The translations under genes and the position numbers were made by a program. A DNA stretch of 64,000 nucleotides, taken from NCBI GenBank assembly GCA_026419195.1, contig JANZZV010000001.1, forward strand, positions 248,001 to 312,000, read 5' to 3'. Source of the stretch: Fervidobacterium sp. Its GTDB lineage: Bacteria; Thermotogota; Thermotogae; Thermotogales; Fervidobacteriaceae. Below are positions 1-64,000 of this stretch, in pieces (within the stretch, counting starts at the first letter, position 1; the number at the start of each line of letters is the position of its first letter). Under the pieces are notes generated by a model. That model searched no databases and was not told where the DNA came from. It saw nothing but the letters and a program-made list of their open reading frames with translations.

Positions 1-411
1 TTCACTCTTTTTTGCTCTAACATCAAGAATCAAATTTGAAACATCTTCGAATTGTGCATTGACTTTTGAACTCAAAGTTTCGAAGTAGCCTGCTGATATT
101 CGGTCTTTCTCAATTGCTATCTTTCTTAGCTCAAGTGTGTTGATTAACTCTGCAACAGTCTCTAAAAATGTTCTTGGTGGTGTGTATTTCACAAGCTCGA
201 AATTACTCTCGTGCTTTACTTGAGTCCAATATCGTGAATCAGTTATTATGATATGCCTTTTTGGGGTAATTAAAAGGGCGGAAAAACTTCCAGTGAAACC
301 TGAAAGATAACGCGTTGTTACCCTGTTCGAATTCTCGATATTTAGCACAATCAAAGCGTCGATCTCCTTTTCGAAAATTTTACTTTTTACTTCTTCTAAA
401 TGTTTGTCCAT
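1..411 (-). CDS. Xaa-Pro peptidase (M24 family), N-terminal part only
   Basis: The minus strand is open from an ATG at 411 to the window edge, giving 137 codons; the C-terminal part lies outside. The protein begins MDKHLEEVKSKIFEKEID and continues with a segment of the type 'NRVTTRYLSGFTGS...ITDSRYWTQ'. That is typical of the creatinase-like N-terminal domain of prolidase and aminopeptidase P enzymes, which release an N-terminal residue preceding proline during peptide turnover. The metal-binding M24 catalytic domain would follow and cannot be checked. The start is supported by a strong G-rich ribosome binding site (AAAGGGGGT) about 8 bases upstream. It could be a PepP or PepQ subtype; the sequence seen does not decide. 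Confidence 0.8.
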   Translation of the reverse strand, partial: MDKHLEEVKSKIFEKEIDALIVLNIENSNRVTTRYLSGFTGSFSALLITPKRHIIITDSRYWTQVKHESNFELVKYTPPRTFLETVAELINTLELRKIAIEKDRISAGYFETLSSKVNAQFEDVSNLILDVRAKKSE

Positions 412-560
412 TCAAAAGACCCCCTTTAGATCTTAGTTTGAAAGTTTTTGATTGGAAACCAAAAATTGTGAGGCTTTGGAAAGTTTATCAACTTCAAAAT
501 TTAACAACTTGCTAACTTGAATTGCTAGATTTTCCAATGTTTGATGTTTGGTAACATACT

Positions 561-637
561 TGGCGTGCTCGGCGGGACTTGAACCCGCAATCTTCGGATC
601 CGGAGTCCGACGCTCTATCCAGTTGAGCTACGAGCAC
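561..637 (-). tRNA. tRNA-Arg (anticodon CCG)
   Basis: The minus strand folds as a complete cloverleaf. The acceptor stem is GTGCTCG/CGAGCAC, the D arm is GCTC..GAGC, the anticodon stem is TCGGA/TCCGA with loop CT-CCG-GA, and the T arm is GCGGG TTCAAGT CCCGC. The 3' CCA is encoded at 561-563. The anticodon CCG reads the arginine codon CGG. It lies between the peptidase gene and ruvX on the same strand. Confidence 0.95.
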
Positions 638-653
638 GCAGTTTGAGTTTCAT

Positions 654-1340
654 TTAACTAACTTTGACAACGTTGAATTCCGCAATTTTAGTGTTTTTAC
701 GGCACGAATCCAATAAGCCTAAAGAGAGTAATTCTTTGCTTTCTTTGTTTATGATGATACATTCCGGGATTTTTTCAGTAGATTTAATCGAATCAACAAA
801 GTCGGAAAAAACCCGATATACGAATATGTTGTTCACGAACATTGTATAAGCTATGTACGGATCTTCTGTATAAGCTATGCCAAACTTTACTTTGAAAAAA
901 TCGGAAAAGGGTACATTTATGATAAGTGCAAAATCAGCGTTAATACTATTTCTTTCATCTTCTTCGTTGACTATTTTTGAACGTTTCAGTTGCTTTGCAA
1001 CATGTGGATTTTGTATGTATTCTAACAGTAGTTGTTCAGCACTGAATCTGTCATCATCCTTTTTTGAGTAAGTTTTTGCCATCTTCGTTGTTAATCTTTC
1101 GTCGATAAAGTGAACTTCCTTTCCCTTATCCAGAATTCTTAAAGCGAAACGGATGGTTTCGAATGACTGCGTTGAATAATTGCCACTCATAGAAATTGGA
1201 AGACCAACAACAACAAGGTCGAAATCTGAAATTTTGTTTAAGATCTCCGTCTTCTTAACTGTTCCACTTTCAGAAACAAATAACTCCCCGATTGCATATC
1301 CACATTTACTCTTTCCATAATCCACAGCTATAATACGCAT
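654..1340 (-). CDS. ruvX: RuvX/YqgF-family RNase H-like protein with C-terminal extension
   Basis: The N-terminal ~140 residues match the YqgF/RuvX RNase H fold: an opening MRIIAVDYGKSKCGYAIG with the first catalytic Asp, a central 'VVVGLPISMSG', and 'HFIDERLTT'. Family members have been linked to Holliday junction resolution and to pre-16S rRNA 5'-end maturation. RuvX proteins are usually about 140 residues; this one is ~228, with ~90 extra C-terminal residues I do not recognise. I place the start at the ATG at 1340, because GGAGG precedes it and the family begins with this motif. An ATG at 1358 abuts the recJ stop codon but has no SD. It is the last gene of a recJ-ruvX operon. Confidence 0.82.
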   Translation of the reverse strand: MRIIAVDYGKSKCGYAIGELFVSESGTVKKTEILNKISDFDLVVVGLPISMSGNYSTQSFETIRFALRILDKGKEVHFIDERLTTKMAKTYSKKDDDRFSAEQLLLEYIQNPHVAKQLKRSKIVNEEDERNSINADFALIINVPFSDFFKVKFGIAYTEDPYIAYTMFVNNIFVYRVFSDFVDSIKSTEKIPECIIINKESKELLSLGLLDSCRKNTKIAEFNVVKVS

Positions 1341-1358
1341 AGTATGGTTATCCTCCAT

Positions 1359-4319
1359 TTAAACGATTAGTTCTGTGTCATGCATGTATCTTTCTTCAAT
1401 AAGTCTGTATATCTCTTTCATAGATAGTGATTCTAATTGCAATGTGTACTTCTCAAAATAGTTCAGTTCTATTTCCCTTTCCTTTAGTCTTGTAATTAGT
1501 TTTGGTTGAAATTCCACAGGGTAAACAATGTTTTCTGAAATCCCTCCCAAGTCTTTGTAGACACTTTTCACCACTCCCTTTGGTATACAATAGTTTGAAA
1601 GTACCGATTCGAATTCTTCTTTTTTCATCGGAAGGTATATGTTAAGCTCTTCAATGTATCTTTCAAGCTCTTCCGAAGTTGGAAAGAGCTTTTTTAAATT
1701 TTCGTACCTTTTAGCGACATCTTGTGTAGAATAATTCAACTGTAGCAGGACACTTCCATCTCCTGTTACAGCATCTATTATTTCACTGAACGTGTAAGGA
1801 AAATCAAAAAGTCGTACCTCAACTTTTCCGAACAACGACGGCAGTCCATCGTTGTTTGTCGATGAAACTAACCGTCGTATTTTTCTTTTTCTGACAAGGT
1901 TGGATATGATTAACCTTTGAAATGGTGCAAGCTGGGATGAATAAAATATTGTATCTCTTGCCGACATCTTTTTGATGTAATTGTTGAAAAATACCTCAAC
2001 AGAATTGTGAGATGAAAAGAGATAAACTAAGGATGAAACTGTATTGTTTAGAGATTTTGGTTGATTTCTTTTATCTTCTATAGAAAAATCCGTTTTTCCT
2101 TCGATTTCATAGACCGGTATATTTGTTTCAAAATTGAATATAGTGGTAAAGAAAGCCCTCTTACCGAATTTGTAGATTATTTTCTCGTAAAGTTTGTCAT
2201 CAAAATTTCTCAGGAATTGGATTTCATTTAAAACAACAAAGTCGAAGGCATTTTCCTCATTTATGAATTTATCAGCGTATACAGCATTTGTAACAACATG
2301 TTTGCCTTCTTGTCTATTGATTGAATTGACAAGTACCAACCCATTTATGTTGTGTCTCTGTAAACTTTCATAAACATGCATAGCTTCAGTACTTGAAGGG
2401 TTAATTATAAGCACTCTTCCTCTTCGCATAAGCTCGAAAAAGAATGCATTTCTGAATTGGACGCTGAAACGTATAAGAGTTGGTCTTGCCAATTTCGGCA
2501 AATCCGAAATCTTTTCTACTCTTAGCAGAATGTCATCTTCAATGTGCTTGTGATCGTATTCTTCTTCTCTTTGAGTTCTCCAATTTGTTGTGAAAGAGTG
2601 TAAAAATGCCCTATCTACTATATCCTCATCGCTTACATGGTGTATCTTAAAATCCAAAACATTCAATTGAAGTCCTGAATCGCTTGATCTCAAGTTTCCA
2701 ACGACGTCCAACCTTATAAACTGTGTTTGGACTCCGTAAAGTTCGCTTGAAGAAAACTTTAATCCGAAACCTACCCCTTCAATATTATTACCATTGCTTC
2801 CCTTTAAAGTTAGTCTTATATTATACCCATTCTCACCAAAAACCTTGAAGCGCTCCACCATACTATTTTGTATCAGGAATACAGGTTCGGGATTACCATG
2901 TCCGTATGGTTCCAGTAGTTCGATGGTTTGCAAAAATTCCTCACTTATATCGTCAACGGTTATTACTTCATCCACTGGTATTATCTGCTCTACTCTAACA
3001 TCTTCTTCCTTAATTTTTTCTTCTATTTCTTTTAACAATTCCGGAATCTTTTCTTCCCTAAGGCTGAATCCAAGAGCCATTGTATGTCCACCAAAATCTT
3101 CGAAGATATCCCTAAATTTCTCTAAGAGTTCTATTATATTAACTCCATTAACACTTCTTGCTGACCCTCTTCCTATTCCATCTTCAACAGAAATCACCAT
3201 TACAGGTTTATTATACAAGTGAACTAATCTTGTGGCTACAATTCCTATAACTCCCAGATGCCATCCATAACCATACGCAACGATTATAGGTAACTTACTT
3301 AAACCATTTGATTCAATCATCTGAATTGCTTCGTTATATATTTTTGCTTCTATTCCCTGTCTTGTCGTGTTGTAGCCAAGCAATATTTCAACCAATTCTG
3401 TCGCATTTGCCTCGTCTTTTGTTACTATTAATTTGAACGCATCATCTGGTGAATCAAGTCGCCCAGCTGCATTCAATTTTGGAGCTATTCTGTAACCTAT
3501 ATCCCTTGAGCTTACCATTCCAATGCCTAATTTTTGAAGTAATCTTATAATCCCAAGCTTTGCTGTATTGTTTAATCTTCTTAAGCCCTCTTTTACGATA
3601 TATCTGTTTTCATCTTTTAATTCAACCATATCCGCTACAGTTCCGAGTGCAACAAGATCAAGCAACTCATCTACAACGGAATGAGGGATATTAAGCTTCT
3701 CAGCAAGTGCTGAGATCAATTTGTACGCCACACCAACACCGGCGAATTCTTTAAACGGATAATCATCATCGTATCTTTTTGGATTTACTATAGCTGAGGC
3801 GTTTGGAAGGTTTTCTTTCGGTTGATGGTGATCTGTTACAACTACTTTAATTCCCAAAGAGTTGGCTTTTTCTATAGCTTCGAAAGCTGTTATGCCACAG
3901 TCAACTGTCAATATAACCTTGATGCCTTTCTGCGCAATTTCCTCAACAAATTGAGGTTGGATGCCATAACCGTTATCAACACGCTTTGGTATGTAGTAAT
4001 CTACATCCCAACCGTTTTCAGATAAAAAAGTGTATAAAACAGCTGTACCTGTTATGCCATCAACATCATAGTCACCGTGGACAATTACCTTTTCTCCATG
4101 ATCGCGAGCGTCCAAAAGTACGTTCACGGCTCTATCCATATCTTTCAAAAGAAACGGTGATCTCAGCATTTGCCTTGTTGGATTCAAAAATTTCTTGGCT
4201 TGTTCTGGTTCAGTAATCCCTCTAAGGATCAGCAACTTAGCTACCAGTTTACTAACATTTATTGAATTTGATAGCTTTTCAACAAGAGTTTCATCTACTT
4301 CCCTTACTTCCCATCTCAT
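1359..4319 (-). CDS. recJ: Single-stranded-DNA exonuclease RecJ, long form
   Basis: RecJ degrades single-stranded DNA 5' to 3' in recombinational and mismatch repair. The DHH phosphoesterase core is intact: HGDYDVDG at residues 81-88, the DHH signature at about 163-165, and the DHHA1 motif FGGH at about 409-412. An OB-fold-like region follows to about residue 570. The protein is 986 residues, far longer than E. coli RecJ (~577) and longer than the Bacillus type (~780). The extra ~400 residues include stretches such as 'GRVLIINPSS' and 'FDFVVLNEIQF' that look like degenerate helicase-type Rossmann strands. The start ATG at 4319 has GAGGAG 4-5 bases upstream. ruvX follows directly. Confidence 0.93.
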   Translation of the reverse strand: MRWEVREVDETLVEKLSNSINVSKLVAKLLILRGITEPEQAKKFLNPTRQMLRSPFLLKDMDRAVNVLLDARDHGEKVIVHGDYDVDGITGTAVLYTFLSENGWDVDYYIPKRVDNGYGIQPQFVEEIAQKGIKVILTVDCGITAFEAIEKANSLGIKVVVTDHHQPKENLPNASAIVNPKRYDDDYPFKEFAGVGVAYKLISALAEKLNIPHSVVDELLDLVALGTVADMVELKDENRYIVKEGLRRLNNTAKLGIIRLLQKLGIGMVSSRDIGYRIAPKLNAAGRLDSPDDAFKLIVTKDEANATELVEILLGYNTTRQGIEAKIYNEAIQMIESNGLSKLPIIVAYGYGWHLGVIGIVATRLVHLYNKPVMVISVEDGIGRGSARSVNGVNIIELLEKFRDIFEDFGGHTMALGFSLREEKIPELLKEIEEKIKEEDVRVEQIIPVDEVITVDDISEEFLQTIELLEPYGHGNPEPVFLIQNSMVERFKVFGENGYNIRLTLKGSNGNNIEGVGFGLKFSSSELYGVQTQFIRLDVVGNLRSSDSGLQLNVLDFKIHHVSDEDIVDRAFLHSFTTNWRTQREEEYDHKHIEDDILLRVEKISDLPKLARPTLIRFSVQFRNAFFFELMRRGRVLIINPSSTEAMHVYESLQRHNINGLVLVNSINRQEGKHVVTNAVYADKFINEENAFDFVVLNEIQFLRNFDDKLYEKIIYKFGKRAFFTTIFNFETNIPVYEIEGKTDFSIEDKRNQPKSLNNTVSSLVYLFSSHNSVEVFFNNYIKKMSARDTIFYSSQLAPFQRLIISNLVRKRKIRRLVSSTNNDGLPSLFGKVEVRLFDFPYTFSEIIDAVTGDGSVLLQLNYSTQDVAKRYENLKKLFPTSEELERYIEELNIYLPMKKEEFESVLSNYCIPKGVVKSVYKDLGGISENIVYPVEFQPKLITRLKEREIELNYFEKYTLQLESLSMKEIYRLIEERYMHDTELIV

Positions 4320-4362
4320 CAGCTCCTCAACCTTTCTATTTGAATTACGAATTCTATGATGA

Positions 4363-4371
4363 ATTTTACCA
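4363..4371 (-). promoter_or_regulatory. Probable promoter of recJ-ruvX (extended -10)
   Basis: The minus strand reads TGGTAAAAT, an extended -10 (TGn + TAAAAT), about 45 bases upstream of the recJ start. No good -35 hexamer is visible at 16-18 bases spacing. The same TGnTA(T/A)AAT word precedes many genes in this window. Confidence 0.5.
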
Positions 4372-4536
4372 CAAAATCAAAGAAATTGGTTAAATTGTTT
4401 TTGTTACATTTTTGATAATTCAACTATTTTTATATTTTCTCGGTAATATTTAACCATTTTCAAGAATATACTTTGTTATTTGTGATTTTTCTGCTTTTAT
4501 TTTTTAGTTCGCTTTGCTTACTATTTTGATAAACTG

Positions 4537-4545
4537 TGATATAAT
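4537..4545 (+). promoter_or_regulatory. Probable promoter of the amidohydrolase gene
   Basis: TGATATAAT is an extended -10 ending 38 bases upstream of the ATG at 4584. The -35 region is weak. The start itself has AAAGGAG about 10 bases upstream. Confidence 0.55.
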
Positions 4546-4583
4546 AAAGTTGCCATTTTGTACTTTATGAAAGGAGTGAGAGG

Positions 4584-5741
4584 ATGAGCAGAATTCTCAT
4601 AAAAAGCGGTACTGTTGTTAGTATTACCCAAGAGCCATTTGTGGGGGATATATTGATAGAAAATGGAAAAATTGCCAGGATTGGAAAGGGGCTTGAAATT
4701 GATGTTGATGATGTTGTTGATGCCTCTGGAAAGTACGTGTTACCTGGCTTTATCGATGCACATTCCCATATTGGACTTTACGAAGAAGGTATTGGATTTG
4801 CGCAAGACGGTAACGAAATGACAGATCCGATAACTCCTGATGTTAGAGCTATAGATGCGTTTAATCCTTACGATGTTGCTATAAAACATGCTTTAAACGG
4901 CGGATTTACAACTGTTATGATAGTTCCAGGTAGTGCAAACGTGATTGGTGGACAAGGTGCTATTTTGAAATTCAAATCAAACATAGTTGATTATTGCGTT
5001 CTGAAATCGCCAGCAGGCTTAAAAATGGCAACTGGCGAGAACCCCAAAAGGGTTTACGGAGACATGAAAAAGATGCCATCTACAAGACTTGGTATTGCTG
5101 CACTTATGAGGAATTATTTTATGAAGGTTCAAGATTATATAGAAAAAAAGAAAAGAGCTATAGAAAAAGATGGGGTATTCTTGGATAGAGATCCTAAGCT
5201 CGAGATCGGCGAGTTGGTACTCAAAGGAGTTATACCGGCAAGGGTACATGCCCATAGAGCTCAAGATATAGCCACGGCAATAAGGATAGCTAAAGAGTTT
5301 AATTTTAAGATAGTGATTGAGCATGGAACAGAAGCTTACAAGATAGCTGATTATCTAAAAGAAAACGATGTCCCTGTTGTTGTTGGTCCCTTTGGATTCA
5401 GGACAAAAATAGAAACAAAAGATTTGACGTATGAAAATGTGAAGATTTTAAACGAAAAAGGGGTTTTGTGTGCTATAATGGTTGATCATCCTGTTACTCA
5501 TTTAGAATTTGCAAATATGCATGCAGCACTTGCTATGAAATATGGAGCAAGAAAAGAGGATATTTTAAAGATGCTAACTATCAATCCGGCAAAGATCCTT
5601 GGTATAGATGATAGAGTTGGTTCTATAGATGTTGGAAAAGACGCAGATATCGTAATCTGGGACAACGATCCGTTTACACCGCAGGCAAAAGTTGAGAAGA
5701 TCTTTATTGAAGGTAAAGAAATAAGGTGGTGGGGAGAGTAA
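4584..5741 (+). CDS. Amidohydrolase, imidazolonepropionase/dihydroorotase-like
   Basis: A 385-residue metal-dependent hydrolase of the amidohydrolase superfamily. The N-terminal small beta domain leads into 'GFIDAHSHIG' (HxH metal ligands at H60 and H62). Further ligand histidines are likely in 'ARVHAHRAQD' (~H210) and 'IEHGTEA'. The superfamily-typical C-terminus is 'LTINPAKILGIDD..GSIDVGKDADIVIWD'. The substrate cannot be assigned; relatives act on imidazolone- or amino-acid-derived cyclic amides. The gene overlies its own promoter and abuts the downstream dehydrogenase (stop TAA immediately before ATG), so the two are probably co-transcribed. That pairing suggests hydrolysis and reduction of small carbon or nitrogen compounds, but this is inference. 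Confidence 0.85.
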   Translation: MSRILIKSGTVVSITQEPFVGDILIENGKIARIGKGLEIDVDDVVDASGKYVLPGFIDAHSHIGLYEEGIGFAQDGNEMTDPITPDVRAIDAFNPYDVAIKHALNGGFTTVMIVPGSANVIGGQGAILKFKSNIVDYCVLKSPAGLKMATGENPKRVYGDMKKMPSTRLGIAALMRNYFMKVQDYIEKKKRAIEKDGVFLDRDPKLEIGELVLKGVIPARVHAHRAQDIATAIRIAKEFNFKIVIEHGTEAYKIADYLKENDVPVVVGPFGFRTKIETKDLTYENVKILNEKGVLCAIMVDHPVTHLEFANMHAALAMKYGARKEDILKMLTINPAKILGIDDRVGSIDVGKDADIVIWDNDPFTPQAKVEKIFIEGKEIRWWGE

Positions 5742-6716
5742 ATGAAAGTTTTTGTTTCGTACGCAATTCCAGAAAAAGGAATAGAGATGCTCAGAGAGAA
5801 GTTTGATGTATTTGTCTACCAAAAGGAAGAGTTTCTAAGTAAAGAAGAAATGATTCAAATGTGTAAAGACGCAGATGCCATAATATCACAACTCAGAGAC
5901 CCTATAGATGCTGAATTTATTGAATCGCTTGGAAATACAAAAATTATAGCTAACTATGCTGTCGGATACAACAACATAGATGTCCAAGCGGCTATCAAAA
6001 GAGGAATATACGTTACTCACACACCGGGTGTTCTAACAGAAGCAACAGCAGACATCGCTTTTGCACTTCTTTTAACTGTGGCAAGGAAAATTGTGCAGGC
6101 TGATAAGTTTGTTAGAGATGGTAAATTCGTTGGTTGGAAACCAAAGCTGTTTCTTGGTTATGAACTTTACGGAAAAACTCTTGGCATAATTGGTATGGGA
6201 CGAATAGGTCAAGCTGTTGCGAGAAGAGCACTTGGTTTTGGTATGAAAATAATTTACTATAACAGGAACAGATTGTCGGAAGAAATAGAGAAAATGTACG
6301 ATGCAAAGTACGTTTCGTTAGACGAACTTGTGCAAATATCAGATTTTATATCCATTCATACTCCATTGACCAAGGAGACTTATCATCTTTTGGATAAAGA
6401 AAAGATAATGAAGATGAAACCAAATGCGATTATTATAAACACCGCCAGAGGACCTGTTGTCGATGAACAAGCCTTATATGATGCTCTGCGTGATGGAAAA
6501 ATAGCGGGTGCTGGGTTTGATGTATACGAAAATGAGCCATTTCTGACTCCAGGACTTGAGAAACTTGATAATGTTGTATTATTGCCACATATTGGTTCAG
6601 CAACCTATGAAACAAGGGAAAAAATGTCTGAAATGGTAGCGTTAAATGTAATTGCAGCACTTGAAGGAAAAGTTCCACCAAACCTTGTACCAGAACAAAA
6701 ATCTATCTACAGATAA
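5742..6716 (+). CDS. gyaR: D-2-hydroxyacid dehydrogenase, glyoxylate/hydroxypyruvate reductase type
   Basis: A 324-residue NAD(P)-dependent D-2-hydroxyacid dehydrogenase. The nucleotide-binding motif 'GIIGMGRIGQAVARRA' lies at about residues 150-165. The catalytic Arg (~235, 'NTARGPVVDE'), Glu (~263, 'DVYENEP') and His (~283, 'LLPHIGSAT') are all in place. The sequence from 'NYAVGYNNIDV' through 'TPGVLTEATAD' is characteristic of the glyoxylate reductase/glycerate dehydrogenase subgroup (GyaR). It would reduce glyoxylate or hydroxypyruvate in the cytoplasm. It sits directly behind the amidohydrolase gene with SD GGGGAG, and its transcript can end at the hairpin at 6943-6977. Confidence 0.88.
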   Translation: MKVFVSYAIPEKGIEMLREKFDVFVYQKEEFLSKEEMIQMCKDADAIISQLRDPIDAEFIESLGNTKIIANYAVGYNNIDVQAAIKRGIYVTHTPGVLTEATADIAFALLLTVARKIVQADKFVRDGKFVGWKPKLFLGYELYGKTLGIIGMGRIGQAVARRALGFGMKIIYYNRNRLSEEIEKMYDAKYVSLDELVQISDFISIHTPLTKETYHLLDKEKIMKMKPNAIIINTARGPVVDEQALYDALRDGKIAGAGFDVYENEPFLTPGLEKLDNVVLLPHIGSATYETREKMSEMVALNVIAALEGKVPPNLVPEQKSIYR

Positions 6717-6942
6717 TCACTTAAAGGGCACATTCCTCTATATGGAATTGTGACAATTAGGTAATAAAATAAAGCAAAATTTGTGCTCGTTCTGCAGCTA
6801 AAATACAAGACGACCTAAACGGTTAGAAAAGTATGCAAAAATAGTTTGTAGAAAAGTTTTTATAATCCAAGCCCAGGAAAAAATTGAAAAAGAGTATGAA
6901 TGGTTGAGTGTAGATGGAAACTTAAATAAACTCAAGAATAAA

Positions 6943-6977
6943 AAACAAAAGCCCCTTAAAAAACGGGGCTTTTGTTT
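6943..6977. terminator. Bidirectional rho-independent terminator
   Basis: A 13-bp stem, AAACAAAAGCCCC (6943-6955) and GGGGCTTTTGTTT (6965-6977), has a 9-base loop and is A-rich on one side and T-rich on the other. It lies between the converging dehydrogenase and flavodiiron genes and should end both transcripts. The 225 bases between the dehydrogenase stop and this hairpin hold no gene I recognise. Confidence 0.9.
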
Positions 6978-6986
6978 ATTGCCTTA

Positions 6987-8177
6987 TTATTCCTTTACAG
7001 CTCTTGCCATCTCAACTGCAAGCTTTTTAAGTTTTTCAAAATCCTCATCCTTTGGAGAGAAGTTTACTTCAACAGGCTCGCCTACCATAGTCCATTTATT
7101 TTTTTGAATGTAATCTGTGATTCCTTTAACTCCACCACCACTCCAACCATATGTACCAAAGACTCCAAACACCCTGTTTGGAATACCCTTATGCGATAAG
7201 TTTATTACCAAATTCTCCATAGGTGGGAATATCCAGTTGTTGTAAGTGCAGGTTCCCAGGATAACTCCTTTAAAACGCCATATTTCGTTTATTATGAACG
7301 ATTCATGAGTTGTTGATGTGTTCATAACTCTGATGTTTCTCACACCTTCTTCAGCAAGTATTCTTGCCACATAATCTGCCATTTTTTCGGTATTTCCGTA
7401 CATAGTTCCATATGCAATCACAACACCCTCTTCATATTCGTACTTACTCCACCTGTCGTAAGCAGAAATTATGTGGTTAGGATTTGTTCTCCAAACAGGT
7501 CCGTGTGTCGAACACACTATCTTTATCTCCAAAGAACTAAGCTTTTGTAAAGCCTTCTGCACCATCGGTCCGAATTTTCCGACGATATTCGAATAATATC
7601 TTCTAATTTCATTCTCGAAATACTTTACGTCTACCTCATCATCAAATATACCACCGTCAAGTGATCCAAATCCTCCAAATGCGTCACCTGCAAAAAGAAT
7701 CTTGTCTTTTAGTTCATAAGTCATCATTGTTTCTGGCCAATGTACCATAGGTGTCATGAAGAACTTGAGTTTTCTATTCCCAAGTTCTATTTCATCACCT
7801 TCTTTAACTTCATAAAAATTTCCACCTATGTGGTACATCGCCTTTACAAATTCAAATGTCTTCTTGTTTCCCACTATTTTTACGTCTGGATAGGCGTGTA
7901 CAATTGAAGCAATTGCTCCGCTATGATCTGGTTCCATATGATTTATTATAAGGTAGTCAAGCTTTTTACCGTTAAGTATTTGGGAAATTTTTTCGATGTA
8001 TTCTTTCATCTTACTCACTTTTACAGTATCTATGAGTGCTGTCTTATCATCAACTATCAGATATGAATTGTAAGAAACTCCTTTTGGCAATGGCCAGATG
8101 TTTTCGAAAAGGTGTGTGTCCCTGTCATTTACTCCAACATAGTAAATATCATCTACTATTTTTGCAACAATTTGCAT
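6987..8177 (-). CDS. Flavodiiron protein (FprA/ROO type)
   Basis: It reduces O2 (or NO) to harmless products with electrons from rubredoxin or another carrier, a standard oxygen defence of anaerobes. The N-terminal metallo-beta-lactamase domain carries the di-iron ligands: 'NHMEPDHSG' (H80, E82, D84), a His at ~147 ('VHWPET'), Asp ~166 ('AGDAFG') and His ~227 ('STHGPVW'). The C-terminal flavodoxin domain from ~255 has the FMN loop 'YGTMYGNTEKMA'. At 396 residues it is the usual length, with no rubredoxin or NADH domain fused. The start is the ATG at 8177 behind GGGGGTG; an upstream in-frame start at 8225 lacks an SD and crosses the promoter. Confidence 0.93.
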   Translation of the reverse strand: MQIVAKIVDDIYYVGVNDRDTHLFENIWPLPKGVSYNSYLIVDDKTALIDTVKVSKMKEYIEKISQILNGKKLDYLIINHMEPDHSGAIASIVHAYPDVKIVGNKKTFEFVKAMYHIGGNFYEVKEGDEIELGNRKLKFFMTPMVHWPETMMTYELKDKILFAGDAFGGFGSLDGGIFDDEVDVKYFENEIRRYYSNIVGKFGPMVQKALQKLSSLEIKIVCSTHGPVWRTNPNHIISAYDRWSKYEYEEGVVIAYGTMYGNTEKMADYVARILAEEGVRNIRVMNTSTTHESFIINEIWRFKGVILGTCTYNNWIFPPMENLVINLSHKGIPNRVFGVFGTYGWSGGGVKGITDYIQKNKWTMVGEPVEVNFSPKDEDFEKLKKLAVEMARAVKE

Positions 8178-8215
8178 GAAAAACACCCCCAACAATTTGT
8201 GTTTGTCTTGTAATA

Positions 8216-8243
8216 ATTTTACCACAATTTAAAGATATATCAA
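8216..8243 (-). promoter_or_regulatory. Promoter of the flavodiiron protein gene
   Basis: The minus strand has TTGATA (8238-8243), a 16-base spacer and TAAAAT (8216-8221), with TGG making an extended -10. Just upstream, AGAACGGTTCT (8259-8269) is an 11-base palindrome that could be a regulator site. Confidence 0.65.
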
Positions 8244-8312
8244 GTCTAAATTGTTTGAAGAACGGTTCTCATGAATTCAAAAGTATAGGTGACAAAAACT
8301 TACAATATATAT

Positions 8313-9404
8313 CTATTCCCACGATATGTTGAAGGATTTCAAAACTATATCAATTTCACCCAAGTTCTTTGCCATTCCATCGGCACCAACTTTTTTCCAA
8401 AGTTCTTTATCTATACTAAATGGATAACCACCTACGATGATCTTCACATCTCTAATTGATTCATCTTTTCTTATTCTTTCTATCGTTTCAATCACGTTAT
8501 GTATATGAAAAGAAAGTGTACAACTTAGCCCAAAAACGTGTGGTTTCTTTTCTTTTAGAAATTTTACTGCCGAGTCAGCTGGAACGTTTGCTCCAAGGTA
8601 GTATGTATCCCAACCTTCGCTTTCAAGTACGTCAGCAACCATCCTTATACCGATCTCGTGTAATTCATCGTTTACGCACGCACCTACGAATCTCAAGCCG
8701 TTCTTTTCAGTTGTAAAAACGTGTTCGTAAAGTTGAGACATGATTAACTGTGTAACAGCTGTGAAATAATGCTCTTGAGCCACATTTATTTTGTGAGTTT
8801 GCCATAATAATCCAACTTCTTTTAAAGCAGGCTCAAAAATAAACATGTAGATTTCTTTAACGGGAATACCACTTTTGAAAGTGTTCTGTATCAAGTAAGA
8901 AGCTTCTTTTCTTCTACCATCAAGCAAATTTTTTAAATATTCCTCAGCTAATTTCCAATGCTTATTTTCTGGTGTTATATAAGATATTGCGTGTTCTTTT
9001 GATGTTTCTTGTGTTAATCTTTCAAGAGCATCCAGTATGTATTTTGAAATTGTATTCTCGTATTCAAAAGAGAAAACTTTCCTTAATACAAATTCCATAC
9101 ACTGAAGATTCAATATAAGTTGCTGTCTGTCAATACCAAGTCCCTCAAGCAAATAATACGCCCAGGATATGTAATCTGAGAAAATTACAGGGCTCTCGGA
9201 AATGATAGCATCTGCTAATGCTTGAAGATGGTAAGTAATATCTTCAAGACACTTTTCCTTCATGTAAGAATTATATGTTTTTAGCAACTCAGGTGATTTT
9301 TCAAATTGAATCTGTAATATTGATTCAGATAGCGAGTTTAAATTCTCAACGATGTAAGAGTATATTTTTTTATTAGATTCTGAAGGTGTTATGTTATCAT
9401 TCAT
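8313..9404 (-). CDS. Cobalamin-binding sensor protein, CarH-like B12 module
   Basis: A 363-residue protein whose C-terminal half has the architecture of B12 sensors. A helical cap contains the W-x9-EH signature (W201, E211, H212) described for CarH-type cobalamin photoreceptors. The B12-binding Rossmann domain has 'NDELHEIG' (ExHxxG, lower-ligand candidate H249), 'SCTL' (S294) and 'VGG' (325-326). There is no MerR DNA-binding domain; the first ~150 residues are helical and unrecognised. The gene begins 8 bases inside the end of the upstream diguanylate cyclase gene, so the two are translationally coupled. Corrinoid methyltransferase relatives share the fold, but the cap motif argues for a sensor. 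Which cobalamin form is bound is unknown. Confidence 0.85.
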   Translation of the reverse strand: MNDNITPSESNKKIYSYIVENLNSLSESILQIQFEKSPELLKTYNSYMKEKCLEDITYHLQALADAIISESPVIFSDYISWAYYLLEGLGIDRQQLILNLQCMEFVLRKVFSFEYENTISKYILDALERLTQETSKEHAISYITPENKHWKLAEEYLKNLLDGRRKEASYLIQNTFKSGIPVKEIYMFIFEPALKEVGLLWQTHKINVAQEHYFTAVTQLIMSQLYEHVFTTEKNGLRFVGACVNDELHEIGIRMVADVLESEGWDTYYLGANVPADSAVKFLKEKKPHVFGLSCTLSFHIHNVIETIERIRKDESIRDVKIIVGGYPFSIDKELWKKVGADGMAKNLGEIDIVLKSFNISWE

Positions 9405-10392
9405 CGCTATTCTCCTCTCTATTCTCAGAACCTTTTTTCATTTTGTACATCTTTTCATCTGCTTGTTTTAGAAAATATTCTACAAGTTCCTCCCTTGCAT
9501 CCTTAGGATCTACCGCAACAATTCCATAGGACAAGCCGGTAATTGGCTGAATTTTTTTAAGCTCATTACTTATTCTAACGAGTATTTTTTCCGCTTCTTC
9601 ATAAGAACAATTTAACAACAGAATAAGAAATTCGTCCCCTCCGAACCTAAATATGTTGTCAAGTCCTTCTCTCGTATACCTTCTCACAATGCTTACAAAG
9701 TCTTTGAGAATCTTATCACCTTCTAGATGCCCAAGCGTATCGTTGATTTTTTTAAAATTATTAAGGTCGACCATTACAAGTGAAATTGTGTATTTAAACC
9801 TCTTTGCTCTGGCAAATTCTTCTTTGATTTTCTCAAAAAAGTATCTTCTATTGTACGCTTTCGTAAGGTAATCTGTGACAGCCAGTTGTTCTAACTTTTT
9901 GTTTAACATTTCAAGCTCCAGAGATTTTTTCGTTACTTCTCTTTGATAATTCACTAATTCGTTGTTCAATTTGACTATTTCTTCCAAAAATCTAGTTTCA
10001 TCCTTTTCTTTTGAATATTGCTGGAATTTCTTGATCAAATTTCTAAATGTATTCGTTTGTTCGTTACTTATCTTAATCAACTCTTCGGCGATTGTTTGTG
10101 ATAAGTCGTTGAACAACATCATAACTATTTCGTCTCCGCACAAAAAACCGGAACAAAAAAATGCAACTGGATATTCATCTACGTAAAAGTTAAGGAGTTT
10201 ATCTAAGAAGTAATTATTCTCTTGCAATGAACCTATGATTTTTTTTATAGAAGCTTTTGACTTTTCAGTCAACACATCAAAAATTTGTTCCTTTTGATCA
10301 AAAACATTGTTGCTATCGTATATAACTTGAGTTATGATTCCTCGTTTGTTGAATTTTATAATCGCTTCAGTTATATATATTCTGTCTTTCAT
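9397..10392 (-). CDS. Diguanylate cyclase (GGDEF domain)
   Basis: It probably makes the second messenger c-di-GMP from GTP. The C-terminal GGDEF domain is complete: 'TDYLTKAYNRRYF' at about 173-185, 'MVDLNNFKKINDTLGH' at about 207-222, and an intact GGDEF at 251-255. The canonical inhibitory site (RxxD before the motif) is missing; the aligned residues are EGLD. A predicted coiled coil (~130-172) joins the cyclase to an N-terminal domain of about 110 residues with two Cys (C80, C85) that I cannot assign. There are no membrane segments, so it should be cytoplasmic. It overlaps the B12-sensor gene and is the first gene of that operon. SD GAGGTGA precedes the ATG. Confidence 0.9.
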   Translation of the reverse strand: MKDRIYITEAIIKFNKRGIITQVIYDSNNVFDQKEQIFDVLTEKSKASIKKIIGSLQENNYFLDKLLNFYVDEYPVAFFCSGFLCGDEIVMMLFNDLSQTIAEELIKISNEQTNTFRNLIKKFQQYSKEKDETRFLEEIVKLNNELVNYQREVTKKSLELEMLNKKLEQLAVTDYLTKAYNRRYFFEKIKEEFARAKRFKYTISLVMVDLNNFKKINDTLGHLEGDKILKDFVSIVRRYTREGLDNIFRFGGDEFLILLLNCSYEEAEKILVRISNELKKIQPITGLSYGIVAVDPKDAREELVEYFLKQADEKMYKMKKGSENREENSDE

Positions 10393-10490
10393 TTTTCGTT
10401 CACCTCAAATTGCATGATAAGTACCAAAACTATCTATGTTTACTTCTTGGTTAATTATTTTTACGAATTAATATTGTATTCTACTTTCTT

Positions 10491-10499
10491 ATTATATCA
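10491..10499 (-). promoter_or_regulatory. Probable promoter of the cyclase/B12-sensor operon
   Basis: The minus strand reads TGATATAAT, an extended -10, about 100 bases upstream of the cyclase ATG. The -35 region overlaps the T-run of the terminator of the upstream gene and is weak. Confidence 0.5.
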
Positions 10500-10510
10500 T
10501 AGACTTATGA

Positions 10511-10545
10511 AAAAAAACGACATTGAAGGATTATCAATGTCGTTT
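10511..10545 (-). terminator. Rho-independent terminator after the RNA methyltransferase gene
   Basis: A 12-bp perfect stem (AAACGACATTGA 10515-10526, TCAATGTCGTTT 10534-10545) has a 7-base loop and is followed on the minus strand by a run of T (complement of 10511-10517). It ends the transcript of the gene stopping at 10590. Confidence 0.85.
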
Positions 10546-10589
10546 GAATAATTTGATAGGTGGTTTACATTTGGGCCGGATTCAATTTC

Positions 10590-11918
10590 TTAGAGTTGCA
10601 ATAATGCAACATTTTCGACATGAAATGTTTGAGGGAACATGTCAAATGGTTGCACAGATAGTATCTTATATTTTTCTTTGAGAATCGATAAGTCACGTGC
10701 AAGGGTTGAAGGATCGCAGGAAATATAAGCAATCTTTTTGGGTTGTATTCTAAGGATTTCTTGGCATACCTGCCTGCCTGCACCACTTCTTGGAGGATCT
10801 AATACTATCACATCAACTGGAGAATCATAATTTTTCAAAAATTCCAGCACATCAGTTTCTTCGTATCTTACGTTTCTTAGGTTGTTTATATTCGCATTTG
10901 CTCTGCCTGCTTTAGCAGAGATATGCGAACTCTCAACGGCAGTTACGTGTTTGCTTAGCATAGCGAGTCGCATTGTGAATGTTCCAATTCCAGCGTAAAG
11001 ATCCAAAACATTCTCCGTTCCATTTAGCTCAAGTTTTTTGGTTACGTACTCTATCATCTTAGCTGTAACATTGTGGTTATTTTGAAAGAATGAAGTTGGT
11101 GGAACTTGGAATTTTTCATAATCCATTTCGATCTCCAGCACTCCTGAACCGTAAAGTACTTTGTATGGACCCCTTAAGACAATTTCATCTGAAGAGTTCA
11201 TCACATGCACTACGGAATTTATTTGGGGTAGTCTGTTCAATAGCGCGTTCTTTATGACTTTGGCTTCATTGAAGGTTTCTGTTTTCGTTACAAAGATTGC
11301 CATGGTTTGATTATTCGAATGCGAATATCTCATTACTAAGTGCTTCAATGTTCCAGTTCTTTTTTTTGGATCGTATATCTTAACTTTACTAAGTTGTACT
11401 ATTTCCGGTACTATTTGCAAAGTCTTATTAAAAGAAACAGGCGATATTGGACATTCATCTATACCAATCACCTCATTTGAATTTCTTGCCTTCAGTCCAA
11501 GGTAAATTTTGTCTTCTTTGAATGAAAAAGTGAATTCCATTTTACTTCTGTATTCAAATTCCAAGTCACTTTCTATTGTCGGGTAAACATCTACTTCTAT
11601 TTTTCCAATTCTTCTAAGTTGATCCTTTACAACCTCCCTTTTGAATTCAAGTTGTTTGTTGTACTCCACATCCATAAAATGACACCCACCGCAAATACCA
11701 AAGTATTTACACTTTGCTTTCCTTCTATAATTTGCTTTTTCAATTATCTTTTTGACTCTTCCAAAAGCTACATCACCCTTTTCTTGAAATACATTTACCT
11801 CTACTAACTCACTTGGGTATGCACCTTCAACAAATATTAATTTTCCACCTGGTAGTTTTCCTAAACCATAACCCCCGTGTCCCATACGCTCAATATAAAC
11901 AGTAAATATATTTTCCAT
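10590..11918 (-). CDS. RNA m5U methyltransferase, RlmD/RumA (TrmA-like) family
   Basis: It adds a methyl group to C5 of a uridine in 23S rRNA or tRNA, using S-adenosylmethionine. The N-terminal TRAM RNA-binding domain (~1-60) is followed by an iron-sulfur cluster cysteine set, 'CKYFGICGGC' plus the Cys in 'IDECPISP'. The SAM motif is 'VLDLYAGIGTFTMRL' (~298-312), the substrate motif 'VLDPPRSGAG', and the catalytic Cys lies in 'YISCDPSTLARD'. The C-terminal Glu is in 'QTFHVENVALL'. The family members RlmC, RlmD, RlmCD and TrmFO-replacing TrmA-like enzymes cannot be separated by eye, so no symbol is given. Length 442 is normal. Confidence 0.88.
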   Translation of the reverse strand: MENIFTVYIERMGHGGYGLGKLPGGKLIFVEGAYPSELVEVNVFQEKGDVAFGRVKKIIEKANYRRKAKCKYFGICGGCHFMDVEYNKQLEFKREVVKDQLRRIGKIEVDVYPTIESDLEFEYRSKMEFTFSFKEDKIYLGLKARNSNEVIGIDECPISPVSFNKTLQIVPEIVQLSKVKIYDPKKRTGTLKHLVMRYSHSNNQTMAIFVTKTETFNEAKVIKNALLNRLPQINSVVHVMNSSDEIVLRGPYKVLYGSGVLEIEMDYEKFQVPPTSFFQNNHNVTAKMIEYVTKKLELNGTENVLDLYAGIGTFTMRLAMLSKHVTAVESSHISAKAGRANANINNLRNVRYEETDVLEFLKNYDSPVDVIVLDPPRSGAGRQVCQEILRIQPKKIAYISCDPSTLARDLSILKEKYKILSVQPFDMFPQTFHVENVALLQL

Positions 11919-11959
11919 ATAGATTCGCCACCTCGCTGAACTTTACCTTCCACTAATTT

Positions 11960-11968
11960 ATTTTATCA
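11960..11968 (-). promoter_or_regulatory. Probable promoter of the RNA methyltransferase gene
   Basis: The minus strand reads TGATAAAAT, an extended -10, about 42 bases upstream of the start codon at 11918. No strong -35 is visible. Confidence 0.45.
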
Positions 11969-11973
11969 TAGCG

Positions 11974-13089
11974 TTACTTACTATCAAATTTTTGGATATA
12001 TCCAAAATACACAGAGGCTGCTAATGAGATCGGTATCATAAGCGCCAGAGATAGCCTTACGTTATTTCCAAATACTGCGTTGTAACCAGAAGCAATAAAA
12101 TCTCCAATCGACCAAGCAAATCCCATTGAAACCGATGAAGCTAATGCCTTCCTTGTTGGCAATATCTTTTGCGCTTGAACAATGTTGGCTGACATCAATA
12201 AAAATCCACAAAAATCAAAAGCTATGAAAGATAAGAATAAGGCGAAGATAGATTTTGCGCTCAAAAATGTTGTAACAGAGATTGCCATCCCCAAGAAAGC
12301 TATTAGATCCTGCTTTTTCGCCCCTATTTTTTCCATAAGCAAGACTCCAAGATAATTTGCAAGTACCCCCGCGATCATTCCGGATGTTATCAGCATTCCT
12401 GATAATGTAATGTGATAATTCAAGATTGATGTTATGTAGATCGGAGTGTAGGTATGAACGATAGACATGATGAAACTTCGTATGGTAACAACAAAGAGTA
12501 TAGGAATTAGGACGAAAGTCTCCTTGAATGAAAACTTTGGATTCAGTTTAACAGTTTTCAAAGGTAGTTTTGTTTTCATTATGTATATACCTATTACCAA
12601 AAATGGTATGGATACGAGCCACAAAGCTTCTATATCCAACTTCGAAACGTAAAAGGATATGAAAACAGGCCCTATAGCAGCACCAAATGTACCAGCTATC
12701 GAAAATATTGCTACCGACCTTCCACTACTTTCACCAGCCATAGCAGCACCTAAGGGATGAAAAGCAGAGTTCGCGATTCTAATAATCAAAATAGCTATCA
12801 AAGCAAACCAGAAGTTTGGAGAAAAGCCAAGCAATGCGATACCAAAGGCTTCGAGAAAATACATAGCAATAAGATATGACTTTGTAGAACGCACTCTGTC
12901 GAACCAAAAACCAAACAATATTTGCATCAAACTCGAAAAAGCAGCTGAAAGTGTGAGAAAGGTAGTTAAAAGACGTATCTCTATACTAAATTTAGTTATC
13001 AAGTAAGGTCCTATTGGATTAAAAAACGATACTAAGAAATCTAAAAGAAAATGTGAGATAATGGATAGATGCACTAAGCCGATAGTCAA
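11974..13089 (-). CDS. Major facilitator superfamily transporter, probable efflux
   Basis: A 371-residue polytopic membrane protein with about 11-12 hydrophobic segments. An MFS-type loop after the second helix reads 'FGFWFDRVRSTKS', and the second half starts with 'NPKFSFKETFVLIP'. The overall pattern, with 'HPLGAAMAGE' in an early helix, resembles fosmidomycin-resistance-type exporters (FsmR/Fsr), so drug or metabolite efflux is likely but the substrate is unknown. The start is TTG at 13089, supported by GAGGTG 5 bases upstream; no ATG is available near it. It has its own promoter with a palindrome over the -10. Confidence 0.82.
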   Translation of the reverse strand: MTIGLVHLSIISHFLLDFLVSFFNPIGPYLITKFSIEIRLLTTFLTLSAAFSSLMQILFGFWFDRVRSTKSYLIAMYFLEAFGIALLGFSPNFWFALIAILIIRIANSAFHPLGAAMAGESSGRSVAIFSIAGTFGAAIGPVFISFYVSKLDIEALWLVSIPFLVIGIYIMKTKLPLKTVKLNPKFSFKETFVLIPILFVVTIRSFIMSIVHTYTPIYITSILNYHITLSGMLITSGMIAGVLANYLGVLLMEKIGAKKQDLIAFLGMAISVTTFLSAKSIFALFLSFIAFDFCGFLLMSANIVQAQKILPTRKALASSVSMGFAWSIGDFIASGYNAVFGNNVRLSLALMIPISLAASVYFGYIQKFDSK

Positions 13090-13148
13090 ATTCCCACCTC
13101 TAATGTTTTAAGTGTTACAGTGACATTTAGTTAGCGAAACTAACTTTT

Positions 13149-13168
13149 CTATCATTTTACCATGATAG
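13149..13168 (-). promoter_or_regulatory. Promoter -10 of the MFS gene inside an inverted repeat
   Basis: The perfect inverted repeat CTATCAT-(6)-ATGATAG covers 13149-13168. On the minus strand its centre is the extended -10 TGGTAAAAT (13154-13162). A second small inverted repeat, TTAGTT-AGCGA-AACTAA, follows in the leader at about 13130-13146. The layout looks like an operator that would block RNA polymerase, perhaps a ligand-responsive repressor site for the exporter. This is inference. Confidence 0.45.
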
Positions 13169-13227
13169 TACTTTTTTCGCAAGGTTCTACATTGCATACG
13201 CAAGGTATTCTCATGTTAGTTTGTTTA

Positions 13228-13236
13228 TGGTAAAAT
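13228..13236 (+). promoter_or_regulatory. Probable promoter of the valS operon
   Basis: TGGTAAAAT is an extended -10, about 30 bases upstream of the degenerate GGDEF gene that leads the valS-folC-rsfS cluster. Confidence 0.5.
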
Positions 13237-13266
13237 TATTAAAATGGCAACAGGAGGATGGTGTGT

Positions 13267-13677
13267 ATGTGCTATATTCATCACTTGATAACTGGTGAAT
13301 GGATAGACGCGGTTACAAGGCTACCGAACAAGAAATTTGCCGAAAGAGTCATTGAAGAACTTAAAAGCAGCGCTGAGGAATTTTTTGCTTTGAACATGAA
13401 ACTTGATTTTCTTGCATCAGACCAGAGCACGTTGAATTTTGTACTTTCAAGGGTTTCGTCAGTTATTAAGCATAGTGTAAGAATTCCAAAAGATTTTGTT
13501 TTTAAGCTTGATGATAAAAACTTTTTGATAATCATACATGGAATTTCAGAAGGTGAGGCTCAAAAAATTTCACAAAGAATAAAAGACTCATTACATTATC
13601 TGTTGTTGACTTACGGTACACAAAAAATACAAGTCAATTGTGAAATAGAGATAAGTAAAATTGGAGGTGTACGTTAA
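13267..13677 (+). CDS. Small degenerate GGDEF-like protein
   Basis: A 136-residue protein whose sequence follows the GGDEF fold without its active site. It starts 'DAVTRLPNKKFAERVIEELK', resembling the domain's conserved D-x-LT-x-LPNR segment. At the signature position it reads 'LDDKNFLIIIHG', so GGDEF has become DDKNF. 'EGEAQKISQRIKDSL' corresponds to the following helix. It cannot be a cyclase; it may be a scaffold or nucleotide sensor, or a relic. The best start is the ATG at 13267, nine bases after AGGAGG; the ATG at 13258 touches the SD. Its stop shares a base with the valS start (TAATG), so its translation is tied to valS. Confidence 0.7.
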   Translation: MCYIHHLITGEWIDAVTRLPNKKFAERVIEELKSSAEEFFALNMKLDFLASDQSTLNFVLSRVSSVIKHSVRIPKDFVFKLDDKNFLIIIHGISEGEAQKISQRIKDSLHYLLLTYGTQKIQVNCEIEISKIGGVR

Positions 13678-16280
13678 TGGAGATAGGTACAAGATACGAG
13701 CCAAAAGGAATGGAAATGAAATGGTACAAGCAGTGGCTTGAAAAGGGTTATTTTACGCCAAAAGGTAGTGGTCCAAAGTATTGTATTGTAATTCCACCAC
13801 CAAATATAACCGGAAGAATACACATGGGACATGCGTTGAATATAACTATTCAAGATATATTAAGTAGATACAAAAGAATGCAGGGATTTGATGTGCTTTG
13901 GCTTCCTGGTGAAGATCACGCAGGTATCGCTACTCAAACGGCCGTTGAAAAGTTTTTGTCGATCCAAGGAAAGAGTAAAAGAGATTTTTCAAGGGAAGAA
14001 TTCTTGGATATAGTCTGGGATTGGGCAAATAAATATAGAGCAGAGATTAAAAATCAAATTATGTCCATTGGTGCTTCCGTAGATTGGACAAGAGAAAGAT
14101 TTACATTAGATGAAGGACTTTCAAAGGCAGTTAGAAAAGTATTTGTCGAGCTTTACAAAAAGGGATTAATTTATAAGGGAAAGTATATAGTTAATTGGTG
14201 TCACAGATGTGGTACGGTTCTTTCAGATGAGGAGGTTGAATATCAAGAAGAGGAAGGAACATTGTATTATATAAGATATCCTATAAAAGAAGAAGACGAT
14301 TTTGTCATAATTGCCACCACAAGACCAGAAACTATGCTTGGTGATACTGCTGTGGCAGTGCATCCATCAGACGATAGATACAACAAATATGTTGGTAAGG
14401 TTGCGATTTTACCGCTGGTAGGAAGAGAATTGCCGATAATCGCAGATAATTATGTTGATCCATCATTTGGAACAGGGGCTCTTAAGGTTACACCTGCGCA
14501 TGATCCTCATGATTATCTTATCGGACAAAGACATAACTTGCCTTTTGTTGATATATTCGATGAGAACATTGTGGTAAATGAAAATGGTGGAAAATTTAAA
14601 GGTCTAACCGCAGAGCAAGCAAGGAAGGCTATTGTCGAGGAACTGGAATTGCAAGGCTATCTTGTGAAGGTTGAAAAACTCAAACACTCTGTTGGCAGGT
14701 GCTACCGTTGTGAAACTGTTATAGAACCACGTTTAATGGATCAGTGGTTCGTCAGTATGAAACAATTAGCGAAACGGGCAATTGAGGCTGTTGAACAAGA
14801 TGAAGTCAAGTTTGTTCCAGAAAGATGGAAAAAGGTGTATTTAAATTGGATGTATGAGATACGAGATTGGTGTATAAGTAGGCAACTTTGGTGGGGACAC
14901 AGAATCCCCGTTTGGCAGTGTCAAGATTGTGGACATTACAATGTATCGGAAAGTGAAGTAACAAAGTGTGAAAAATGTGGAGGCGTTAATTTGAAACAAG
15001 ATGAGGACGTACTTGACACATGGTTCAGTTCGGCGCTATGGCCATTCAGTACAATGGGATGGCCAGACAAGACTCCTGATCTTGAGAGGTACTACCCAAC
15101 GGATGTTCTTGTTACCGGTTTTGACATTATATTCTTCTGGGTGGCACGAATGATAATGATGGGCTATGAGTTTATGAACGAAAAGCCATTCAGCGAGGTT
15201 TATATCCATCAGCTTGTAAGGGATAAATACGGGCGAAAGATGAGTAAATCACTTGGCAATGGTATAGACCCCATTGAAATTATCGATGAATATGGCGCAG
15301 ATCCAATGAGGTTTACACTTGCTATATTAGCTGCTCAAGGTCGAGATCTAAAACTCGATGTAAAATTTTTTGACACTTATAAAAAATTTGCAAATAAAAT
15401 TTGGAACGCTACAAGGTTTGTTTTAATGAATCTTGATGATTTTGAAAAGCTTGATGTAAATCATGAAGAACTTAGTTTAGTTGACAAATGGATTTTGTCA
15501 AGACTTCACAAAGCTATTCAAAAGGTTACGCAGTCGCTTGACAGTTACGATTTTAACATAGCAGCTGGAGAGATTTATAACTTTTTCTGGGATGAGTTAT
15601 GTGACTGGTACATTGAAGCCGTGAAAAATGAACTTAAGAAAAGCCATAGAAGACTTGTTCAAAATATTCTTGTTTACGTACTTGATATGAGTTTGAGGCT
15701 TCTTCATCCATTTATGCCTTTCTTAACAGAAGAACTTTGGACAAAGCTTCCAACAAGCGGTGAATCTATAGTTATTGCAAGTTGGCCAAAAGTTAATCAA
15801 GATTTTATTGATGAAGTATCTGAAAAAAGGTTCAATATGATAATGAACATCATAAGAGGCGTTAGAAATATTAGGGCAGAATTGAATTTACCACAATCTA
15901 CCAAGGTATGTACCTTTGTGAAAGGCAATCTTTCTGAAGAGGAGCAAGAATACATCAAGTTTCTTGGAAATGTTGAAGGCATACAATTTGTCGATCAAAG
16001 ACCTGAACAGAGTGCTACAGCGTATGTTTCGATTGATACTGAAGTATATGTATCTCTTGGAACGCTTATAGATGTTGAAAATGAGGTTGTAAGACTTAAA
16101 AAGAAAGTTGAAAAACTCAAAAACGACATGGAAAAATTCACCAAGAAACTTTCAGATGAAAATTTCCTAAGAAATGCTCCGGAAGATATTGTTGAAGAGA
16201 CAAAAGAAAAACGAAGAATATTCCAAGAGCAGATAGGTAGAATTGAGCAGATTATTTCTGATTTGGAGGCAAAAGTATGA
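13677..16280 (+). CDS. valS: Valyl-tRNA synthetase
   Basis: It charges tRNA-Val with valine and edits misactivated threonine. At 867 residues it is a typical class Ia enzyme. The HIGH motif is HMGH (49-52) in 'NITGRIHMGHALN', the KMSKS motif lies at about 521 ('GRKMSKSLGNG'), and a CP1 editing domain has 'TTRPETMLGDTAVAV'. Zinc-ligand cysteine pairs are visible ('CHRCGT', 'CQDCGHYN', 'CEKCGG'). The C-terminal anticodon-binding domain is followed by the ValRS tRNA-binding coiled coil (~805-867). GGAGGTG precedes the ATG. It overlaps the gene before it by one base and folC after it by four. Confidence 0.98.
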   Translation: MEIGTRYEPKGMEMKWYKQWLEKGYFTPKGSGPKYCIVIPPPNITGRIHMGHALNITIQDILSRYKRMQGFDVLWLPGEDHAGIATQTAVEKFLSIQGKSKRDFSREEFLDIVWDWANKYRAEIKNQIMSIGASVDWTRERFTLDEGLSKAVRKVFVELYKKGLIYKGKYIVNWCHRCGTVLSDEEVEYQEEEGTLYYIRYPIKEEDDFVIIATTRPETMLGDTAVAVHPSDDRYNKYVGKVAILPLVGRELPIIADNYVDPSFGTGALKVTPAHDPHDYLIGQRHNLPFVDIFDENIVVNENGGKFKGLTAEQARKAIVEELELQGYLVKVEKLKHSVGRCYRCETVIEPRLMDQWFVSMKQLAKRAIEAVEQDEVKFVPERWKKVYLNWMYEIRDWCISRQLWWGHRIPVWQCQDCGHYNVSESEVTKCEKCGGVNLKQDEDVLDTWFSSALWPFSTMGWPDKTPDLERYYPTDVLVTGFDIIFFWVARMIMMGYEFMNEKPFSEVYIHQLVRDKYGRKMSKSLGNGIDPIEIIDEYGADPMRFTLAILAAQGRDLKLDVKFFDTYKKFANKIWNATRFVLMNLDDFEKLDVNHEELSLVDKWILSRLHKAIQKVTQSLDSYDFNIAAGEIYNFFWDELCDWYIEAVKNELKKSHRRLVQNILVYVLDMSLRLLHPFMPFLTEELWTKLPTSGESIVIASWPKVNQDFIDEVSEKRFNMIMNIIRGVRNIRAELNLPQSTKVCTFVKGNLSEEEQEYIKFLGNVEGIQFVDQRPEQSATAYVSIDTEVYVSLGTLIDVENEVVRLKKKVEKLKNDMEKFTKKLSDENFLRNAPEDIVEETKEKRRIFQEQIGRIEQIISDLEAKV

Positions 16281-17578
16281 GTTTTATTCAGTTGTTAAAC
16301 TATCTTTACTTCACAAGACCGTACAATACAATGAAGCTTGGACTTTTTAGGATAGAGCAATTACTTTCTAAAATGGGAAATCCACATATTGGAGTTAAAT
16401 ACTTTCATGTTACTGGTTCAAATGGCAAAGGTAGTGTGACAACATTTCTCGAGTACCTTACTTATCATCACAATCATAATGTTACTGGCTTTTATTCACC
16501 GCATTTGTCTACAATACTTGAGCGATTTCATTGGAACACCGAGCTTATAAGTGTTGAAGATTTTGTGAAAAGTGCGGAGTTTGTCAAGCCTTTTGCGGAG
16601 GAGCTGGATAAATTTGGTGATGAGTTTTCACCAAGCTTTTTCGAATACATGACCGCTACATATTTTCACATAACATCGGTCAAAAAGGCGGAATACGGTA
16701 GTGTCGAGGTAGGACTTGGGGGACGGTTTGATTCAACTAATGTTATAACCCCTGTTGTGTCAGTTATTACAACGGTGTCCTTAGAGCACACAAATGTACT
16801 TGGAGATACAGTAGAGCAGATCGCCTTTGAAAAAGGTGGAATAATTAAAAACGGAATCCCTGTTGTTATTGGGAAGATGACCCAGGAGGCTAAGGACGTA
16901 ATATATGAGATTGCCAAACAGAAAAATGCGAGGGTTTACGAGTTTGGAAAAGATTTTTCTGCAGAAGTTGTAGATTATTCTTTTGATAGAAATATTTACA
17001 ATTATTATGGCGACAGCACTATTAAAGGTATACCAGTACGTCTGAACGGGAAACATCAATTATACAATATTGCAGTAGCTTTAAAGGCATACGAATTAGT
17101 AGAAAAATTGAATAGTAGCAACGTTGTTGCTGCAATGGAAAATGCGTTTATTCCGGGAAGATTTGAATTATTCAACGGATTTGTTCTTGATGGTTCTCAC
17201 AATCCGCAGGCAGCTCAGACTTTTGCTGAAAACGTGGAAATTTACTTTCCGAAGAAGAAACGAGCTGCGCTTTTCGGAATAGTTGATGATAAGGATAAAG
17301 AAAATGTACTCAAGTATATTGGTCCGCTCTTTGACAAAATCATAGTTACAAAACCTCCATCAAAGCGAGCACAAAAGATAGAAGAAACTTACGAGATTGC
17401 GAAGAAATATTGTTCAAACGTTGTTTTAGAACCGGAACCATTAAAAGGACTGGAAATTCTTGAAAAATGCGATGCTGATGTAAGATTTGTAACAGGTTCA
17501 TTTTATCTCATAGGGCTAGTTAGAGATTTTCTAAAGAATGGTCACATAAGTGAAGAATTGAAAATAGGTGGAGCGTAG
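16277..17578 (+). CDS. folC: Folylpolyglutamate synthase / dihydrofolate synthase
   Basis: It adds glutamates to folates (and may convert dihydropteroate to dihydrofolate). It is a Mur-ligase-type ATP-dependent enzyme with the P-loop 'VTGSNGKGSVTT' at about 47-58, the FolC signature 'GFYSPHLSTILERF', and 'EVGLGGRFDSTNVI' with the family's conserved acidic metal region. The C-terminal ligase domain has 'VLDGSHNPQAAQTF'. Length 433 fits. The start ATG overlaps the valS stop (ATGA), with GGAGG upstream, so it is translationally coupled to valS, a frequent bacterial gene pair. Confidence 0.95.
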   Translation: MSFIQLLNYLYFTRPYNTMKLGLFRIEQLLSKMGNPHIGVKYFHVTGSNGKGSVTTFLEYLTYHHNHNVTGFYSPHLSTILERFHWNTELISVEDFVKSAEFVKPFAEELDKFGDEFSPSFFEYMTATYFHITSVKKAEYGSVEVGLGGRFDSTNVITPVVSVITTVSLEHTNVLGDTVEQIAFEKGGIIKNGIPVVIGKMTQEAKDVIYEIAKQKNARVYEFGKDFSAEVVDYSFDRNIYNYYGDSTIKGIPVRLNGKHQLYNIAVALKAYELVEKLNSSNVVAAMENAFIPGRFELFNGFVLDGSHNPQAAQTFAENVEIYFPKKKRAALFGIVDDKDKENVLKYIGPLFDKIIVTKPPSKRAQKIEETYEIAKKYCSNVVLEPEPLKGLEILEKCDADVRFVTGSFYLIGLVRDFLKNGHISEELKIGGA

Positions 17579-17599
17579 AATTAAGGAGGTGTTGTTCTT

Positions 17600-17950
17600 T
17601 TGGTAGTTTTCAATAACGTGAGTGAAATTTTGAAAAAGTTAATGAAAGTTCTTGAGAAAAAAGAAGCGATAGATCCTGTTGTTCTTGACATGTCCAAAAC
17701 ACGTTTATTAACGGACTATTTTGTTATCTGTACAGCTAATAGCAATATTCATATGAAGAGTTTAAGAGACGAGATTGTTGAGTTTTTCAACGAAAATGGT
17801 AAAGAGCTTATCTATTATGATAAAGGAGACAATTACGATTGGTTACTAATAGACGCTGGAGATATTGTTATACATATCTTTACCAAAAGTGCACGTGAAT
17901 TCTACGATATTGAGCATTTATGGCTTGATGCTGAGAGGTTAGTGTTCTAG
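17600..17950 (+). CDS. rsfS: Ribosomal silencing factor RsfS
   Basis: A 116-residue member of the RsfS/Iojap family. It binds ribosomal protein L14 and blocks subunit joining when nutrients are scarce. Typical segments are 'VVLDMSKTRLLTDYFVICTANSNIHMKSLRDEI' near the start and the family end motif 'WLLIDAGDIVIHIFTKSAREFYDIEHLW', given here as signature pieces of one continuous fold. The start is TTG at 17600, nine bases after AGGAGGT. It directly abuts the deaminase gene (TAG then ATG). Confidence 0.95.
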   Translation: MVVFNNVSEILKKLMKVLEKKEAIDPVVLDMSKTRLLTDYFVICTANSNIHMKSLRDEIVEFFNENGKELIYYDKGDNYDWLLIDAGDIVIHIFTKSAREFYDIEHLWLDAERLVF

Positions 17951-19183
17951 ATGATTCTGAAAGATGCTCTTGTACTAATAGATGACAAACTTAGGAAGGT
18001 TGATATAAGAATAATTGATGGCATTATAAAGGATATAAATGTTTCAATAGCTCCGAGTTCTGGAGAAGAAGTTTTAGATCTTTCGGGAAAAGTGATATTA
18101 CCAGGGTTTGTGAACACACATACCCACGTTGCAATGTCTCTTTTTAGAGGCTTTGCGGAAGATTTGTCATTTAACAAGTGGCTTTTTGAAAAGATACTAC
18201 CTTCTGAAGAAAAACTCACCTCAGAAGCGGTGTATTATTCAAGTCTTATGAGCATGATAGAAATGGTCTCATATGGAACAGTGGCTTTTTGTGATATGTA
18301 CTTTTACGAAGATGCAGTTGCACAAGCCGTTGCCGATTTTGGTATGAAAGCTCTCCTTACACGTGGATTAGTTGATAACAATGGCGATGACAACGGAAGG
18401 TTAGAGGAAAATTTGAAACTATACAAAAAATGGCACGGATACGATAATCGTATTTACATTGGTCTTGGTCCACACGCACCGTACTCCTGTTCAAAAGAAT
18501 ATCTCCTAAAGATAGTGGAAATAGCTAAAACAAACGATATGGCAGTTACAATGCACTTTTTTGAAAATGCGTGGGAATACGATAAATATTCCCCAGAGGA
18601 AATAATAAGAATAGGTTTTGACAGGATCCATTTTATACCTGTCCATTGTACTCAGCTGAGAAAAGAAAACTTGGATGTTGTTGTGGGAACTTATCCGTCA
18701 ATAAATACTGTGAGTAACATGAAGCTTGGCAACGGTATTGCACCTATTAGTGATATGATAGAAAAAGATATAAGAATAACAATTGGAACAGATGGACCCG
18801 CGAGCAATAATTCTCAAAATGTTCTTTTTGATTTGAGAGTAAGTATTTTGTCACAAAAAATGCTCAACCCTGAACAATTTAATGTGATAACTGCATTTAA
18901 TAGTATTACAGTAAATGGATACGAAGCGTTGCGAGTGAAAGGTGGCAAGATAGCCGTTGATTATCCGGCTGATTTGGTTATTTTAGATCAAGAACATCCT
19001 CAACTGCAACCGCTTGATAATTTTTTAAATAATCTTATTCACTCTTACACAGATAGAGTTTATGCGACTATGATAAATGGAAAATTTGTTTATATAAATG
19101 GTCATTATCCAACTATAGATTACAAGGAGGTGCTTGAGAAATTTACGATTTTCTCGAGGAAGGTTATAGGTATAGAAAACTGA
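17951..19183 (+). CDS. mtaD: 5'-methylthioadenosine/S-adenosylhomocysteine deaminase-type amidohydrolase
   Basis: It probably deaminates S-adenosylhomocysteine, methylthioadenosine or adenosine to the inosyl compounds, feeding methyl-cycle salvage. Amidohydrolase-superfamily metal ligands are visible: 'GFVNTHTHVAMSLFRG' (H57, H59), 'MHFFENAWE', 'PVHCTQL', and the catalytic Asp in 'GTDGPASNN'. The 'LGPHAPYSCSKE' segment is typical of this deaminase group. Thermotoga maritima has a biochemically studied homologue of this type. Length 410 fits. It starts immediately after rsfS; its 3' end overlaps the radical SAM gene by 43 bases. Confidence 0.85.
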   Translation: MILKDALVLIDDKLRKVDIRIIDGIIKDINVSIAPSSGEEVLDLSGKVILPGFVNTHTHVAMSLFRGFAEDLSFNKWLFEKILPSEEKLTSEAVYYSSLMSMIEMVSYGTVAFCDMYFYEDAVAQAVADFGMKALLTRGLVDNNGDDNGRLEENLKLYKKWHGYDNRIYIGLGPHAPYSCSKEYLLKIVEIAKTNDMAVTMHFFENAWEYDKYSPEEIIRIGFDRIHFIPVHCTQLRKENLDVVVGTYPSINTVSNMKLGNGIAPISDMIEKDIRITIGTDGPASNNSQNVLFDLRVSILSQKMLNPEQFNVITAFNSITVNGYEALRVKGGKIAVDYPADLVILDQEHPQLQPLDNFLNNLIHSYTDRVYATMINGKFVYINGHYPTIDYKEVLEKFTIFSRKVIGIEN

Positions 19184-20064
19184 GTGTTGAATTAAAGAAA
19201 AAGTATAAGGAGCGTGTCCAAAGATTACCAATAAACGCTGGTTTTACGTGTCCAAATAGAATAAACGGAAAGCCTGGATGCTTATTTTGTGATGAAACTG
19301 GTAGTGGTTTCACAACGTTTTTTGGAAAAGATATCAGAGAGCAAATTAAGTTGATGCGGGAAAAATACAAAAAGAAAGGTGTAAATAAATTCATAGCCTA
19401 TTTTCAAAACTATACCAACACATTTGCACCTTTGGAGACACTTAGAGAGTTATACACACAGGCAATAGAAGAAGATATCGTACAGCTTGATATAGCTACA
19501 AGACCAGACTGCGTGAACGTAATGGTCTTGGAATTACTAAAGGAAATAAGTCAGGATTACAAGATACCAATATCTCTTGACGTAGGACTACAAACTGCAA
19601 ACTACCATACACTTGTGAAAGTTAACAGAGGACACACTTTGGCTGAGTATATATATGCAGTAAGTTTAATAAAAAAATACGATTTTGAAATAGTTTCTCA
19701 TGTAATTTTGAATTTGCCAGGTGATAATACACTTGACGTAATTGAAACTGCAAAGATCTTATCAGCACTCAACGTGGATGGAGTAAAGATCCATTCATTG
19801 TACATAGTGGAAGGCACGGTGTTCGCTGAGATGTTTAAATCTGGTAAGTTGGACATTTGTACACTTGAAACGTATGTTGAGCGAGTGGTAACGTTTCTTG
19901 AGTATTTATCTCCGAAGATAGTAATCCATAGACTTGTGGCAGATCCACCTTTAAAAGGAACGATTTTTGGAAACTGGGGTAAGAGTAAGAATGAGATTGT
20001 ATCGATAATAGAAAAGAAGATGAAAGATAAAGACACATACCAAGGTAAGAAGGCAATGTTTTAA
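19141..20064 (+). CDS. Radical SAM protein, TIGR01212 (YhcC-like) family, apparent ATT start
   Basis: A radical SAM protein of the YhcC/TIGR01212 type, role not established. The frame is open from 19138. It holds the family's N-terminal block 'YRKLSVELKKKYKERVQRL', then 'INAGFTCPNR' and the cluster cysteines C37, C47 and C50 ('GCLFC'). No ATG, GTG or TTG occurs in frame before these cysteines. The next ATG, at 19351, would delete them. An ATT at 19141 lies nine bases after a near-perfect SD (AAGGAGGTG), the same spacing as rsfS, so I call ATT as the start, giving 307 residues. The C-terminus has 'VIHRLVADPP', typical of the family. A sequencing error is the alternative. Confidence 0.82.
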   Translation: MYDFLEEGYRYRKLSVELKKKYKERVQRLPINAGFTCPNRINGKPGCLFCDETGSGFTTFFGKDIREQIKLMREKYKKKGVNKFIAYFQNYTNTFAPLETLRELYTQAIEEDIVQLDIATRPDCVNVMVLELLKEISQDYKIPISLDVGLQTANYHTLVKVNRGHTLAEYIYAVSLIKKYDFEIVSHVILNLPGDNTLDVIETAKILSALNVDGVKIHSLYIVEGTVFAEMFKSGKLDICTLETYVERVVTFLEYLSPKIVIHRLVADPPLKGTIFGNWGKSKNEIVSIIEKKMKDKDTYQGKKAMF

Positions 20065-20261
20065 CATAATAACAAACATCTTATTTACCGATGAGGCATA
20101 AAACAATAATTTATAAGATAATTGATAGAGAAGTACTTTTGAATTTATTTAAAGGAAAATGATGGATAACCTCTGAAAATGTTCTGATTCTTTGAAATAG
20201 CAAAGTTCCAAGGCAAAGATACTGAAATAAATCTTTTTTTCTAATATAATTTAAAAGACTT

Positions 20262-20294
20262 AAAAAGACCGCCGATGTTTTCGGCGGTCTTTTT
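20262..20294. terminator. Bidirectional rho-independent terminator
   Basis: A perfect 14-bp stem, AAAAAGACCGCCGA (20262-20275) and TCGGCGGTCTTTTT (20281-20294), has a 5-base loop. It lies between the converging radical SAM and solute-binding protein genes. The ~200 bases between the radical SAM stop and the hairpin are AT-rich with no gene. Confidence 0.93.
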
Positions 20295-20310
20295 GCTTTT
20301 TAGTTTTTAA

Positions 20311-22161
20311 TTATTGTTGTTTGTAGAGAATATAGAAGTCATTACCTGGTCTCATTGGGTTGTCGTACCAACCCTTGACCCATGTTCTTTGTACACGGAC
20401 GCCAACTGGTTGATACACTGGAACACTGATACAATTGTCTATAACAAATTTTTGGATTTGCAGGTACAGTCTTGCACGCGTGGATGGATCCGTCTCGGCA
20501 GCAGCTTGTTCTATGAGGTCATCAAGACTCTTTCCACCGAGTTCTTTTCTTGGAGCACTGACGAATTTTCTGAAGTTTTCACCTTGTCTTCCACTGTAAT
20601 CGCCTTTGCTGTGATAATAGGTGAATATGAAGTTATCTGGGTCTGGATAGTCCGCAAGCCATCCAAGTATGAATACTGGTAATTCACCACGTTTTGTTGA
20701 ATCAAGGAATGTTGGCCATTGGAGTGGTTGTACTTCTATCTTTGCCTTGCCAGGTGCTGCCATTTCAAGGTACATCTTAACCATTTCTGCAACTCTTTGC
20801 CTTGCTACGTTACCTTGGTTATATGCTACGCTGAATTTAAACCCTTTTGCCCAAGCTTGCCCATTCCATGCTTTTTTCAAGTTGTCTTGAACCTCTTTAA
20901 TGTTAAATCTGTAGAGCGGAAGTGACGGATCAAATCCAAGCATACCTTCCGGTAATGCCGTTGGTATTCTCTTACCAAAGCCTTTGAGAACGTCTCTAAT
21001 CAAAGCATCATAATTCACTGCTGCTGCCACTGCTTTTCTTGCGTAGATATCGTTGAAAAAGTCTGTAGGTATACCGTTTCCATCAAGTTTACCAGAACCA
21101 ATATATTTGCTTGACGGGTTAACTGACCAGTTGAACGCAAGTACCGTAACAGAAAGTGTTGGTATGTTTTCTATTATTTGAATATCTTTGTTACCTCTGA
21201 GTTGGTCAAGATATTCAAGAACAACAGCGATTGAGTCTGCATCTCCTTTTTCAATCATTGCCTTTCTTGTTGACCACTCATCAATACCCCAGATGATGAC
21301 TTTTTTAATCTTTGCTGGTTCTCTCCAATAACTTTCGTTTGCCACAAGTGTAACTTTCTGTTGTTTTCTGTCCCATTCTACGAATTTGTATGGACCTGTT
21401 CCCATTGCGTAAGCATACAATGGAGATTTTTCTTTTTCAAGATCTTTGTATTTCCACCATGTCTCTGCTTTTCCATCCCAAAGACCAAGTTTTATACAAG
21501 TTTCTTTGTCAAGCACTGCTGCCCAATGAGCACTTTGAGCAATGATGTTCATGAATGGTGCGTATGGTTTAACAAGTTTGATAATAACGTTATCCCCTTG
21601 AACCTCTATTGCAGGATCAACAACTTGTTTGTAAAAATCAATAACTTTTTGTCTGTATTCTGGTTTTGGTTCGCCACTTTTATCGAATATTTCGCTGACA
21701 GGTTTCCCAACAAATTCTTCAAGCTTTTCATCCCTGGAATGTGTGCCAAACAACGCATACCACAACATCCACATCGGTCCACCAGATGGATCGTACAACA
21801 ATCCTCTTTCAAACGAATACTCTACATCCTCAGGTGTAAGTGGGTTCCCATTGTGGAATTTTACACCTTTTCTAATAGGGAATATGTATGTCTTACCACC
21901 GTCTTTAATCAAACCGTTTTTAACTGTCGGAACTTCTGTCGCGAGCCTTGGTTCAAACTCGCTAACGCTTCTACCTTTGTAGGCTATAAGGTTTTCGTAA
22001 ACGTTATAAAGCACTTCTCCACTTGCCGTATCATACGCAAGGTGTGGGTCAAGTGTGTCGGGCTCTCCTATAGTTGCACTAACGTATGTTGTTGGATCAA
22101 ATGCTACGAGCATACCAACTAACATAAAAATACCAAAAAGTACTACCAGCCACTTCTTCAC
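20311..22161 (-). CDS. ABC transporter substrate-binding protein, family 5 (peptide/oligosaccharide)
   Basis: A 616-residue exported solute-binding protein. The N-terminal signal peptide is 'MKKWLVVLFGIFMLVGMLVA', without a lipobox Cys, so it is probably released into or held in the periplasm under the toga. The mature part begins 'TYVSATIGEPDTLDPHLAYDTASGEVLYNVYE', the hallmark of SBP family 5, and has 'RKGVKFHNGNPLTPEDVEYSFERG' and 'YPDPDNFIFTYYHSKGDY'. Family members bind peptides, or in Thermotogales often oligosaccharides; the ligand cannot be read off. No permease or ATPase genes are adjacent. The start is GTG at 22161 behind GGAGGGGGG. Confidence 0.9.
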   Translation of the reverse strand: MKKWLVVLFGIFMLVGMLVAFDPTTYVSATIGEPDTLDPHLAYDTASGEVLYNVYENLIAYKGRSVSEFEPRLATEVPTVKNGLIKDGGKTYIFPIRKGVKFHNGNPLTPEDVEYSFERGLLYDPSGGPMWMLWYALFGTHSRDEKLEEFVGKPVSEIFDKSGEPKPEYRQKVIDFYKQVVDPAIEVQGDNVIIKLVKPYAPFMNIIAQSAHWAAVLDKETCIKLGLWDGKAETWWKYKDLEKEKSPLYAYAMGTGPYKFVEWDRKQQKVTLVANESYWREPAKIKKVIIWGIDEWSTRKAMIEKGDADSIAVVLEYLDQLRGNKDIQIIENIPTLSVTVLAFNWSVNPSSKYIGSGKLDGNGIPTDFFNDIYARKAVAAAVNYDALIRDVLKGFGKRIPTALPEGMLGFDPSLPLYRFNIKEVQDNLKKAWNGQAWAKGFKFSVAYNQGNVARQRVAEMVKMYLEMAAPGKAKIEVQPLQWPTFLDSTKRGELPVFILGWLADYPDPDNFIFTYYHSKGDYSGRQGENFRKFVSAPRKELGGKSLDDLIEQAAAETDPSTRARLYLQIQKFVIDNCISVPVYQPVGVRVQRTWVKGWYDNPMRPGNDFYILYKQQ

Positions 22162-22222
22162 AAAAATCCCCCCTCCAAAAGGATGTGTTCAGGATAAATA
22201 CAAGATCGAAAACACTAAATTT

Positions 22223-22252
22223 ATTATACCACACCTTCAGAAAAAGTTGCAA
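22223..22252 (-). promoter_or_regulatory. Promoter of the solute-binding protein gene
   Basis: The minus strand has TTGCAA (22247-22252), an 18-base spacer and the extended -10 TGGTATAAT (22223-22231). The leader to the GTG start is about 55 bases. Confidence 0.6.
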
Positions 22253-22358
22253 TTGTTAACATAAAAATCTTTCATAAGCATGAATTTGTTAAAGATCAAT
22301 ACGGTATACTAAAGAGAATTTCCATAGCAAAACCATTAGAAATATTTTAAAATAGGCA

Positions 22359-22381
22359 AAAGTGCCCTGAAAGGGCACTTT
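22359..22381 (-). terminator. Rho-independent terminator of the secreted-protein gene
   Basis: AAAGTGCCCT-GAA-AGGGCACTTT is a 10-bp stem with a 3-base loop. On the minus strand it is followed by TTTTGCC. It lies 35 bases past the stop of the gene ending at 22416. Confidence 0.8.
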
Positions 22382-22415
22382 GGATGTTTAATCTTGCTAA
22401 TCTTTATAAATATTA

Positions 22416-23081
22416 TTATTTGAACCTTCTAAAACCGCGTATCATGTGTCCTCCAAATGGACTTTGGAACATTATAGCTTTTTGAAAACCATCTAAAGGT
22501 TGCTGACTAAATTTGTACTTTACACCATCTATAACGATGCTTTCTGGTACGATTGAAGTTCTTTTGACACCAGTAATTTTGAAATCGTCTCCTACTTTTA
22601 GGTTTCTCCAAACTGGAATAACTTGAGCTGGAAGCTTTATTTCTTTTCCCTTATCATCGGCAAGAATTAGTGTGGCATCTGTCTTTGATATTTCGATCTT
22701 TTTAATTTTGAAACTAAGCGTTACGTACTCTAGGGTATCTCTTATAGGCTTTAGTCTCAACTGAATTCTGTAACCTGAGGTTTCTATATAAATGGGAACA
22801 ACGAAAGTAGTTTTGGTGCCCTTCACAGAAATTGATGAGCCCACTTTAACAGCTGTAGGGTTTGCAAATGAAAGAGGAATTCTTACATCGGTTCCCTCTG
22901 AGGTAACTGTTACGTAACCGTTACCTTTTAAGCCCATAACAACTTCTTTGACCTGACCAGAAAGTTCAAAACTTGACTTTTCAAGCGTGAGTATATTACT
23001 CAAAGAAGCAAAACTACCTTGAATTGCTAAGGACAAAACTAACGGTACTACCGTAAACAAAACACCTAAAACCTTTCTCAT
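22416..23081 (-). CDS. Secreted protein with two tandem OB-like repeats, function unknown
   Basis: A 221-residue protein I do not recognise. It has a clear signal peptide ('MRKVLGVLFTVVPLVLSL..GSFA'). The mature part looks like an internal duplication of ~70 residues. Unit 1 has 'GTDVRIPLSFANPTAVKVGSSISVKGTK' followed by 'VVPIYI' and unit 2 has 'GKEIKLPAQVIPVWRNLKVGDDFKITGVK' followed by 'IVPESI'; the shared pattern is I/V-x-L-P, VKVG/LKVG, I-x-G-x-K and VP. This beta-rich pattern suggests small OB-fold domains. The C-terminus is basic and Gly/Phe-rich. The start ATG at 23081 lies 7 bases after AGGAGGT; the GTG at 23090 falls inside the SD. It diverges from the glycosidase-like gene and has its own terminator. 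Confidence 0.65.
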   Translation of the reverse strand: MRKVLGVLFTVVPLVLSLAIQGSFASLSNILTLEKSSFELSGQVKEVVMGLKGNGYVTVTSEGTDVRIPLSFANPTAVKVGSSISVKGTKTTFVVPIYIETSGYRIQLRLKPIRDTLEYVTLSFKIKKIEISKTDATLILADDKGKEIKLPAQVIPVWRNLKVGDDFKITGVKRTSIVPESIVIDGVKYKFSQQPLDGFQKAIMFQSPFGGHMIRGFRRFK

Positions 23082-23280
23082 ACATCTCACCTCCTACTGA
23101 TTTATGGTTGTTGTACAATCTGTGATTTTCACATTTATGATAACGAATCAAGCTTAAAAAATCCTTAAAACATGACTATTTACCATCGACTTGAATAACT
23201 GCTAGAAGTATTTAGTGCTAACATAACGTATGTTCTGTAAGAATGTCTATGACCTGTTGAAAATTAGGTATGAATTGTTG

Positions 23281-23308
23281 TTGACAATGTTTAGTTTCAG
23301 ACTATAAT
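23281..23308 (+). promoter_or_regulatory. Promoter of the GHL10-like gene; 321-base divergent intergenic region
   Basis: TTGACA (23281-23286), a 16-base spacer and TATAAT (23303-23308) form one of the two best consensus promoters in the window. It lies about 100 bases before the GTG at 23412. The remainder of 23091-23411 is AT-rich; I see no gene and no clear promoter for the opposite gene in it. Confidence 0.7.
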
Positions 23309-23411
23309 AAATTCGGTAATCAAAATTAGGTTTGAGATTTATATAGTTATTTCTTATCCTTTCAATCGTTTTTATATTCTTTTTTCAAACTAACATTTTG
23401 GAGGGATACGC

Positions 23412-24638
23412 GTGGAAAGAAAAAAAGTATTGAACAAAGTTATACCTATCATTTTATTTTTGTTTTCAGTTTTGACTTTTTCCCAGCCTCTTGCAATTTG
23501 GGTTGTTCGTGATCAAATTACTTCACCTGAAAGAATAGATAATGTGATCAAAATAGCAGCGGAAGTTGGTGCTCAAAGATTGTATGTCCAGGTTGTTGGT
23601 AGGATGGATGCCTACTATAAATCAGATGTTTTGCCTCGTTCTGAGGCATTAAACTCTCAGCCTGATGATTTTGATCCGCTTGGTTATATCATTTCGCGCG
23701 CTCAGCCATTGAACATAAAAATTTCTGCCTGGATGAATACGTTTTACGTCTGGCCCTTTAACTCAAGACCGAAAAGCCCAAAACACGTTGTAAATCAACA
23801 TCCTGAATGGATAACCTACGATTCTGAAGGTGTGAGTTTACTTAGTTACACGAGAGCAAACGGATACGTTGAGGGTTTGTTTTTAGATCCAGGAATTCCA
23901 GAGGTAAGAGACTACGTAGCTTCTGTGGCAAGTGAAATAGCAAGAAAGTATGCTGTTGATGAAATACACCTTGATTTTATAAGATATCCACACTCCAACT
24001 TTGGATATAACCCTATTGCTCTTGAATATTACAAGGAGTTTTACAAAGAATATTCAAAAGGCAAAACTTTATTGGAGTCTTTGGACGCATTCGATAAGTT
24101 TAGGACACTTCAAGTAAATCTCACCGTTCGACAAGTGTATCAATCAGTAAAAAAGTATGGTAAAAATTTGTCAGCTGCCGTTTTTGCTAATTATCAGAGT
24201 GAAGCACTAAGATATAAGTTTCAAGACTGGGTCAGTTGGGTAAAAGGAGGATACATTGATTATGTTTGTCTTATGGCTTACAGCTCAAATCCAAAAGATG
24301 TGTTGTCAATCGCAACTTCAACGTTTAATCGCTTAGGTGATTTATCAAGAGTGAGAATAGGTATCGGGGCAATGAATATGAGAAAAGATCCATCGAAGAT
24401 AGTAGAAACAGCTAGGTCTTTGGAAGCATTGAAACCAAATGAAATTATAATATTTTCTTTTGAAGATGTTATGATAGAAGACGTAAAAAAATCCGTTGTG
24501 GTTGTATCAGGTGTTAACATTTTTCAGAATGCCCAAAATGTTCAGATTAACTCACCAATTGTAACACCAGAATCATCTTCAACTATATCTTCTACGCCTG
24601 AAAATGTATTACCACCAATACAACCTACTTCATTTTGA
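23412..24638 (+). CDS. Secreted glycoside-hydrolase-like protein, GHL10 (YngK) family
   Basis: A 408-residue exported protein with a signal peptide ('VIPIILFLFSVLTFS') and a TIM-barrel-like catalytic domain. Recognisable pieces are 'AIWVVRDQITSPERIDNVIKIA', 'RLYVQVVGRMDAYY', 'AWMNTFYVW', 'GLFLDPGIPEVRDYVASVA', 'DEIHLDFIRYP' and 'DYVCLMAYS'. These fit the hypothetical glycosyl hydrolase-like GHL10 family, which may act on peptidoglycan or other polysaccharide. Activity is not proven for most members. The C-terminal ~45 residues are Ser/Thr/Pro-rich and low in complexity. GTG start at 23412 with TTTTGGAGGG upstream. Confidence 0.83.
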   Translation: MERKKVLNKVIPIILFLFSVLTFSQPLAIWVVRDQITSPERIDNVIKIAAEVGAQRLYVQVVGRMDAYYKSDVLPRSEALNSQPDDFDPLGYIISRAQPLNIKISAWMNTFYVWPFNSRPKSPKHVVNQHPEWITYDSEGVSLLSYTRANGYVEGLFLDPGIPEVRDYVASVASEIARKYAVDEIHLDFIRYPHSNFGYNPIALEYYKEFYKEYSKGKTLLESLDAFDKFRTLQVNLTVRQVYQSVKKYGKNLSAAVFANYQSEALRYKFQDWVSWVKGGYIDYVCLMAYSSNPKDVLSIATSTFNRLGDLSRVRIGIGAMNMRKDPSKIVETARSLEALKPNEIIIFSFEDVMIEDVKKSVVVVSGVNIFQNAQNVQINSPIVTPESSSTISSTPENVLPPIQPTSF

Positions 24639-24651
24639 TTAATATAAGCAA

Positions 24652-24707
24652 GAAAAAAGAGTTAGTTGTTAGATCAAATGTTAATCTTTGATCTTAGTTC
24701 TTTTTTT
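24652..24707. terminator. Hairpin terminator shared by converging genes
   Basis: AGATCAAA (24671-24678) pairs with TTTGATCT (24687-24694) around an 8-base loop. Downstream on the plus strand is TTCTTTTTTT (24699-24707); upstream is AAAAAAGA, a T-run for the minus strand. The stem overlaps the last codons of the endonuclease V gene. It can end the GHL10-like gene and, less clearly, the minus operon. Confidence 0.55.
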
Positions 24708-25381
24708 ATTCTCTGAGAATACAGATGGGCTATTCTGGTAGGTTCTGGGAGTCTGTAATGCTTTGTGACTGATTTTACAAATCTTAGAGAGCTCTCGATA
24801 TCGCAAAGATGACCAGGAGAGATAAAAATAGGTTTTACCTTAGGTTTTGATAGATAACAATAACCAATAATATTGCCACTCTTGTCTGTAACGTACGTTG
24901 CTTCACCTGGTTGTGTTGGGATGTCACAAAATCCATACAGTTTACTTTTAGCAACTCCGATAGTTGGGATGTCGAGCAAAACACCAGCATGACTTGCTAT
25001 GCCTAGTTTTCTTGGGTGTGCAATACCATGACCATCAAATAATACTACATCAGGTATGAAGTTATCCTTTCTAAGTTCTTTGAATGCCCTTAAGATAACC
25101 GGTACTTCGCGAAATGCAAGGAAACCAGGAATGTAAGGAAAAGATGTTTTTTGAATGCAAGAAATAACCTTTAAAACCTCCAATCGATTATTTAACAAAA
25201 CCACCACACCTATTGAAAATCCATTAATGTAACTAACATCAACCCCTGCGATAAGATTTATTGTCGATTCGTCAAGGGGAGTTAAGATAACTTTTTCAGC
25301 CAATTTTTTCTGTACTTCTTCTAATCTATTTATGTGTTCCTTAGAATAGAAATTAGATTTGTTGTGTTCTACTTTACTCAT
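24674..25381 (-). CDS. nfi: Endonuclease V
   Basis: It nicks DNA (or RNA) one base 3' of deoxyinosine left by adenine deamination, a lesion favoured by heat. Hallmarks are 'AGVDVSY' (metal-binding D48), 'FPYIPGFLAFRE' (wedge-like PYIP segment and Glu), 'LFDGHGIAHPRKLGIASHAG' (second Asp and His), and 'RLPEPTRIAHLYSQ' at the end. Length 235 fits. It lies 24 bases downstream of the carrier gene on the same strand and is probably the last gene of the oxygen-sensing operon. No strong SD is visible before the ATG, suggesting weak or coupled translation. Confidence 0.95.
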   Translation of the reverse strand: MSKVEHNKSNFYSKEHINRLEEVQKKLAEKVILTPLDESTINLIAGVDVSYINGFSIGVVVLLNNRLEVLKVISCIQKTSFPYIPGFLAFREVPVILRAFKELRKDNFIPDVVLFDGHGIAHPRKLGIASHAGVLLDIPTIGVAKSKLYGFCDIPTQPGEATYVTDKSGNIIGYCYLSKPKVKPIFISPGHLCDIESSLRFVKSVTKHYRLPEPTRIAHLYSQRIKKELRSKINI

Positions 25382-25405
25382 AATTTATGTTATTGAACTT
25401 TGGTA

Positions 25406-26692
25406 TTACAGAATTTTTAAAAGAATCAGTGTGTAAATATTTGATACTACAAGACTGATGATAGTTGCCACAAATCCAAATTTAACAAACTGAATAAATT
25501 TAACCTCCTCACCTTTATATTTTTTCAGCAAAGATAATCCAACAACGTTTGCTGAAGCTCCAACGGGTGTTAAGTTCCCACCAAGACAAGCCCCCAACGC
25601 AAGGGCATACCAAAAAGGTGTTATATTGGAAAATGCTGAAGGATTTATTGCCGGTAATCCTTTTATAACTGGTATCATGGTTGCCGCAAATGGTATATTA
25701 TCGATGAAGCCTGACAATATGCCCGATACCCACACGATTACAGACGAGAGAATAACATTTGAACCCTTAGAAATGTCAACGAGCAAATCAGCAATATCTC
25801 TCATGAGACCAACATGTTCCATAGCGCCTGTAACAACAAACAATCCTAAGAAAAAGAATATGACCTCCCACTCAACCTTCTCCAAAAATGGTGTAATTTC
25901 TTGAGGTTCAAATAACAACAATCCAAAGAATCCTGCAATCAGTCCTATGATAGAACTCTCAAGTTTAAGTTGCTTTTGAAAGATGAATAATGATATGACA
26001 AGCACCATGAATAGTCCTGAAAGAATAAATCTCCGCCTATTTGTGACAGCCCTTTTCTCATCAAACTCAGCCAAAAATTCCTTTGAGAAAACCTTTTTGA
26101 AGTTTTCTCTCGACATGTAAACTAAGGATAAGTTTACCAAGAAAAGGATTAGAAAGTTAACCGGTACCATATACTTTGAAAATTCGATAAATGGTATTCT
26201 GGCTGCAGATGTTATAAGTATGTTTGGTGGGTCACCAATAGGTGTCATAGTTCCACCAATGTTTGAGGCAAATATCTCTCCAAGTACAAATGGCAGTGGA
26301 TCGATTTCAAGGATATCTGTTATTGCAAATGTTACAGGAACGAATATCAATATCGTAGTAACGTTATCTATAAAAGATGAAACGATCGCAACAATAAAGG
26401 TCATTGCAAAAAATAATTTCTTTAAGCTTGTTCCTGCAACTTTGACAGTTTTAATTGCTATGTATTGAAATATGCCAGATGTTTCCATGACTCTTACAAA
26501 GATCATCATACCTATCAAGAAAAGAATAGTATTTATATCTATAGATTTTTGCAAACCTTCGTAAGGGTCAGGGAATACACGTATTGTTAGTAAGGTTAGT
26601 GCGCCTACCATGGCAGCGATGGTTTTGTTGATCTTTCCTGTTATAACGAAATAAAGCACAAGCCCAAATGTTATAAGGACAATTAGTTTCAA
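25406..26692 (-). CDS. ArsB/NhaD-type ion carrier (first of a tandem pair)
   Basis: A polytopic membrane protein of ~428 residues in the ion transporter superfamily that includes ArsB arsenite and NhaD Na+/H+ carriers. The two half-repeats each have the diagnostic set: 'SSFIDNVTTILIFVPV' with 'SNIGGTMTPIGDPPNI' in the first half, and 'SGFIDNIPFAATMIPV' with 'GGNLTPVGASANVVG' in the second. Ion specificity cannot be read. The start I favour is the TTG at 26692, eight bases after GAGGTG; an earlier in-frame TTG at 26716 abuts the upstream stop without an SD. It follows its paralogue in the same operon. Confidence 0.85.
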   Translation of the reverse strand: MKLIVLITFGLVLYFVITGKINKTIAAMVGALTLLTIRVFPDPYEGLQKSIDINTILFLIGMMIFVRVMETSGIFQYIAIKTVKVAGTSLKKLFFAMTFIVAIVSSFIDNVTTILIFVPVTFAITDILEIDPLPFVLGEIFASNIGGTMTPIGDPPNILITSAARIPFIEFSKYMVPVNFLILFLVNLSLVYMSRENFKKVFSKEFLAEFDEKRAVTNRRRFILSGLFMVLVISLFIFQKQLKLESSIIGLIAGFFGLLLFEPQEITPFLEKVEWEVIFFFLGLFVVTGAMEHVGLMRDIADLLVDISKGSNVILSSVIVWVSGILSGFIDNIPFAATMIPVIKGLPAINPSAFSNITPFWYALALGACLGGNLTPVGASANVVGLSLLKKYKGEEVKFIQFVKFGFVATIISLVVSNIYTLILLKIL

Positions 26693-26716
26693 GATTTCTT
26701 CACCTCGATAATTCAA

Positions 26717-27952
26717 CTAAATTCGCAAATACCATTTAATTAATATGAACACAGTTGAGATTATACCACCGTAAAGAACCGGTTTCAACATAATTTGTGT
26801 GAACTTTAAGAAACTTAATTCCTCGTTTTTTAACTTTCTAAGTAAATTGTTACCAACTATATTACACATAGAAGCAACAGGTGTGAGATTTCCACCTATG
26901 CCTACGCCAAGTGCTAAAGCCCAGTAAAGTACTGAACTTGGATTGTGAAAAGCCAACTTTCTTACAATGTTTACAAAAATGAGAGTAACAGGTAAAGCAC
27001 CCAAAAAGCCACTGAGTAAGATCGAGAACCATAGAATTATTAATGGTAACAGAACTGAATGTTGAAAATTTTTGAAAAATGATATTGATTTATCGAAGAT
27101 ACTTAGGGATTCTAAGCTCCAATTTAACATGTACAGACCAACTATGAGAAAAATGGTGTCCCAATCAATTTCCTGCACTTTTGAATGAAAGTCTGAGTTC
27201 TCAATAAAAAGCAGTATCAGTGCATACAACAGCGTAACTGTACCAAGCTCCATATTCAATTTATCGTGAAAAGCCATTGTCAGAATAGTGGTCATGAAAA
27301 AACATAAGTACCAAATCCAAGAAGAGTTCGTTATTGAATAATTGTTGTCATTTGGTATTTTGATAGATACCAATTTCAGCTCTTTTTTTAACCAGAATAG
27401 CTGAGTGATAAGTAAGACTGTTCCAACTGGTAAAAGGTTAACGAAGAAAGACGTAAACGGAAGTTTTGAGACAGAATATATAACTATATTGGGTGGATCA
27501 CCAATAGCAGTGGTCATTCCACCTATATTTGAAAAGAGAATAGCGTTTGTTGATAACATCTTTGGATCCAGATTAAGTGTGTCGGAGATGTAGAAAAGGA
27601 TGGGTATGAAGATCAATATTGTCGTCACGTTATCCAGAAATGCCGAGAGAAAAAATATGGCAATGTTTATTAGAATAAGCATAGTAATGAAATTTCCCTT
27701 GCTTGCTTTTATGATATACTCCGATATACCTGTGAAAACTCCTCTCTCTTTCAGGACAGAAACAATCAACATCATACCAAAAAGTATCGATAATGTATTA
27801 AAATCTATAACACGTCCAGCCTTTTCAAAATCGAACTGATTCAACAAAAACATTGAAATTGATCCAAGTAATAAGGTTGAAACCGAAGAGACTTTTGGTT
27901 TATACAGTATTAACACATACGCTAATATGTATAGAAACAAAACGAAAAACAT
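26717..27952 (-). CDS. ArsB/NhaD-type ion carrier (second of a tandem pair)
   Basis: A paralogue of the downstream gene with the same two-half layout: 'SAFLDNVTTILIFIPI', 'SNIGGMTTAIGDPPNIVIY', then 'SGFLGALPVTLIFVNI' and 'GGNLTPVASMCNIVG'. In the second half the usual Asp-Asn pair is replaced ('FLGALP' instead of 'FIDNIP'), so the two carriers probably differ in ion or substrate. The start ATG at 27952 shares its first base with the stop of the TPR gene (TGATG), and GAGGTG lies upstream, so translation is coupled. About 11 membrane segments; length 412. Confidence 0.83.
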   Translation of the reverse strand: MFFVLFLYILAYVLILYKPKVSSVSTLLLGSISMFLLNQFDFEKAGRVIDFNTLSILFGMMLIVSVLKERGVFTGISEYIIKASKGNFITMLILINIAIFFLSAFLDNVTTILIFIPILFYISDTLNLDPKMLSTNAILFSNIGGMTTAIGDPPNIVIYSVSKLPFTSFFVNLLPVGTVLLITQLFWLKKELKLVSIKIPNDNNYSITNSSWIWYLCFFMTTILTMAFHDKLNMELGTVTLLYALILLFIENSDFHSKVQEIDWDTIFLIVGLYMLNWSLESLSIFDKSISFFKNFQHSVLLPLIILWFSILLSGFLGALPVTLIFVNIVRKLAFHNPSSVLYWALALGVGIGGNLTPVASMCNIVGNNLLRKLKNEELSFLKFTQIMLKPVLYGGIISTVFILIKWYLRI

Positions 27953-29109
27953 CAACTGTTTTCACCTCTGTGAATGGATACAAGTTTCTTTACCAATAAC
28001 CTTGAGTCTTCATCAGTTATCTTCTCCAAGTCATCAAAATAAGAAAAATCCTTTTGGATCTTTTCAAGCTCCTCTATGCCCATAGCTCTTTCGGTTATGG
28101 ACTTTTCTACATATTCCTTTAACTTTTCTATGAACTTTGATTCCAAACCAGATAATTCTACGGAAACGTCAGCCGAAGTTTCTACAGCAGCTCTAGTTTC
28201 AGGTAGTAAGCCATCGATAAGTTGTTTACTTTCGTGTAGAACTTCTTCTATGAGTATCTTTCTATCTTCTATCGTTTCTTCAACATTCTTTTGGATAACA
28301 AGATCCTCTGTCTTTTGTTCCTCTTTTGCTAAGACCTCCGTTATTTCTTCTGTACTTGTCGAAGCTTCAAGTAATTCTTTAAATACATCGATGTCACTGC
28401 TCAAAAGTGTCTCAAAATCAACGAGTTTTGCATTTTCAGGTATAAGTTCTACTCCCTCAGCTTCAACTAATACTTCCTTCTTACGTTCTTCGGTAGTCTG
28501 TGCAACTGGTTGAACAGAAACGACATCTCTAGCTTGCTCTGGCTTCAGAGGTAATTCTATTACTCGTTTTCTTATTTTGAGTATTCTTATTTCGGCAACT
28601 ATCAAAGTAACAAAGATAATCAAAAAGACAATTATAGGAAGCATGAAATTTATAGGTTTGCTTTTTGGTGTAACGTAAGAAGTTTGTGTGGGGATTTCAG
28701 ATTGAGCTGGTTTGTGTTTCATTATCCATCTCTTCCATTCGTCTTGGGCTTGTCGTTTATCGATAGATGAAAGTAGTTCTTTTACAAATCCCGTGTTGTA
28801 ACTACTCAGATAACTACGTGCTTTATCGTAGTTACCAACCATGTAAGCAGATATACCCATTTTAAATTTGACATACGAATCGAAACCTTCAATAGTAGGG
28901 TCTGTTGTCAATGCCAGTTCGTAATTCCTTAAAGCTGTGGTATAATCACCTGATTTGTAAGAAAGTTCAGCGGCAGAATAATATTCAATTGCCTTTTGTG
29001 AAATAGAAAATATGATCGTAGAGAGTGTTGAGAGTAATGCAAGGATTATAATTTTTTGAATCTTTTCAGACTTTACCAAAATATCCCAACTCCCTCTTGA
29101 CACTTTCAA
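27952..29109 (-). CDS. Membrane-anchored TPR protein with acidic cytoplasmic tail
   Basis: A protein of unknown function. A hydrophobic segment (~18-38) leads into two TPR-like helical hairpins ('AIEYYSAAELSYKSGDYTTALRNYELAL' type, ~40-110), then a second membrane segment (~153-176, 'MLPIIVFLIIFVTLIVAEI'), then ~200 residues rich in Glu, Lys and Val with coiled-coil character. The TPR part would be outside and the long tail inside. The TTG start at 29109 overlaps the chemoreceptor stop (TTGA). A TTG at 29079 with GAGGGAG ahead of it is an alternative. Its position between a soluble chemoreceptor and two ion carriers suggests a scaffold or partner, but this is inference. Confidence 0.65.
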   Translation of the reverse strand: MKVSRGSWDILVKSEKIQKIIILALLSTLSTIIFSISQKAIEYYSAAELSYKSGDYTTALRNYELALTTDPTIEGFDSYVKFKMGISAYMVGNYDKARSYLSSYNTGFVKELLSSIDKRQAQDEWKRWIMKHKPAQSEIPTQTSYVTPKSKPINFMLPIIVFLIIFVTLIVAEIRILKIRKRVIELPLKPEQARDVVSVQPVAQTTEERKKEVLVEAEGVELIPENAKLVDFETLLSSDIDVFKELLEASTSTEEITEVLAKEEQKTEDLVIQKNVEETIEDRKILIEEVLHESKQLIDGLLPETRAAVETSADVSVELSGLESKFIEKLKEYVEKSITERAMGIEELEKIQKDFSYFDDLEKITDEDSRLLVKKLVSIHRGENS

Positions 29110-29948
29110 AGCTTAAGATCTTTAAGTCTAACTTGAGCCTTTACAATTGAAGAGATAACTCTGGAGAGTGTGTCAAACTTATTTGTTGCACTTTCCATAA
29201 CATTTACTGCTTTTGAGAAATTTTCATTTTCGCTTGAGAGTTCTCCCTTAGTGTTTTCCAAAATATTTGCAACATGAGACAGTAATGTTGCATTTTGCTG
29301 CATAAAGCTAAGCAATTCTTGGAAAGAATTTTGAACTGTTGTAAATATTTCACCAACTAATTTTATACTTTCAAGTGCTGCGGAAACAGATTTAGATAAT
29401 TCTTTGACTTGAATGGTAATTTCCTTTGCAACATGATTTGACGCTCCGGCAAGTTTCTGAACCTCCGATGCCACCACTGCGAATCCTTTTCCAAATTCTC
29501 CAGCTCTTGCTGCTTCTATTGAAGCATTAAGAGCCAGCAAATTTGTTTGCTTAGCAATTTTTGTTATTTCCACAACCATATTTTCTACATTACCAAACAT
29601 TCCCAAGGTTTTTGCTGTTTCTTCTACGGAGTTCATAACAATTTCGTTAATTTTATTTATATCGGCTCCTGATTTTCTAAGTTCGTTTACTATCCTTTCG
29701 TTCACTTTTTGGGATTGAGCAATGCTTTGTGTAATTTCTCTTGCTTCTTTATCGAATTGCAAAACCATGTTTTGCAACCTATTTTGCATTTCAATAAAAA
29801 CATTTTGTAGTTCTTCGATGCTTGCTTTAACCGTTTCGACTCGCGAAATCAACGCTTCGTCAAGTTGTGACATAAACGAGGTCATAAGGTTTTCGGCGAA
29901 AAAAGCAGAAGATATTTGTTCAAGAGTCTCTTTATCTATTTTCGGCAT
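29106..29948 (-). CDS. Soluble chemoreceptor-type signalling protein
   Basis: A 280-residue cytoplasmic methyl-accepting chemotaxis-type protein. It has no membrane segment and no recognisable sensor domain of its own. The signalling hairpin tip is canonical ('[31 protein letters not shown]', ~139-170 from the upstream alternative start), so it should bind CheA and CheW. The C-terminus lacks the CheR/CheB-binding pentapeptide. Such receptors take their input from a partner protein. The partner is probably the ODP-type di-iron protein encoded directly upstream, whose stop overlaps an in-frame GTG here. I favour the ATG at 29948 behind GTAGGTGAG. The signal could be O2, iron redox state or both. 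Confidence 0.88.
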
Positions 29949-29953
29949 TGTAC

Positions 29954-30730
29954 TCACCTACCGTAAATTTCATCTATTATGTCAATTCCACATCTCAAAT
30001 TCTTAAACCACTCAAATAGCTTTTTCACATTTTCACCTTTAAATATAGCTCCATGTTGTGGGGCAACAATCTCTATCTCCTTTTTTTCAACTATGCTTAG
30101 CCATTTTTTTAAAGCCACACTGGATGTTATGTATCTTTTGTGGAATAATTCCATCAATTTTACATGTTCTGAAAAGTCTTTTACAAAAACATACCTTTGT
30201 CCTTTTGGAAAAACAGCCACTCCCAAGTCACCTGAGAAAAGTATCTTCGCCCTCGGATCGTATAAGGTGAAGTTTCCTGTTGAATGTAAATAGTGAGTTG
30301 GAATAAACTCAAGCTCAGTTCCTGATTGTAACCTCAGCTTTTCTCCTCGATCTGGTATTGGAACTACCCTCCGCTGGTCGTATATTCCAAAATGCGGTAA
30401 AAATCTTGTCCAAAGTGCTGATATATATATCTTGGAGTTCTCAGCTATTGAAAGCCATAGAGTTATCCCAGATGTAACGTCCGGGTCTTGGTGTGTGAAA
30501 AATATATATTTTATTTTACTTGGTTCAACTATCTCAGACACATTTGCTAATACCCTCGGAAACACATGGGCCCCTCCGGGATCGAGTAACATAGCCTCGT
30601 TGCCATCGACGATTATGTATTGGTTAGTTTGTACTATACCTTCTTCTTCTTTTTCTTCCCAGGCAAGAAAAATGAATTTATGAACACCATCATCGTATAA
30701 CGTTACATTTTCAATACCTTCTTTCGACAT
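29954..30730 (-). CDS. ODP-type oxygen-binding di-iron protein (metallo-beta-lactamase fold)
   Basis: A 258-residue stand-alone metallo-beta-lactamase-fold protein related to the di-iron domain of flavodiiron proteins but without flavodoxin. Likely iron ligands are H80, D82 and D84 in 'THQDPDVTSG', H146/H149 in 'THYLHSTGNF', D168 in 'FSGDLG', and H226 in 'PQHGAIF'. It resembles ODP, the oxygen-binding di-iron sensor known to work with a chemoreceptor in Treponema denticola. It is followed directly by a soluble chemoreceptor gene, which supports a sensory rather than catalytic role. The start ATG at 30730 lies after GGAGGTGACAAC. Other annotations such as hydrolase or 'FprA-like' would be generic. 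Confidence 0.85.
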   Translation of the reverse strand: MSKEGIENVTLYDDGVHKFIFLAWEEKEEEGIVQTNQYIIVDGNEAMLLDPGGAHVFPRVLANVSEIVEPSKIKYIFFTHQDPDVTSGITLWLSIAENSKIYISALWTRFLPHFGIYDQRRVVPIPDRGEKLRLQSGTELEFIPTHYLHSTGNFTLYDPRAKILFSGDLGVAVFPKGQRYVFVKDFSEHVKLMELFHKRYITSSVALKKWLSIVEKKEIEIVAPQHGAIFKGENVKKLFEWFKNLRCGIDIIDEIYGR

Positions 30731-30780
30731 GTTGTCACCTCCGTTTTTAAGGTTCATAAATTTGACCCCCGAGACCAGAA

Positions 30781-30820
30781 AAATTAAATCTTGAAATTAA
30801 ATCTTGTTTTAATTATACCA
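30781..30820 (-). promoter_or_regulatory. Promoter of the ODP operon with a 13-bp tandem repeat
   Basis: The minus strand has the extended -10 TGGTATAAT (30812-30820). Immediately downstream is a perfect tandem repeat of CAAGATTTAATTT (30794-30806 and 30781-30793), covering the expected transcription start. The chromate transporter gene stops at 30824, so readthrough from it is also possible. The repeat may be a regulator site. Confidence 0.5.
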
Positions 30821-30823
30821 TAT

Positions 30824-31345
30824 TTATTTAAAAATAATGAGCCCGAATATCCCTGAAAGTAAAAAAAGAAAGATGGTGTCTAATTTTAAATACAATAAGA
30901 GAGCTGTTGATATAACGGTGAATACGACTGAAAACAGATTACTGAAAGCATCTTTTGTGAAATTAAGTGCAGCGGAACATATCATTGCAACAATAACGGG
31001 TTTAAGTTTGGAAATTATAAGTTTAATACTATTGTTCTCTTTGTGCCTTGAGTAAAGAAAAAATACACTTAAAGATAGAATTATTGGAATCAATATAGCC
31101 GATGTTGTGGCAATCAGCGATCCAAATATTCCACCTAATTTGTATCCTACAAAAGTAGCGGCGTTTATTCCTATTGGACCAGGAGTTGATTGAGAGATTG
31201 CGACTATTTCGTTAAATTCGTCTAAACTTAACCATTTGTTTGTTTCTACCACATAATAACTTATCACCTTCAAAATACTGTATCCACCACCGAAGCTTAC
31301 ACCACCAATTTGAAGAAACGTCAGAAATAGCTTAAAATAAATCAC
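30824..31345 (-). CDS. Chromate transporter family protein, half-size (second of pair)
   Basis: A 173-residue single-domain CHR-family membrane protein with about five to six hydrophobic segments. The family signature is present: 'GGVSFGGGYSILKVI' near the N-terminus and 'SQSTPGPIGINAATFVGYKLGG' in the middle. In the short-chain CHR group, two half-size proteins encoded together form the carrier that full-length ChrA makes by fusion. Physiological substrates outside chromate-resistant bacteria are not known. It overlaps the end of the partner gene by one base. Confidence 0.85.
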   Translation of the reverse strand: MIYFKLFLTFLQIGGVSFGGGYSILKVISYYVVETNKWLSLDEFNEIVAISQSTPGPIGINAATFVGYKLGGIFGSLIATTSAILIPIILSLSVFFLYSRHKENNSIKLIISKLKPVIVAMICSAALNFTKDAFSNLFSVVFTVISTALLLYLKLDTIFLFLLSGIFGLIIFK

Positions 31346-31938
31346 TACCGATCACCTTCTTTTACATTATCTCTATTTTTAAAAGAACCTCTTATTAGTG
31401 AATAAAATATGGTAAGTAATATAATAAATACAGGATTCAATTTGAAAAAGCTCACAAAAGTAAAAGATATAATAAAAATAATTATATCTTCAATTTCTCT
31501 TACGTTACTTTTCCACATTTTAAGAACAGATACTAACAGTACAGAAAACAGAGGGATTTTCATACCTCTTAAAAAAGGGGAAAGAATGTTATAAAACTTT
31601 GAAACCAAGGCGGCTATGGCAAGAATGATTAATGTAGGAAAGAATATAGCCCCTACTACTGCGGAGATCGTGCCTTGAATTTTTCGAAGTTTGTAACCGA
31701 CAAGTGCCGAAGTATTAACAGCAATTGGTCCTGGCAAAGATTGAGCTATTACCAAAAGAGATGTGAATTCTTCATCTGAAAGAAGTTTATTTTTAGTTAC
31801 AAATTCTTCTCTTATTACTGGTACCATTGCGTATCCTCCACCTATTGTCACACCTCCTACTTTAGCAGTTATAGAGAATATTTTCCACAACGAGAGAGTG
31901 GTACCTTCTTTTTTTAATTTGACCATTTTGCCAATCAA
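31345..31938 (-). CDS. Chromate transporter family protein, half-size (first of pair)
   Basis: A 197-residue CHR-domain membrane protein, partner of the gene that follows: 'GGVTIGGGYAMVPVIREEF' and 'AQSLPGPIAVNTSALVGYKLR' mirror the other half. The start is either the TTG at 31938, close to AAGGAAGGGG, or the ATG at 31926; the hydrophobic part begins later, so function is unaffected. It is transcribed divergently from the DMT transporter gene and leads the chromate transporter/ODP gene string. Confidence 0.83.
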   Translation of the reverse strand: MIGKMVKLKKEGTTLSLWKIFSITAKVGGVTIGGGYAMVPVIREEFVTKNKLLSDEEFTSLLVIAQSLPGPIAVNTSALVGYKLRKIQGTISAVVGAIFFPTLIILAIAALVSKFYNILSPFLRGMKIPLFSVLLVSVLKMWKSNVREIEDIIIFIISFTFVSFFKLNPVFIILLTIFYSLIRGSFKNRDNVKEGDR

Positions 31939-31971
31939 CCCCTTCCTTCTTTTTTCAAAGATGTATGTTAT

Positions 31972-31979
31972 ATTATAAT
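31972..31979. promoter_or_regulatory. Palindromic -10 shared by divergent promoters
   Basis: ATTATAAT is its own reverse complement and offers a TATAAT on each strand, 45 bases before the DMT transporter gene (plus) and 34 before the chromate transporter gene (minus). The two promoters would compete. -35 boxes are weak on both sides. Confidence 0.4.
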
Positions 31980-32023
31980 TAACAAGTGATGGTTATAAAA
32001 AATTATACTACGGAGGTACAGTT

Positions 32024-32860
32024 ATGGGAATATTATGGATGGCACTGAGAATATTGCTGCTGGGGTACGAGAGGATCGCAGGTAACAAGATTTCAAAAGA
32101 TTCACCCACGTTCGTAGCAGCTTGGGGATTTTTCTTCTTTTCTTTTCTGTCGTTCTTTCCGTTTTTTAAAACCATAAATATTGATGTAATTACAAAATCT
32201 GCTTTAAGTGGTGTTATTTATTCGTTTTCTTTCTCATTGTATACATACGCACTTGGACACGAGGATACTTCCGTTGTTGCTCCTTTGTACAATTTGAATG
32301 CCATTTTTTTAGTAATTTTATCTGCTGTTTTCTTAGGTGAACCGTTTAGTATTAAGAAACTCATAGGTGCTTTACTCATGATCTACGGAGTAAGCTTTTT
32401 GAAAAAAGAAAGCAGTGTCTTTTTATCTTACAAAAACTTACTCAAGAGTAAAGGTGCGGTAGCGATGATTTTTGCATCCTTACTTATGTCTTTTGGAAGA
32501 ATAATAGATAGAAAGATCACGCAGAACGTTTCACCACTTAGTTACTCGGTTGGAGTGTACCTTGTTATAAGTACGTATATATTCATTTTTGGATTGATTT
32601 CTGGAAGTAGACTCACTGATTATACGAAAATTGTAAAAGAAAAAATATTCCACCTCATCCTCGGTGGAATTTGCAACGCTTATTCTTACGTTGCTCTTCT
32701 TAATGCGTTTGACTATCTTGGAGTGAGTGTTGCTGAACCTCTTTCCATGCTTTCTGTTTTTGTTACAATGATTTTTGCCAAACTCTTGCTGAAAGAGGAA
32801 ATAGGTCTAAGATTGATTGCGGCTTTGTTGCTATTTACGGGGGCTATACTTATTTACTGA
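32024..32860 (+). CDS. EamA/DMT-family transporter
   Basis: A 278-residue membrane protein with about ten hydrophobic segments in two homologous halves, as in the drug/metabolite transporter (EamA) family. The first half ends in 'VVAPLYNLNAIFLVILSAVFLGEPFSIKKLIGALLMIYGV' and the second in 'VAEPLSMLSVFVTMIFAKLLLKEEIGLRLIAALLLFTGAI', the classic repeated pattern. It probably exports a small metabolite; the substrate is unknown. It converges on polA, whose stop lies only six bases beyond, with no terminator hairpin between them. Confidence 0.87.
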   Translation: MGILWMALRILLLGYERIAGNKISKDSPTFVAAWGFFFFSFLSFFPFFKTINIDVITKSALSGVIYSFSFSLYTYALGHEDTSVVAPLYNLNAIFLVILSAVFLGEPFSIKKLIGALLMIYGVSFLKKESSVFLSYKNLLKSKGAVAMIFASLLMSFGRIIDRKITQNVSPLSYSVGVYLVISTYIFIFGLISGSRLTDYTKIVKEKIFHLILGGICNAYSYVALLNAFDYLGVSVAEPLSMLSVFVTMIFAKLLLKEEIGLRLIAALLLFTGAILIY

Positions 32861-32866
32861 GCCAAA

Positions 32867-35563
32867 TTACAGCATGTATTTGTCAATGTATATATCAACC
32901 ACCAGAGGTACCTTTAACTGTGCTGCATTTTCCATTTCGTGTTTGATTATTGACTTGACTTTATCAATTTCATTTTCTGGTACTTCAAATACAAGCTCAT
33001 CGTGAATTTGCAGGATCATAATGGTTTTTAGCTTTTCTTCTTTGAGGCGCTTATGGATGTTTATCATTGCAATTTTCATGATATCAGCTGCGCTACCTTG
33101 TATTGGAGTATTGATAGCTATTCGCTCACTTTCCGATCTGATACTCTGATCTTTTGAATTGATTTGTGGGATTTCTCTTTTCCTTCCCCAAAGTGTTTTA
33201 ACGTATCCATTCCTTCTTGCAAATTCTTTTACGCTCGATATATACTCTTGAACACTTTTGTAATTTTCAAAGTAGGCTTCAATCATACGTTTGGTGTCCT
33301 TTACATCCAACCCTATTCTTTTAGAAAGTCCGTAAGGTGAGACTCCGTATACTATCGCGAAATTAACCATTTTACCTATCCTTCTCATATTCTCAGTAAC
33401 AAATTCTTCACTCACGTTAAATATCTTCTTAGCAGTTTCAAGATGTATATCTTTGTTTTCTCTAAATGCTTTTATCAACTCAGGATCTTCCGTTATATGT
33501 GCAAGAACACGTAATTCGATTTGTGAATAATCGGCTCCGAGTATGTACCATCCATCCTTTTGCGGTTTAACAGCCATTCTAATTTCTTTACCTTCGTCTG
33601 TTCTACCAGGTAGATTTTGGAGATTGGGATCAGAACTACTCAGTCTACCTGTTGCAGTACCGGTTTGATTGAAAGAAGCGTGTACTCGACCTGTAGTTCT
33701 ATTTACCATAGATGGAATTGCATCAACATATGTACTTTTCAGTTTCTGAATCTTTCTGTACTCAAGTAAGAGTTTTGCGATCTCATATTCGTTAGAAAGG
33801 TACTCGAGTACTTCAACATCTGTCGAGTAAGCACCCGTTGTTGTCGATTTCACAGTCGGCAAGTTTAGCTTTTCGAAAAGTATGTATCCCAATTGCTTTG
33901 GAGAGTTTATGTTAAAAACTTCACCTGCTATGTCGAATATTCTTTGGGATAGTGCAGCTAATTTTTTGTCCATCTCCTTCGAGAGTAGGGAAAGATATTC
34001 TGTGTCAAAATAAACACCATTTAACTCAAGGTCTGTAAGTACACAAATCAGTGGTAACTCTATTTTTTCGTACAAGTCAGTCATCTCGTGTGAATAAATC
34101 AATGGATAAAGGATATTGTGAATCCTTAGAGACATATCAGCGTCTTCGCATGAATATTTAGCTGCTGTTTCAACAGGTACGTAAGAGAAATCACCTACAA
34201 AAAGTGGCAATGAACCTTTTACAACATCTTCGTATGAGATCATCTTATGTCCTAAGAGTTTTAGGGAAAGTTCATCGAGGTTAAACCTTTTTTCATTTGG
34301 ATTAAGCAAATAAGCTTCTATCATTGTGTCAAATGATGGTGTGTAGCTTTCTATTCCAGTTCTCCTAAGGAACTTCATATCAAACTTAACGTTATGTCCA
34401 CCTAAGTTTTTCGTACCATCAAAGAGCAATTCAAAAAGCTTTCTAATTTGCTCAGCACCAAGGTTCTTAGAACCAACGTGCGCTATAGGAACATAAAAAG
34501 CCCTACCCTCGTCAACAGCTATCGAAATTCCCACAATCTTACCGTTATAAGGGTCTAAGGATGTAGTTTCCAAATCAAAGGCTATCTTTTTTGATTTTAA
34601 AATTTCCTCTATAAGCAGATTGAAAGTCTTCTCATCGTTGACAACCTTATAATCTGCTTTCTTAAGTAAGTTCGTAGAAAGATTGAGTTCTTTAATTATG
34701 CTTGAAAACTCGAATTTTTTTAAAATCTCAAGAAGTTTTCCTTCGTGAAATCCTGTATACAATAGACTCTTTGGCTCTATCGGAATTTCTACATTTGTAT
34801 TAAGCTCAATCAGCTTTCTACTGAGTTCGTAATCTTCAAGATAAGCCTGGAGAGTTTGCCTAAGTTTTTCAGGTATCTTCGAAGTGTTTTTTAAAGCTTC
34901 CTGTATTCCCCCAAATTCTTTTAGTATTTTAATGGCAGTCTTCTCACCTATTCCAGGTACACCTGGAATATTATCGGAAGTATCTCCCACTAAAGCCAAG
35001 TATTCTTTGATTTGGGATGGATCAACACCAAATCTTTCTATAACTTCCGAGACAGTGTATTTTTTTATGTCTGTCACACCCTTTTCAATACGCCACACAT
35101 GAACATTTTCATTCACGAGTTGCAGCATGTCTTTATCACTTGTAATAATGTTGATTTCTTCTATGTTATATTTTAATCTATCCCTTTCAAAAATAGTTAC
35201 GAGGGTTGCTATTATATCATCAGCTTCGTATCCTGGTAGTTTAAGTACCTTTATCCCGAAACCTTCCACAAGTTCATCAGCCAACTCTATTTGTTTCAAA
35301 AGAGGTTCTGGTGTTTCTGGCCTATGCATTTTGTATTTATCATACAATTCTTTTCTGTAGGTGCTACCACCTTTAACATCAAGAACGAATCCACAGTAGT
35401 CTTCGTTAATTTTAATGTTTTCTTTTATGAATTTTAGCAGCATTCTTGCGAGTCCGTATAAGGAGTTTGTTGGAACTCCTTTTGTGGTTGAGAGATTTTG
35501 ATCTATCGCAAAATATGCTCTGTAGAGCAATCCTGTACCATCAAATAGAAATACTCTCGCCAT
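32867..35563 (-). CDS. polA: DNA polymerase I
   Basis: An 898-residue family A polymerase for gap filling, Okazaki fragment maturation and repair. The 5'-nuclease domain covers ~1-290 ('DGTGLLYRAYFA', 'ITSDKDMLQL', 'GDTSDNIPGVPGIG'). The 3'-5' exonuclease domain keeps its catalytic residues ('AFDLETTSLDP', 'GGHNVKFDMKF', 'YSCEDADM'), so proofreading should be active, unlike Taq polymerase. The polymerase domain has motif A 'DYSQIELRVL', motif B 'GKMVNFAIVYG' and motif C 'QIHDELVFE'. SD GGAGGATGC precedes the ATG, inside the end of the AhpD-like gene (23-base overlap), so polA is the last gene of the clpC-radA-degV cluster. Confidence 0.98.
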   Translation of the reverse strand: MARVFLFDGTGLLYRAYFAIDQNLSTTKGVPTNSLYGLARMLLKFIKENIKINEDYCGFVLDVKGGSTYRKELYDKYKMHRPETPEPLLKQIELADELVEGFGIKVLKLPGYEADDIIATLVTIFERDRLKYNIEEINIITSDKDMLQLVNENVHVWRIEKGVTDIKKYTVSEVIERFGVDPSQIKEYLALVGDTSDNIPGVPGIGEKTAIKILKEFGGIQEALKNTSKIPEKLRQTLQAYLEDYELSRKLIELNTNVEIPIEPKSLLYTGFHEGKLLEILKKFEFSSIIKELNLSTNLLKKADYKVVNDEKTFNLLIEEILKSKKIAFDLETTSLDPYNGKIVGISIAVDEGRAFYVPIAHVGSKNLGAEQIRKLFELLFDGTKNLGGHNVKFDMKFLRRTGIESYTPSFDTMIEAYLLNPNEKRFNLDELSLKLLGHKMISYEDVVKGSLPLFVGDFSYVPVETAAKYSCEDADMSLRIHNILYPLIYSHEMTDLYEKIELPLICVLTDLELNGVYFDTEYLSLLSKEMDKKLAALSQRIFDIAGEVFNINSPKQLGYILFEKLNLPTVKSTTTGAYSTDVEVLEYLSNEYEIAKLLLEYRKIQKLKSTYVDAIPSMVNRTTGRVHASFNQTGTATGRLSSSDPNLQNLPGRTDEGKEIRMAVKPQKDGWYILGADYSQIELRVLAHITEDPELIKAFRENKDIHLETAKKIFNVSEEFVTENMRRIGKMVNFAIVYGVSPYGLSKRIGLDVKDTKRMIEAYFENYKSVQEYISSVKEFARRNGYVKTLWGRKREIPQINSKDQSIRSESERIAINTPIQGSAADIMKIAMINIHKRLKEEKLKTIMILQIHDELVFEVPENEIDKVKSIIKHEMENAAQLKVPLVVDIYIDKYML

Positions 35564-35924
35564 TAAGCTGCATCCTCCGAATTTCTAGTAGGGTGTTTAC
35601 AGCCCTTCGTAGATGCGGAATTATTATGGAACCACCAACGATAAGCGCTACATCGAACGTTTCAAAGAATTCTTCGTCAGAAGTGTTTAGTTGCGCGCAT
35701 CTTATCATGTGATATGTAATGCAATCATCACATCTTAAGACTAAGGATGCTACAAGTCCCATTAATTCTTTAGTTTTACTGTCAAGCGCACCTTCTTTAT
35801 ACACAGCATTGTCAAGTGCCCAGAATCGTTTTGTGTTTATTGTACCCTTGTTCAATATCTCCTGGTTCATTCTTTCTCTAAATTTCTTAAACTCTTCAAG
35901 CGTGTTAAATTCCATTGAAGACAT
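35541..35924 (-). CDS. AhpD-like/carboxymuconolactone decarboxylase family protein
   Basis: A ~127-residue all-helical protein with the family's redox motif 'CDDCITYHM' (CxxC followed by His), as in AhpD-type peroxidase partners, and the typical lead-in 'LDSKTKELMGLVASLVLRC'. A role in peroxide or disulfide chemistry is likely; the partner is unknown. The start ATG at 35924 lies about 8 bases after GCGGGGGT; the upstream TTG at 35945 has no SD. Its end overlaps polA by 23 bases, coupling their translation. Confidence 0.82.
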   Translation of the reverse strand: MSSMEFNTLEEFKKFRERMNQEILNKGTINTKRFWALDNAVYKEGALDSKTKELMGLVASLVLRCDDCITYHMIRCAQLNTSDEEFFETFDVALIVGGSIIIPHLRRAVNTLLEIRRMQLNGESISI

Positions 35925-35948
35925 CTTCAATACCCCCGCAAACAATCT

Positions 35949-36815
35949 TTAATATTTCTCGATTCCAAAACCTGCTTGACCGGGTCCTACATGAGTTGAT
36001 ATAACCTTTCCTGTTGGTGTGTAATATACATTTTTTACTTTGTAGTGTTCAAGCAAGATCTTTTCAATTTCCTTTAATTCTTCAAGATTATCACAACTAA
36101 CAAGGTATATATCAACTTCACTGCCTTTTGTAAATCCCTCATTTTCTGCTTTTTTTAGTAACTCGTCCACAATACTTTTAAATCCTCTTGTTTTTGTAAA
36201 AGGAACCATATTTCCCTCTTCGTTTATGTATATTCCCACTCTAATCTTTAGCAACGAACCTACAAAGCCAGCGAATCTACTTACTCTGCCACCTTTGACC
36301 AAGAAATTGAAATCCTGAACGTAGAAAAACGCTCCGAATCCCTTTACAGAAATCTTTTTCTCAAGTTCTTCGGCTGTTTTTTCTAATCCAACCCCTAAGT
36401 TCAGTAATTCTCTTGCATACCTTGCCATAGGAGATATAGCTGTAGAAGCCATCTTCGAATCAACTACTTTTACAGGTATGTCAACTTCTCGGGCAGCAAG
36501 CAGTGCACTGTTAAATGTACCTGACATGGCAGAGGATATTGTTATAACAAGTATTCCTTCATATCCTTGCTGCTTTACCAGCTCATATTTGTTTTTCCAA
36601 TCTTCCACTGAAGGTTGAGAACTTTTAGGAAGTTCCGGGGCAGTTTTCAACTTTTCATAAAATCTCTTTAACTCATCGAAATCTCTTGTATCATCTTTTT
36701 CATTTGTACCATCTGGCCAGTTGACGTAAAGAGGTACTATATCAACATCCAAAGTACTTAACAGTTCTTTTGGAAAGTCTGAAGTGCTGTCTACCAAGAT
36801 TTTGACCTTTTGCAT
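35949..36815 (-). CDS. DegV family fatty-acid-binding protein
   Basis: A 288-residue DegV protein. Family members bind a fatty acid in a central pocket, and some (FakB) present it to the fatty acid kinase FakA. Signatures are 'ILVDSTSDFPKELL' at the start, 'ITISSAMSGTFNSALLAA' (~95-112), 'DSKMASTAISPMARYA', and 'HVGPGQAGFGIEKY' at the end. No FakA-type kinase gene is next to it. The gene starts just after the radA stop with SD AAGGGGGAG, between radA and the AhpD-like gene. Confidence 0.92.
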   Translation of the reverse strand: MQKVKILVDSTSDFPKELLSTLDVDIVPLYVNWPDGTNEKDDTRDFDELKRFYEKLKTAPELPKSSQPSVEDWKNKYELVKQQGYEGILVITISSAMSGTFNSALLAAREVDIPVKVVDSKMASTAISPMARYARELLNLGVGLEKTAEELEKKISVKGFGAFFYVQDFNFLVKGGRVSRFAGFVGSLLKIRVGIYINEEGNMVPFTKTRGFKSIVDELLKKAENEGFTKGSEVDIYLVSCDNLEELKEIEKILLEHYKVKNVYYTPTGKVISTHVGPGQAGFGIEKY

Positions 36816-36817
36816 AG

Positions 36818-38200
36818 TTACTCCCCCTTCTTTAATTCGATTATTAAATTAAGTAATTGTTTGATGTGATTCACACTCGCAATCTTTACGTTCTCATCGT
36901 GTAATTTTGAAAAGTTAAAAGACGGAGCTACTATCAAACTAACTGGTAGTTTCTTGGCATTTTCTATTCGCTTTGAGATATTCACCGCAGGTCTAATGCT
37001 TCCGTCAAGACCTATTTCTCCAACCATAAAAACGTTTCCAGCAAAGGTATCTAAAAAAGACGACAAAATAGCTCCAGCAATCGCTAACTCACAGCCTGGA
37101 TCAGATACGCTTATACCACCGGATACATTCATGTAGATGTCGTGAAATTCAAGTGGCAAATTCAAGTGCTTTGACAAAACCGCAGATATTATGATAACTT
37201 TTCTCACATCGATACCGTGCGAAATTCTGCGCCCAGAAGATACTTTCACTCTCGAAACAAGTGCTTGGATTTGGACGTTGAAAGGTCGGATGCCTTCATA
37301 AACACTTGTGAATATATTACCAGCAGTTTGTGTATAAGTTAGCAACTTATCTTCGCAAACACCTTGTAATCCTTCGTGTGTCATTTGGAGTATAGCAAGC
37401 TCTCCACTTGGTCCGTAACGGTTTTTCTGTACTCTTAAGATCCTGTAATCGGTGGTTTTTTCGCCTTCAAAATATATCACGGTATCCACAACATGCTCGA
37501 CAAGTTTCGGACCGGCAATTATCCCTTCTTTGGTAACGTGCGCTATCAAAATAGAAGGGATTCCATATTTTTTTGAAAATATTCGAACTTTCTCAACCAC
37601 TGCTTTTATCTGTACTACACCACCTACCGGGGCGTCAATATCTGCACTACTAATCGTTTGTATTGAGTCTATTACCAACAGTTCAGCACTTTCTGGTTCA
37701 ATGTCACTCAGTACATTTTCGATTAAAGTCTCAGAAGTAATAAACAGATTGTTACTCTTTATACCTAACCTTTTAGCACGCAGACCGATCTGTGATATAC
37801 TTTCTTCACCAGATACATAATAAACTTTCTTGTCCGTATTAATAGCTACTGAGTTACAAATCTGAAGGGCTAATGTACTTTTCCCAACTCCAGGTTCTCC
37901 CCCAAGAAGTAGAACCTGACCTGCAACTATCCCACCAGCCAGAAGTTCATCAATAGCTTCTATGTTTGTCTTTATGCGTAATTCCCCAGACGATTGCATT
38001 GCAGAACTAACATCAAAAAAACGAGGATGGGGCATCTCCACCCTCGCTTTATCTTCCCTAATTGATCTTTCTGCATAAGATTCCTTTAAGCTCAGTTCTT
38101 TTGCACTATTCCATTCACCGCATAACGGACATCTTCCAAACCACTTAGGTGATTCATAACCACACTTGTCACATACGTAAATTATCTTTGCTCTAGCCAT
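36818..38200 (-). CDS. radA: DNA repair protein RadA (Sms)
   Basis: A RecA-related ATPase that promotes branch migration in recombination. The N-terminal zinc finger is C10-x2-C13...C24-x2-C27. The Walker A is 'GGEPGVGKSTL' (~100-110), the RadA-specific 'KNRYGP' motif is at ~263, and the C-terminal Lon-protease-like domain ('SGGISVSDPGCELAIAGAILSSF') lacks the protease dyad as usual. Length 460 is standard. It sits 22 bases downstream of clpC, a common bacterial neighbourhood. Confidence 0.97.
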   Translation of the reverse strand: MARAKIIYVCDKCGYESPKWFGRCPLCGEWNSAKELSLKESYAERSIREDKARVEMPHPRFFDVSSAMQSSGELRIKTNIEAIDELLAGGIVAGQVLLLGGEPGVGKSTLALQICNSVAINTDKKVYYVSGEESISQIGLRAKRLGIKSNNLFITSETLIENVLSDIEPESAELLVIDSIQTISSADIDAPVGGVVQIKAVVEKVRIFSKKYGIPSILIAHVTKEGIIAGPKLVEHVVDTVIYFEGEKTTDYRILRVQKNRYGPSGELAILQMTHEGLQGVCEDKLLTYTQTAGNIFTSVYEGIRPFNVQIQALVSRVKVSSGRRISHGIDVRKVIIISAVLSKHLNLPLEFHDIYMNVSGGISVSDPGCELAIAGAILSSFLDTFAGNVFMVGEIGLDGSIRPAVNISKRIENAKKLPVSLIVAPSFNFSKLHDENVKIASVNHIKQLLNLIIELKKGE

Positions 38201-38222
38201 TTTTCCCTACCTTTTTGGATTC

Positions 38223-40688
38223 TTAAACCTTTTGAACTTCCTTTTTCTGCTTCAAAAACACGAGTTTATCATCCTCTGGCACGACGTACACTTCACTATC
38301 TTCTTCTATATCTCCACGTAACAGTTCTTCAGAGAGAGGATCTTCTATATATTTTTGAATAGCTCTCTTCAGGGGTCTTGCACCATAAACGGAATCGTAT
38401 CCTACATTTACAAGAAAATCTTTTGCTTCTGGTGAGAGTACAAGCGAAATTTTTCTCTCAGAGAGTCGTGCCCTAATATCCTTAAGTAAAATCTCTATAA
38501 TTTGCTCTATATGCTGTTTTGTAAGTTTATGGAAGACTATTATCTCGTCTACACGATTTATAAATTCCGGTTTGAAAACCTTCTTAACTTCCTCTATAAC
38601 CTTGTTTTTCATTTCGTTAAATTCTCGCTCATGTGAAGTTTCGTCGACAAATCCCAAGCTCTTTTTGGATGTTACTATTTCCGTACCACCAATGTTGCTT
38701 GTCATTATTATTATAGTGTTTCTAAAATCAACAACGTGTCCTTGCGAATCTGTAAGTCGTCCATCATCCATTATTTGAAGAAGTATATTAAACACATCTG
38801 GATGTGCCTTTTCGATCTCATCAAACAAAATAACAGAGAAAGGTCTTCTTCTGACCTTTTCTGTTAATGTGCCGCCTTCCTCGTAACCTACATAACCCGG
38901 AGGTGCTCCTATTAAACGTGACACAGAAAACTTTTCCATGTATTCACTCATATCAAATCTAATCAATGCTTTTTCATCACCAAACAAGTATTCTGCAAGA
39001 GCTTTCGCAAGCTCAGTCTTACCCACACCTGTTGGACCGAGGAACAGAAACACTCCGACAGGTCGACGCGGATCTTTCAATCCGCTTCGTGCCCTCCTTA
39101 TAGCTCTGGCAATTGCTCCGATAGCTTCATCTTGTCCAACTACTCTTTCGTGAAGGGCACTTTCCAACTTTAATAATTTTTCTTTCTCGGTTTCTTCGAG
39201 CTTTTTAAGAGGTATTCCTGTCCAGCCGGCAACTACTTCTTCAATATCTGCTATATCCACTGTTGCAACAATAGTTTCAATATTCTTTCTCCATTTGTTG
39301 TACTCTTCATTGAATTTTTCTCTGAGCTGCTGTTCTTTTGCTTTCAATTCTGCAGCTTTTTCGTAATCTTGAATGTTAACGGCGTTTTCTTTCTCATTTT
39401 TGACCGATTCAATCTGCAATTTTAAAAGTTGTAGTTCATTTGGCATGGAAAATAGCTTCAAACGCGTTCTTGCGCCTGCTTCATCTATGACATCTATAGC
39501 CTTATCCGGTAAAAAATGATCGGTGATATATCTTTGGGAAAGATAAACAGCTGCTTCAAGTGCTTTTTCTGTGTATCTAACCTTGTGGTGTGATTCATAT
39601 TTTGCCTTTAATCCCCTCAATATGTCAAGGGCCATTAGAGGAGTTGGTTCTTGGACGTATATTTTTTGAAACCTTCGTTCGAGCGCGGCATCTTTTTCTA
39701 TGTATTTTCTATATTCATCAGGTGTTGTTGCGCCAATACAATGCAACTCTCCACGTGCAAGAGCTGGTTTGAGAATATTTGCAGCATCTACAGCACCTTC
39801 TGCAGACCCTGCACCAACGATCATATGTAGCTCATCTATGAAGAGTATTATATCTTTGTTTCCTTTAACCACTTGGAGAAGCTTTTTCATTCTTTTTTCA
39901 AATTCTCCACGGTATTTCGTTCCAGCCACAATAGCTGCAACATCAAGGGAAAATATTGTTTTTCCCTTAAGTGGTTCAGGAACTTCTCCTGATACGATTT
40001 TTTGAGCTAAACCCTCAACGATAGCACTCTTGCCAACACCAGGTTCACCTATCAAAACGGGATTATTTTTCTTTCTTCTAACCAATATCTGCATCAGTCT
40101 ATCTATTTCATTTTCCCTACCAATCACAGGATCAAGTTCACCTTTCAACGCCTGTGCGGTTAAGTCAACTCCAAATCCTTCCAATTGTCTTACAGCGGGC
40201 GACGTTACAGGCTCTTCAGTTGAGGGTAATGTCTGATTTTCTTCGAAATAATCTTCATCGGATATGTTCTCAGCAATTTCCTTTCTAAGCGATTGAATAT
40301 TAACGTTTAATTTCTTCAAAATATGCACAGCTATACCTTCACCTTCGCGAAGGATTCCCAATAGTAAATGTTCTGGATCTATTTTATCGCTACCAGACAT
40401 TCTTGCTTCTTCAAAAGCTATCTCTGTAACTTTTCGTGCTCTTGGTGTCATTTGCGGGGACATTATAAAACCTCGCATACCAAGTCCCACTATCGAGATG
40501 ACTTCATTTTTGACTCTTGCATAAGTTAAGCCATATCTTTCGAGTATTCCTGATAATGGCTTATCATTAAGTTTCAAAATTGCAAGTAGCAAGTGTTCCG
40601 TTCCAACATAAGAGTGTCCAAGATCTTTTGCCTCTTCTTGAGCAGTTACAAACACTTTTGCAGATCGCTCTGAAAATCTATCAAACAT
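38223..40688 (-). CDS. clpC: ATP-dependent Clp protease ATP-binding subunit ClpC
   Basis: A two-ring AAA+ unfoldase that feeds proteins to ClpP. An N-terminal double Clp repeat (~1-140, 'SYVGTEHLLLAIL') leads to AAA-1 with Walker A 'GEPGVGKS' at 214-221. A middle domain with a UVR-like segment ('DYEKAAELKAKEQQLREKF') marks it as ClpC rather than ClpB. AAA-2 has 'GPTGVGKTELAKALA' at ~550 and ends with the D2-small domain ('YDSVYGARPLKRAIQ'). No ctsR, mcsA or mcsB genes accompany it, unlike the Bacillus operon. The start ATG at 40688 follows GGAGGTGAACAT; an in-frame TTG upstream overlaps that SD. Confidence 0.96.
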   Translation of the reverse strand: MFDRFSERSAKVFVTAQEEAKDLGHSYVGTEHLLLAILKLNDKPLSGILERYGLTYARVKNEVISIVGLGMRGFIMSPQMTPRARKVTEIAFEEARMSGSDKIDPEHLLLGILREGEGIAVHILKKLNVNIQSLRKEIAENISDEDYFEENQTLPSTEEPVTSPAVRQLEGFGVDLTAQALKGELDPVIGRENEIDRLMQILVRRKKNNPVLIGEPGVGKSAIVEGLAQKIVSGEVPEPLKGKTIFSLDVAAIVAGTKYRGEFEKRMKKLLQVVKGNKDIILFIDELHMIVGAGSAEGAVDAANILKPALARGELHCIGATTPDEYRKYIEKDAALERRFQKIYVQEPTPLMALDILRGLKAKYESHHKVRYTEKALEAAVYLSQRYITDHFLPDKAIDVIDEAGARTRLKLFSMPNELQLLKLQIESVKNEKENAVNIQDYEKAAELKAKEQQLREKFNEEYNKWRKNIETIVATVDIADIEEVVAGWTGIPLKKLEETEKEKLLKLESALHERVVGQDEAIGAIARAIRRARSGLKDPRRPVGVFLFLGPTGVGKTELAKALAEYLFGDEKALIRFDMSEYMEKFSVSRLIGAPPGYVGYEEGGTLTEKVRRRPFSVILFDEIEKAHPDVFNILLQIMDDGRLTDSQGHVVDFRNTIIIMTSNIGGTEIVTSKKSLGFVDETSHEREFNEMKNKVIEEVKKVFKPEFINRVDEIIVFHKLTKQHIEQIIEILLKDIRARLSERKISLVLSPEAKDFLVNVGYDSVYGARPLKRAIQKYIEDPLSEELLRGDIEEDSEVYVVPEDDKLVFLKQKKEVQKV

Positions 40689-40713
40689 ATGTTCACCTCC
40701 AAATTTCAAAATA

Positions 40714-40722
40714 ATTATACCA
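40714..40722 (-). promoter_or_regulatory. Promoter of the clpC operon
   Basis: The minus strand has TGGTATAAT, an extended -10, 25 bases before the clpC ATG. That leaves a very short leader. The -35 side is a T-rich tract belonging to the upstream terminator. No CtsR- or CIRCE-like operator is apparent. Confidence 0.55.
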
Positions 40723-40731
40723 TATTCAATT

Positions 40732-40760
40732 AAAAAAATAAAGCGGGTACATCCCCCGCT
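40732..40760 (-). terminator. Rho-independent terminator of the PHP-domain gene
   Basis: The minus strand shows AGCGGG-(7)-CCCGCT (40742-40760) followed by TTTATTTTTTTA, 27 bases after the stop of the gene ending at 40787. Confidence 0.78.
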
Positions 40761-40786
40761 ATCTATGTTAAAGATATAACATCAAT

Positions 40787-43120
40787 TCACTTGAACAGAA
40801 ATTTTTTTATAAATTCTTCATTATATTTGAAATCGTAATCTGAAAAAATTGCTTTACCAAGTAGGATAACACGTCCATTGCCGTAATTAAACTGTCCAGC
40901 GAGTATTATCTTATCAACCTTTACAGCGTCATATCTTCCATCTGAATCTACACTTTTTGCTGTATCTGATGTAACAAGCATAGTGAACTCTCCATATGGG
41001 ACTATTGAACACGGTGAGTAAAACCTTACGTTGTTTGCAAGTATTTTAAAGTTTGTACCGTAATTGTTAATCTCGTCAACGACTTGGTCGTCGTTAAACC
41101 GTGCAGGTGCGTCCATAAAATCGAGAAAGGTGTTTAAATCTTCTGTATTCCCACCGTTTTGATAATCGCTTTTCGATGTTATTATTAATGTGCCACCATT
41201 TTTAACAAAAAGTACTGCATTTTTGATCTCTTCGATTGAATAGTCTTTACCATTCATAATTACAAGATACTTTCCATTTAAAGCTTCGATCTTTTGGATA
41301 TAGTCTATTTGATAACCAATACCCATAAGGTATTTCTCAAGCAGTGTTAGTTTGTCTTTTGTATAATCATTCGAATGTCCAACGTCAATGTAAACGACAT
41401 TCGGATGCTGTATTACGTTATCTCTAACTTCAGTAAGTTTGAAAATGCTGAAAAATTCTTGCACATTAACAACAGCTGATGCAGACTTTATGAGTGACAA
41501 ATAAACGTTGAAATACTCTTCATCACTTCCCTTGAGGATGTATATTTTTTTTGGAAAATTGTTTAACCATTCTATCTCTGCAGGTAATAATTCTTTGAAA
41601 AAGCTTAATCCATCCTTTGAAGGTCCTGGTATGATTATCACATCAACATCGTTGTAATCTACAAGCATGGTTTCAGGGTATACTACTAAGTCTCCTCTAT
41701 TTTCGAGTAGATGAACGAACCTCTTGAACTCTTCTGTAAATTCATTTTCATGCAATTTGTCAATTAGAATAGTAAGACCTGTGTTTTCAAGAACCTCAAA
41801 ATTAAACGACTGAATGTTTTTTCCATCAAATAAAACTTCGATCTTCTTACTTCCAGCAGTTAAAGTCCCGAGGTTTACAGTTTTGTTTCGGAAAATATCG
41901 TAAGGTTTGAATAATAACTTCTCATGCAAGATCACCTTGCCATTTAGGAGTACTTTTAATTCACCTTCCTCTATTTTATTGTTTGTATTATAAATATCAA
42001 AAACGAAATTAACTTCCTGACCTACTCTTGGTTTGTTTGGTCCCAACCTAAGATAGTTAACCTTTACGGAAGAGCTTGATTCTGTCCATATTGGTGCAGA
42101 TATTACTTCATCACCATCTTTTTGAACAACTTTCACAAAGTACCATTCGTATCCATCTGGAACGTAGAAGACTTTCACAAAATCAAACTTATCTTTTCCA
42201 GTAACATCTGTAATCTCAAACGAACCAGACTGAGATATAACCTCTAATTTTTCAACAGGATCATTGATATCTTCGTATACTATTCGTAAAGTTAATTGCG
42301 TAGCATCGTACAGTATACTTCCCATTGTACTGTCATTTCCGTACACATAAAGTTTGACGTTTTTATCTTCACTTGCGAATGTTCTTCTATTCCACAATGC
42401 ATTCATTATCTCTTCGTAAGTTAACTCCGTTGCTAAAATTCCTGTTCTTGAATCATTTGCATTTAACCAATCCTGTCTATGATTATCCTGGTTGGCGGTT
42501 GGACCAAGGTGCCAACCCCTGTTGAGTGCTAAGATAAAATTATTGTACATTTCCTGGGAAATCGTGTCGTTATCTGGAGAGTTACCATTTCCTATTTCTA
42601 TCAGGTTGACATACTTATCGGCTTCTGGTACAAACCAAAAGTCTTGAAAATTACCAAAGGTTACTCCGGGATGATTAAATTGTGCAAGTTTCTTGGCTTT
42701 TATTATCCATTCGTAAAAATCTTTTAAATCACCTTTCTCATCTCTACTTATATATTCTAAAGTTTCATAAACGTTGATGTGGCCAGATCCAGCTGTCCAT
42801 TCAAAACCTTGTAATCCAACAAATTTTCCATTAATTGAAGAATTTCGTGCTGCCTGTTGGGTTAGGTACGTCTTTGACTTACCATCTATAGAGATCTTCA
42901 AAAAGTAGCAGTGATCAGTTACAGCAAGTACATCTCCGTACTTTGAAGCGTGTTGATAAGCTTGTTCCGGTGTTCCTCTGCCATCGGAAAACAAGGTATG
43001 TGAATGTAAATTTCCGTAAAAGATTCTTAAATTAGAGTACTTGTAATCATTTGCGAAAACACTTGAAACAGTTAATGCAAATACAAAAATGAAAAGAACT
43101 TTTTTAAAAGCTTTTTCCAT
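40787..43120 (-). CDS. Secreted PHP-domain (CehA/McbA-like) metallohydrolase, multidomain
   Basis: A 777-residue exported protein. A signal peptide ('VLFIFVFALTVSSVFA') is followed by a PHP metal-dependent phosphoesterase-like domain (~28-290): 'NLHSHTLFSDGRGTPEQAY', 'LAVTDHCYFL', 'QFNHPG', and 'PTANQDNHRQ' with metal-binding His/Asp. This type is annotated CehA/McbA-like; some members hydrolyse esters such as carbaryl. A beta-sandwich region (~340-445, 'PRVGQEVNFVFDIYN') resembles CARDB-like adhesion modules. The last ~300 residues look like a GATase1-type Rossmann domain ('FVKNGGTLIITSK'). The start ATG at 43120 follows GGGAGTGGAG. The physiological substrate is unknown. Confidence 0.78.
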   Translation of the reverse strand: MEKAFKKVLFIFVFALTVSSVFANDYKYSNLRIFYGNLHSHTLFSDGRGTPEQAYQHASKYGDVLAVTDHCYFLKISIDGKSKTYLTQQAARNSSINGKFVGLQGFEWTAGSGHINVYETLEYISRDEKGDLKDFYEWIIKAKKLAQFNHPGVTFGNFQDFWFVPEADKYVNLIEIGNGNSPDNDTISQEMYNNFILALNRGWHLGPTANQDNHRQDWLNANDSRTGILATELTYEEIMNALWNRRTFASEDKNVKLYVYGNDSTMGSILYDATQLTLRIVYEDINDPVEKLEVISQSGSFEITDVTGKDKFDFVKVFYVPDGYEWYFVKVVQKDGDEVISAPIWTESSSSVKVNYLRLGPNKPRVGQEVNFVFDIYNTNNKIEEGELKVLLNGKVILHEKLLFKPYDIFRNKTVNLGTLTAGSKKIEVLFDGKNIQSFNFEVLENTGLTILIDKLHENEFTEEFKRFVHLLENRGDLVVYPETMLVDYNDVDVIIIPGPSKDGLSFFKELLPAEIEWLNNFPKKIYILKGSDEEYFNVYLSLIKSASAVVNVQEFFSIFKLTEVRDNVIQHPNVVYIDVGHSNDYTKDKLTLLEKYLMGIGYQIDYIQKIEALNGKYLVIMNGKDYSIEEIKNAVLFVKNGGTLIITSKSDYQNGGNTEDLNTFLDFMDAPARFNDDQVVDEINNYGTNFKILANNVRFYSPCSIVPYGEFTMLVTSDTAKSVDSDGRYDAVKVDKIILAGQFNYGNGRVILLGKAIFSDYDFKYNEEFIKKFLFK

Positions 43121-43168
43121 AATTTCTCCACTCCCTGGAAATATTTGGATTGAGTTTTGTAGCATATT

Positions 43169-43177
43169 ATTATACCA
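43169..43177 (-). promoter_or_regulatory. Promoter of the PHP-domain gene
   Basis: The minus strand has TGGTATAAT, an extended -10, about 48 bases before the ATG at 43120. No good -35 is visible. Confidence 0.5.
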
Positions 43178-43237
43178 TATTTGGCGAGCAGAAGCTATAG
43201 GATTTCTCAGGTACGTACCTAATGCATAAAATAATTC

Positions 43238-43266
43238 TTGACAGTTGTATAGGCATGTGATAAAAT
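43238..43266 (+). promoter_or_regulatory. Strong promoter of the tRNA-Met/tRNA-Thr operon
   Basis: TTGACA (43238-43243), a 17-base spacer, and TAAAAT (43261-43266) with TGA directly before it. This combines a perfect -35, ideal spacing and an extended -10, as expected for stable RNA. tRNA-Met begins 28 bases later. Confidence 0.85.
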
Positions 43267-43293
43267 CATAACCGCTACTAGGAAACGGAAAGT

Positions 43294-43369
43294 GGCGGCG
43301 TAGCTCAGTGGCTAGAGCAGATGATTCATAATCATCGTGTCAAGGGTTCGAGTCCCTTCGCCGCCACCA
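43294..43369 (+). tRNA. tRNA-Met (anticodon CAT, elongator type)
   Basis: A full cloverleaf: acceptor GGCGGCG/CGCCGCC, D arm GCTC..GAGC, anticodon stem GATGA/TCATC with loop TT-CAT-AA, T arm AGGG TTCGAGT CCCT, and encoded CCA. The G1-C72 pair and acceptor sequence fit elongator Met rather than initiator. A lysidine-modified tRNA-Ile2 also has CAT in the gene and cannot be fully excluded. Confidence 0.92.
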
Positions 43370-43437
43370 GTTTTTTTAAAATGCAAACTACAGTTTTAAT
43401 TGCTCAAAGAATGTTTTGTGCCCTTATAGTTTTTACT

Positions 43438-43513
43438 GCCAGCGTAGCTCAATCGGTAGAGCGACGCATTCGTAATGCGCAGGTTGAGGGTTCGAGTCCC
43501 TCCGCTGGCTCCA
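43438..43513 (+). tRNA. tRNA-Thr (anticodon CGT)
   Basis: Acceptor GCCAGCG/CGCTGGC, D arm GCTC..GAGC, anticodon loop TT-CGT-AA on a stem ACGCA/TGCGC, T arm GAGGG TTCGAGT CCCTC, discriminator T and encoded CCA. The top pair of the anticodon stem (position 27-43) is A-C, a tolerable mismatch. Anticodon CGT reads ACG. Confidence 0.94.
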
Positions 43514-43555
43514 GTTTGGTTCCGACGTTTAAAGGATGTTTAATATGTTTCGTAC

Positions 43556-43599
43556 AAGGGACCCTTGAATTTGAGCCACTTAGGGTCCTTAATTTTTTT
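43556..43599 (+). terminator. Rho-independent terminator of the tRNA operon
   Basis: AAGGGACCCT (43556-43565) pairs with AGGGTCCTT (43582-43590) with one bulged G. It is followed by AATTTTTTT. It separates the tRNA operon from obg. Confidence 0.7.
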
Positions 43600-43642
43600 G
43601 TGTTAAATGAATTTTTTCTTTTGATATACAGAGGTGAGTGGT

Positions 43643-44956
43643 ATGGAGAAATTAGAGTTTATCGATATTTTGGATATATACGTTAAAGCAGGTGATGGAG
43701 GAAACGGAGCTGTAACTTTTAGAAGGGAAAAATACGTGCCATTTGGTGGACCAGATGGTGGTGACGGAGGTGATGGTGGGTATGTGTTTCTCGTAGCAGA
43801 CCCAACTTTGTCAACTCTATACCATCTATCTGAGAAAAAGAGATACTTTGCGGAGAATGCACAACATGGACAAGGAAAAAAGAAAAACGGTCGAAACGGG
43901 AAAGACTTAATTTTACGTGTACCTGTTGGTACTATTGTTAAAGACTTTGATACAAGGGAGATCATAGCAGATCTTGATGAACCAGGTAAATATTGTTGTG
44001 TTGCCATAGGTGGTAAAGGAGGACGTGGTAATGCACATTTCAAAAGTTCGACAAATCGAGCACCGAAGTTTGCGGAACATGGAGCTAAAGGAGAAGAAAG
44101 GCACATTTTACTAGAACTAAAACTACTTGCCGATGCAGGACTTGTTGGTTATCCTAACGTTGGTAAGAGTTCCATCATATCTAGAATAAGTAACGCACAT
44201 CCAAAGATTGCAAATTACCATTTTACTACACTTGTTCCAAATCTCGGAGTGGTTTCTGTTGATAATTCGGACAAGTCGTTTGTTATCGCTGACATTCCAG
44301 GATTGATTAAAGGTGCAAGTGAAGGTAAGGGATTAGGTAATGTTTTCTTAAAACACGTTGAAAGATGTAGCTTAATCGTACACGTAATAGACATTGCAGG
44401 TAGTGAAGGAAGAGATCCTATACAAGATTATTTTGACATAAGAAAGGAACTCCAACACTTTAACAATGAACTTTATGAAAAAACGGAAATAGTTGTTGGG
44501 AATAAAGTGGATCTGCTTACATCTAAAGAGTTGGAAGAAAGAATAAAGCTTTTTGTTGAGAAGACGGGAAAATCAATAATACCAATTTCTGCTGTTACTG
44601 GGTTTGGTCTCGAAAAACTCAAGTATTCAATTTGGGAAGTCGTAAAAGAGAGCAAAAAACTACAACAAGGTGTTCTGGACATTAGCAATATAAATTTTGT
44701 AAAACCTGCACCAGTTAGGTTAATTTTGCCTGATGTTGTTGATATAATTGTTAAGAAAGAATCCAATGCATTTGTAGTTGTGAGTAATTATATCAAAAAG
44801 TATATAGAAAAATACAAGAAAGATAATAAATATTTGCTTGATGATATACTTGAACTACTACAAAAAAATGGACTCGAGCAAAAGCTGAAAGAGGCTGGTG
44901 CGCAAGATGGCGATATTGTCTGGATTGAAGGCGTTGAATTTATTTTCAAAGAGTGA
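43643..44956 (+). CDS. obg: GTPase Obg (CgtA)
   Basis: An essential GTPase for late 50S ribosome assembly and stress responses. A glycine-rich Obg fold (~1-158, '[15 protein letters not shown]') is followed by the GTPase domain with G1 'GYPNVGKSS' (~168-176), switch 'DIPGLI', G4 'NKVD' and G5 'SAVTG'. A C-terminal OCT domain (~350-437) ends '[15 protein letters not shown]'. The start ATG at 43643 lies after AGAGGTGAGTGGT; a GTG at 43634 falls within the SD. It is first in the obg-nadD-dus-phosphatase cluster. Confidence 0.97.
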
Positions 44957-45560
44957 TACCTGTGTTATATTTGGTGGATCTTTTAATCCACCTCATGTTG
45001 CACATACTATTGTACTATCTTATGCAATTGATGTGTTTAATGCTGATTTTTACGTGCTACCCACAAAAACTCCACCTCATAAAGACGTGAACATACCTTT
45101 TGACAAGCGCTTTGAATGGACTGAGAAGTCATTTAGTTGCTTTGAAAAGATCGATAATGTTTTCATTTGGGATCTTGAGAAACACATAGAAGGCGTTAAT
45201 TACGCAATTAGAAACGTTGAGGAATTTTCGAAATATTACAAAAATATTGTGCTACTTGTCGGGGAAGATGCTCTTGGAAATATAGAGAGTTGGTATGAAT
45301 ATAAAAGAATTTTCGACATGGCATTCTTTGCAGTATATCCTCGTACACGTAACGGAGAACTTTACGAAAGAGGTAAAAGGATACTCGGCGATCGTTATTC
45401 AAGAGTAATAGAGCTGAAAAACTTTCCACTCTTAGAGATATCCTCGTCTGATATTCGAAAAAGAATAATTCAGGGGAAGAGTATACATGGTATGGTAAAC
45501 GAAAGTATTATTGACGATGTTGTTAAAACGTTCTCAGAAAATTTAAGTGGAGGAAGGTAG
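44898..45560 (+). CDS. nadD: Nicotinate-nucleotide adenylyltransferase
   Basis: It makes nicotinate adenine dinucleotide from nicotinate mononucleotide and ATP in NAD synthesis. The nucleotidyltransferase motif '[12 protein letters not shown]' and the C-terminal '[12 protein letters not shown]' (ISSTxIR type) are present, with 'LVGEDAL' between. The start is uncertain. The frame overlaps obg; candidates are GTG at 44898, ATG at 44907, or internal TTGs at 44925 and 44934. None has an ideal SD, and no start exists between the obg stop and the first conserved motif, so at least ~20 bases of overlap are required. Translation is probably coupled to obg. Confidence 0.88.
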
Positions 45561-45561
45561 G

Positions 45562-46467
45562 ATGCTTGAGTTTTTTCCTGGAAAAATAGGACTTGCACCA
45601 ATGGCTGGAATAACCGACTTTGCATTTCGAAAGATTTGTTTTGAGCATGGTGCAGAGTTTGCTTTTACGGAGATGATAAGCGCAAAAAGTGTGTTGATGA
45701 ATATAAAGATAAATGAATGTTATCTTCCCAAGGAACAAGAAAATACACGTGTTGGTATACAACTTTTCGGTTCTGACCCGATGGAGCTATCTGAGGCTGC
45801 AAGTATAGTTCAGAACATGGGATTGTGGGTGGACCTAAATGCTGGTTGCCCTGTAAACAAAGTGGTTAAAAAAGGCAGTGGAAGTGCGTTGTTGAGAGAT
45901 TTAACAAGGCTTAGGCAGGTTGTAAGAAATATGAGAAAGGTGCTGAAACGTTTCACGGTTAAAACACGCCTAGGTTGGGAGAAAGACGAATTTGAAAAGA
46001 TATATAATATCTTAGTAGAAGAAGGCGTTGATGCAATATTTGTTCATGGTAGAACAGCAAAACAAATGTACTCTGGAAAAGCTAAATGGAATATTTACAA
46101 CCCTGGTTATGTGCCGTTGTACATTAGTGGAGACATTTACACTAAAACCGACGTTGAGAAAGCCCTGTTAGAAAGTAAAGCGCATGGAGTCATAGTAGCA
46201 CGTGGTAGCATAGGTAATCCGTGGATATTCTCAGATGTAAATCCAACTATACAAAACCGTTTGGATACTATAAATAGGCATCTTGACTACCTTTATCAAA
46301 TTCATGGAGATTACGGTGCAGTTGTGTTTAGAAAGTTTATCGCTGGTTATACTAAAGATATACCAGGTGCTCGTGAATTTAGGTGTAAAGCTATGAAATT
46401 GAAGACCATAGCCGAATTGAAAAAAATGTTTCAGACTTTCTTAGCTGATAAGATGTTGCAGCGCTAA
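45562..46467 (+). CDS. tRNA-dihydrouridine synthase
   Basis: A flavin-dependent enzyme that reduces uridine to dihydrouridine in the D loop of tRNA. Dus signatures are 'GLAPMAGITDFAFRKIC' (FMN phosphate region), 'VGIQLFGSDP', 'DLNAGCPVNKVVKKGSGSALL' with the catalytic Cys (~93), 'KTRLGW', 'VHGRTAKQMYSG' and 'IVARGSIGNPWIF'. The 301-residue length fits DusB-like enzymes of Gram-positive and Thermotogales type. The ATG at 45562 follows GGAGGAAGGTAGG, next to the nadD stop codon. Confidence 0.94.
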   Translation: MLEFFPGKIGLAPMAGITDFAFRKICFEHGAEFAFTEMISAKSVLMNIKINECYLPKEQENTRVGIQLFGSDPMELSEAASIVQNMGLWVDLNAGCPVNKVVKKGSGSALLRDLTRLRQVVRNMRKVLKRFTVKTRLGWEKDEFEKIYNILVEEGVDAIFVHGRTAKQMYSGKAKWNIYNPGYVPLYISGDIYTKTDVEKALLESKAHGVIVARGSIGNPWIFSDVNPTIQNRLDTINRHLDYLYQIHGDYGAVVFRKFIAGYTKDIPGAREFRCKAMKLKTIAELKKMFQTFLADKMLQR

Positions 46468-46488
46468 ATTTACATTGAGGTGAATCTT

Positions 46489-47112
46489 ATGGGACTTGTG
46501 TATCTTGTTAGACACGCAAGCACAGAGTGGAATGAGAGGCAGTTGTGGCAAGGTGTTGTTGATACTGAATTATCAACCACTGGTATTGAACAAGCAAATG
46601 GGCTCGCAAAATATTTCATAGACAATAACATAAAGATAGATTTTATTTTTTCGAGTCCAATGAAAAGAGCTTTTCAAACAGCACATATAATAGCTTCCAA
46701 AATGGGTTTCCAACCTGATAAAATATTAATAGATTCAAGATTAAGAGAATGTGAAATAGTTTTATGGAATGGAAAAAACTTTGAAGAAATCAAGAGAGAG
46801 TGTTTTCAAGAGTTCTTAGAATGGCAAAATAACTTAATTTCATCGGTTAACGGTGTTGAGTCCCTCGAAAGTGTTCAAAAGAGAATGGTTGAATTTTTTG
46901 AAGAAAAGATGGTTCACTTTGCAAACAAAAATGTTATAATTGTTTCGCACGCAATTTCTTTGAGAATGTTTATAGCTAAGATTTTAAATTTAATTCCTCC
47001 AAATCACTTGAATTATTCTCTTGATAATGCATCTATATCAGCTGTAGAACAAACAAAGGATAGATTGAGAATAAAGTTCTTAAACTTAACAATCTGTCGT
47101 AACGGTTGTTAA
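46489..47112 (+). CDS. Histidine phosphatase family protein (phosphoglycerate mutase-like)
   Basis: A 207-residue branch-1 histidine phosphatase. The catalytic His is in 'LVRHASTEWN' (~R9-H10), the second core Arg in 'SSPMKRAFQTA', the acid in 'RLRECEIVLWNG', and the second His in 'IIVSHAISLRMF'. Substrates in this family range from phosphoglycerate to alpha-ribazole phosphate and cannot be read here; CobC-like activity would fit a B12-using cell but is speculation. The ATG at 46489 lies after TGAGGTGAATCTT. Confidence 0.85.
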   Translation: MGLVYLVRHASTEWNERQLWQGVVDTELSTTGIEQANGLAKYFIDNNIKIDFIFSSPMKRAFQTAHIIASKMGFQPDKILIDSRLRECEIVLWNGKNFEEIKRECFQEFLEWQNNLISSVNGVESLESVQKRMVEFFEEKMVHFANKNVIIVSHAISLRMFIAKILNLIPPNHLNYSLDNASISAVEQTKDRLRIKFLNLTICRNGC

Positions 47113-47154
47113 ATTTTACAATTTTACTTTAGTTGTGCCTTAGGGGGTGAGTTT

Positions 47155-47370
47155 TTGAAGTTTGTGTTGATAATGCTTGGTTTTTTATTTCTAATATACA
47201 TTGGCATCAAGATATTACCTCTTAAATTAAGATACGCTAATGTCTTTTTCGTTTTAACATTCCTTTTTCATCTTTTTGCTTCTTTTTCCTTTTCATACGT
47301 TACTTTGATAATCTCCATGGTTTTTATTATTATCTTTTTCTTGGTTCTTTTGTACATGTTTGGTCTTTGA
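47155..47370 (+). CDS. Small hydrophobic membrane protein, function unknown
   Basis: A 71-residue protein made almost entirely of hydrophobic segments (about two to three membrane passes), with a short basic stretch 'KILPLKLRYAN'. I do not recognise it. The TTG start at 47155 has a strong SD (AGGGGGTGAG), which supports it as a real gene. It ends 46 bases before potA on the same strand, so it may be part of the transporter operon. Confidence 0.6.
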   Translation: MKFVLIMLGFLFLIYIGIKILPLKLRYANVFFVLTFLFHLFASFSFSYVTLIISMVFIIIFFLVLLYMFGL

Positions 47371-47416
47371 GGAGCCAAGGATTAATCGACTTACATTTTT
47401 TCAAGGAGTGAAAAAA

Positions 47417-48532
47417 TTGCCAGGAAGTAGCGTAACGATAGTTGATGTTAATAAGTACTACGACGATTTTCATGTACTGAAAAATATAAATTTAGAGATC
47501 AAAGAAAACGAGTTTTTTTCTCTTCTTGGTCCATCCGGATGTGGTAAGACTACTTTGTTGAGAATTATAGCTGGACTTGAGGATGTGGACACTGGTGATG
47601 TGCTTTTAGATAACAGGAGTATTTTGCACCTTCCTCCCAACAAAAGACCAATTAATACAATTTTTCAGAATTATGCTCTATTTCCACATTTAAATGTTTA
47701 TGAGAATATTGCTTTTCCACTTCGACTTAAAAAGCTTTCCGAGATCGAAATCAAAGAGAAGGTTGAATGGCTTTTGAGTTTGGTTAGATTAGAAGAACAC
47801 TCAAAAAAGAAGCCTTCCCAGTTGTCCGGTGGTCAAAAACAAAGAGTCTCTTTAGCTCGCGCACTTGCGAATGAACCAAGAGTGTTGTTACTTGATGAAC
47901 CGATTAGCGCACTTGATGCGAAACTTCGTCAAGAGTTGCTTATAGAGCTTGATAATTTGCACGATAAAATAGGCATAACCTTTATATATGTTACACATGA
48001 CCAATCCGAGGCAATCAGCGTTTCAGATCATGTTGCGGTTATGAACAATGGAGTAATTGTTCAGTACGGCACCCCGTATGAAATATACGAAAGCCCTGCA
48101 AATTCTTTTGTTGCAACTTTCATTGGAGAAACAAACTTAATGAAAGGTGAGGTTACCAAACTACTTTCCGAATCTTATGCTGTTGTTGAATTTCCATCCT
48201 TAGGAGAAATCATTTGTTACCGTGACAAACCAGTTAAGGAAAAAGATTATGTACTTGTGACTCTTCGCCCGGAGAAAATAAGAATAACTCATTCAAAACC
48301 CACTTTTTCTGAAAACACTATAACTAACGTTGTTCACGGATTGGTTGATGAAACTATATACATGGGTTACCAAACGAAATATTTTGTAAGAACAGATGAA
48401 GGGTACATATTGAAAGTTTACAAACAACACGTGAGTTACTTACTTGACGAAAAGATAATCCAATGGAAAGATGAAGTTTTCTTGTATTGGAATCCAGATG
48501 ATAGCTACATAGTGGAGGTAGAACAAGATTGA
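47417..48532 (+). CDS. potA: Spermidine/putrescine ABC transporter ATP-binding protein
   Basis: The ATPase of a polyamine-type importer. Walker A is 'GPSGCGKTTLLR' (~38-45), the Q-loop is 'IFQNYALFPHLNVYENIAFPLR', the signature 'LSGGQKQRVSLARAL' (~135), Walker B 'VLLLDEP', the H-loop 'VTHD', and there is a C-terminal TOBE domain of ~130 residues. The start is TTG at 47417, seven bases after AAGGAGTG; the frame is open further upstream but without an SD. It is followed by potB and potC with overlapping genes. Related ATPases of iron or sugar importers look similar, but the permease partners favour PotA. Confidence 0.92.
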   Translation: MPGSSVTIVDVNKYYDDFHVLKNINLEIKENEFFSLLGPSGCGKTTLLRIIAGLEDVDTGDVLLDNRSILHLPPNKRPINTIFQNYALFPHLNVYENIAFPLRLKKLSEIEIKEKVEWLLSLVRLEEHSKKKPSQLSGGQKQRVSLARALANEPRVLLLDEPISALDAKLRQELLIELDNLHDKIGITFIYVTHDQSEAISVSDHVAVMNNGVIVQYGTPYEIYESPANSFVATFIGETNLMKGEVTKLLSESYAVVEFPSLGEIICYRDKPVKEKDYVLVTLRPEKIRITHSKPTFSENTITNVVHGLVDETIYMGYQTKYFVRTDEGYILKVYKQHVSYLLDEKIIQWKDEVFLYWNPDDSYIVEVEQD

Positions 48533-49374
48533 AAGGATCGAGATTGTTGAAAAGTTTTGAATCTTATGGCTATATCTACCTCATTTGGCTTGTTGTGTTT
48601 TTTCTCGTTCCAGTTCTTGTAATTTTGACTTACAGCTTTTTGACCCGTGATTTTCAAGGCGGAGTTAAGCCGCTTTTTTCATTGAACGGTTACAAAGATA
48701 TATTGAACACTACATACTTTGCAGTTTTCATTAGAACGGTTTTTGTATCACTTATTTCCGCCTTAGTTTCGATACTTATTGCTGTGCCTGTCTCATATTA
48801 TATTGCTTACAGTAAGTTGAAGAATCTACTTCTACTGTTAGTGATAATCCCATTTTGGACTAACTCTCTCATCAGAATATATGCATGGATTTTCATATTA
48901 GGCAACAACGGATTGATAAATCAGATGTTAGTAAAGCTTGGCTTTGTTGAAACGTACATCAGATTTATGTATAACAACTTTTCAGTTATTTTAGTGCTTG
49001 TTTATACATATCTTCCGTTTGCAATTTTGCCACTTTATTCATCAATAGAAAGGTTAGAAAAACCGATCTTTGAAGCCGCAATGGATTTGGGTTGCACCAA
49101 GAGACAAGTTTTTTTTAAGGTGTTGCTACCAAATATAAGACAAGGAATTGTTTCTGCATTTGTTTTTGTTTTCATCCCTGCCCTTGGAACGTATGCAGTT
49201 CCGGAGCTTGTGGGTGGTAAAGAATCAAGGCTCATTGGAAACGAAATTGCAAGACAGCTTACAACTGCGAAAAATTGGCCCGCAGCAGCTGCAATATCTT
49301 CTTTGCTCTTGGTAATTACAATAGTTGTTGTTTTGATATTTATGTACGGGGGCGGAAAGCGTGAAGCCAGGTAA
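48529..49374 (+). CDS. potB: Spermidine/putrescine ABC transporter permease PotB
   Basis: A 281-residue inner-membrane permease with six hydrophobic segments and the EAA loop 'EAAMDLGCTKRQVFFKVLLPNI' (~183-204) that docks on PotA. The N-terminal region 'WLVVFFLVPVLVILTYSF' and 'LALGTYAVPELVGG'-like C-terminal part fit PotB. The TTG start at 48529 overlaps the potA stop (TTGA) and has GGAGGTAG upstream. potC overlaps its 3' end by 14 bases. Confidence 0.92.
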   Translation: MKGSRLLKSFESYGYIYLIWLVVFFLVPVLVILTYSFLTRDFQGGVKPLFSLNGYKDILNTTYFAVFIRTVFVSLISALVSILIAVPVSYYIAYSKLKNLLLLLVIIPFWTNSLIRIYAWIFILGNNGLINQMLVKLGFVETYIRFMYNNFSVILVLVYTYLPFAILPLYSSIERLEKPIFEAAMDLGCTKRQVFFKVLLPNIRQGIVSAFVFVFIPALGTYAVPELVGGKESRLIGNEIARQLTTAKNWPAAAAISSLLLVITIVVVLIFMYGGGKREAR

Positions 49375-50131
49375 GTTTTCAAAATTTGTCCTTTTGCTAA
49401 CGCTTTTATTCTTTTACATTCCTATATTTGTACTCGTTGTTTTTTCGTTTAACTCTTCAAAATCACCAGAATGGACAGGATTTAGTATGCGTTGGTATTA
49501 TCAATTATTTACATCCTCAGAGCATATTTGGAGGACCTTTGTAAATTCCATGGTGGTAGGTATTTCAGCAAGCCTATTTTCTGTGATTATAGGAACGCTT
49601 GGGGCTATAGCCGTATACCTTGGGTCAGAAAGGTTCAGAAAATTGATGTGGACGACAACTTATATACCATTTGTTGTACCTGATATTATAATTGGGGTTT
49701 CATTACTGATTTTTTTCACCACTATTCGTCTAAAGCTCAGTTTGTTTACTATATTCTTAGCGCATGTAACGTTTTCCATTCCTTACACTATGATGATAAT
49801 CCTCACAAGATTACAGGATTTTGATAAAAGCATCATAGAAGCATCGTACGATTTAGGTGCAACAAAGTTTATTACGTTAAGAAAAGTTATAATTCCCGTG
49901 GCTTTGCCCGGTGTAATTGCAGCATTTTTCATGGCCTTCACGCTCTCAATAGATGACTTTGTCATCACATTTTTTGTTGCTGGACCAGGTTCGACAACTT
50001 TGCCATTACAAATATTTTCCATGGTCAGGTTTGGAATCTCCCCTGTGATAAATGCTATATCGACATTACTTCTTGTTGGAACAGTGATCATAAGTATTTT
50101 CCTAAGAAGGTATGTAAGGTATATAATTTAA
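49361..50131 (+). CDS. potC: Spermidine/putrescine ABC transporter permease PotC
   Basis: A 256-residue permease with six membrane segments, the N-terminal 'LFFYIPIFVLVVFSFNSS' typical of PotC, and the EAA loop 'EASYDLGATKFITLRKVIIPVALPG' (~158-182). 'FTLSIDDFVITFFVAGPGSTTLPL' is a PotC hallmark. The GTG start at 49361 lies after GGGGGCGG within the end of potB. The substrate-binding partner (potD) is not encoded next to it; the next gene is a nucleoside phosphorylase. Confidence 0.92.
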   Translation: MKPGKFSKFVLLLTLLFFYIPIFVLVVFSFNSSKSPEWTGFSMRWYYQLFTSSEHIWRTFVNSMVVGISASLFSVIIGTLGAIAVYLGSERFRKLMWTTTYIPFVVPDIIIGVSLLIFFTTIRLKLSLFTIFLAHVTFSIPYTMMIILTRLQDFDKSIIEASYDLGATKFITLRKVIIPVALPGVIAAFFMAFTLSIDDFVITFFVAGPGSTTLPLQIFSMVRFGISPVINAISTLLLVGTVIISIFLRRYVRYII

Positions 50132-50205
50132 TTTAGAGATAACATCAGGAAAAGGATAACAATTGTTCATATGCCAAGTGTGAAAAGTGGAAAGGAGGAA
50201 AAACT

Positions 50206-51042
50206 ATGGTTCACGAAGATCTCAAGCTGTATGTGGAAAGGGTTAAGAGGTCTGCAGAATACTTAAAAAGTAAGATAACAGAAACACCAGAAGTTTGTGT
50301 TGTACTTGGTTCTGGTTTGCATGGTATTGCTGAAAGTGTTCAAAACCCAATTAAAATTTCGTACAAAGACATTCCAGAATTTCCAGTTTCGACAGCACCA
50401 GGTCACAAAGGAGAGTTGGTGTTTGGGAAATTGAACGATAAGAACGTTGTGCTTATGAACGGAAGATTTCACTATTACGAAGGTTACCATATGAGAGATG
50501 TAACATTTGGAGTTCGTGTGATGCAACAGCTTGGTGTGAAATATCTTTTCCTCACAAACGCAGCCGGCGGTTTGAATCCTGAGTTTGAAGTTGGAAGGCC
50601 TATGATCATCACTGACCATATAAATATGATGGGTGATAATCCTCTAATAGGTCCAAATGTACAAGAATGGGGTCCAAGGTTTCCTGATATGTCAAACGCA
50701 TATGATAAGTCTTTAAGGGAAACGGCAAAGCGAGTTGCAAGCGAGCTAAATATTCCTATTTATGAAGGGGTTTATGTTGCTGTGACAGGTCCGAATTTTG
50801 AAACTCCTGCTGAGCTTAGAATGCTGCGCTGGATGGGAGCTGACGCCGTTGGAATGTCAACAGTACCAGAAGTTATCGTAGCAGCACATGCTGGTATAAA
50901 AGTTCTTGCAATTTCGGCTATCACCGATAGAGCGGTCCCGGATGATTTAAAACCACTCACAGCTGAGGAAGTGTTGGAAGTTGCACACAGAACAGGGCAA
51001 ATGATAGCTAAGATCCTGGCTGAAGTTGTGAAAAGAATCTAA
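50206..51042 (+). CDS. punA: Purine nucleoside phosphorylase (PNP-I, trimeric type)
   Basis: It splits inosine or guanosine with phosphate to free base and ribose-1-phosphate, in purine salvage. Conserved PNP parts are 'VVLGSGLHGIAE' (phosphate loop), 'PGHKGELVFG', 'GRFHYYEGY', 'LTNAAGGLN', 'TGPNFETPAE' and 'GMSTVPEVIVAAHAGI', with the base-binding Glu and Asn regions. The 278-residue length and these motifs match the trimeric low-molecular-weight class. SD AAAGGAGG precedes the ATG. It could process products of the MTA/SAH deaminase encoded at 17951-19183. Confidence 0.95.
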   Translation: MVHEDLKLYVERVKRSAEYLKSKITETPEVCVVLGSGLHGIAESVQNPIKISYKDIPEFPVSTAPGHKGELVFGKLNDKNVVLMNGRFHYYEGYHMRDVTFGVRVMQQLGVKYLFLTNAAGGLNPEFEVGRPMIITDHINMMGDNPLIGPNVQEWGPRFPDMSNAYDKSLRETAKRVASELNIPIYEGVYVAVTGPNFETPAELRMLRWMGADAVGMSTVPEVIVAAHAGIKVLAISAITDRAVPDDLKPLTAEEVLEVAHRTGQMIAKILAEVVKRI

Positions 51043-51054
51043 GAAGGTGAGCTT

Positions 51055-53337
51055 ATGTCAATCAAAACAAGGCTTGTGATTTTGTCGATTTTGCTGGTAA
51101 CGATTCCATTAACGCTTTCTATAATCTTCACAGTTTTCAACATAGCCTCAGAAACAACCAAGATTGAAAAGGATGTCAAAAAACAAATTGGTGATCCCAA
51201 GGTCGTATTTAAGGACTTTTTTGATAGATTCTCAAATGAATTGCAAAAACATATAGAAGGTTACAATGAAAAACTTAAAAATTCTGTTGAAAAACAGAAA
51301 GAGTCTGTAGATAAGGCTTTTGAAAATGTTTACCTTTCAACTCTTGAGAAAGAATCTGAATCGATTAAAAATATAGTAGAGAATTTGATAAAAAATAGAT
51401 TGTCGATAATCGAAAATATAGCCAAGGTTAGTGCTTCGTCAAAAGATGTTGTAAATGCAGCAGAACAAAAAAATCTAAGTGTTGCTGAAAGAAGAGGTTT
51501 ACTTAACAACTATGTTGAGAGGGCGCTATTTGATTACATTAGTCTTTGGACCATCGATAACAATGAACCAAAGGTTAAGATAAGACCTTTTTATCCTTCC
51601 AACGGTAGGTATTTTGTTGAGTACGCTTATTCATTGGCGCCTGGTTTATCGATCAGCGAATACAAAGACTTTGAATTTGCTGAAGAACTAAAGCAAAGAA
51701 TGGAAAAAATATTGTCAGCAGCTTCTGCTTACGCTGAGGTTTTTCTTTACAATGGTCAAAGAGATATATATGCAATTGCTATTCAGCCAGTCATGCATCC
51801 ACAACTGGGGAACACAGTCAATGGATTCGTAGTGGCTGTTGGAAAGATTGGTGAAGCATTTTTAGACGAAGTAAAAAGACTTACAAATGCAGAGCTTACG
51901 ATATACGTAAACCAGAAGGCACTGGCAACTACCAAAGTTGATGCATCTGGTGCCAGAGCAGTTGGTAGTCAAGAACATACGGAGGACAAATATTCTTTTT
52001 CAGTTGGAAGTGATAATTACTTGGCAAGAAAATACGATCTCAACATATCTGGAATTTCACTTGCTAAGTTGGAAGTTGCAATTAGAACAGAAAGTGTTAA
52101 GTCTCAATTTGAAATACCAGAGCCAGAAAAATTTGTACTTCCTGATATAAAATTGCCGGAAATTGACGTTAAAGTGGATTTCAAACTTACGAGGTTAGTT
52201 TTATCCAATATTTTAGTAGGTACGGTAATCTTAGCATTTGCGATAATTATTACCATTCCTCTTGTAAATTCCATTTCAAAAGATATATTAAATTCAGCAC
52301 ATATGATTGAAAGGTTTGCGGATGGTGAGCTTATAAGTGTGGATGTACATGCCACAGGTGAATTTGAAAGGGTCATTTCTTCTCTTAAGAAATTATCGCA
52401 AAATTTGAAAAACTACGCTGATGATATGAAACGTAGTTCTCTTGAGCTGAACAACGAAGTGGATCAGATAACACAGACAAACGAAGTGCTTAATAAGTCC
52501 GTGAATAAGTTCCAGCAATTTGTGCAAAGCTATGTATCAAACGTAGATGAGACAAAAAATAAAATTATTTCATTGCAAAAGACTCTCGATAGTTCTATGG
52601 AAAGCACAAATAAAATGACCATCCAACTAACTGAGTTGTTAAAGGATATAGAAAATACTCAGGCTGAGATATTGAAAAATGTTGTATTAATTGAAGAAAT
52701 GAGCGATTCTGTGAATTCTAACATCGAAGTATTCGAAAAATTTAGCAACACAGTGAAGAGAACCATTGAAAAGTTTGCAACTATAAAAAATGCAATTACA
52801 AAGATTCAAAATGTAGCTTCCCAAACTAATCTTTTGGCTTTGAATGCTGCAATTGAGGCTGCAAGGGCAGGGGAAGCTGGTAGAGGATTCGCTGTAGTTG
52901 CAGATGAGGTAATGAAACTTTCCGTTGAGATAAACACACTTTCCAAAAACCTTGTGAAAGAAGTGGATACGTATACGAACGATTTGCAAGAACTCGACAA
53001 ACTTTACGTAAGTTCAGGTGAGAAATTTCAAAAACTGAGACAAGCAAAAGACGAATTTTCAGCGAACTATTATACCGTTATAGAAAAAATACAAGTTGTT
53101 GGTTCCTTGAGTGCACAAATAGGTGTTCAGATTCGTGAAAATACAAAGGCATTTCAGGATATTGAACAGTTGATGAACGAGGTCTCAGATTCTATTCTAA
53201 GATCTTCAGGTGAATTGAGTCAAATAAACAACGAATTCAACAGTCTTACGAAAACCTTTTCAGAGATTTTCAGTAGTTCACAGAAACTAAAAGAAATATC
53301 CTTCAGAATGGAAGAAATAGCTAAATGGTTTAAATGA
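51055..53337 (+). CDS. Transmembrane methyl-accepting chemotaxis protein
   Basis: A 760-residue chemoreceptor. TM1 is at ~8-30 and TM2 at ~383-405 ('[19 protein letters not shown]'), enclosing ~350 external residues. The first part of that region is long helical coiled coil (Glu/Lys-rich, ~40-135) and the second resembles a Cache-type sensor ('[19 protein letters not shown]'). A HAMP-like stretch follows TM2. The signalling tip is conserved ('[31 protein letters not shown]', ~585-615). There is no C-terminal CheR/CheB pentapeptide. It lies 12 bases after punA, so they may be co-transcribed; the ligand is unknown, with a nucleoside only a guess. A terminator follows. Confidence 0.93.
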
Positions 53338-53357
53338 GTAAAAAATTTTCAAATGTA

Positions 53358-53391
53358 ATGGCTCCAGTGGTGTAAGCTGGAGCCATCTTTT
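53358..53391 (+). terminator. Rho-independent terminator after the chemoreceptor gene
   Basis: ATGGCTCCAG (53358-53367) pairs perfectly with CTGGAGCCAT (53377-53386), with a 9-base loop, followed by CTTTTT. Confidence 0.92.
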
Positions 53392-53407
53392 TAGAAGGTG
53401 AAAATTA

Positions 53408-53416
53408 TGATATAAT
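53408..53416 (+). promoter_or_regulatory. Probable promoter of mnmE
   Basis: TGATATAAT is an extended -10, 36 bases before the TTG start at 53452. The -35 region is weak and lies in the T-run of the preceding terminator. Confidence 0.5.
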
Positions 53417-53451
53417 CATCCTTAGAATCCACAAGACAATGAGGTGAAACT

Positions 53452-54792
53452 TTGGAAAGAGATACCATAGTTGCCTTATCGAGTCCACGTGGCACAGGGG
53501 CAATAGCTGTTATAAGACTCTCTGGGGAAAAATCCCTTGAGTTTTTAAAAAAAACTTTGAAAAGTGATTTAGTACTAAAAAATATAAAAGAAAGAAGAAC
53601 TTACTTAGCTAATCTGTATGATGTTGATGGCGAACTTCTTGATGAAGTTATATTTGTTTATTTCAAATCTCCAAAAAGTTACACTGGAGAAGACATGGTT
53701 GAGGTCTATTGTCATGGTGGGGTGCTTGTAACAGACAGGATTATCGATAACTTTGTCAAACTCGGAGCTCGTTTGGCTGAGAATGGCGAATTCACGAAGC
53801 GAGCCTTTCTGAATGGAAAGATTGACTTGATAAAAGCTGAGTCGATATTGCAGGTAATAGAAGCTAAGAGCGAAACAAGTCTGAGGTTAGCATTGGATAA
53901 TTTAAAAGGTAAACTCTCTCTGGAAATAGAATCTTTGAGAACAAGAATAATAGATATACTTTCAAAAATAGAAGTATCAATTGACTATAGCGATGACATA
54001 GATGTACCAGTTGACGAGATATTCAGAGATTTAAACGAAGTTAAAGATTATTTAACCGAAAAGCTTAAGCATGCCGATAGAGGATTACACCTTTCAACAG
54101 GTGTTACAATGACGATCGTTGGTAAACCAAATGTAGGAAAAAGTACACTGCTAAACAGGTTACTTGTTGAAGACAGGGCCATAGTAACAGATATACCCGG
54201 TACAACAAGAGATATTATCAAAGGTGAGATAAAAATAAAAGGTGTACACTTTGTGATCTCAGACACAGCCGGTATTAGACAAACAAGTGATAGGGTGGAA
54301 CAAATTGGTATAGAAAAGGCTTTGAAAGAAGCAGAAAAATCAGACATTGTAATCTTTTTGCTTGATGCAACGACTGGGTTTACGAAAGATGATGAATATA
54401 TAAGTAAAATAATGAAAAACGAGCGCGTTTTGTACGTTTGGAATAAGGTGGATGTAGGTAACAAAATAGTCGAACTTGGTAACAACGTGAAGATAAGCGC
54501 GGTAACCGGAGATGGAATACGTGAGCTCGAAGAGCGTATTATCCAAATGGTAACTCCTTTGATACGAGATGGAGAAGTGTCTCACATAACTTCAAAAAGA
54601 CAACTTGAGTACATGAAAAAAGTAAAATTCCATTTGGATAAATGCATAAATGGTTTGAAAAACGGTCTTCCGTTGGATATAGTTTCTATAGATTTGAGAG
54701 AAAGTTTAATCACACTTGATGAAATAACTGGCAGAAGTTTTAAAGAGGATTTAATTGATAATATCTTTTCAAAATTCTGTGTAGGAAAATAA
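53452..54792 (+). CDS. mnmE: tRNA modification GTPase MnmE (TrmE)
   Basis: With MnmG it adds carboxymethylaminomethyl groups to wobble uridine (U34) of certain tRNAs. The N-terminal folate-binding domain ('ALSSPRGTGAIAVIRLSG', 'YCHGG', 'GEFTKRAFLNGKIDLIKAE') is followed by a G domain inserted in the helical domain with G1 'GKPNVGKSTL' (~223-230), 'IVTDIPGTTRD', 'DTAGIR' and 'NKVD'. The C-terminus is the expected CVGK (443-446) with the essential Cys. The TTG start at 53452 is preceded by GAGGTGAAAC. Length 446 is standard. Confidence 0.97.
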   Translation: MERDTIVALSSPRGTGAIAVIRLSGEKSLEFLKKTLKSDLVLKNIKERRTYLANLYDVDGELLDEVIFVYFKSPKSYTGEDMVEVYCHGGVLVTDRIIDNFVKLGARLAENGEFTKRAFLNGKIDLIKAESILQVIEAKSETSLRLALDNLKGKLSLEIESLRTRIIDILSKIEVSIDYSDDIDVPVDEIFRDLNEVKDYLTEKLKHADRGLHLSTGVTMTIVGKPNVGKSTLLNRLLVEDRAIVTDIPGTTRDIIKGEIKIKGVHFVISDTAGIRQTSDRVEQIGIEKALKEAEKSDIVIFLLDATTGFTKDDEYISKIMKNERVLYVWNKVDVGNKIVELGNNVKISAVTGDGIRELEERIIQMVTPLIRDGEVSHITSKRQLEYMKKVKFHLDKCINGLKNGLPLDIVSIDLRESLITLDEITGRSFKEDLIDNIFSKFCVGK

Positions 54793-54862
54793 AAAAAGCG
54801 GGCCGAAATTGACCCGCATAAAGCCGTGGGGGGTGTATCTCAAGGGGGATAGGGGGTTCTCT
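54791..54862 (-). ncRNA. Candidate C-rich small RNA with terminator (predicted)
   Basis: A compact predicted transcription unit of about 70 bases on the strand opposite mnmE and flhA. On the minus strand an extended -10 (TGATAAAAT, 54869-54877) is followed by a C-rich stretch with three runs: CCCCC (54852-54856), CCCCC (54844-54848) and CCCCCC (54828-54833). The hairpin GCGGG-(10)-CCCGC (54798-54817) is then followed by a run of seven T (complement of 54791-54797). The T-run is only on this strand, so the hairpin terminates a minus transcript, yet no minus-strand protein gene exists here. The C runs are complementary to G-rich SD sequences. Existence and function are inferred. Confidence 0.45.
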
Positions 54863-54868
54863 AAGAAT

Positions 54869-54898
54869 ATTTTATCACTTTTTGTGTTAAATTGTTAG
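54869..54898 (-). promoter_or_regulatory. Predicted promoter of the C-rich small RNA
   Basis: The minus strand has CTAACA (54893-54898), an 18-base spacer and TGATAAAAT (54869-54877), giving an expected start near 54862. The extended -10 matches the style of other promoters in the window. Confidence 0.4.
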
Positions 54899-55141
54899 CA
54901 CTTTGAACTATAATATAAGCATACAGTTGTGTTAAGATACTCTTACTTATTCTCGTACACTTTTTGGTCTTTTAGAAATTTGTCTCTTACTTCCGATTTC
55001 TACTTTTTAGACAATGTACATGATGAAATCGTTCAAATGAATTTCGGAATTTTTGAAAATCTCTAAAAAGTGCCAAAAATATAGTTTTTAAACATTTAGC
55101 AGACTTTTTGATATCATCAACAATTATGTTGAGGTGAGAAC
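54878..55141. other. AT-rich leader region upstream of flhA
   Basis: No gene is seen here. A possible TATAAT on the plus strand lies at 54909-54914. No FliA-type promoter (TAAA-N15-GCCGATAA) is visible. Two inverted repeats interleave: CGATTTC (54994-55000) with GAAATCG (55025-55031), and CTTTTTAGA (55003-55011) with TCTAAAAAG (55062-55070). In RNA these could compete or form a pseudoknot-like fold ahead of the motility operon; chance is also possible in such AT-rich DNA. Confidence 0.35.
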
Positions 55142-57187
55142 ATGAGAGCCGATGTAGCTGTGGCGTTATTAATTGTTGCAATAGTGTTCTTAATGATTAT
55201 ACCAATACCAAATTTTCTACTGGATTTTTTCCAGCTATTGAATATATCTGTATCGCTTGTTTTGCTTTTTTCAACGATGTATATTACAAACTCTTTGGAA
55301 CTTGCGTCTTTCCCAACGCTTTTACTTGTGATAACTATATTTAGATTAGCGCTAAACGTTGCATCGACTCGTGCAATATTGCTGCAAGGTCCAGAATTTG
55401 ATGGTAAAGTTATATTAACTTTTGGTAATTTTGTTGTTGGTGGAAACTATGTAGTAGGTATTGTTGTATTCCTTATACTTGTTATAATCCAATTCATAGT
55501 TATAACTCGAGGTTCGGAAAGAATTGCCGAAGTTGCAGCACGTTTTACACTTGATGCAATGCCTGGAAAACAAATGAGCGTTGATGCGGACCTTAACGCT
55601 GGTCTAATAACAGAAGATGAGGCAAGACGTAGGCGTGAGCAGATAAGAAGAGAAGCAGATTTTTATGGAGCAATGGACGGTGCGTCGAAATTTGTTCGCG
55701 GTGATGCTATCGCAAGTATAATAATTACAGTAGTCAATAGCCTTGGTGGTATAATTATTGGTGTATTGATGCACCAGATGGGATTTGTCGATGCGGCCAA
55801 AACTTTTTTACTTTACACAGTAGGGGATGGGCTTGTTAGTCAGCTGCCGGCGTTAATGGTCTCAACGGCCACCGGAATCTTAGTTTCAAGGAGCGCTGCG
55901 GAAGATAACTTGGGTGCAGAACTCATAAGAGAACTTTCCAGTGAAAAGCGTGTGATTGTACTTACTGGAATTATTGTTATCTTTCTTGGTTTAGTAACTC
56001 CACTACCAACTTTTACGAGTTTGTTGATAGGTGGGCTTTTTCTTGCGGTAGGTTTGCTTATCAAAGGTAAAGAGAAAGAACCACAAGTTGTTTCTGCAGG
56101 AGCTCCAGCTGGCGTTCCACCAACTCCTTCTGGTCCTGTACTTTCGACTCCAGAAGAGGTTTCTGAGGTAATTCAATCTGATACCGTTGAGATTAACATC
56201 GGTTATGGACTGTTACCTTTAGCTGATATATCTCAGGGCGGGGATATGCTTGAACGTCTGACAATGATTAGACGTCAATTAGCTCAAGAACTTGGTCTTG
56301 TACTTTCACCAATAAGAGTAAGAGACAGTGTTGTACTTAAGCCAAATGAGTATGCTGTTTTCATAAGAGGTGCGCAAATAGCCAAATATGAACTCATACC
56401 TAATCGACTCCTTGCTATAAATCCTGGCTTTGTAACTGAGAGAATTGCAGGAATTGAAGTTAAAGAACCTGCGTTTGGTTTACAGGCTTTTTGGATAGAC
56501 GAAATGAAAAAGGAAGAAGCAATTCAAAAAGGATATACCGTTGTTGATCCGCCAACTGTTTTCGCTACTCACATCACTGAAATTCTTCGAAGATATGCGC
56601 CAGAATTGCTTGGAAATAGGGAATTTCAACTCCTGGTGGATGGGCTTAGGAATAAGTTTGATAAGCTTGTGGATGATGTTTTTAGCGTTGTTAAACCATC
56701 TTCAGTTAAAAAGGTTCTTCAAGAATTACTTAAAGAGAGTATTTCAATACGAAACTTACCATTTATATTTGAGTTAATATTAGACAACGCAGATAAAGCG
56801 CGCGATATAGAGTCTTTGACTGAGTTCGTTCGCAGAGGATTGAAAAGACAGCTGGCATCAAGATTAATTGCACAAGATGGACAAATTCACGCTGTGGCAC
56901 TCGATACTGAACTTGAAAGAAATCTTACTGAATCTATTAAAGAAAGCGAAGAAGGGAGATACATAAGTATAAATCCTCAAATAATGCGCGAGATAGTTGA
57001 AAGAATATCTGCAGAACTGGAGAATTTAATGCGTAAGGGATATTTACCAATAATTGTTGTCTCTGGTACAATTCGTCCGTACATATCCAAGATGATAAGT
57101 AGGTTTATTCCTGGTGTAGCTGTTATAGCCTTTGAAGAGATACCAGAAGATGTCAACCTTTCAGTTGAAGGTGTGGTGAGAATATGA
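55142..57187 (+). CDS. flhA: Flagellar biosynthesis protein FlhA
   Basis: The large inner-membrane component of the flagellar type III export gate. The N-terminal ~310 residues carry seven to eight hydrophobic segments with the FHIPEP family signature region ('TFRLALNVASTRAILL'-like, 'DAMPGKQMSVDADLNAGLI', 'GAMDGASKFVRGDAIASII'). The C-terminal ~350 residues form the cytoplasmic chaperone- and substrate-docking domain ('IDIGYGLLPL'-type start at ~350). Length 681 is normal. SD GAGGTGAGAAC precedes the ATG. It heads the motility operon and overlaps flhF by 4 bases. Confidence 0.97.
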   Translation: MRADVAVALLIVAIVFLMIIPIPNFLLDFFQLLNISVSLVLLFSTMYITNSLELASFPTLLLVITIFRLALNVASTRAILLQGPEFDGKVILTFGNFVVGGNYVVGIVVFLILVIIQFIVITRGSERIAEVAARFTLDAMPGKQMSVDADLNAGLITEDEARRRREQIRREADFYGAMDGASKFVRGDAIASIIITVVNSLGGIIIGVLMHQMGFVDAAKTFLLYTVGDGLVSQLPALMVSTATGILVSRSAAEDNLGAELIRELSSEKRVIVLTGIIVIFLGLVTPLPTFTSLLIGGLFLAVGLLIKGKEKEPQVVSAGAPAGVPPTPSGPVLSTPEEVSEVIQSDTVEINIGYGLLPLADISQGGDMLERLTMIRRQLAQELGLVLSPIRVRDSVVLKPNEYAVFIRGAQIAKYELIPNRLLAINPGFVTERIAGIEVKEPAFGLQAFWIDEMKKEEAIQKGYTVVDPPTVFATHITEILRRYAPELLGNREFQLLVDGLRNKFDKLVDDVFSVVKPSSVKKVLQELLKESISIRNLPFIFELILDNADKARDIESLTEFVRRGLKRQLASRLIAQDGQIHAVALDTELERNLTESIKESEEGRYISINPQIMREIVERISAELENLMRKGYLPIIVVSGTIRPYISKMISRFIPGVAVIAFEEIPEDVNLSVEGVVRI

Positions 57188-58305
57188 TCGTTAAAAAGTA
57201 CATCGTAAGTGATATAAAGGAAGCGTTTGAAAAGATACGTATTGAATTAGGCAAAGATGCAGTCATACTTAGTACAAAGAAGATAAAAAAGGGTGGCTTT
57301 CTAGGAATAGGCGCAAAAACTTACATAGAGGTAACTGCGGCCGTTTCTGATAAGAAAGAACAACAAAGTGAAGATAAAGGACAAATCTACAAATTACAGG
57401 AACTTCTCTCGAAAAATAGGCAGTCAAATGTGCAAGGTAGTGAAGAATTAATTGAATTGAAAAAAATGATGGTGGAGTTGAAATCGATGATATCAGCTCA
57501 AAGAAGCGATGAACCACAGTGGGTGCAAGATCTAAGAAAAGCTTTTAAAAAACAAGACATAGATGATGAAATTTCGGAAAAGCTTATTGAGTACACGAAG
57601 GTTAAATATCAGCAGTTGGATTTCTCAAACGAGAACACAAGGTTAATTCTTTCGGAAATGCTTCTTCCTTTCATCAACACGTCAGTTCCAGAACTTGAAG
57701 GCAAGGTGTTATTTGCAGGTCCAACTGGAGTTGGTAAGACCACCACCCTTGCTAAGCTAGCTGCAAAACTAAAGTTAAATGAACATAAAAGAGTTGGAAT
57801 AATTACACTTGACACTTACAGAATAGCAGCAGTTGATCAATTAAAAACTTATGCAATGTTGCTTGACGTGCCTATACGTGTGGCCTATACACCAAAAGAG
57901 GCAAAGTTGGAAGTTGAGGCTTTAAGTGATTATGATGTCATATTAATAGATACAGCTGGAAGAAGTCAAAAGAACGAACTTCACATGGCAGAGATAAAAG
58001 CTATGACCGAGGTTATATCACCAGATTTTACTTTTTTAATACTCGGCATGCAATACAGAACTGAAGACGTAAGAGAGATTTTATCGAAATTCTCAATACT
58101 TTCACCAACTCATATTATTCTCTCTAAGATGGACGAAACATCTGCTTTTGGACATTTTGTTAACGTACCAGCAGTTTTAAGAGCTCCAATAGCCTTTGTT
58201 ACAAACGGTCAACGTGTACCGGATGATATATTTGAAGCAAACAGTAGGGAATTAGCTACTTTATTATCACGCGAGGTGTTAAAGCATGCAAGATCAAGCC
58301 AGTAA
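57184..58305 (+). CDS. flhF: Flagellar SRP-type GTPase FlhF
   Basis: A signal-recognition-particle-type GTPase that sets flagellum position and number. The N-terminal basic region starts 'MIVKKYIVSDIKEAFEKI', with the FlhF-typical 'ELGKDAVILSTKK' next. The NG domain has P-loop 'GPTGVGKTTTLAKLAAKL' (~178-186), 'TLDTYRIAAVDQLKTYA', 'DTAGRS' and 'SKMDET'. Length 373 is usual. The start overlaps flhA (ATGA); flhG begins 20 bases before its stop. FlhF is stimulated by FlhG in known systems. Confidence 0.96.
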   Translation: MIVKKYIVSDIKEAFEKIRIELGKDAVILSTKKIKKGGFLGIGAKTYIEVTAAVSDKKEQQSEDKGQIYKLQELLSKNRQSNVQGSEELIELKKMMVELKSMISAQRSDEPQWVQDLRKAFKKQDIDDEISEKLIEYTKVKYQQLDFSNENTRLILSEMLLPFINTSVPELEGKVLFAGPTGVGKTTTLAKLAAKLKLNEHKRVGIITLDTYRIAAVDQLKTYAMLLDVPIRVAYTPKEAKLEVEALSDYDVILIDTAGRSQKNELHMAEIKAMTEVISPDFTFLILGMQYRTEDVREILSKFSILSPTHIILSKMDETSAFGHFVNVPAVLRAPIAFVTNGQRVPDDIFEANSRELATLLSREVLKHARSSQ

Positions 58306-59116
58306 TCTTAGATCTGGACAAATAATAGCGGTTGTCAGTGGTAAAGGAGGAGTCGGAAAAACATTGGTTGCAACTAATCTTTCTGCAGTTCTTGTTGAGA
58401 GTGGAAAAAGAACACTCTTACTTGATGCTGATGTTGGGTTCACAAACGCGGATATACTGCTCGGAGCGTTTCCAAGGTACACAATAAAAGACTTCGTAAA
58501 CCATAAATGCTCGATGGAAGATTTATTGATTAAGACACCACATAACATAGATTTAGTTTCACTTGGAGGGGATGTAAGTGACATATTGACTACAAATGAG
58601 TTTGTTTTAAAAGAGTTTGTAACTCACTTTTTGAGTTTTTTAGACGACTACGATGTGGTTGTTATGGACATGCCACCTGGTTTTTCTGATGATTATATGC
58701 CATTTTTAGCCTTGGCACAAGATTTTGTTATACTCACTACGATTGAACCAACAGCCGTTGTTAATACATATACTATGGTAAAATTACTTAGTGTAAAAGG
58801 TGTAACAGGTGATAATATACACATTGTAGCAAACATGGTTCAAGACGTTAAAGAAGCTACGAAACTTATGGAGCGGTTTATAGCGGTTGTTGAAAAATTC
58901 ATTAACAATAAAGTTTCATCTGTGACTATCATGAGAGAACATCCCTTGGTCTTGCGTAGTATTTACGAACGGACTCTCTTTGTAAAAAAATATCGCAACA
59001 TACAACCTTCGTTTTCTATTATGCGTGTGGCTTCGAGTTTGTTAAGGGAACAGATCCCGCCAAGAGAAAGAGAAACCTTATTGCAAAAGTTTATGAATTT
59101 TCTTAGAGGTGTTTGA
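58286..59116 (+). CDS. flhG: MinD-like ATPase FlhG (YlxH/FleN)
   Basis: A ParA/MinD-type ATPase that limits flagellar number and activates FlhF GTPase. The deviant Walker A 'GKGGVGKT' is at residues 19-26, switch 'LLDADVGFTNADIL' follows, and 'VVVMDMPPGFSDDYM' is the Walker B region. An N-terminal 'DQASNLR' matches the conserved DQAxxLR FlhF-activating motif. The C-terminal amphipathic helix ends 'LLQKFMNFLRGV'. Start ATG at 58286 after GAGGTG, inside the end of flhF. Confidence 0.95.
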   Translation: MQDQASNLRSGQIIAVVSGKGGVGKTLVATNLSAVLVESGKRTLLLDADVGFTNADILLGAFPRYTIKDFVNHKCSMEDLLIKTPHNIDLVSLGGDVSDILTTNEFVLKEFVTHFLSFLDDYDVVVMDMPPGFSDDYMPFLALAQDFVILTTIEPTAVVNTYTMVKLLSVKGVTGDNIHIVANMVQDVKEATKLMERFIAVVEKFINNKVSSVTIMREHPLVLRSIYERTLFVKKYRNIQPSFSIMRVASSLLREQIPPRERETLLQKFMNFLRGV

Positions 59117-59118
59117 AT

Positions 59119-59667
59119 ATGACTTTGGAAGAATACGTGAATACAAATCTGTACAACGCAATACTAAGAGGCTTTACTAAGGAGGGAGAATTAACTTTAA
59201 AGTTAAAAGGTATTGAAAAAAGAAACATCAAAGTTTCTTTTTTGTCCTTTACCACGATACCTGATATATTGAGAATCGATATACCAGTTGAGGGTATTGT
59301 TTTAACCTTTGTCGGTAAACTTTCCCACGTGGAAGGGGAAGTTTACACTTACGCAGCATTTGAAAAGGTCGGGATACTTCAAAGAAGATCAAAACCAAGG
59401 TATGCTTCGTTCGAAGCGTGTGAAATTTTTAAGTTTAAAACAATCATAATTGACGTATCTGAAAACGGTTGCCAAGTAATATCTGAATACAAACCAAAGC
59501 TCAGAGAAGAAATAGAGTTAAAATTAGAAGAAGGATTGGAAAAAGGTATTGTAATGTGGTACGTTGAGGAAGAGGAAAGTTTCAGATATGGTGTTTATAT
59601 ACCTGATCCTAAGCAAGTCTGGAATAAGATCTGCTCAAAATACGTTCAAATAGGAGAGAAGTTGTAA
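59119..59667 (+). CDS. PilZ-domain protein (first of tandem pair)
   Basis: A ~182-residue protein with a C-terminal PilZ domain. The c-di-GMP-binding motif RxxxR is at R90-R94 ('RRSKPR') and DxSxxG at 112-117 ('DVSENG'). The N-terminal ~85 residues are beta-rich and could be a YcgR-N-like or degenerate PilZ fold. It would transmit c-di-GMP levels to flagellar function, and c-di-GMP could come from the diguanylate cyclase gene at 9397-10392. The ATG at 59119 lies 7 bases after GAGGTG; a TTG at 59113 is the alternative. Confidence 0.82.
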   Translation: MTLEEYVNTNLYNAILRGFTKEGELTLKLKGIEKRNIKVSFLSFTTIPDILRIDIPVEGIVLTFVGKLSHVEGEVYTYAAFEKVGILQRRSKPRYASFEACEIFKFKTIIIDVSENGCQVISEYKPKLREEIELKLEEGLEKGIVMWYVEEEESFRYGVYIPDPKQVWNKICSKYVQIGEKL

Positions 59668-60335
59668 TGCCTTATGTTGAACTGTTGGATGCTACTAAAG
59701 CAATAAAAGTCGGACTACCTGCGAGTATATCTATTATTTTTGTTAAAGAACTTGAAGGTACTTATAAAAGCAATGTGGTTGATATAGATACAGGTAAGAG
59801 GATAGTCTTTTTCTCAATTCCTTCTCTAAAGGGAAGGTTTGTTCCTATTCCAAAAGGTGTTCGCATGACTGTAAGTTTGTTCGATAGATCATCAATCTAT
59901 GAGTTTGAAACGGTGTCGCTTGGCGTTGTTAAAATGGATAACATATATGTGATTCCGGCTCCTTATCCAGAAGTTGTTAGGAAAACAGAAAGGAGGAAGT
60001 TTGTTCGTATACCGTTGTTCTTGGAGGGCAGGCTGTATATATCATTAGAACCTGATAGCGAGTCTTTTACCTTCAGTACCAAGAATATAAGTGCTGGGGG
60101 ATTACTTATCGTTACAAAAAAGTATTTAAATGAAGGAGACATAATTTATGTGGATTTGAAATTAGATCAAGATCTTGTACTTCAAAAGCAGAAGTGTAAA
60201 ATTGTTAGGAGAGATGAACCTACTGATGATAATTTCTTGTATGGTGTTCAGTTCATAGACCTACCAGTAAGTATTGAAACCAAGTTGGTTCGATTTATTT
60301 TCCAAAAGGAGTTGAAGATGAAAAATGTTAAATAA
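59667..60335 (+). CDS. YcgR-like PilZ-domain flagellar protein (second of tandem pair)
   Basis: A 222-residue protein with a YcgR-type N-terminal domain (~1-100) and a C-terminal PilZ domain: RxxxR at R110-R114 ('RRKFVR') and NxSxxG at 140-145 ('NISAGG'), then 'GVQFIDLP' near the end. YcgR proteins bind c-di-GMP and act as a brake on the flagellar motor. The ATG overlaps the stop of the first PilZ gene (TAATG), with AGGAGAG upstream. Both c-di-GMP motifs are intact. Confidence 0.88.
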   Translation: MPYVELLDATKAIKVGLPASISIIFVKELEGTYKSNVVDIDTGKRIVFFSIPSLKGRFVPIPKGVRMTVSLFDRSSIYEFETVSLGVVKMDNIYVIPAPYPEVVRKTERRKFVRIPLFLEGRLYISLEPDSESFTFSTKNISAGGLLIVTKKYLNEGDIIYVDLKLDQDLVLQKQKCKIVRRDEPTDDNFLYGVQFIDLPVSIETKLVRFIFQKELKMKNVK

Positions 60336-60366
60336 CCGTTTAAAAGAATGAAAGGAGGAGCAAAAC

Positions 60367-60981
60367 ATGTTGGAAAAACTTGGAGAAACACAACTTGATG
60401 CAATAAAAGAAGTAGGAAATATAGGAACTGGAAATGCAGCTACTGCTCTTTCTATGATGCTTGATAAGAAAGTGGATATATCAGTTCCTCAGGTTAAAGT
60501 AATTCCAATATCTAAGATACCTTTCCTTTTTGAAAAACCTGAGGAGATTGTTTGTGCAGTTAAGATGCAGCTCAAAGAAGAAATGACAGGGGAAATAATA
60601 TTGATATTCGAACCCAAGACGGTGATGATAATATCCAAAGCTCTTACCGGGATGGAGATCTCAGATATAACAGAACTAGATGAGTTCACAAGTTCAATGT
60701 TAAAGGAAATAGGTAATATCATGTGCGGCTCATATGTTACCGCGTTATCTGGTTTTACAAACCTATTCATAAATCCTGAACCCCCCGATTTAGTAGTTGA
60801 TATGATAAGTGCTATCATATCCGAGATATCAATACCACTTGCACTTGCCGGTGAGGAAAATATTATGTTAATCGAAACTCTCGTAAAAATAGAGGGAATT
60901 GAGGAAGAGTTAATTGGGTATCTTTTACTTGTTCCTTCCGTCGAGTCACTTGAAAAATTACTTAAAGCCTTAGGGATGTGA
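60367..60981 (+). CDS. cheC: CheY-P phosphatase CheC
   Basis: It dephosphorylates CheY-P and is stimulated by CheD. It has the duplicated CheC/FliY/CheX fold with both phosphatase helices: 'DAIKEVGNIGTGNAATAL' (E15, N18) and 'SSMLKEIGNIMCGSYVTAL' (E114, N117). The 204-residue length matches the Thermotoga protein whose CheC-CheD complex has been solved. SD AAAGGAGGAGC precedes the ATG. The cheD start overlaps its stop. Confidence 0.96.
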   Translation: MLEKLGETQLDAIKEVGNIGTGNAATALSMMLDKKVDISVPQVKVIPISKIPFLFEKPEEIVCAVKMQLKEEMTGEIILIFEPKTVMIISKALTGMEISDITELDEFTSSMLKEIGNIMCGSYVTALSGFTNLFINPEPPDLVVDMISAIISEISIPLALAGEENIMLIETLVKIEGIEEELIGYLLLVPSVESLEKLLKALGM

Positions 60982-60986
60982 GACGA

Positions 60987-61466
60987 ATGAAGAAAAAAGT
61001 AATCATTGGCATCGGTGAATGGGCAGTCGAACGTAATCCAGCAATACTTGTAACACTTGGTTTAGGTTCTTGTGTTGGTGTGTGTGTAAGAGATCCGGTT
61101 GCAAAAGTTGGTGCAATGGTTCATGTGATGTTACCAGACAGTGGTGGAAAACCAAGCAACACTCCTGGTAAATTCGCTGATACAGGAGTAGACATTATAG
61201 TTGATGAATTGTTAAAACTAGGAGCACAGAGAAATAGATTGGAAGCAAAGATTGCTGGTGGTGCTTCTATGTTTCAATCTGCTATGGATATAGGAGTTAG
61301 AAACACGGAAGCGGTAAAAAGAGCTTTACAAAGAAATGGAGTAAAATTGGTGGCTGAGGATACGGGAGGTAATAAAGCAAGAAGCATAGAATATGATTTA
61401 GAAAGTGGAAAGTTACTTATTAGAAGAGTAAAGACTGGAGACGCAGTGGAGGTAACAGAAATTTGA
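60987..61466 (+). CDS. cheD: Chemoreceptor glutamine deamidase CheD
   Basis: It deamidates receptor glutamines and partners with CheC. The active site is clear: T23, C29 in 'LGLGSCVGVCV' and H46 in 'GAMVHVMLPDS'; 'KIAGGASMF' and 'EDTGGNKARSIEY' are family marks. Length ~159. The ATG at 60987 or the GTG at 60978 (overlapping the cheC stop) could be the start. It feeds into fliA by overlap. Confidence 0.95.
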   Translation: MKKKVIIGIGEWAVERNPAILVTLGLGSCVGVCVRDPVAKVGAMVHVMLPDSGGKPSNTPGKFADTGVDIIVDELLKLGAQRNRLEAKIAGGASMFQSAMDIGVRNTEAVKRALQRNGVKLVAEDTGGNKARSIEYDLESGKLLIRRVKTGDAVEVTEI

Positions 61467-62167
61467 TGGTTGATAAAGACAGTATTGTTAAACAGTACCT
61501 TCCTATGATTGCTAAGATGGCTCGAGAGTTAAAAATAAATTTACCTGATAATGTGGAGTTAGACGATTTAATTCAAGAGGGTGTGATAGCACTTTTGCAG
61601 GCTGTTGATAAATACGATCCACGATATGGTGCAACTTTTAAAACGTTCGTTTACGCAAGAATAAAGGGCGCGATGCTTGATTACTTGAGAAAACTGGATT
61701 ACTTACCAAAGAATGTAAGACAAGATATAAAAAAGCTTGACAAAGAACTCGTGAATTTTTACGAGACTAACCAAAGGCTACCGACCTTTGAAGAACTTGC
61801 GAAAATAATGGATACTGATATAGAACATGTAAAAGAAATTTACAATGAACTCTCTTTAAAACAGTATTTGAACTTGGATCAATATCTTTTTAATTCTGGT
61901 GAAAACTCTTACGGATTATTGGAAATCAAAAGTGATGAGGATGTAAAAGAAAAAGCCTGGAAATCATTACTTTATGAACAATTAGTTGAGGCGATAAATA
62001 AATTGAGTGAAAAAGAGAAGCTTTTGCTTAGCATGAGGTTTGAGTACGAGCTGTCTCTTAAAGAAATAGCACAAGTTTTTGGAGTCACCGAGTCGAGAAT
62101 TTCTCAGCTACTTAGCGTGGTACTCGGAAAATTGAGAGGTTTTTTAAGGGGTGATGAAAGTGGCTGA
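61463..62167 (+). CDS. fliA: Flagellar/motility sigma factor FliA (WhiG, sigma-28)
   Basis: An alternative sigma factor for late flagellar and chemotaxis genes. Region 2 is 'DLIQEGVIALLQAVDKYDPRYGATFKTFVYARIKGAMLDYLRK' in parts, region 3 has 'RLPTFEELAKIM', and region 4 has 'LSLKEIAQVFGVTESRISQLLSVVLGKLR' as its helix-turn-helix. The FliA/WhiG hallmark 'IKGAMLDYLRKLDYLP' is present. The start is TTG at 61463 (nine bases after GGAGGT, overlapping the cheD stop) or the ATG at 61466. No anti-sigma factor FlgM is recognisable nearby. Confidence 0.95.
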   Translation: MMVDKDSIVKQYLPMIAKMARELKINLPDNVELDDLIQEGVIALLQAVDKYDPRYGATFKTFVYARIKGAMLDYLRKLDYLPKNVRQDIKKLDKELVNFYETNQRLPTFEELAKIMDTDIEHVKEIYNELSLKQYLNLDQYLFNSGENSYGLLEIKSDEDVKEKAWKSLLYEQLVEAINKLSEKEKLLLSMRFEYELSLKEIAQVFGVTESRISQLLSVVLGKLRGFLRGDESG

Positions 62168-62471
62168 ACCCATAAGTGGAGTACAAAACCAAACGATTAT
62201 TTTAAGGGTAAGTCATGAAAACTCACATATGATCAGCATTCAGCAATATTCAGCACAAGCTGCTATTGCTAACAGTGCACAAAGTGTTATGAAAAGAACT
62301 GAAAGAGAAATGAACGCCCCAAAAAATGTTAATCAAACAGAAGGAAAAAGAGCGCAAAGCTCCACAGAAGGAAAAAGCCAAGGACAATACTTAGCACAGC
62401 AGGGTAGTAAAAAAAGGGAAGAGGTTAAGGCTAAAGCAGAAAGCTCTCATATATTGGATGTGATGGTATGA
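62160..62471 (+). CDS. Small, polar, probably disordered protein after fliA
   Basis: A ~103-residue protein I do not recognise. It is rich in Gln, Ser, Asn, Lys and Glu, with a hydrophobic patch at the start ('TIILRVS') and a short hydrophobic end ('HILDVMV'); the middle looks unstructured. The likely start is the GTG at 62160, eight bases after AAGGGG; an ATG at 62154 is too close to that SD. It overlaps the fliA stop by eight bases and the next gene by four. Its size, disorder and place recall an anti-sigma factor such as FlgM, but I see no FlgM motif. Confidence 0.6.
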   Translation: MAEPISGVQNQTIILRVSHENSHMISIQQYSAQAAIANSAQSVMKRTEREMNAPKNVNQTEGKRAQSSTEGKSQGQYLAQQGSKKREEVKAKAESSHILDVMV

Positions 62472-62956
62472 TAGGTTATTTGACTGTCAAAAAGTTAGAA
62501 AACAAACATCTTGGCGGCGCGCTTGTTATAAACGACTATGGAATTCCTGTTGAATTCAAGTACTCAGAACCTGTTGTGCCAACTAAGCTACAAGAGATAA
62601 TCTACGGAAGTTCCTTGGAGTACTATTTACACGTGGAGATAATTGCAAAGGGACTTGTTCAAAAGATTGAAAATAAGCCTGATGTTTTTTTAGTTCAGGA
62701 TCCTGTTTTAATGTTTGACAAAAACATAGTAATGGTAACTTTTCTTCCTCAAGTAGTGCAAGAAAAACGAGAAAACAACGAAGCAATTGTTAACATAACT
62801 AATGCAAGCTTGAGGATCACATTTTTTGAAAATGCAAAGTTGGATGAAAGTATAATAAATAAGATAGTGGAATATGCCAATAAGATAGATATAGTTGAAC
62901 CATTCGATAGAATTGAAAAGGCACTTGAGTATATATGCGAATCGCAAGAGAAATAA
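62468..62956 (+). CDS. Conserved-looking protein of the motility operon, function unknown
   Basis: A 162-residue protein not assigned to a family. Its N-terminal half has a compact, folded look: 'LGGALVINDYGIPVEFKYSEPVVPTKLQEIIYGSSLE', then 'YLHVEIIAKGLVQKI'. I recall that pattern from hypothetical proteins of other bacteria, but the recall is not firm. The C-terminal half is charged and helical. No membrane segment or signal peptide is evident. It overlaps the previous gene by four bases (ATGA) and the next by 22, so the three are translationally coupled. Confidence 0.7.
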   Translation: MIGYLTVKKLENKHLGGALVINDYGIPVEFKYSEPVVPTKLQEIIYGSSLEYYLHVEIIAKGLVQKIENKPDVFLVQDPVLMFDKNIVMVTFLPQVVQEKRENNEAIVNITNASLRITFFENAKLDESIINKIVEYANKIDIVEPFDRIEKALEYICESQEK

Positions 62957-63741
62957 TCGAAACTTTAAAAATGGAGTTGGGTCTTCTAAAGTACAAAGGT
63001 GGACATTTGGACCTTCAAACTCAGCAAAGAAAGGTTAATCTGATAACAGAAACTAGAATCGCTGGATTTTCTTTTGGAAGTTTGGTAGTGTCTGGGAGCA
63101 CTTTTTCTGTATCATCTATAAACATTCATTCTGTCGATGAAAGTTTTGAAACCTCTGCGTTATGCAAGATAGCAACATTTGAGAAATTCGAATCGATTAA
63201 TTTGAGCATAAGGAAAGCGAATTTTAGTGAACTTTTGAAAGTTGAGAAAATCACTGTAGAAACTTCCATTATACCTCAAGAACAATACTTTAATTTTCAA
63301 AATGTATGCTTCAAATTATTTTCTAAGCACTCTTTAGAATTGTCTAAATCAATAAATTTCTTTTCTGAGCAAATGTTTATTAATTCCACTAAAATAAGAA
63401 ACTTTGAGTTGATATCGAAAAAAAGGGCAGTAAGATCTAATTTACCTATTGATATTTTATATGCTTATTACGTTCCACATGACTACGTTGAAAGAGACAA
63501 GATCCTCAATGCACTGAATTTTTTTAAAACTAAGTACAACATATCTATGCTCAAGTTCTTCGCTTATTACAAAGATATCCCCATAGAACTTTCAAAGCTG
63601 ATAAGAATAGCGCCTTCGAAAAGACTGCTCATCCAATTTGACAAAGATAAGTTAGAAAATTACTTATCACATAAAAAGATGGGCTTAAGAAATTTACTCG
63701 TCTTTAGGTACGAGGATAAATTTTTATATTATCCCACATAA
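62935..63741 (+). CDS. Protein of the motility operon, function unknown
   Basis: A 268-residue soluble protein I cannot place. The first part contains beta-like segments ('GFSFGSLVVSGSTFSVSSINIHSVDES'); the C-terminal ~90 residues alternate helices and strands and end 'RNLLVFRYEDKFLYYP'. There is no signal peptide, membrane segment or nucleotide motif. The ATG lies 22 bases inside the previous gene and has no strong SD, implying coupled translation. Close linkage to the preceding gene suggests the two products work together, perhaps in motility or envelope function; this is inference. Confidence 0.65.
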   Translation: MRIAREIIETLKMELGLLKYKGGHLDLQTQQRKVNLITETRIAGFSFGSLVVSGSTFSVSSINIHSVDESFETSALCKIATFEKFESINLSIRKANFSELLKVEKITVETSIIPQEQYFNFQNVCFKLFSKHSLELSKSINFFSEQMFINSTKIRNFELISKKRAVRSNLPIDILYAYYVPHDYVERDKILNALNFFKTKYNISMLKFFAYYKDIPIELSKLIRIAPSKRLLIQFDKDKLENYLSHKKMGLRNLLVFRYEDKFLYYPT

Positions 63742-63868
63742 TTGTTCTAAACAGTCTTTAATCAGAGCATACAAGGCTTCGTTTTTGGTCTGCTTGTTGC
63801 TATCATAGAATTGAGAATGTCAATTCGTATTACAAGTAAAAATTAACAAATGTTTAACAACAAAACGG

Positions 63869-63917
63869 TTGTGAGATTTTTATTACAATATAAAATTTAG
63901 ATATACTTTATCTAAAT
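63869..63917 (+). promoter_or_regulatory. Promoter and palindromic operator upstream of probable rnfC
   Basis: TTGTGA (63869-63874), a 16-base spacer and TAAAAT (63891-63896) form a likely promoter. A 9-bp perfect inverted repeat ATTTAGATA-(5)-TATCTAAAT (63895-63917) starts at the -10 and covers the expected start point, as a repressor operator would. The rest of the 231-base gap from 63742 holds no gene; GAATTGA-GAATG-TCAATTC (63808-63826) is a further small inverted repeat. Confidence 0.5.
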
Positions 63918-63972
63918 ACATTAGCATCGATGGTTTTATCTATACCGTATGACCGTATGGGAGGTGTGGGAA

Positions 63973-64000
63973 ATGAGGTTATTTACCTTTAAAGGTGGAG
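63973..64000 (+). CDS. rnfC: Start of a probable rnfC (electron transport complex subunit C), cut by the window
   Basis: Only nine codons are inside the window: MRLFTFKGG. This is the typical opening of RnfC, which normally continues with a proline/histidine segment, and few other proteins start so. The strong SD GGGAGGTG lies 9 bases upstream. RnfC is the NADH-side subunit of the membrane Rnf complex that couples ferredoxin and NAD to ion pumping. The identification rests on very little sequence. Confidence 0.5.

Follow-up and report, generated by a model that had tools for sequence, protein, structure and literature searches.

A strongly conserved predicted small RNA gene in most Thermotogota genomes and its probable role in restraining DNA uptake

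Several small RNAs (sRNAs) of Firmicutes, RsaE/RoxS among them, use unpaired C-rich motifs to pair with G-rich Shine-Dalgarno (SD) sequences, and in pneumococcus competence is limited by the streptococcal csRNAs, sibling sRNAs with a common seed under the control of CiaR. The sRNA RocR of Legionella pneumophila represses comEC, comEA, comFC and comM post-transcriptionally (PMC7811196). RocR is found in Legionella and works with a chaperone of the ProQ type, RocC; the genes it targets can also be acted on by another sRNA, RocRp (PMC7811196, PMC9977716). Our literature search brought up neither a characterised base-pairing sRNA from Thermotogota nor a published description of the locus analysed here, designated sRNA-A; the transcriptome study of T. 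maritima reported only a dozen putative ncRNAs, with function not given (PMC3636130), and the sRNA-A transcript may already be among these ncRNAs without function.

Judged by the role proposed for it below, sRNA-A has its closest functional parallel in RocR of Legionella: one sRNA would act on several genes of DNA uptake including comM, and a second sRNA would act on the same targets. The two differ in that the seed of sRNA-A consists of C-runs, in that Hfq is its likely partner and in that we only infer repression by sRNA-A; no sequence relation between them was detected, nor any sign of common descent. With the csRNAs, sRNA-A shares the presence of a sibling with a common seed, while sequence, phylum, regulator and targets differ.

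The window analysed, a stretch of 64,000 nucleotides from Fervidobacterium sp., contains among its genes two plus-strand ORFs, mnmE (53452..54792) and flhA (55142..57187), which are the convergent and the divergent neighbour, respectively, of a predicted minus-strand transcript of about 72 nt (54791..54862, the start near 54862 being deduced from the -10 element). All parts that a first-pass annotation had claimed for this strand are present: an extended -10 of the pattern TGnTAnnnT, TGATAAAAT (54869..54877); three C-runs of five (54856-54852), five (54848-54844) and six C (54833-54828); the intrinsic terminator hairpin GCGGGTC-AATTTC-GGCCCGC (54817-54798); and its T7 tail (54797-54791). The C-runs lie within a near-invariant core of 37 nt, CCCCCTATCCCCCTTGAGATACACCCCCCACGGCTTT (54820..54856), which is the proposed pairing (seed) region, and a weak -35-like CTAACA (54893..54898, minus strand), recognised by consensus match only, is separated from the -10 by an 18-bp spacer. 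As the annotation had likewise stated, the seven-T terminator pattern is confined to the minus strand, and the ORF list holds no credible minus-strand protein gene leading into it. This single sequence proves little, since promoter-like matches by themselves occur at chance frequency (6 found against 6.5 expected from shuffles) and the stability of the fold is ordinary (z -1.2); the C-rich half is mostly unpaired in both folds, and the terminator is the only consistently stable part.

Conservation, on the other hand, does prove the case. Strong matches to this stretch were found in most genomes of the order and in several outside it (60 relatives searched), and the core CCCCC(C)TATCCCCCTTGAGATACACCCCCCACGGCTTT shows hardly any change across three families of the order. 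The alignment with relatives, which the first-pass annotation had named as a check, showed the C-runs, the -10 and the pairing of the hairpin to be conserved while the flanks diverge: over the 40 bases that begin with the first C-run, ten Fervidobacterium-clade genomes share 99-100% identity, against a mean identity of about 45-80% in the flanking DNA (promoter side and mnmE), TGnTAnnnT stands 21-24 bases before the C-run in all loci of this clade, and the 26 distinct terminator hairpin sequences among relatives all pair and all end in T-runs. With its conserved -10 and its terminator, sRNA-A has, as far as sequence can indicate, the make-up of an independent transcription unit. The covariance model, built from 26 sequences and run on 103 Thermotogota genomes, matches 81 of them (weakest E near 0.01), including 71 of the 82 genomes of good quality. 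An exact 30-mer of sRNA-A occurred in Thermotogota records only in a scan of genome contigs, and no copy was present in the viral contigs and plasmids searched. The neighbouring genes, whose names were assigned by inspection, change with the family: mnmE in Fervidobacteriaceae (f1), miaB in family f2, a phosphate-transporter-like gene and an rnhB cluster in family f3, and a lysS-like gene in genomes G047 and G053.

The idea that promoter-like site, C-runs and hairpin stand together by accident, for which the chance-level promoter matches and the ordinary fold could speak, is refuted by this near-invariance across families with differing neighbours and by the number of genomes that match the model, and its likelihood is practically nil. 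Conserved intergenic elements sometimes encode small peptides, so a short protein-coding gene or a leader instead of a non-coding RNA also deserves consideration; every base of the core is conserved with no codon-position pattern, the ORF list offers no candidate, and no more than about 30 bases separate the terminator from the core, all of which makes a coding function very improbable. The mnmE-flhA gap, as we read these sequences, carries a very strongly conserved predicted small RNA gene, which is found in most Thermotogota genomes.

Further features were observed around the locus. An invariant TAAC box precedes the -10 in 19 of 19 aligned sRNA-A loci (window positions about 54880-54940), and a second conserved block, TTAACACAA..GTT-like, lies farther upstream; together they could possibly form the operator of some regulator. 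One genome offers a natural disruption (G008; locus L019, G008:C1:1943043-1946104), in which a transposase gene is inserted directly 3' of the sRNA-A core and the terminator is lost, while sRNA-B looks intact.

The first-pass annotation had compared the RNA to the RsaE type. The likeness to RsaE/RoxS lies in the unpaired C-rich motif set against a G-rich SD, as proposed for sRNA-A; the differences are that sRNA-A has no Rfam match to RsaE, carries C-runs of 5-6 within a 37-base invariant core and comes from a different phylum. Membership in the RsaE family was not supported, as no match to RsaE/RoxS appeared at the gathering or a permissive threshold; the covariance-model search of RNA families, also suggested by the annotation, gave sub-threshold matches only, and no Rfam family fits. 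The best of these scores belonged to the alphaproteobacterial suhB/MmgR (RF00519), likewise a small C-rich sRNA with a terminator, and membership there was rejected (21.3 bits, where the gathering score is 41). sRNA-A is thus of a known kind, that of base-pairing sRNAs, and as a family it appears to be new.

We consider it probable, at roughly 0.75, that sRNA-A, conserved across most of Thermotogota, and a sibling, sRNA-B, are trans-acting base-pairing sRNAs that block the translation of pilus and competence genes. Support for this reading comes from a pilin-like gene between nusB and folP, the leader of which contains in nine Fervidobacterium-clade genomes a conserved block complementary to the sRNA, GTATC[TC]C[AG]AGGGG..GGG, beside the start codon, with duplexes of -36 to -52 kcal/mol. 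The G-runs are otherwise arranged in the remaining seven f1 genomes (-20 to -41 kcal/mol), several Thermosipho-like genomes have weaker sites (-20 to -29 kcal/mol), and the leader of G011 carries a perfect GGGGGATAGGGGG. The predicted duplex at the pilin-like leader spans about 24 pairs with one interruption (-21 kcal/mol at 70 C), and in the window's own genome its -41.8 kcal/mol stands out from the 56 genes of the window, which provide the cleaner null for duplex energies (median -15.8, best -28.9 kcal/mol). The seven most stable duplexes of 441 leaders all belong to this nusB-adjacent gene; these leaders were taken from loci fetched by protein search and include its own, so that its percentiles do not rest on a clean null. 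For the background, gene starts were assigned with a simple rule based on the SD; this rule gives preference to leaders rich in G, and the target test is therefore conservative.

The N-terminus of the nusB-adjacent protein resembles that of a mature type IV pilin in its invariant E5 and its hydrophobic helix, and the protein gave no match to Pfam, NCBIfam or PDB profiles; we call it pilin-like on the strength of this N-terminus, without a family match. Its start codons showed a peculiarity: all seven Thermosipho-like f1 genomes have ATT, ATC or ATA at the conserved start in place of ATG, GTG or TTG, G013 has CTG there, and the unusual codons adjoin the G-rich site (L108, L114, L116, L117, L120, L241, L251).

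The second gene with such a site is comM, identified by TIGR00368 with a score above the cut-off. Each of the ten f1 genomes examined has a site of this kind, such as TCAAGGGGGATAGG, in its comM leader (-28 to -43 kcal/mol), whereas the site is absent from comM in f2 and f3 (-8 to -23 kcal/mol). The predicted comM duplex has 14 contiguous pairs (-16 kcal/mol at 70 C), and in the window's own genome its -28.2 kcal/mol would rank near the top of the 56 window genes. The 11-mer AGGGGGATAGG occurs twice in this genome, in sRNA-A and at the comM SD, and its reversed control not at all; the pattern GGGGRTRGGGG, for which a reversed control does not apply because it reads identically backwards, occurs in sRNA-A, sRNA-B, the pilin-like leader and one CRISPR spacer. 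Both the pilin-like and the comM site are thus present in the window's own genome, and they are the sole family-wide conserved sites found in Fervidobacteriaceae. Complementarity to translation-initiation regions is thereby conserved at loci other than that of sRNA-A, and the two regions tested, comM and pilin-like, agree with a RocR-like role in Fervidobacteriaceae.

Several limits bear on this target test. G-rich SDs pair with the ribosome too, which raises C-rich complementarity in general, and the number of candidate sites says little, because the seed complement was itself the query that brought up many of them; the evidence free of this dependence consists of the conserved pilin-like leader, the contrast between families in comM and the ranking among the leaders from the protein search. 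The overall interpretation of the first-pass annotation, a C-rich sRNA pairing with G-rich SD regions, is strongly supported by the conservation of complementary SD sites among orthologous genes. Its three named targets within the window, each with 7-8 nt of complementarity, were rejected as chance-level SD matches: the energies of the peptidase at 411 (-18.4 kcal/mol), degV (-19.0 kcal/mol) and the small protein at 47155 (-23.5 kcal/mol) are unremarkable beside a window median of -15.8 and a best of -28.9, and AAGGGGG, put forward as an SD match, occurs 3 times in the window against 2.99 in shuffles. Both better targets, comM and the pilin-like gene, are located beyond the window.

The search with the seed complement also brought sRNA-B to light, present in most f1 and f2 genomes examined and as a variant in f3. 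Its sequence, GCAGCGACCCCCCTATCCCCCCTTGG, has promoter-like DNA before it and a hairpin plus a GC terminator after it; the copy in the window's genome is on the minus strand at about G000:C7:55083-55167 (locus L152, G000:C7:53600-56800), roughly 0.7 kb from dprA. Common to sRNA-A and sRNA-B is the seed ACCCCC-UAU-CCCCC, i.e., ACCCCC(C)UAUCCCCC(C)UUG, which appears within sRNA-B as ACCCCCCTATCCCCCC. The fold of sRNA-B leaves this seed unpaired (z -3.8), and no Rfam match was obtained at gathering or permissive thresholds.

Further sites were found in single genomes or small groups of genomes. The dprA site is confined to three close species (G003, G007, G008), and dprA was rejected as a family-wide target; a second pilin-like gene has a site in five genomes (G003, G006, G007, G008, G009), and a GFxxxE prepilin in G015 has a candidate site. 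A GGDEF-domain membrane protein of two close species (G007, G003; L080, L081) is preceded by GTATCTCAAGGGGG, the exact complement of the sRNA-A core. Among Thermotoga-like genomes, GGGGGATAGG(GG) was observed at the start codon of Type I-B cas8b (TM1802) in G027 and G031 (L167, L255) and of a cas3-like gene in G021 (L392). The fapA-like genes in f3 and f2 (G033, G037: L256, L259; G030: L387) have AGGGGGTAGGGG or AGGGGGATAGG at the start codon, with duplexes of -34 to -40 kcal/mol, and fapA-like is a candidate for a target common to families. Other matches were discarded: mscL has one strong site in G022, not conserved across the relatives tested; those associated with IS elements in G027 and G029 belong to a hairpin adjoining a transposase gene; and the CRISPR match in contig 20 of the window's genome is a spacer within an array (L224, G000:C20:1-3000), where 45 copies of the repeat start were counted in 3 kb and one spacer contains GGGGATGGGGGG.

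These sites allow a different view of the conserved base-pairing sRNA, namely that it is a general modulator of many mRNAs with G-rich SDs (metabolism, envelope, CRISPR), of which the pilin and comM sites are just two. In f2 and f3 comM has no site, and yet the core is conserved there to the same degree; with the comM site restricted to Fervidobacteriaceae, the invariance of the core in other families must be due to other targets. The GGDEF, cas8b and fapA-like genes, which bear sites, are not competence genes, and a candidate site precedes the cas3-like gene as well. Nevertheless, family-wide conservation was found for the pilin-like and comM sites only, mscL having failed, and the matches to AGGGGGATAGG and GGGGRTRGGGG in the window's own genome beyond the sRNAs and the CRISPR spacer are precisely the comM and pilin-like leaders. 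We regard such a general role as possible and somewhat doubtful.

The conserved stretch might, alternatively, be a protein-binding site in DNA or RNA, or the sRNA might be a protein decoy, with the G-rich leaders bound by the same protein. G-runs can bind proteins or form quadruplexes, and about 37 conserved bases without secondary structure would suit a binding site; nevertheless, judging by terminator and promoter, it is the C-rich strand that would be transcribed, and what the leaders have at the SD is its complement, whereas a decoy should resemble its target; in addition, the terminator is kept though its sequence has changed. Protein binding is therefore an improbable explanation.

According to the preferred reading, translational block by sRNA-A and sRNA-B, the C-rich, largely unpaired 5' half of sRNA-A would pair in Fervidobacteriaceae with the G-rich SD regions of comM and of the nusB-adjacent pilin-like gene; in some species dprA and additional pilin-like genes would be paired in this way too. 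The long duplexes would cover the ribosome-binding site and block the initiation of translation, so that pilus and DNA-uptake functions would be kept low until the sRNA level falls. Hfq could bind the 3' intrinsic terminator and assist pairing: it is encoded in 56 of the 61 genomes searched, the window's genome included, and the T7 tail gives the terminator the U-tail expected of an Hfq-dependent sRNA. Through the complementarity of its C-rich stretch to the ribosome-binding sites of the pilin-like gene and comM, sRNA-A probably restrains DNA uptake in these thermophiles.

Bacterial sRNAs as a rule turn over quickly, and it is unusual for one of them to retain its seed across most of a phylum and to have a sibling gene. 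Only tentatively can this be extended to an sRNA regulon dating from the base of Thermotogota, in which two siblings with one seed would gate pilus, ComM and DprA functions and the CRISPR genes of Thermotoga-like genomes. If true, this would be the first characterised sRNA of Thermotogota, and its seed would rank with the best conserved ones known for base-pairing sRNAs of bacteria, in a group noted for gene exchange. For natural competence, the low efficiency of which limits genetics in Thermotoga (PMC4029938), sRNA-A offers a testable control point.
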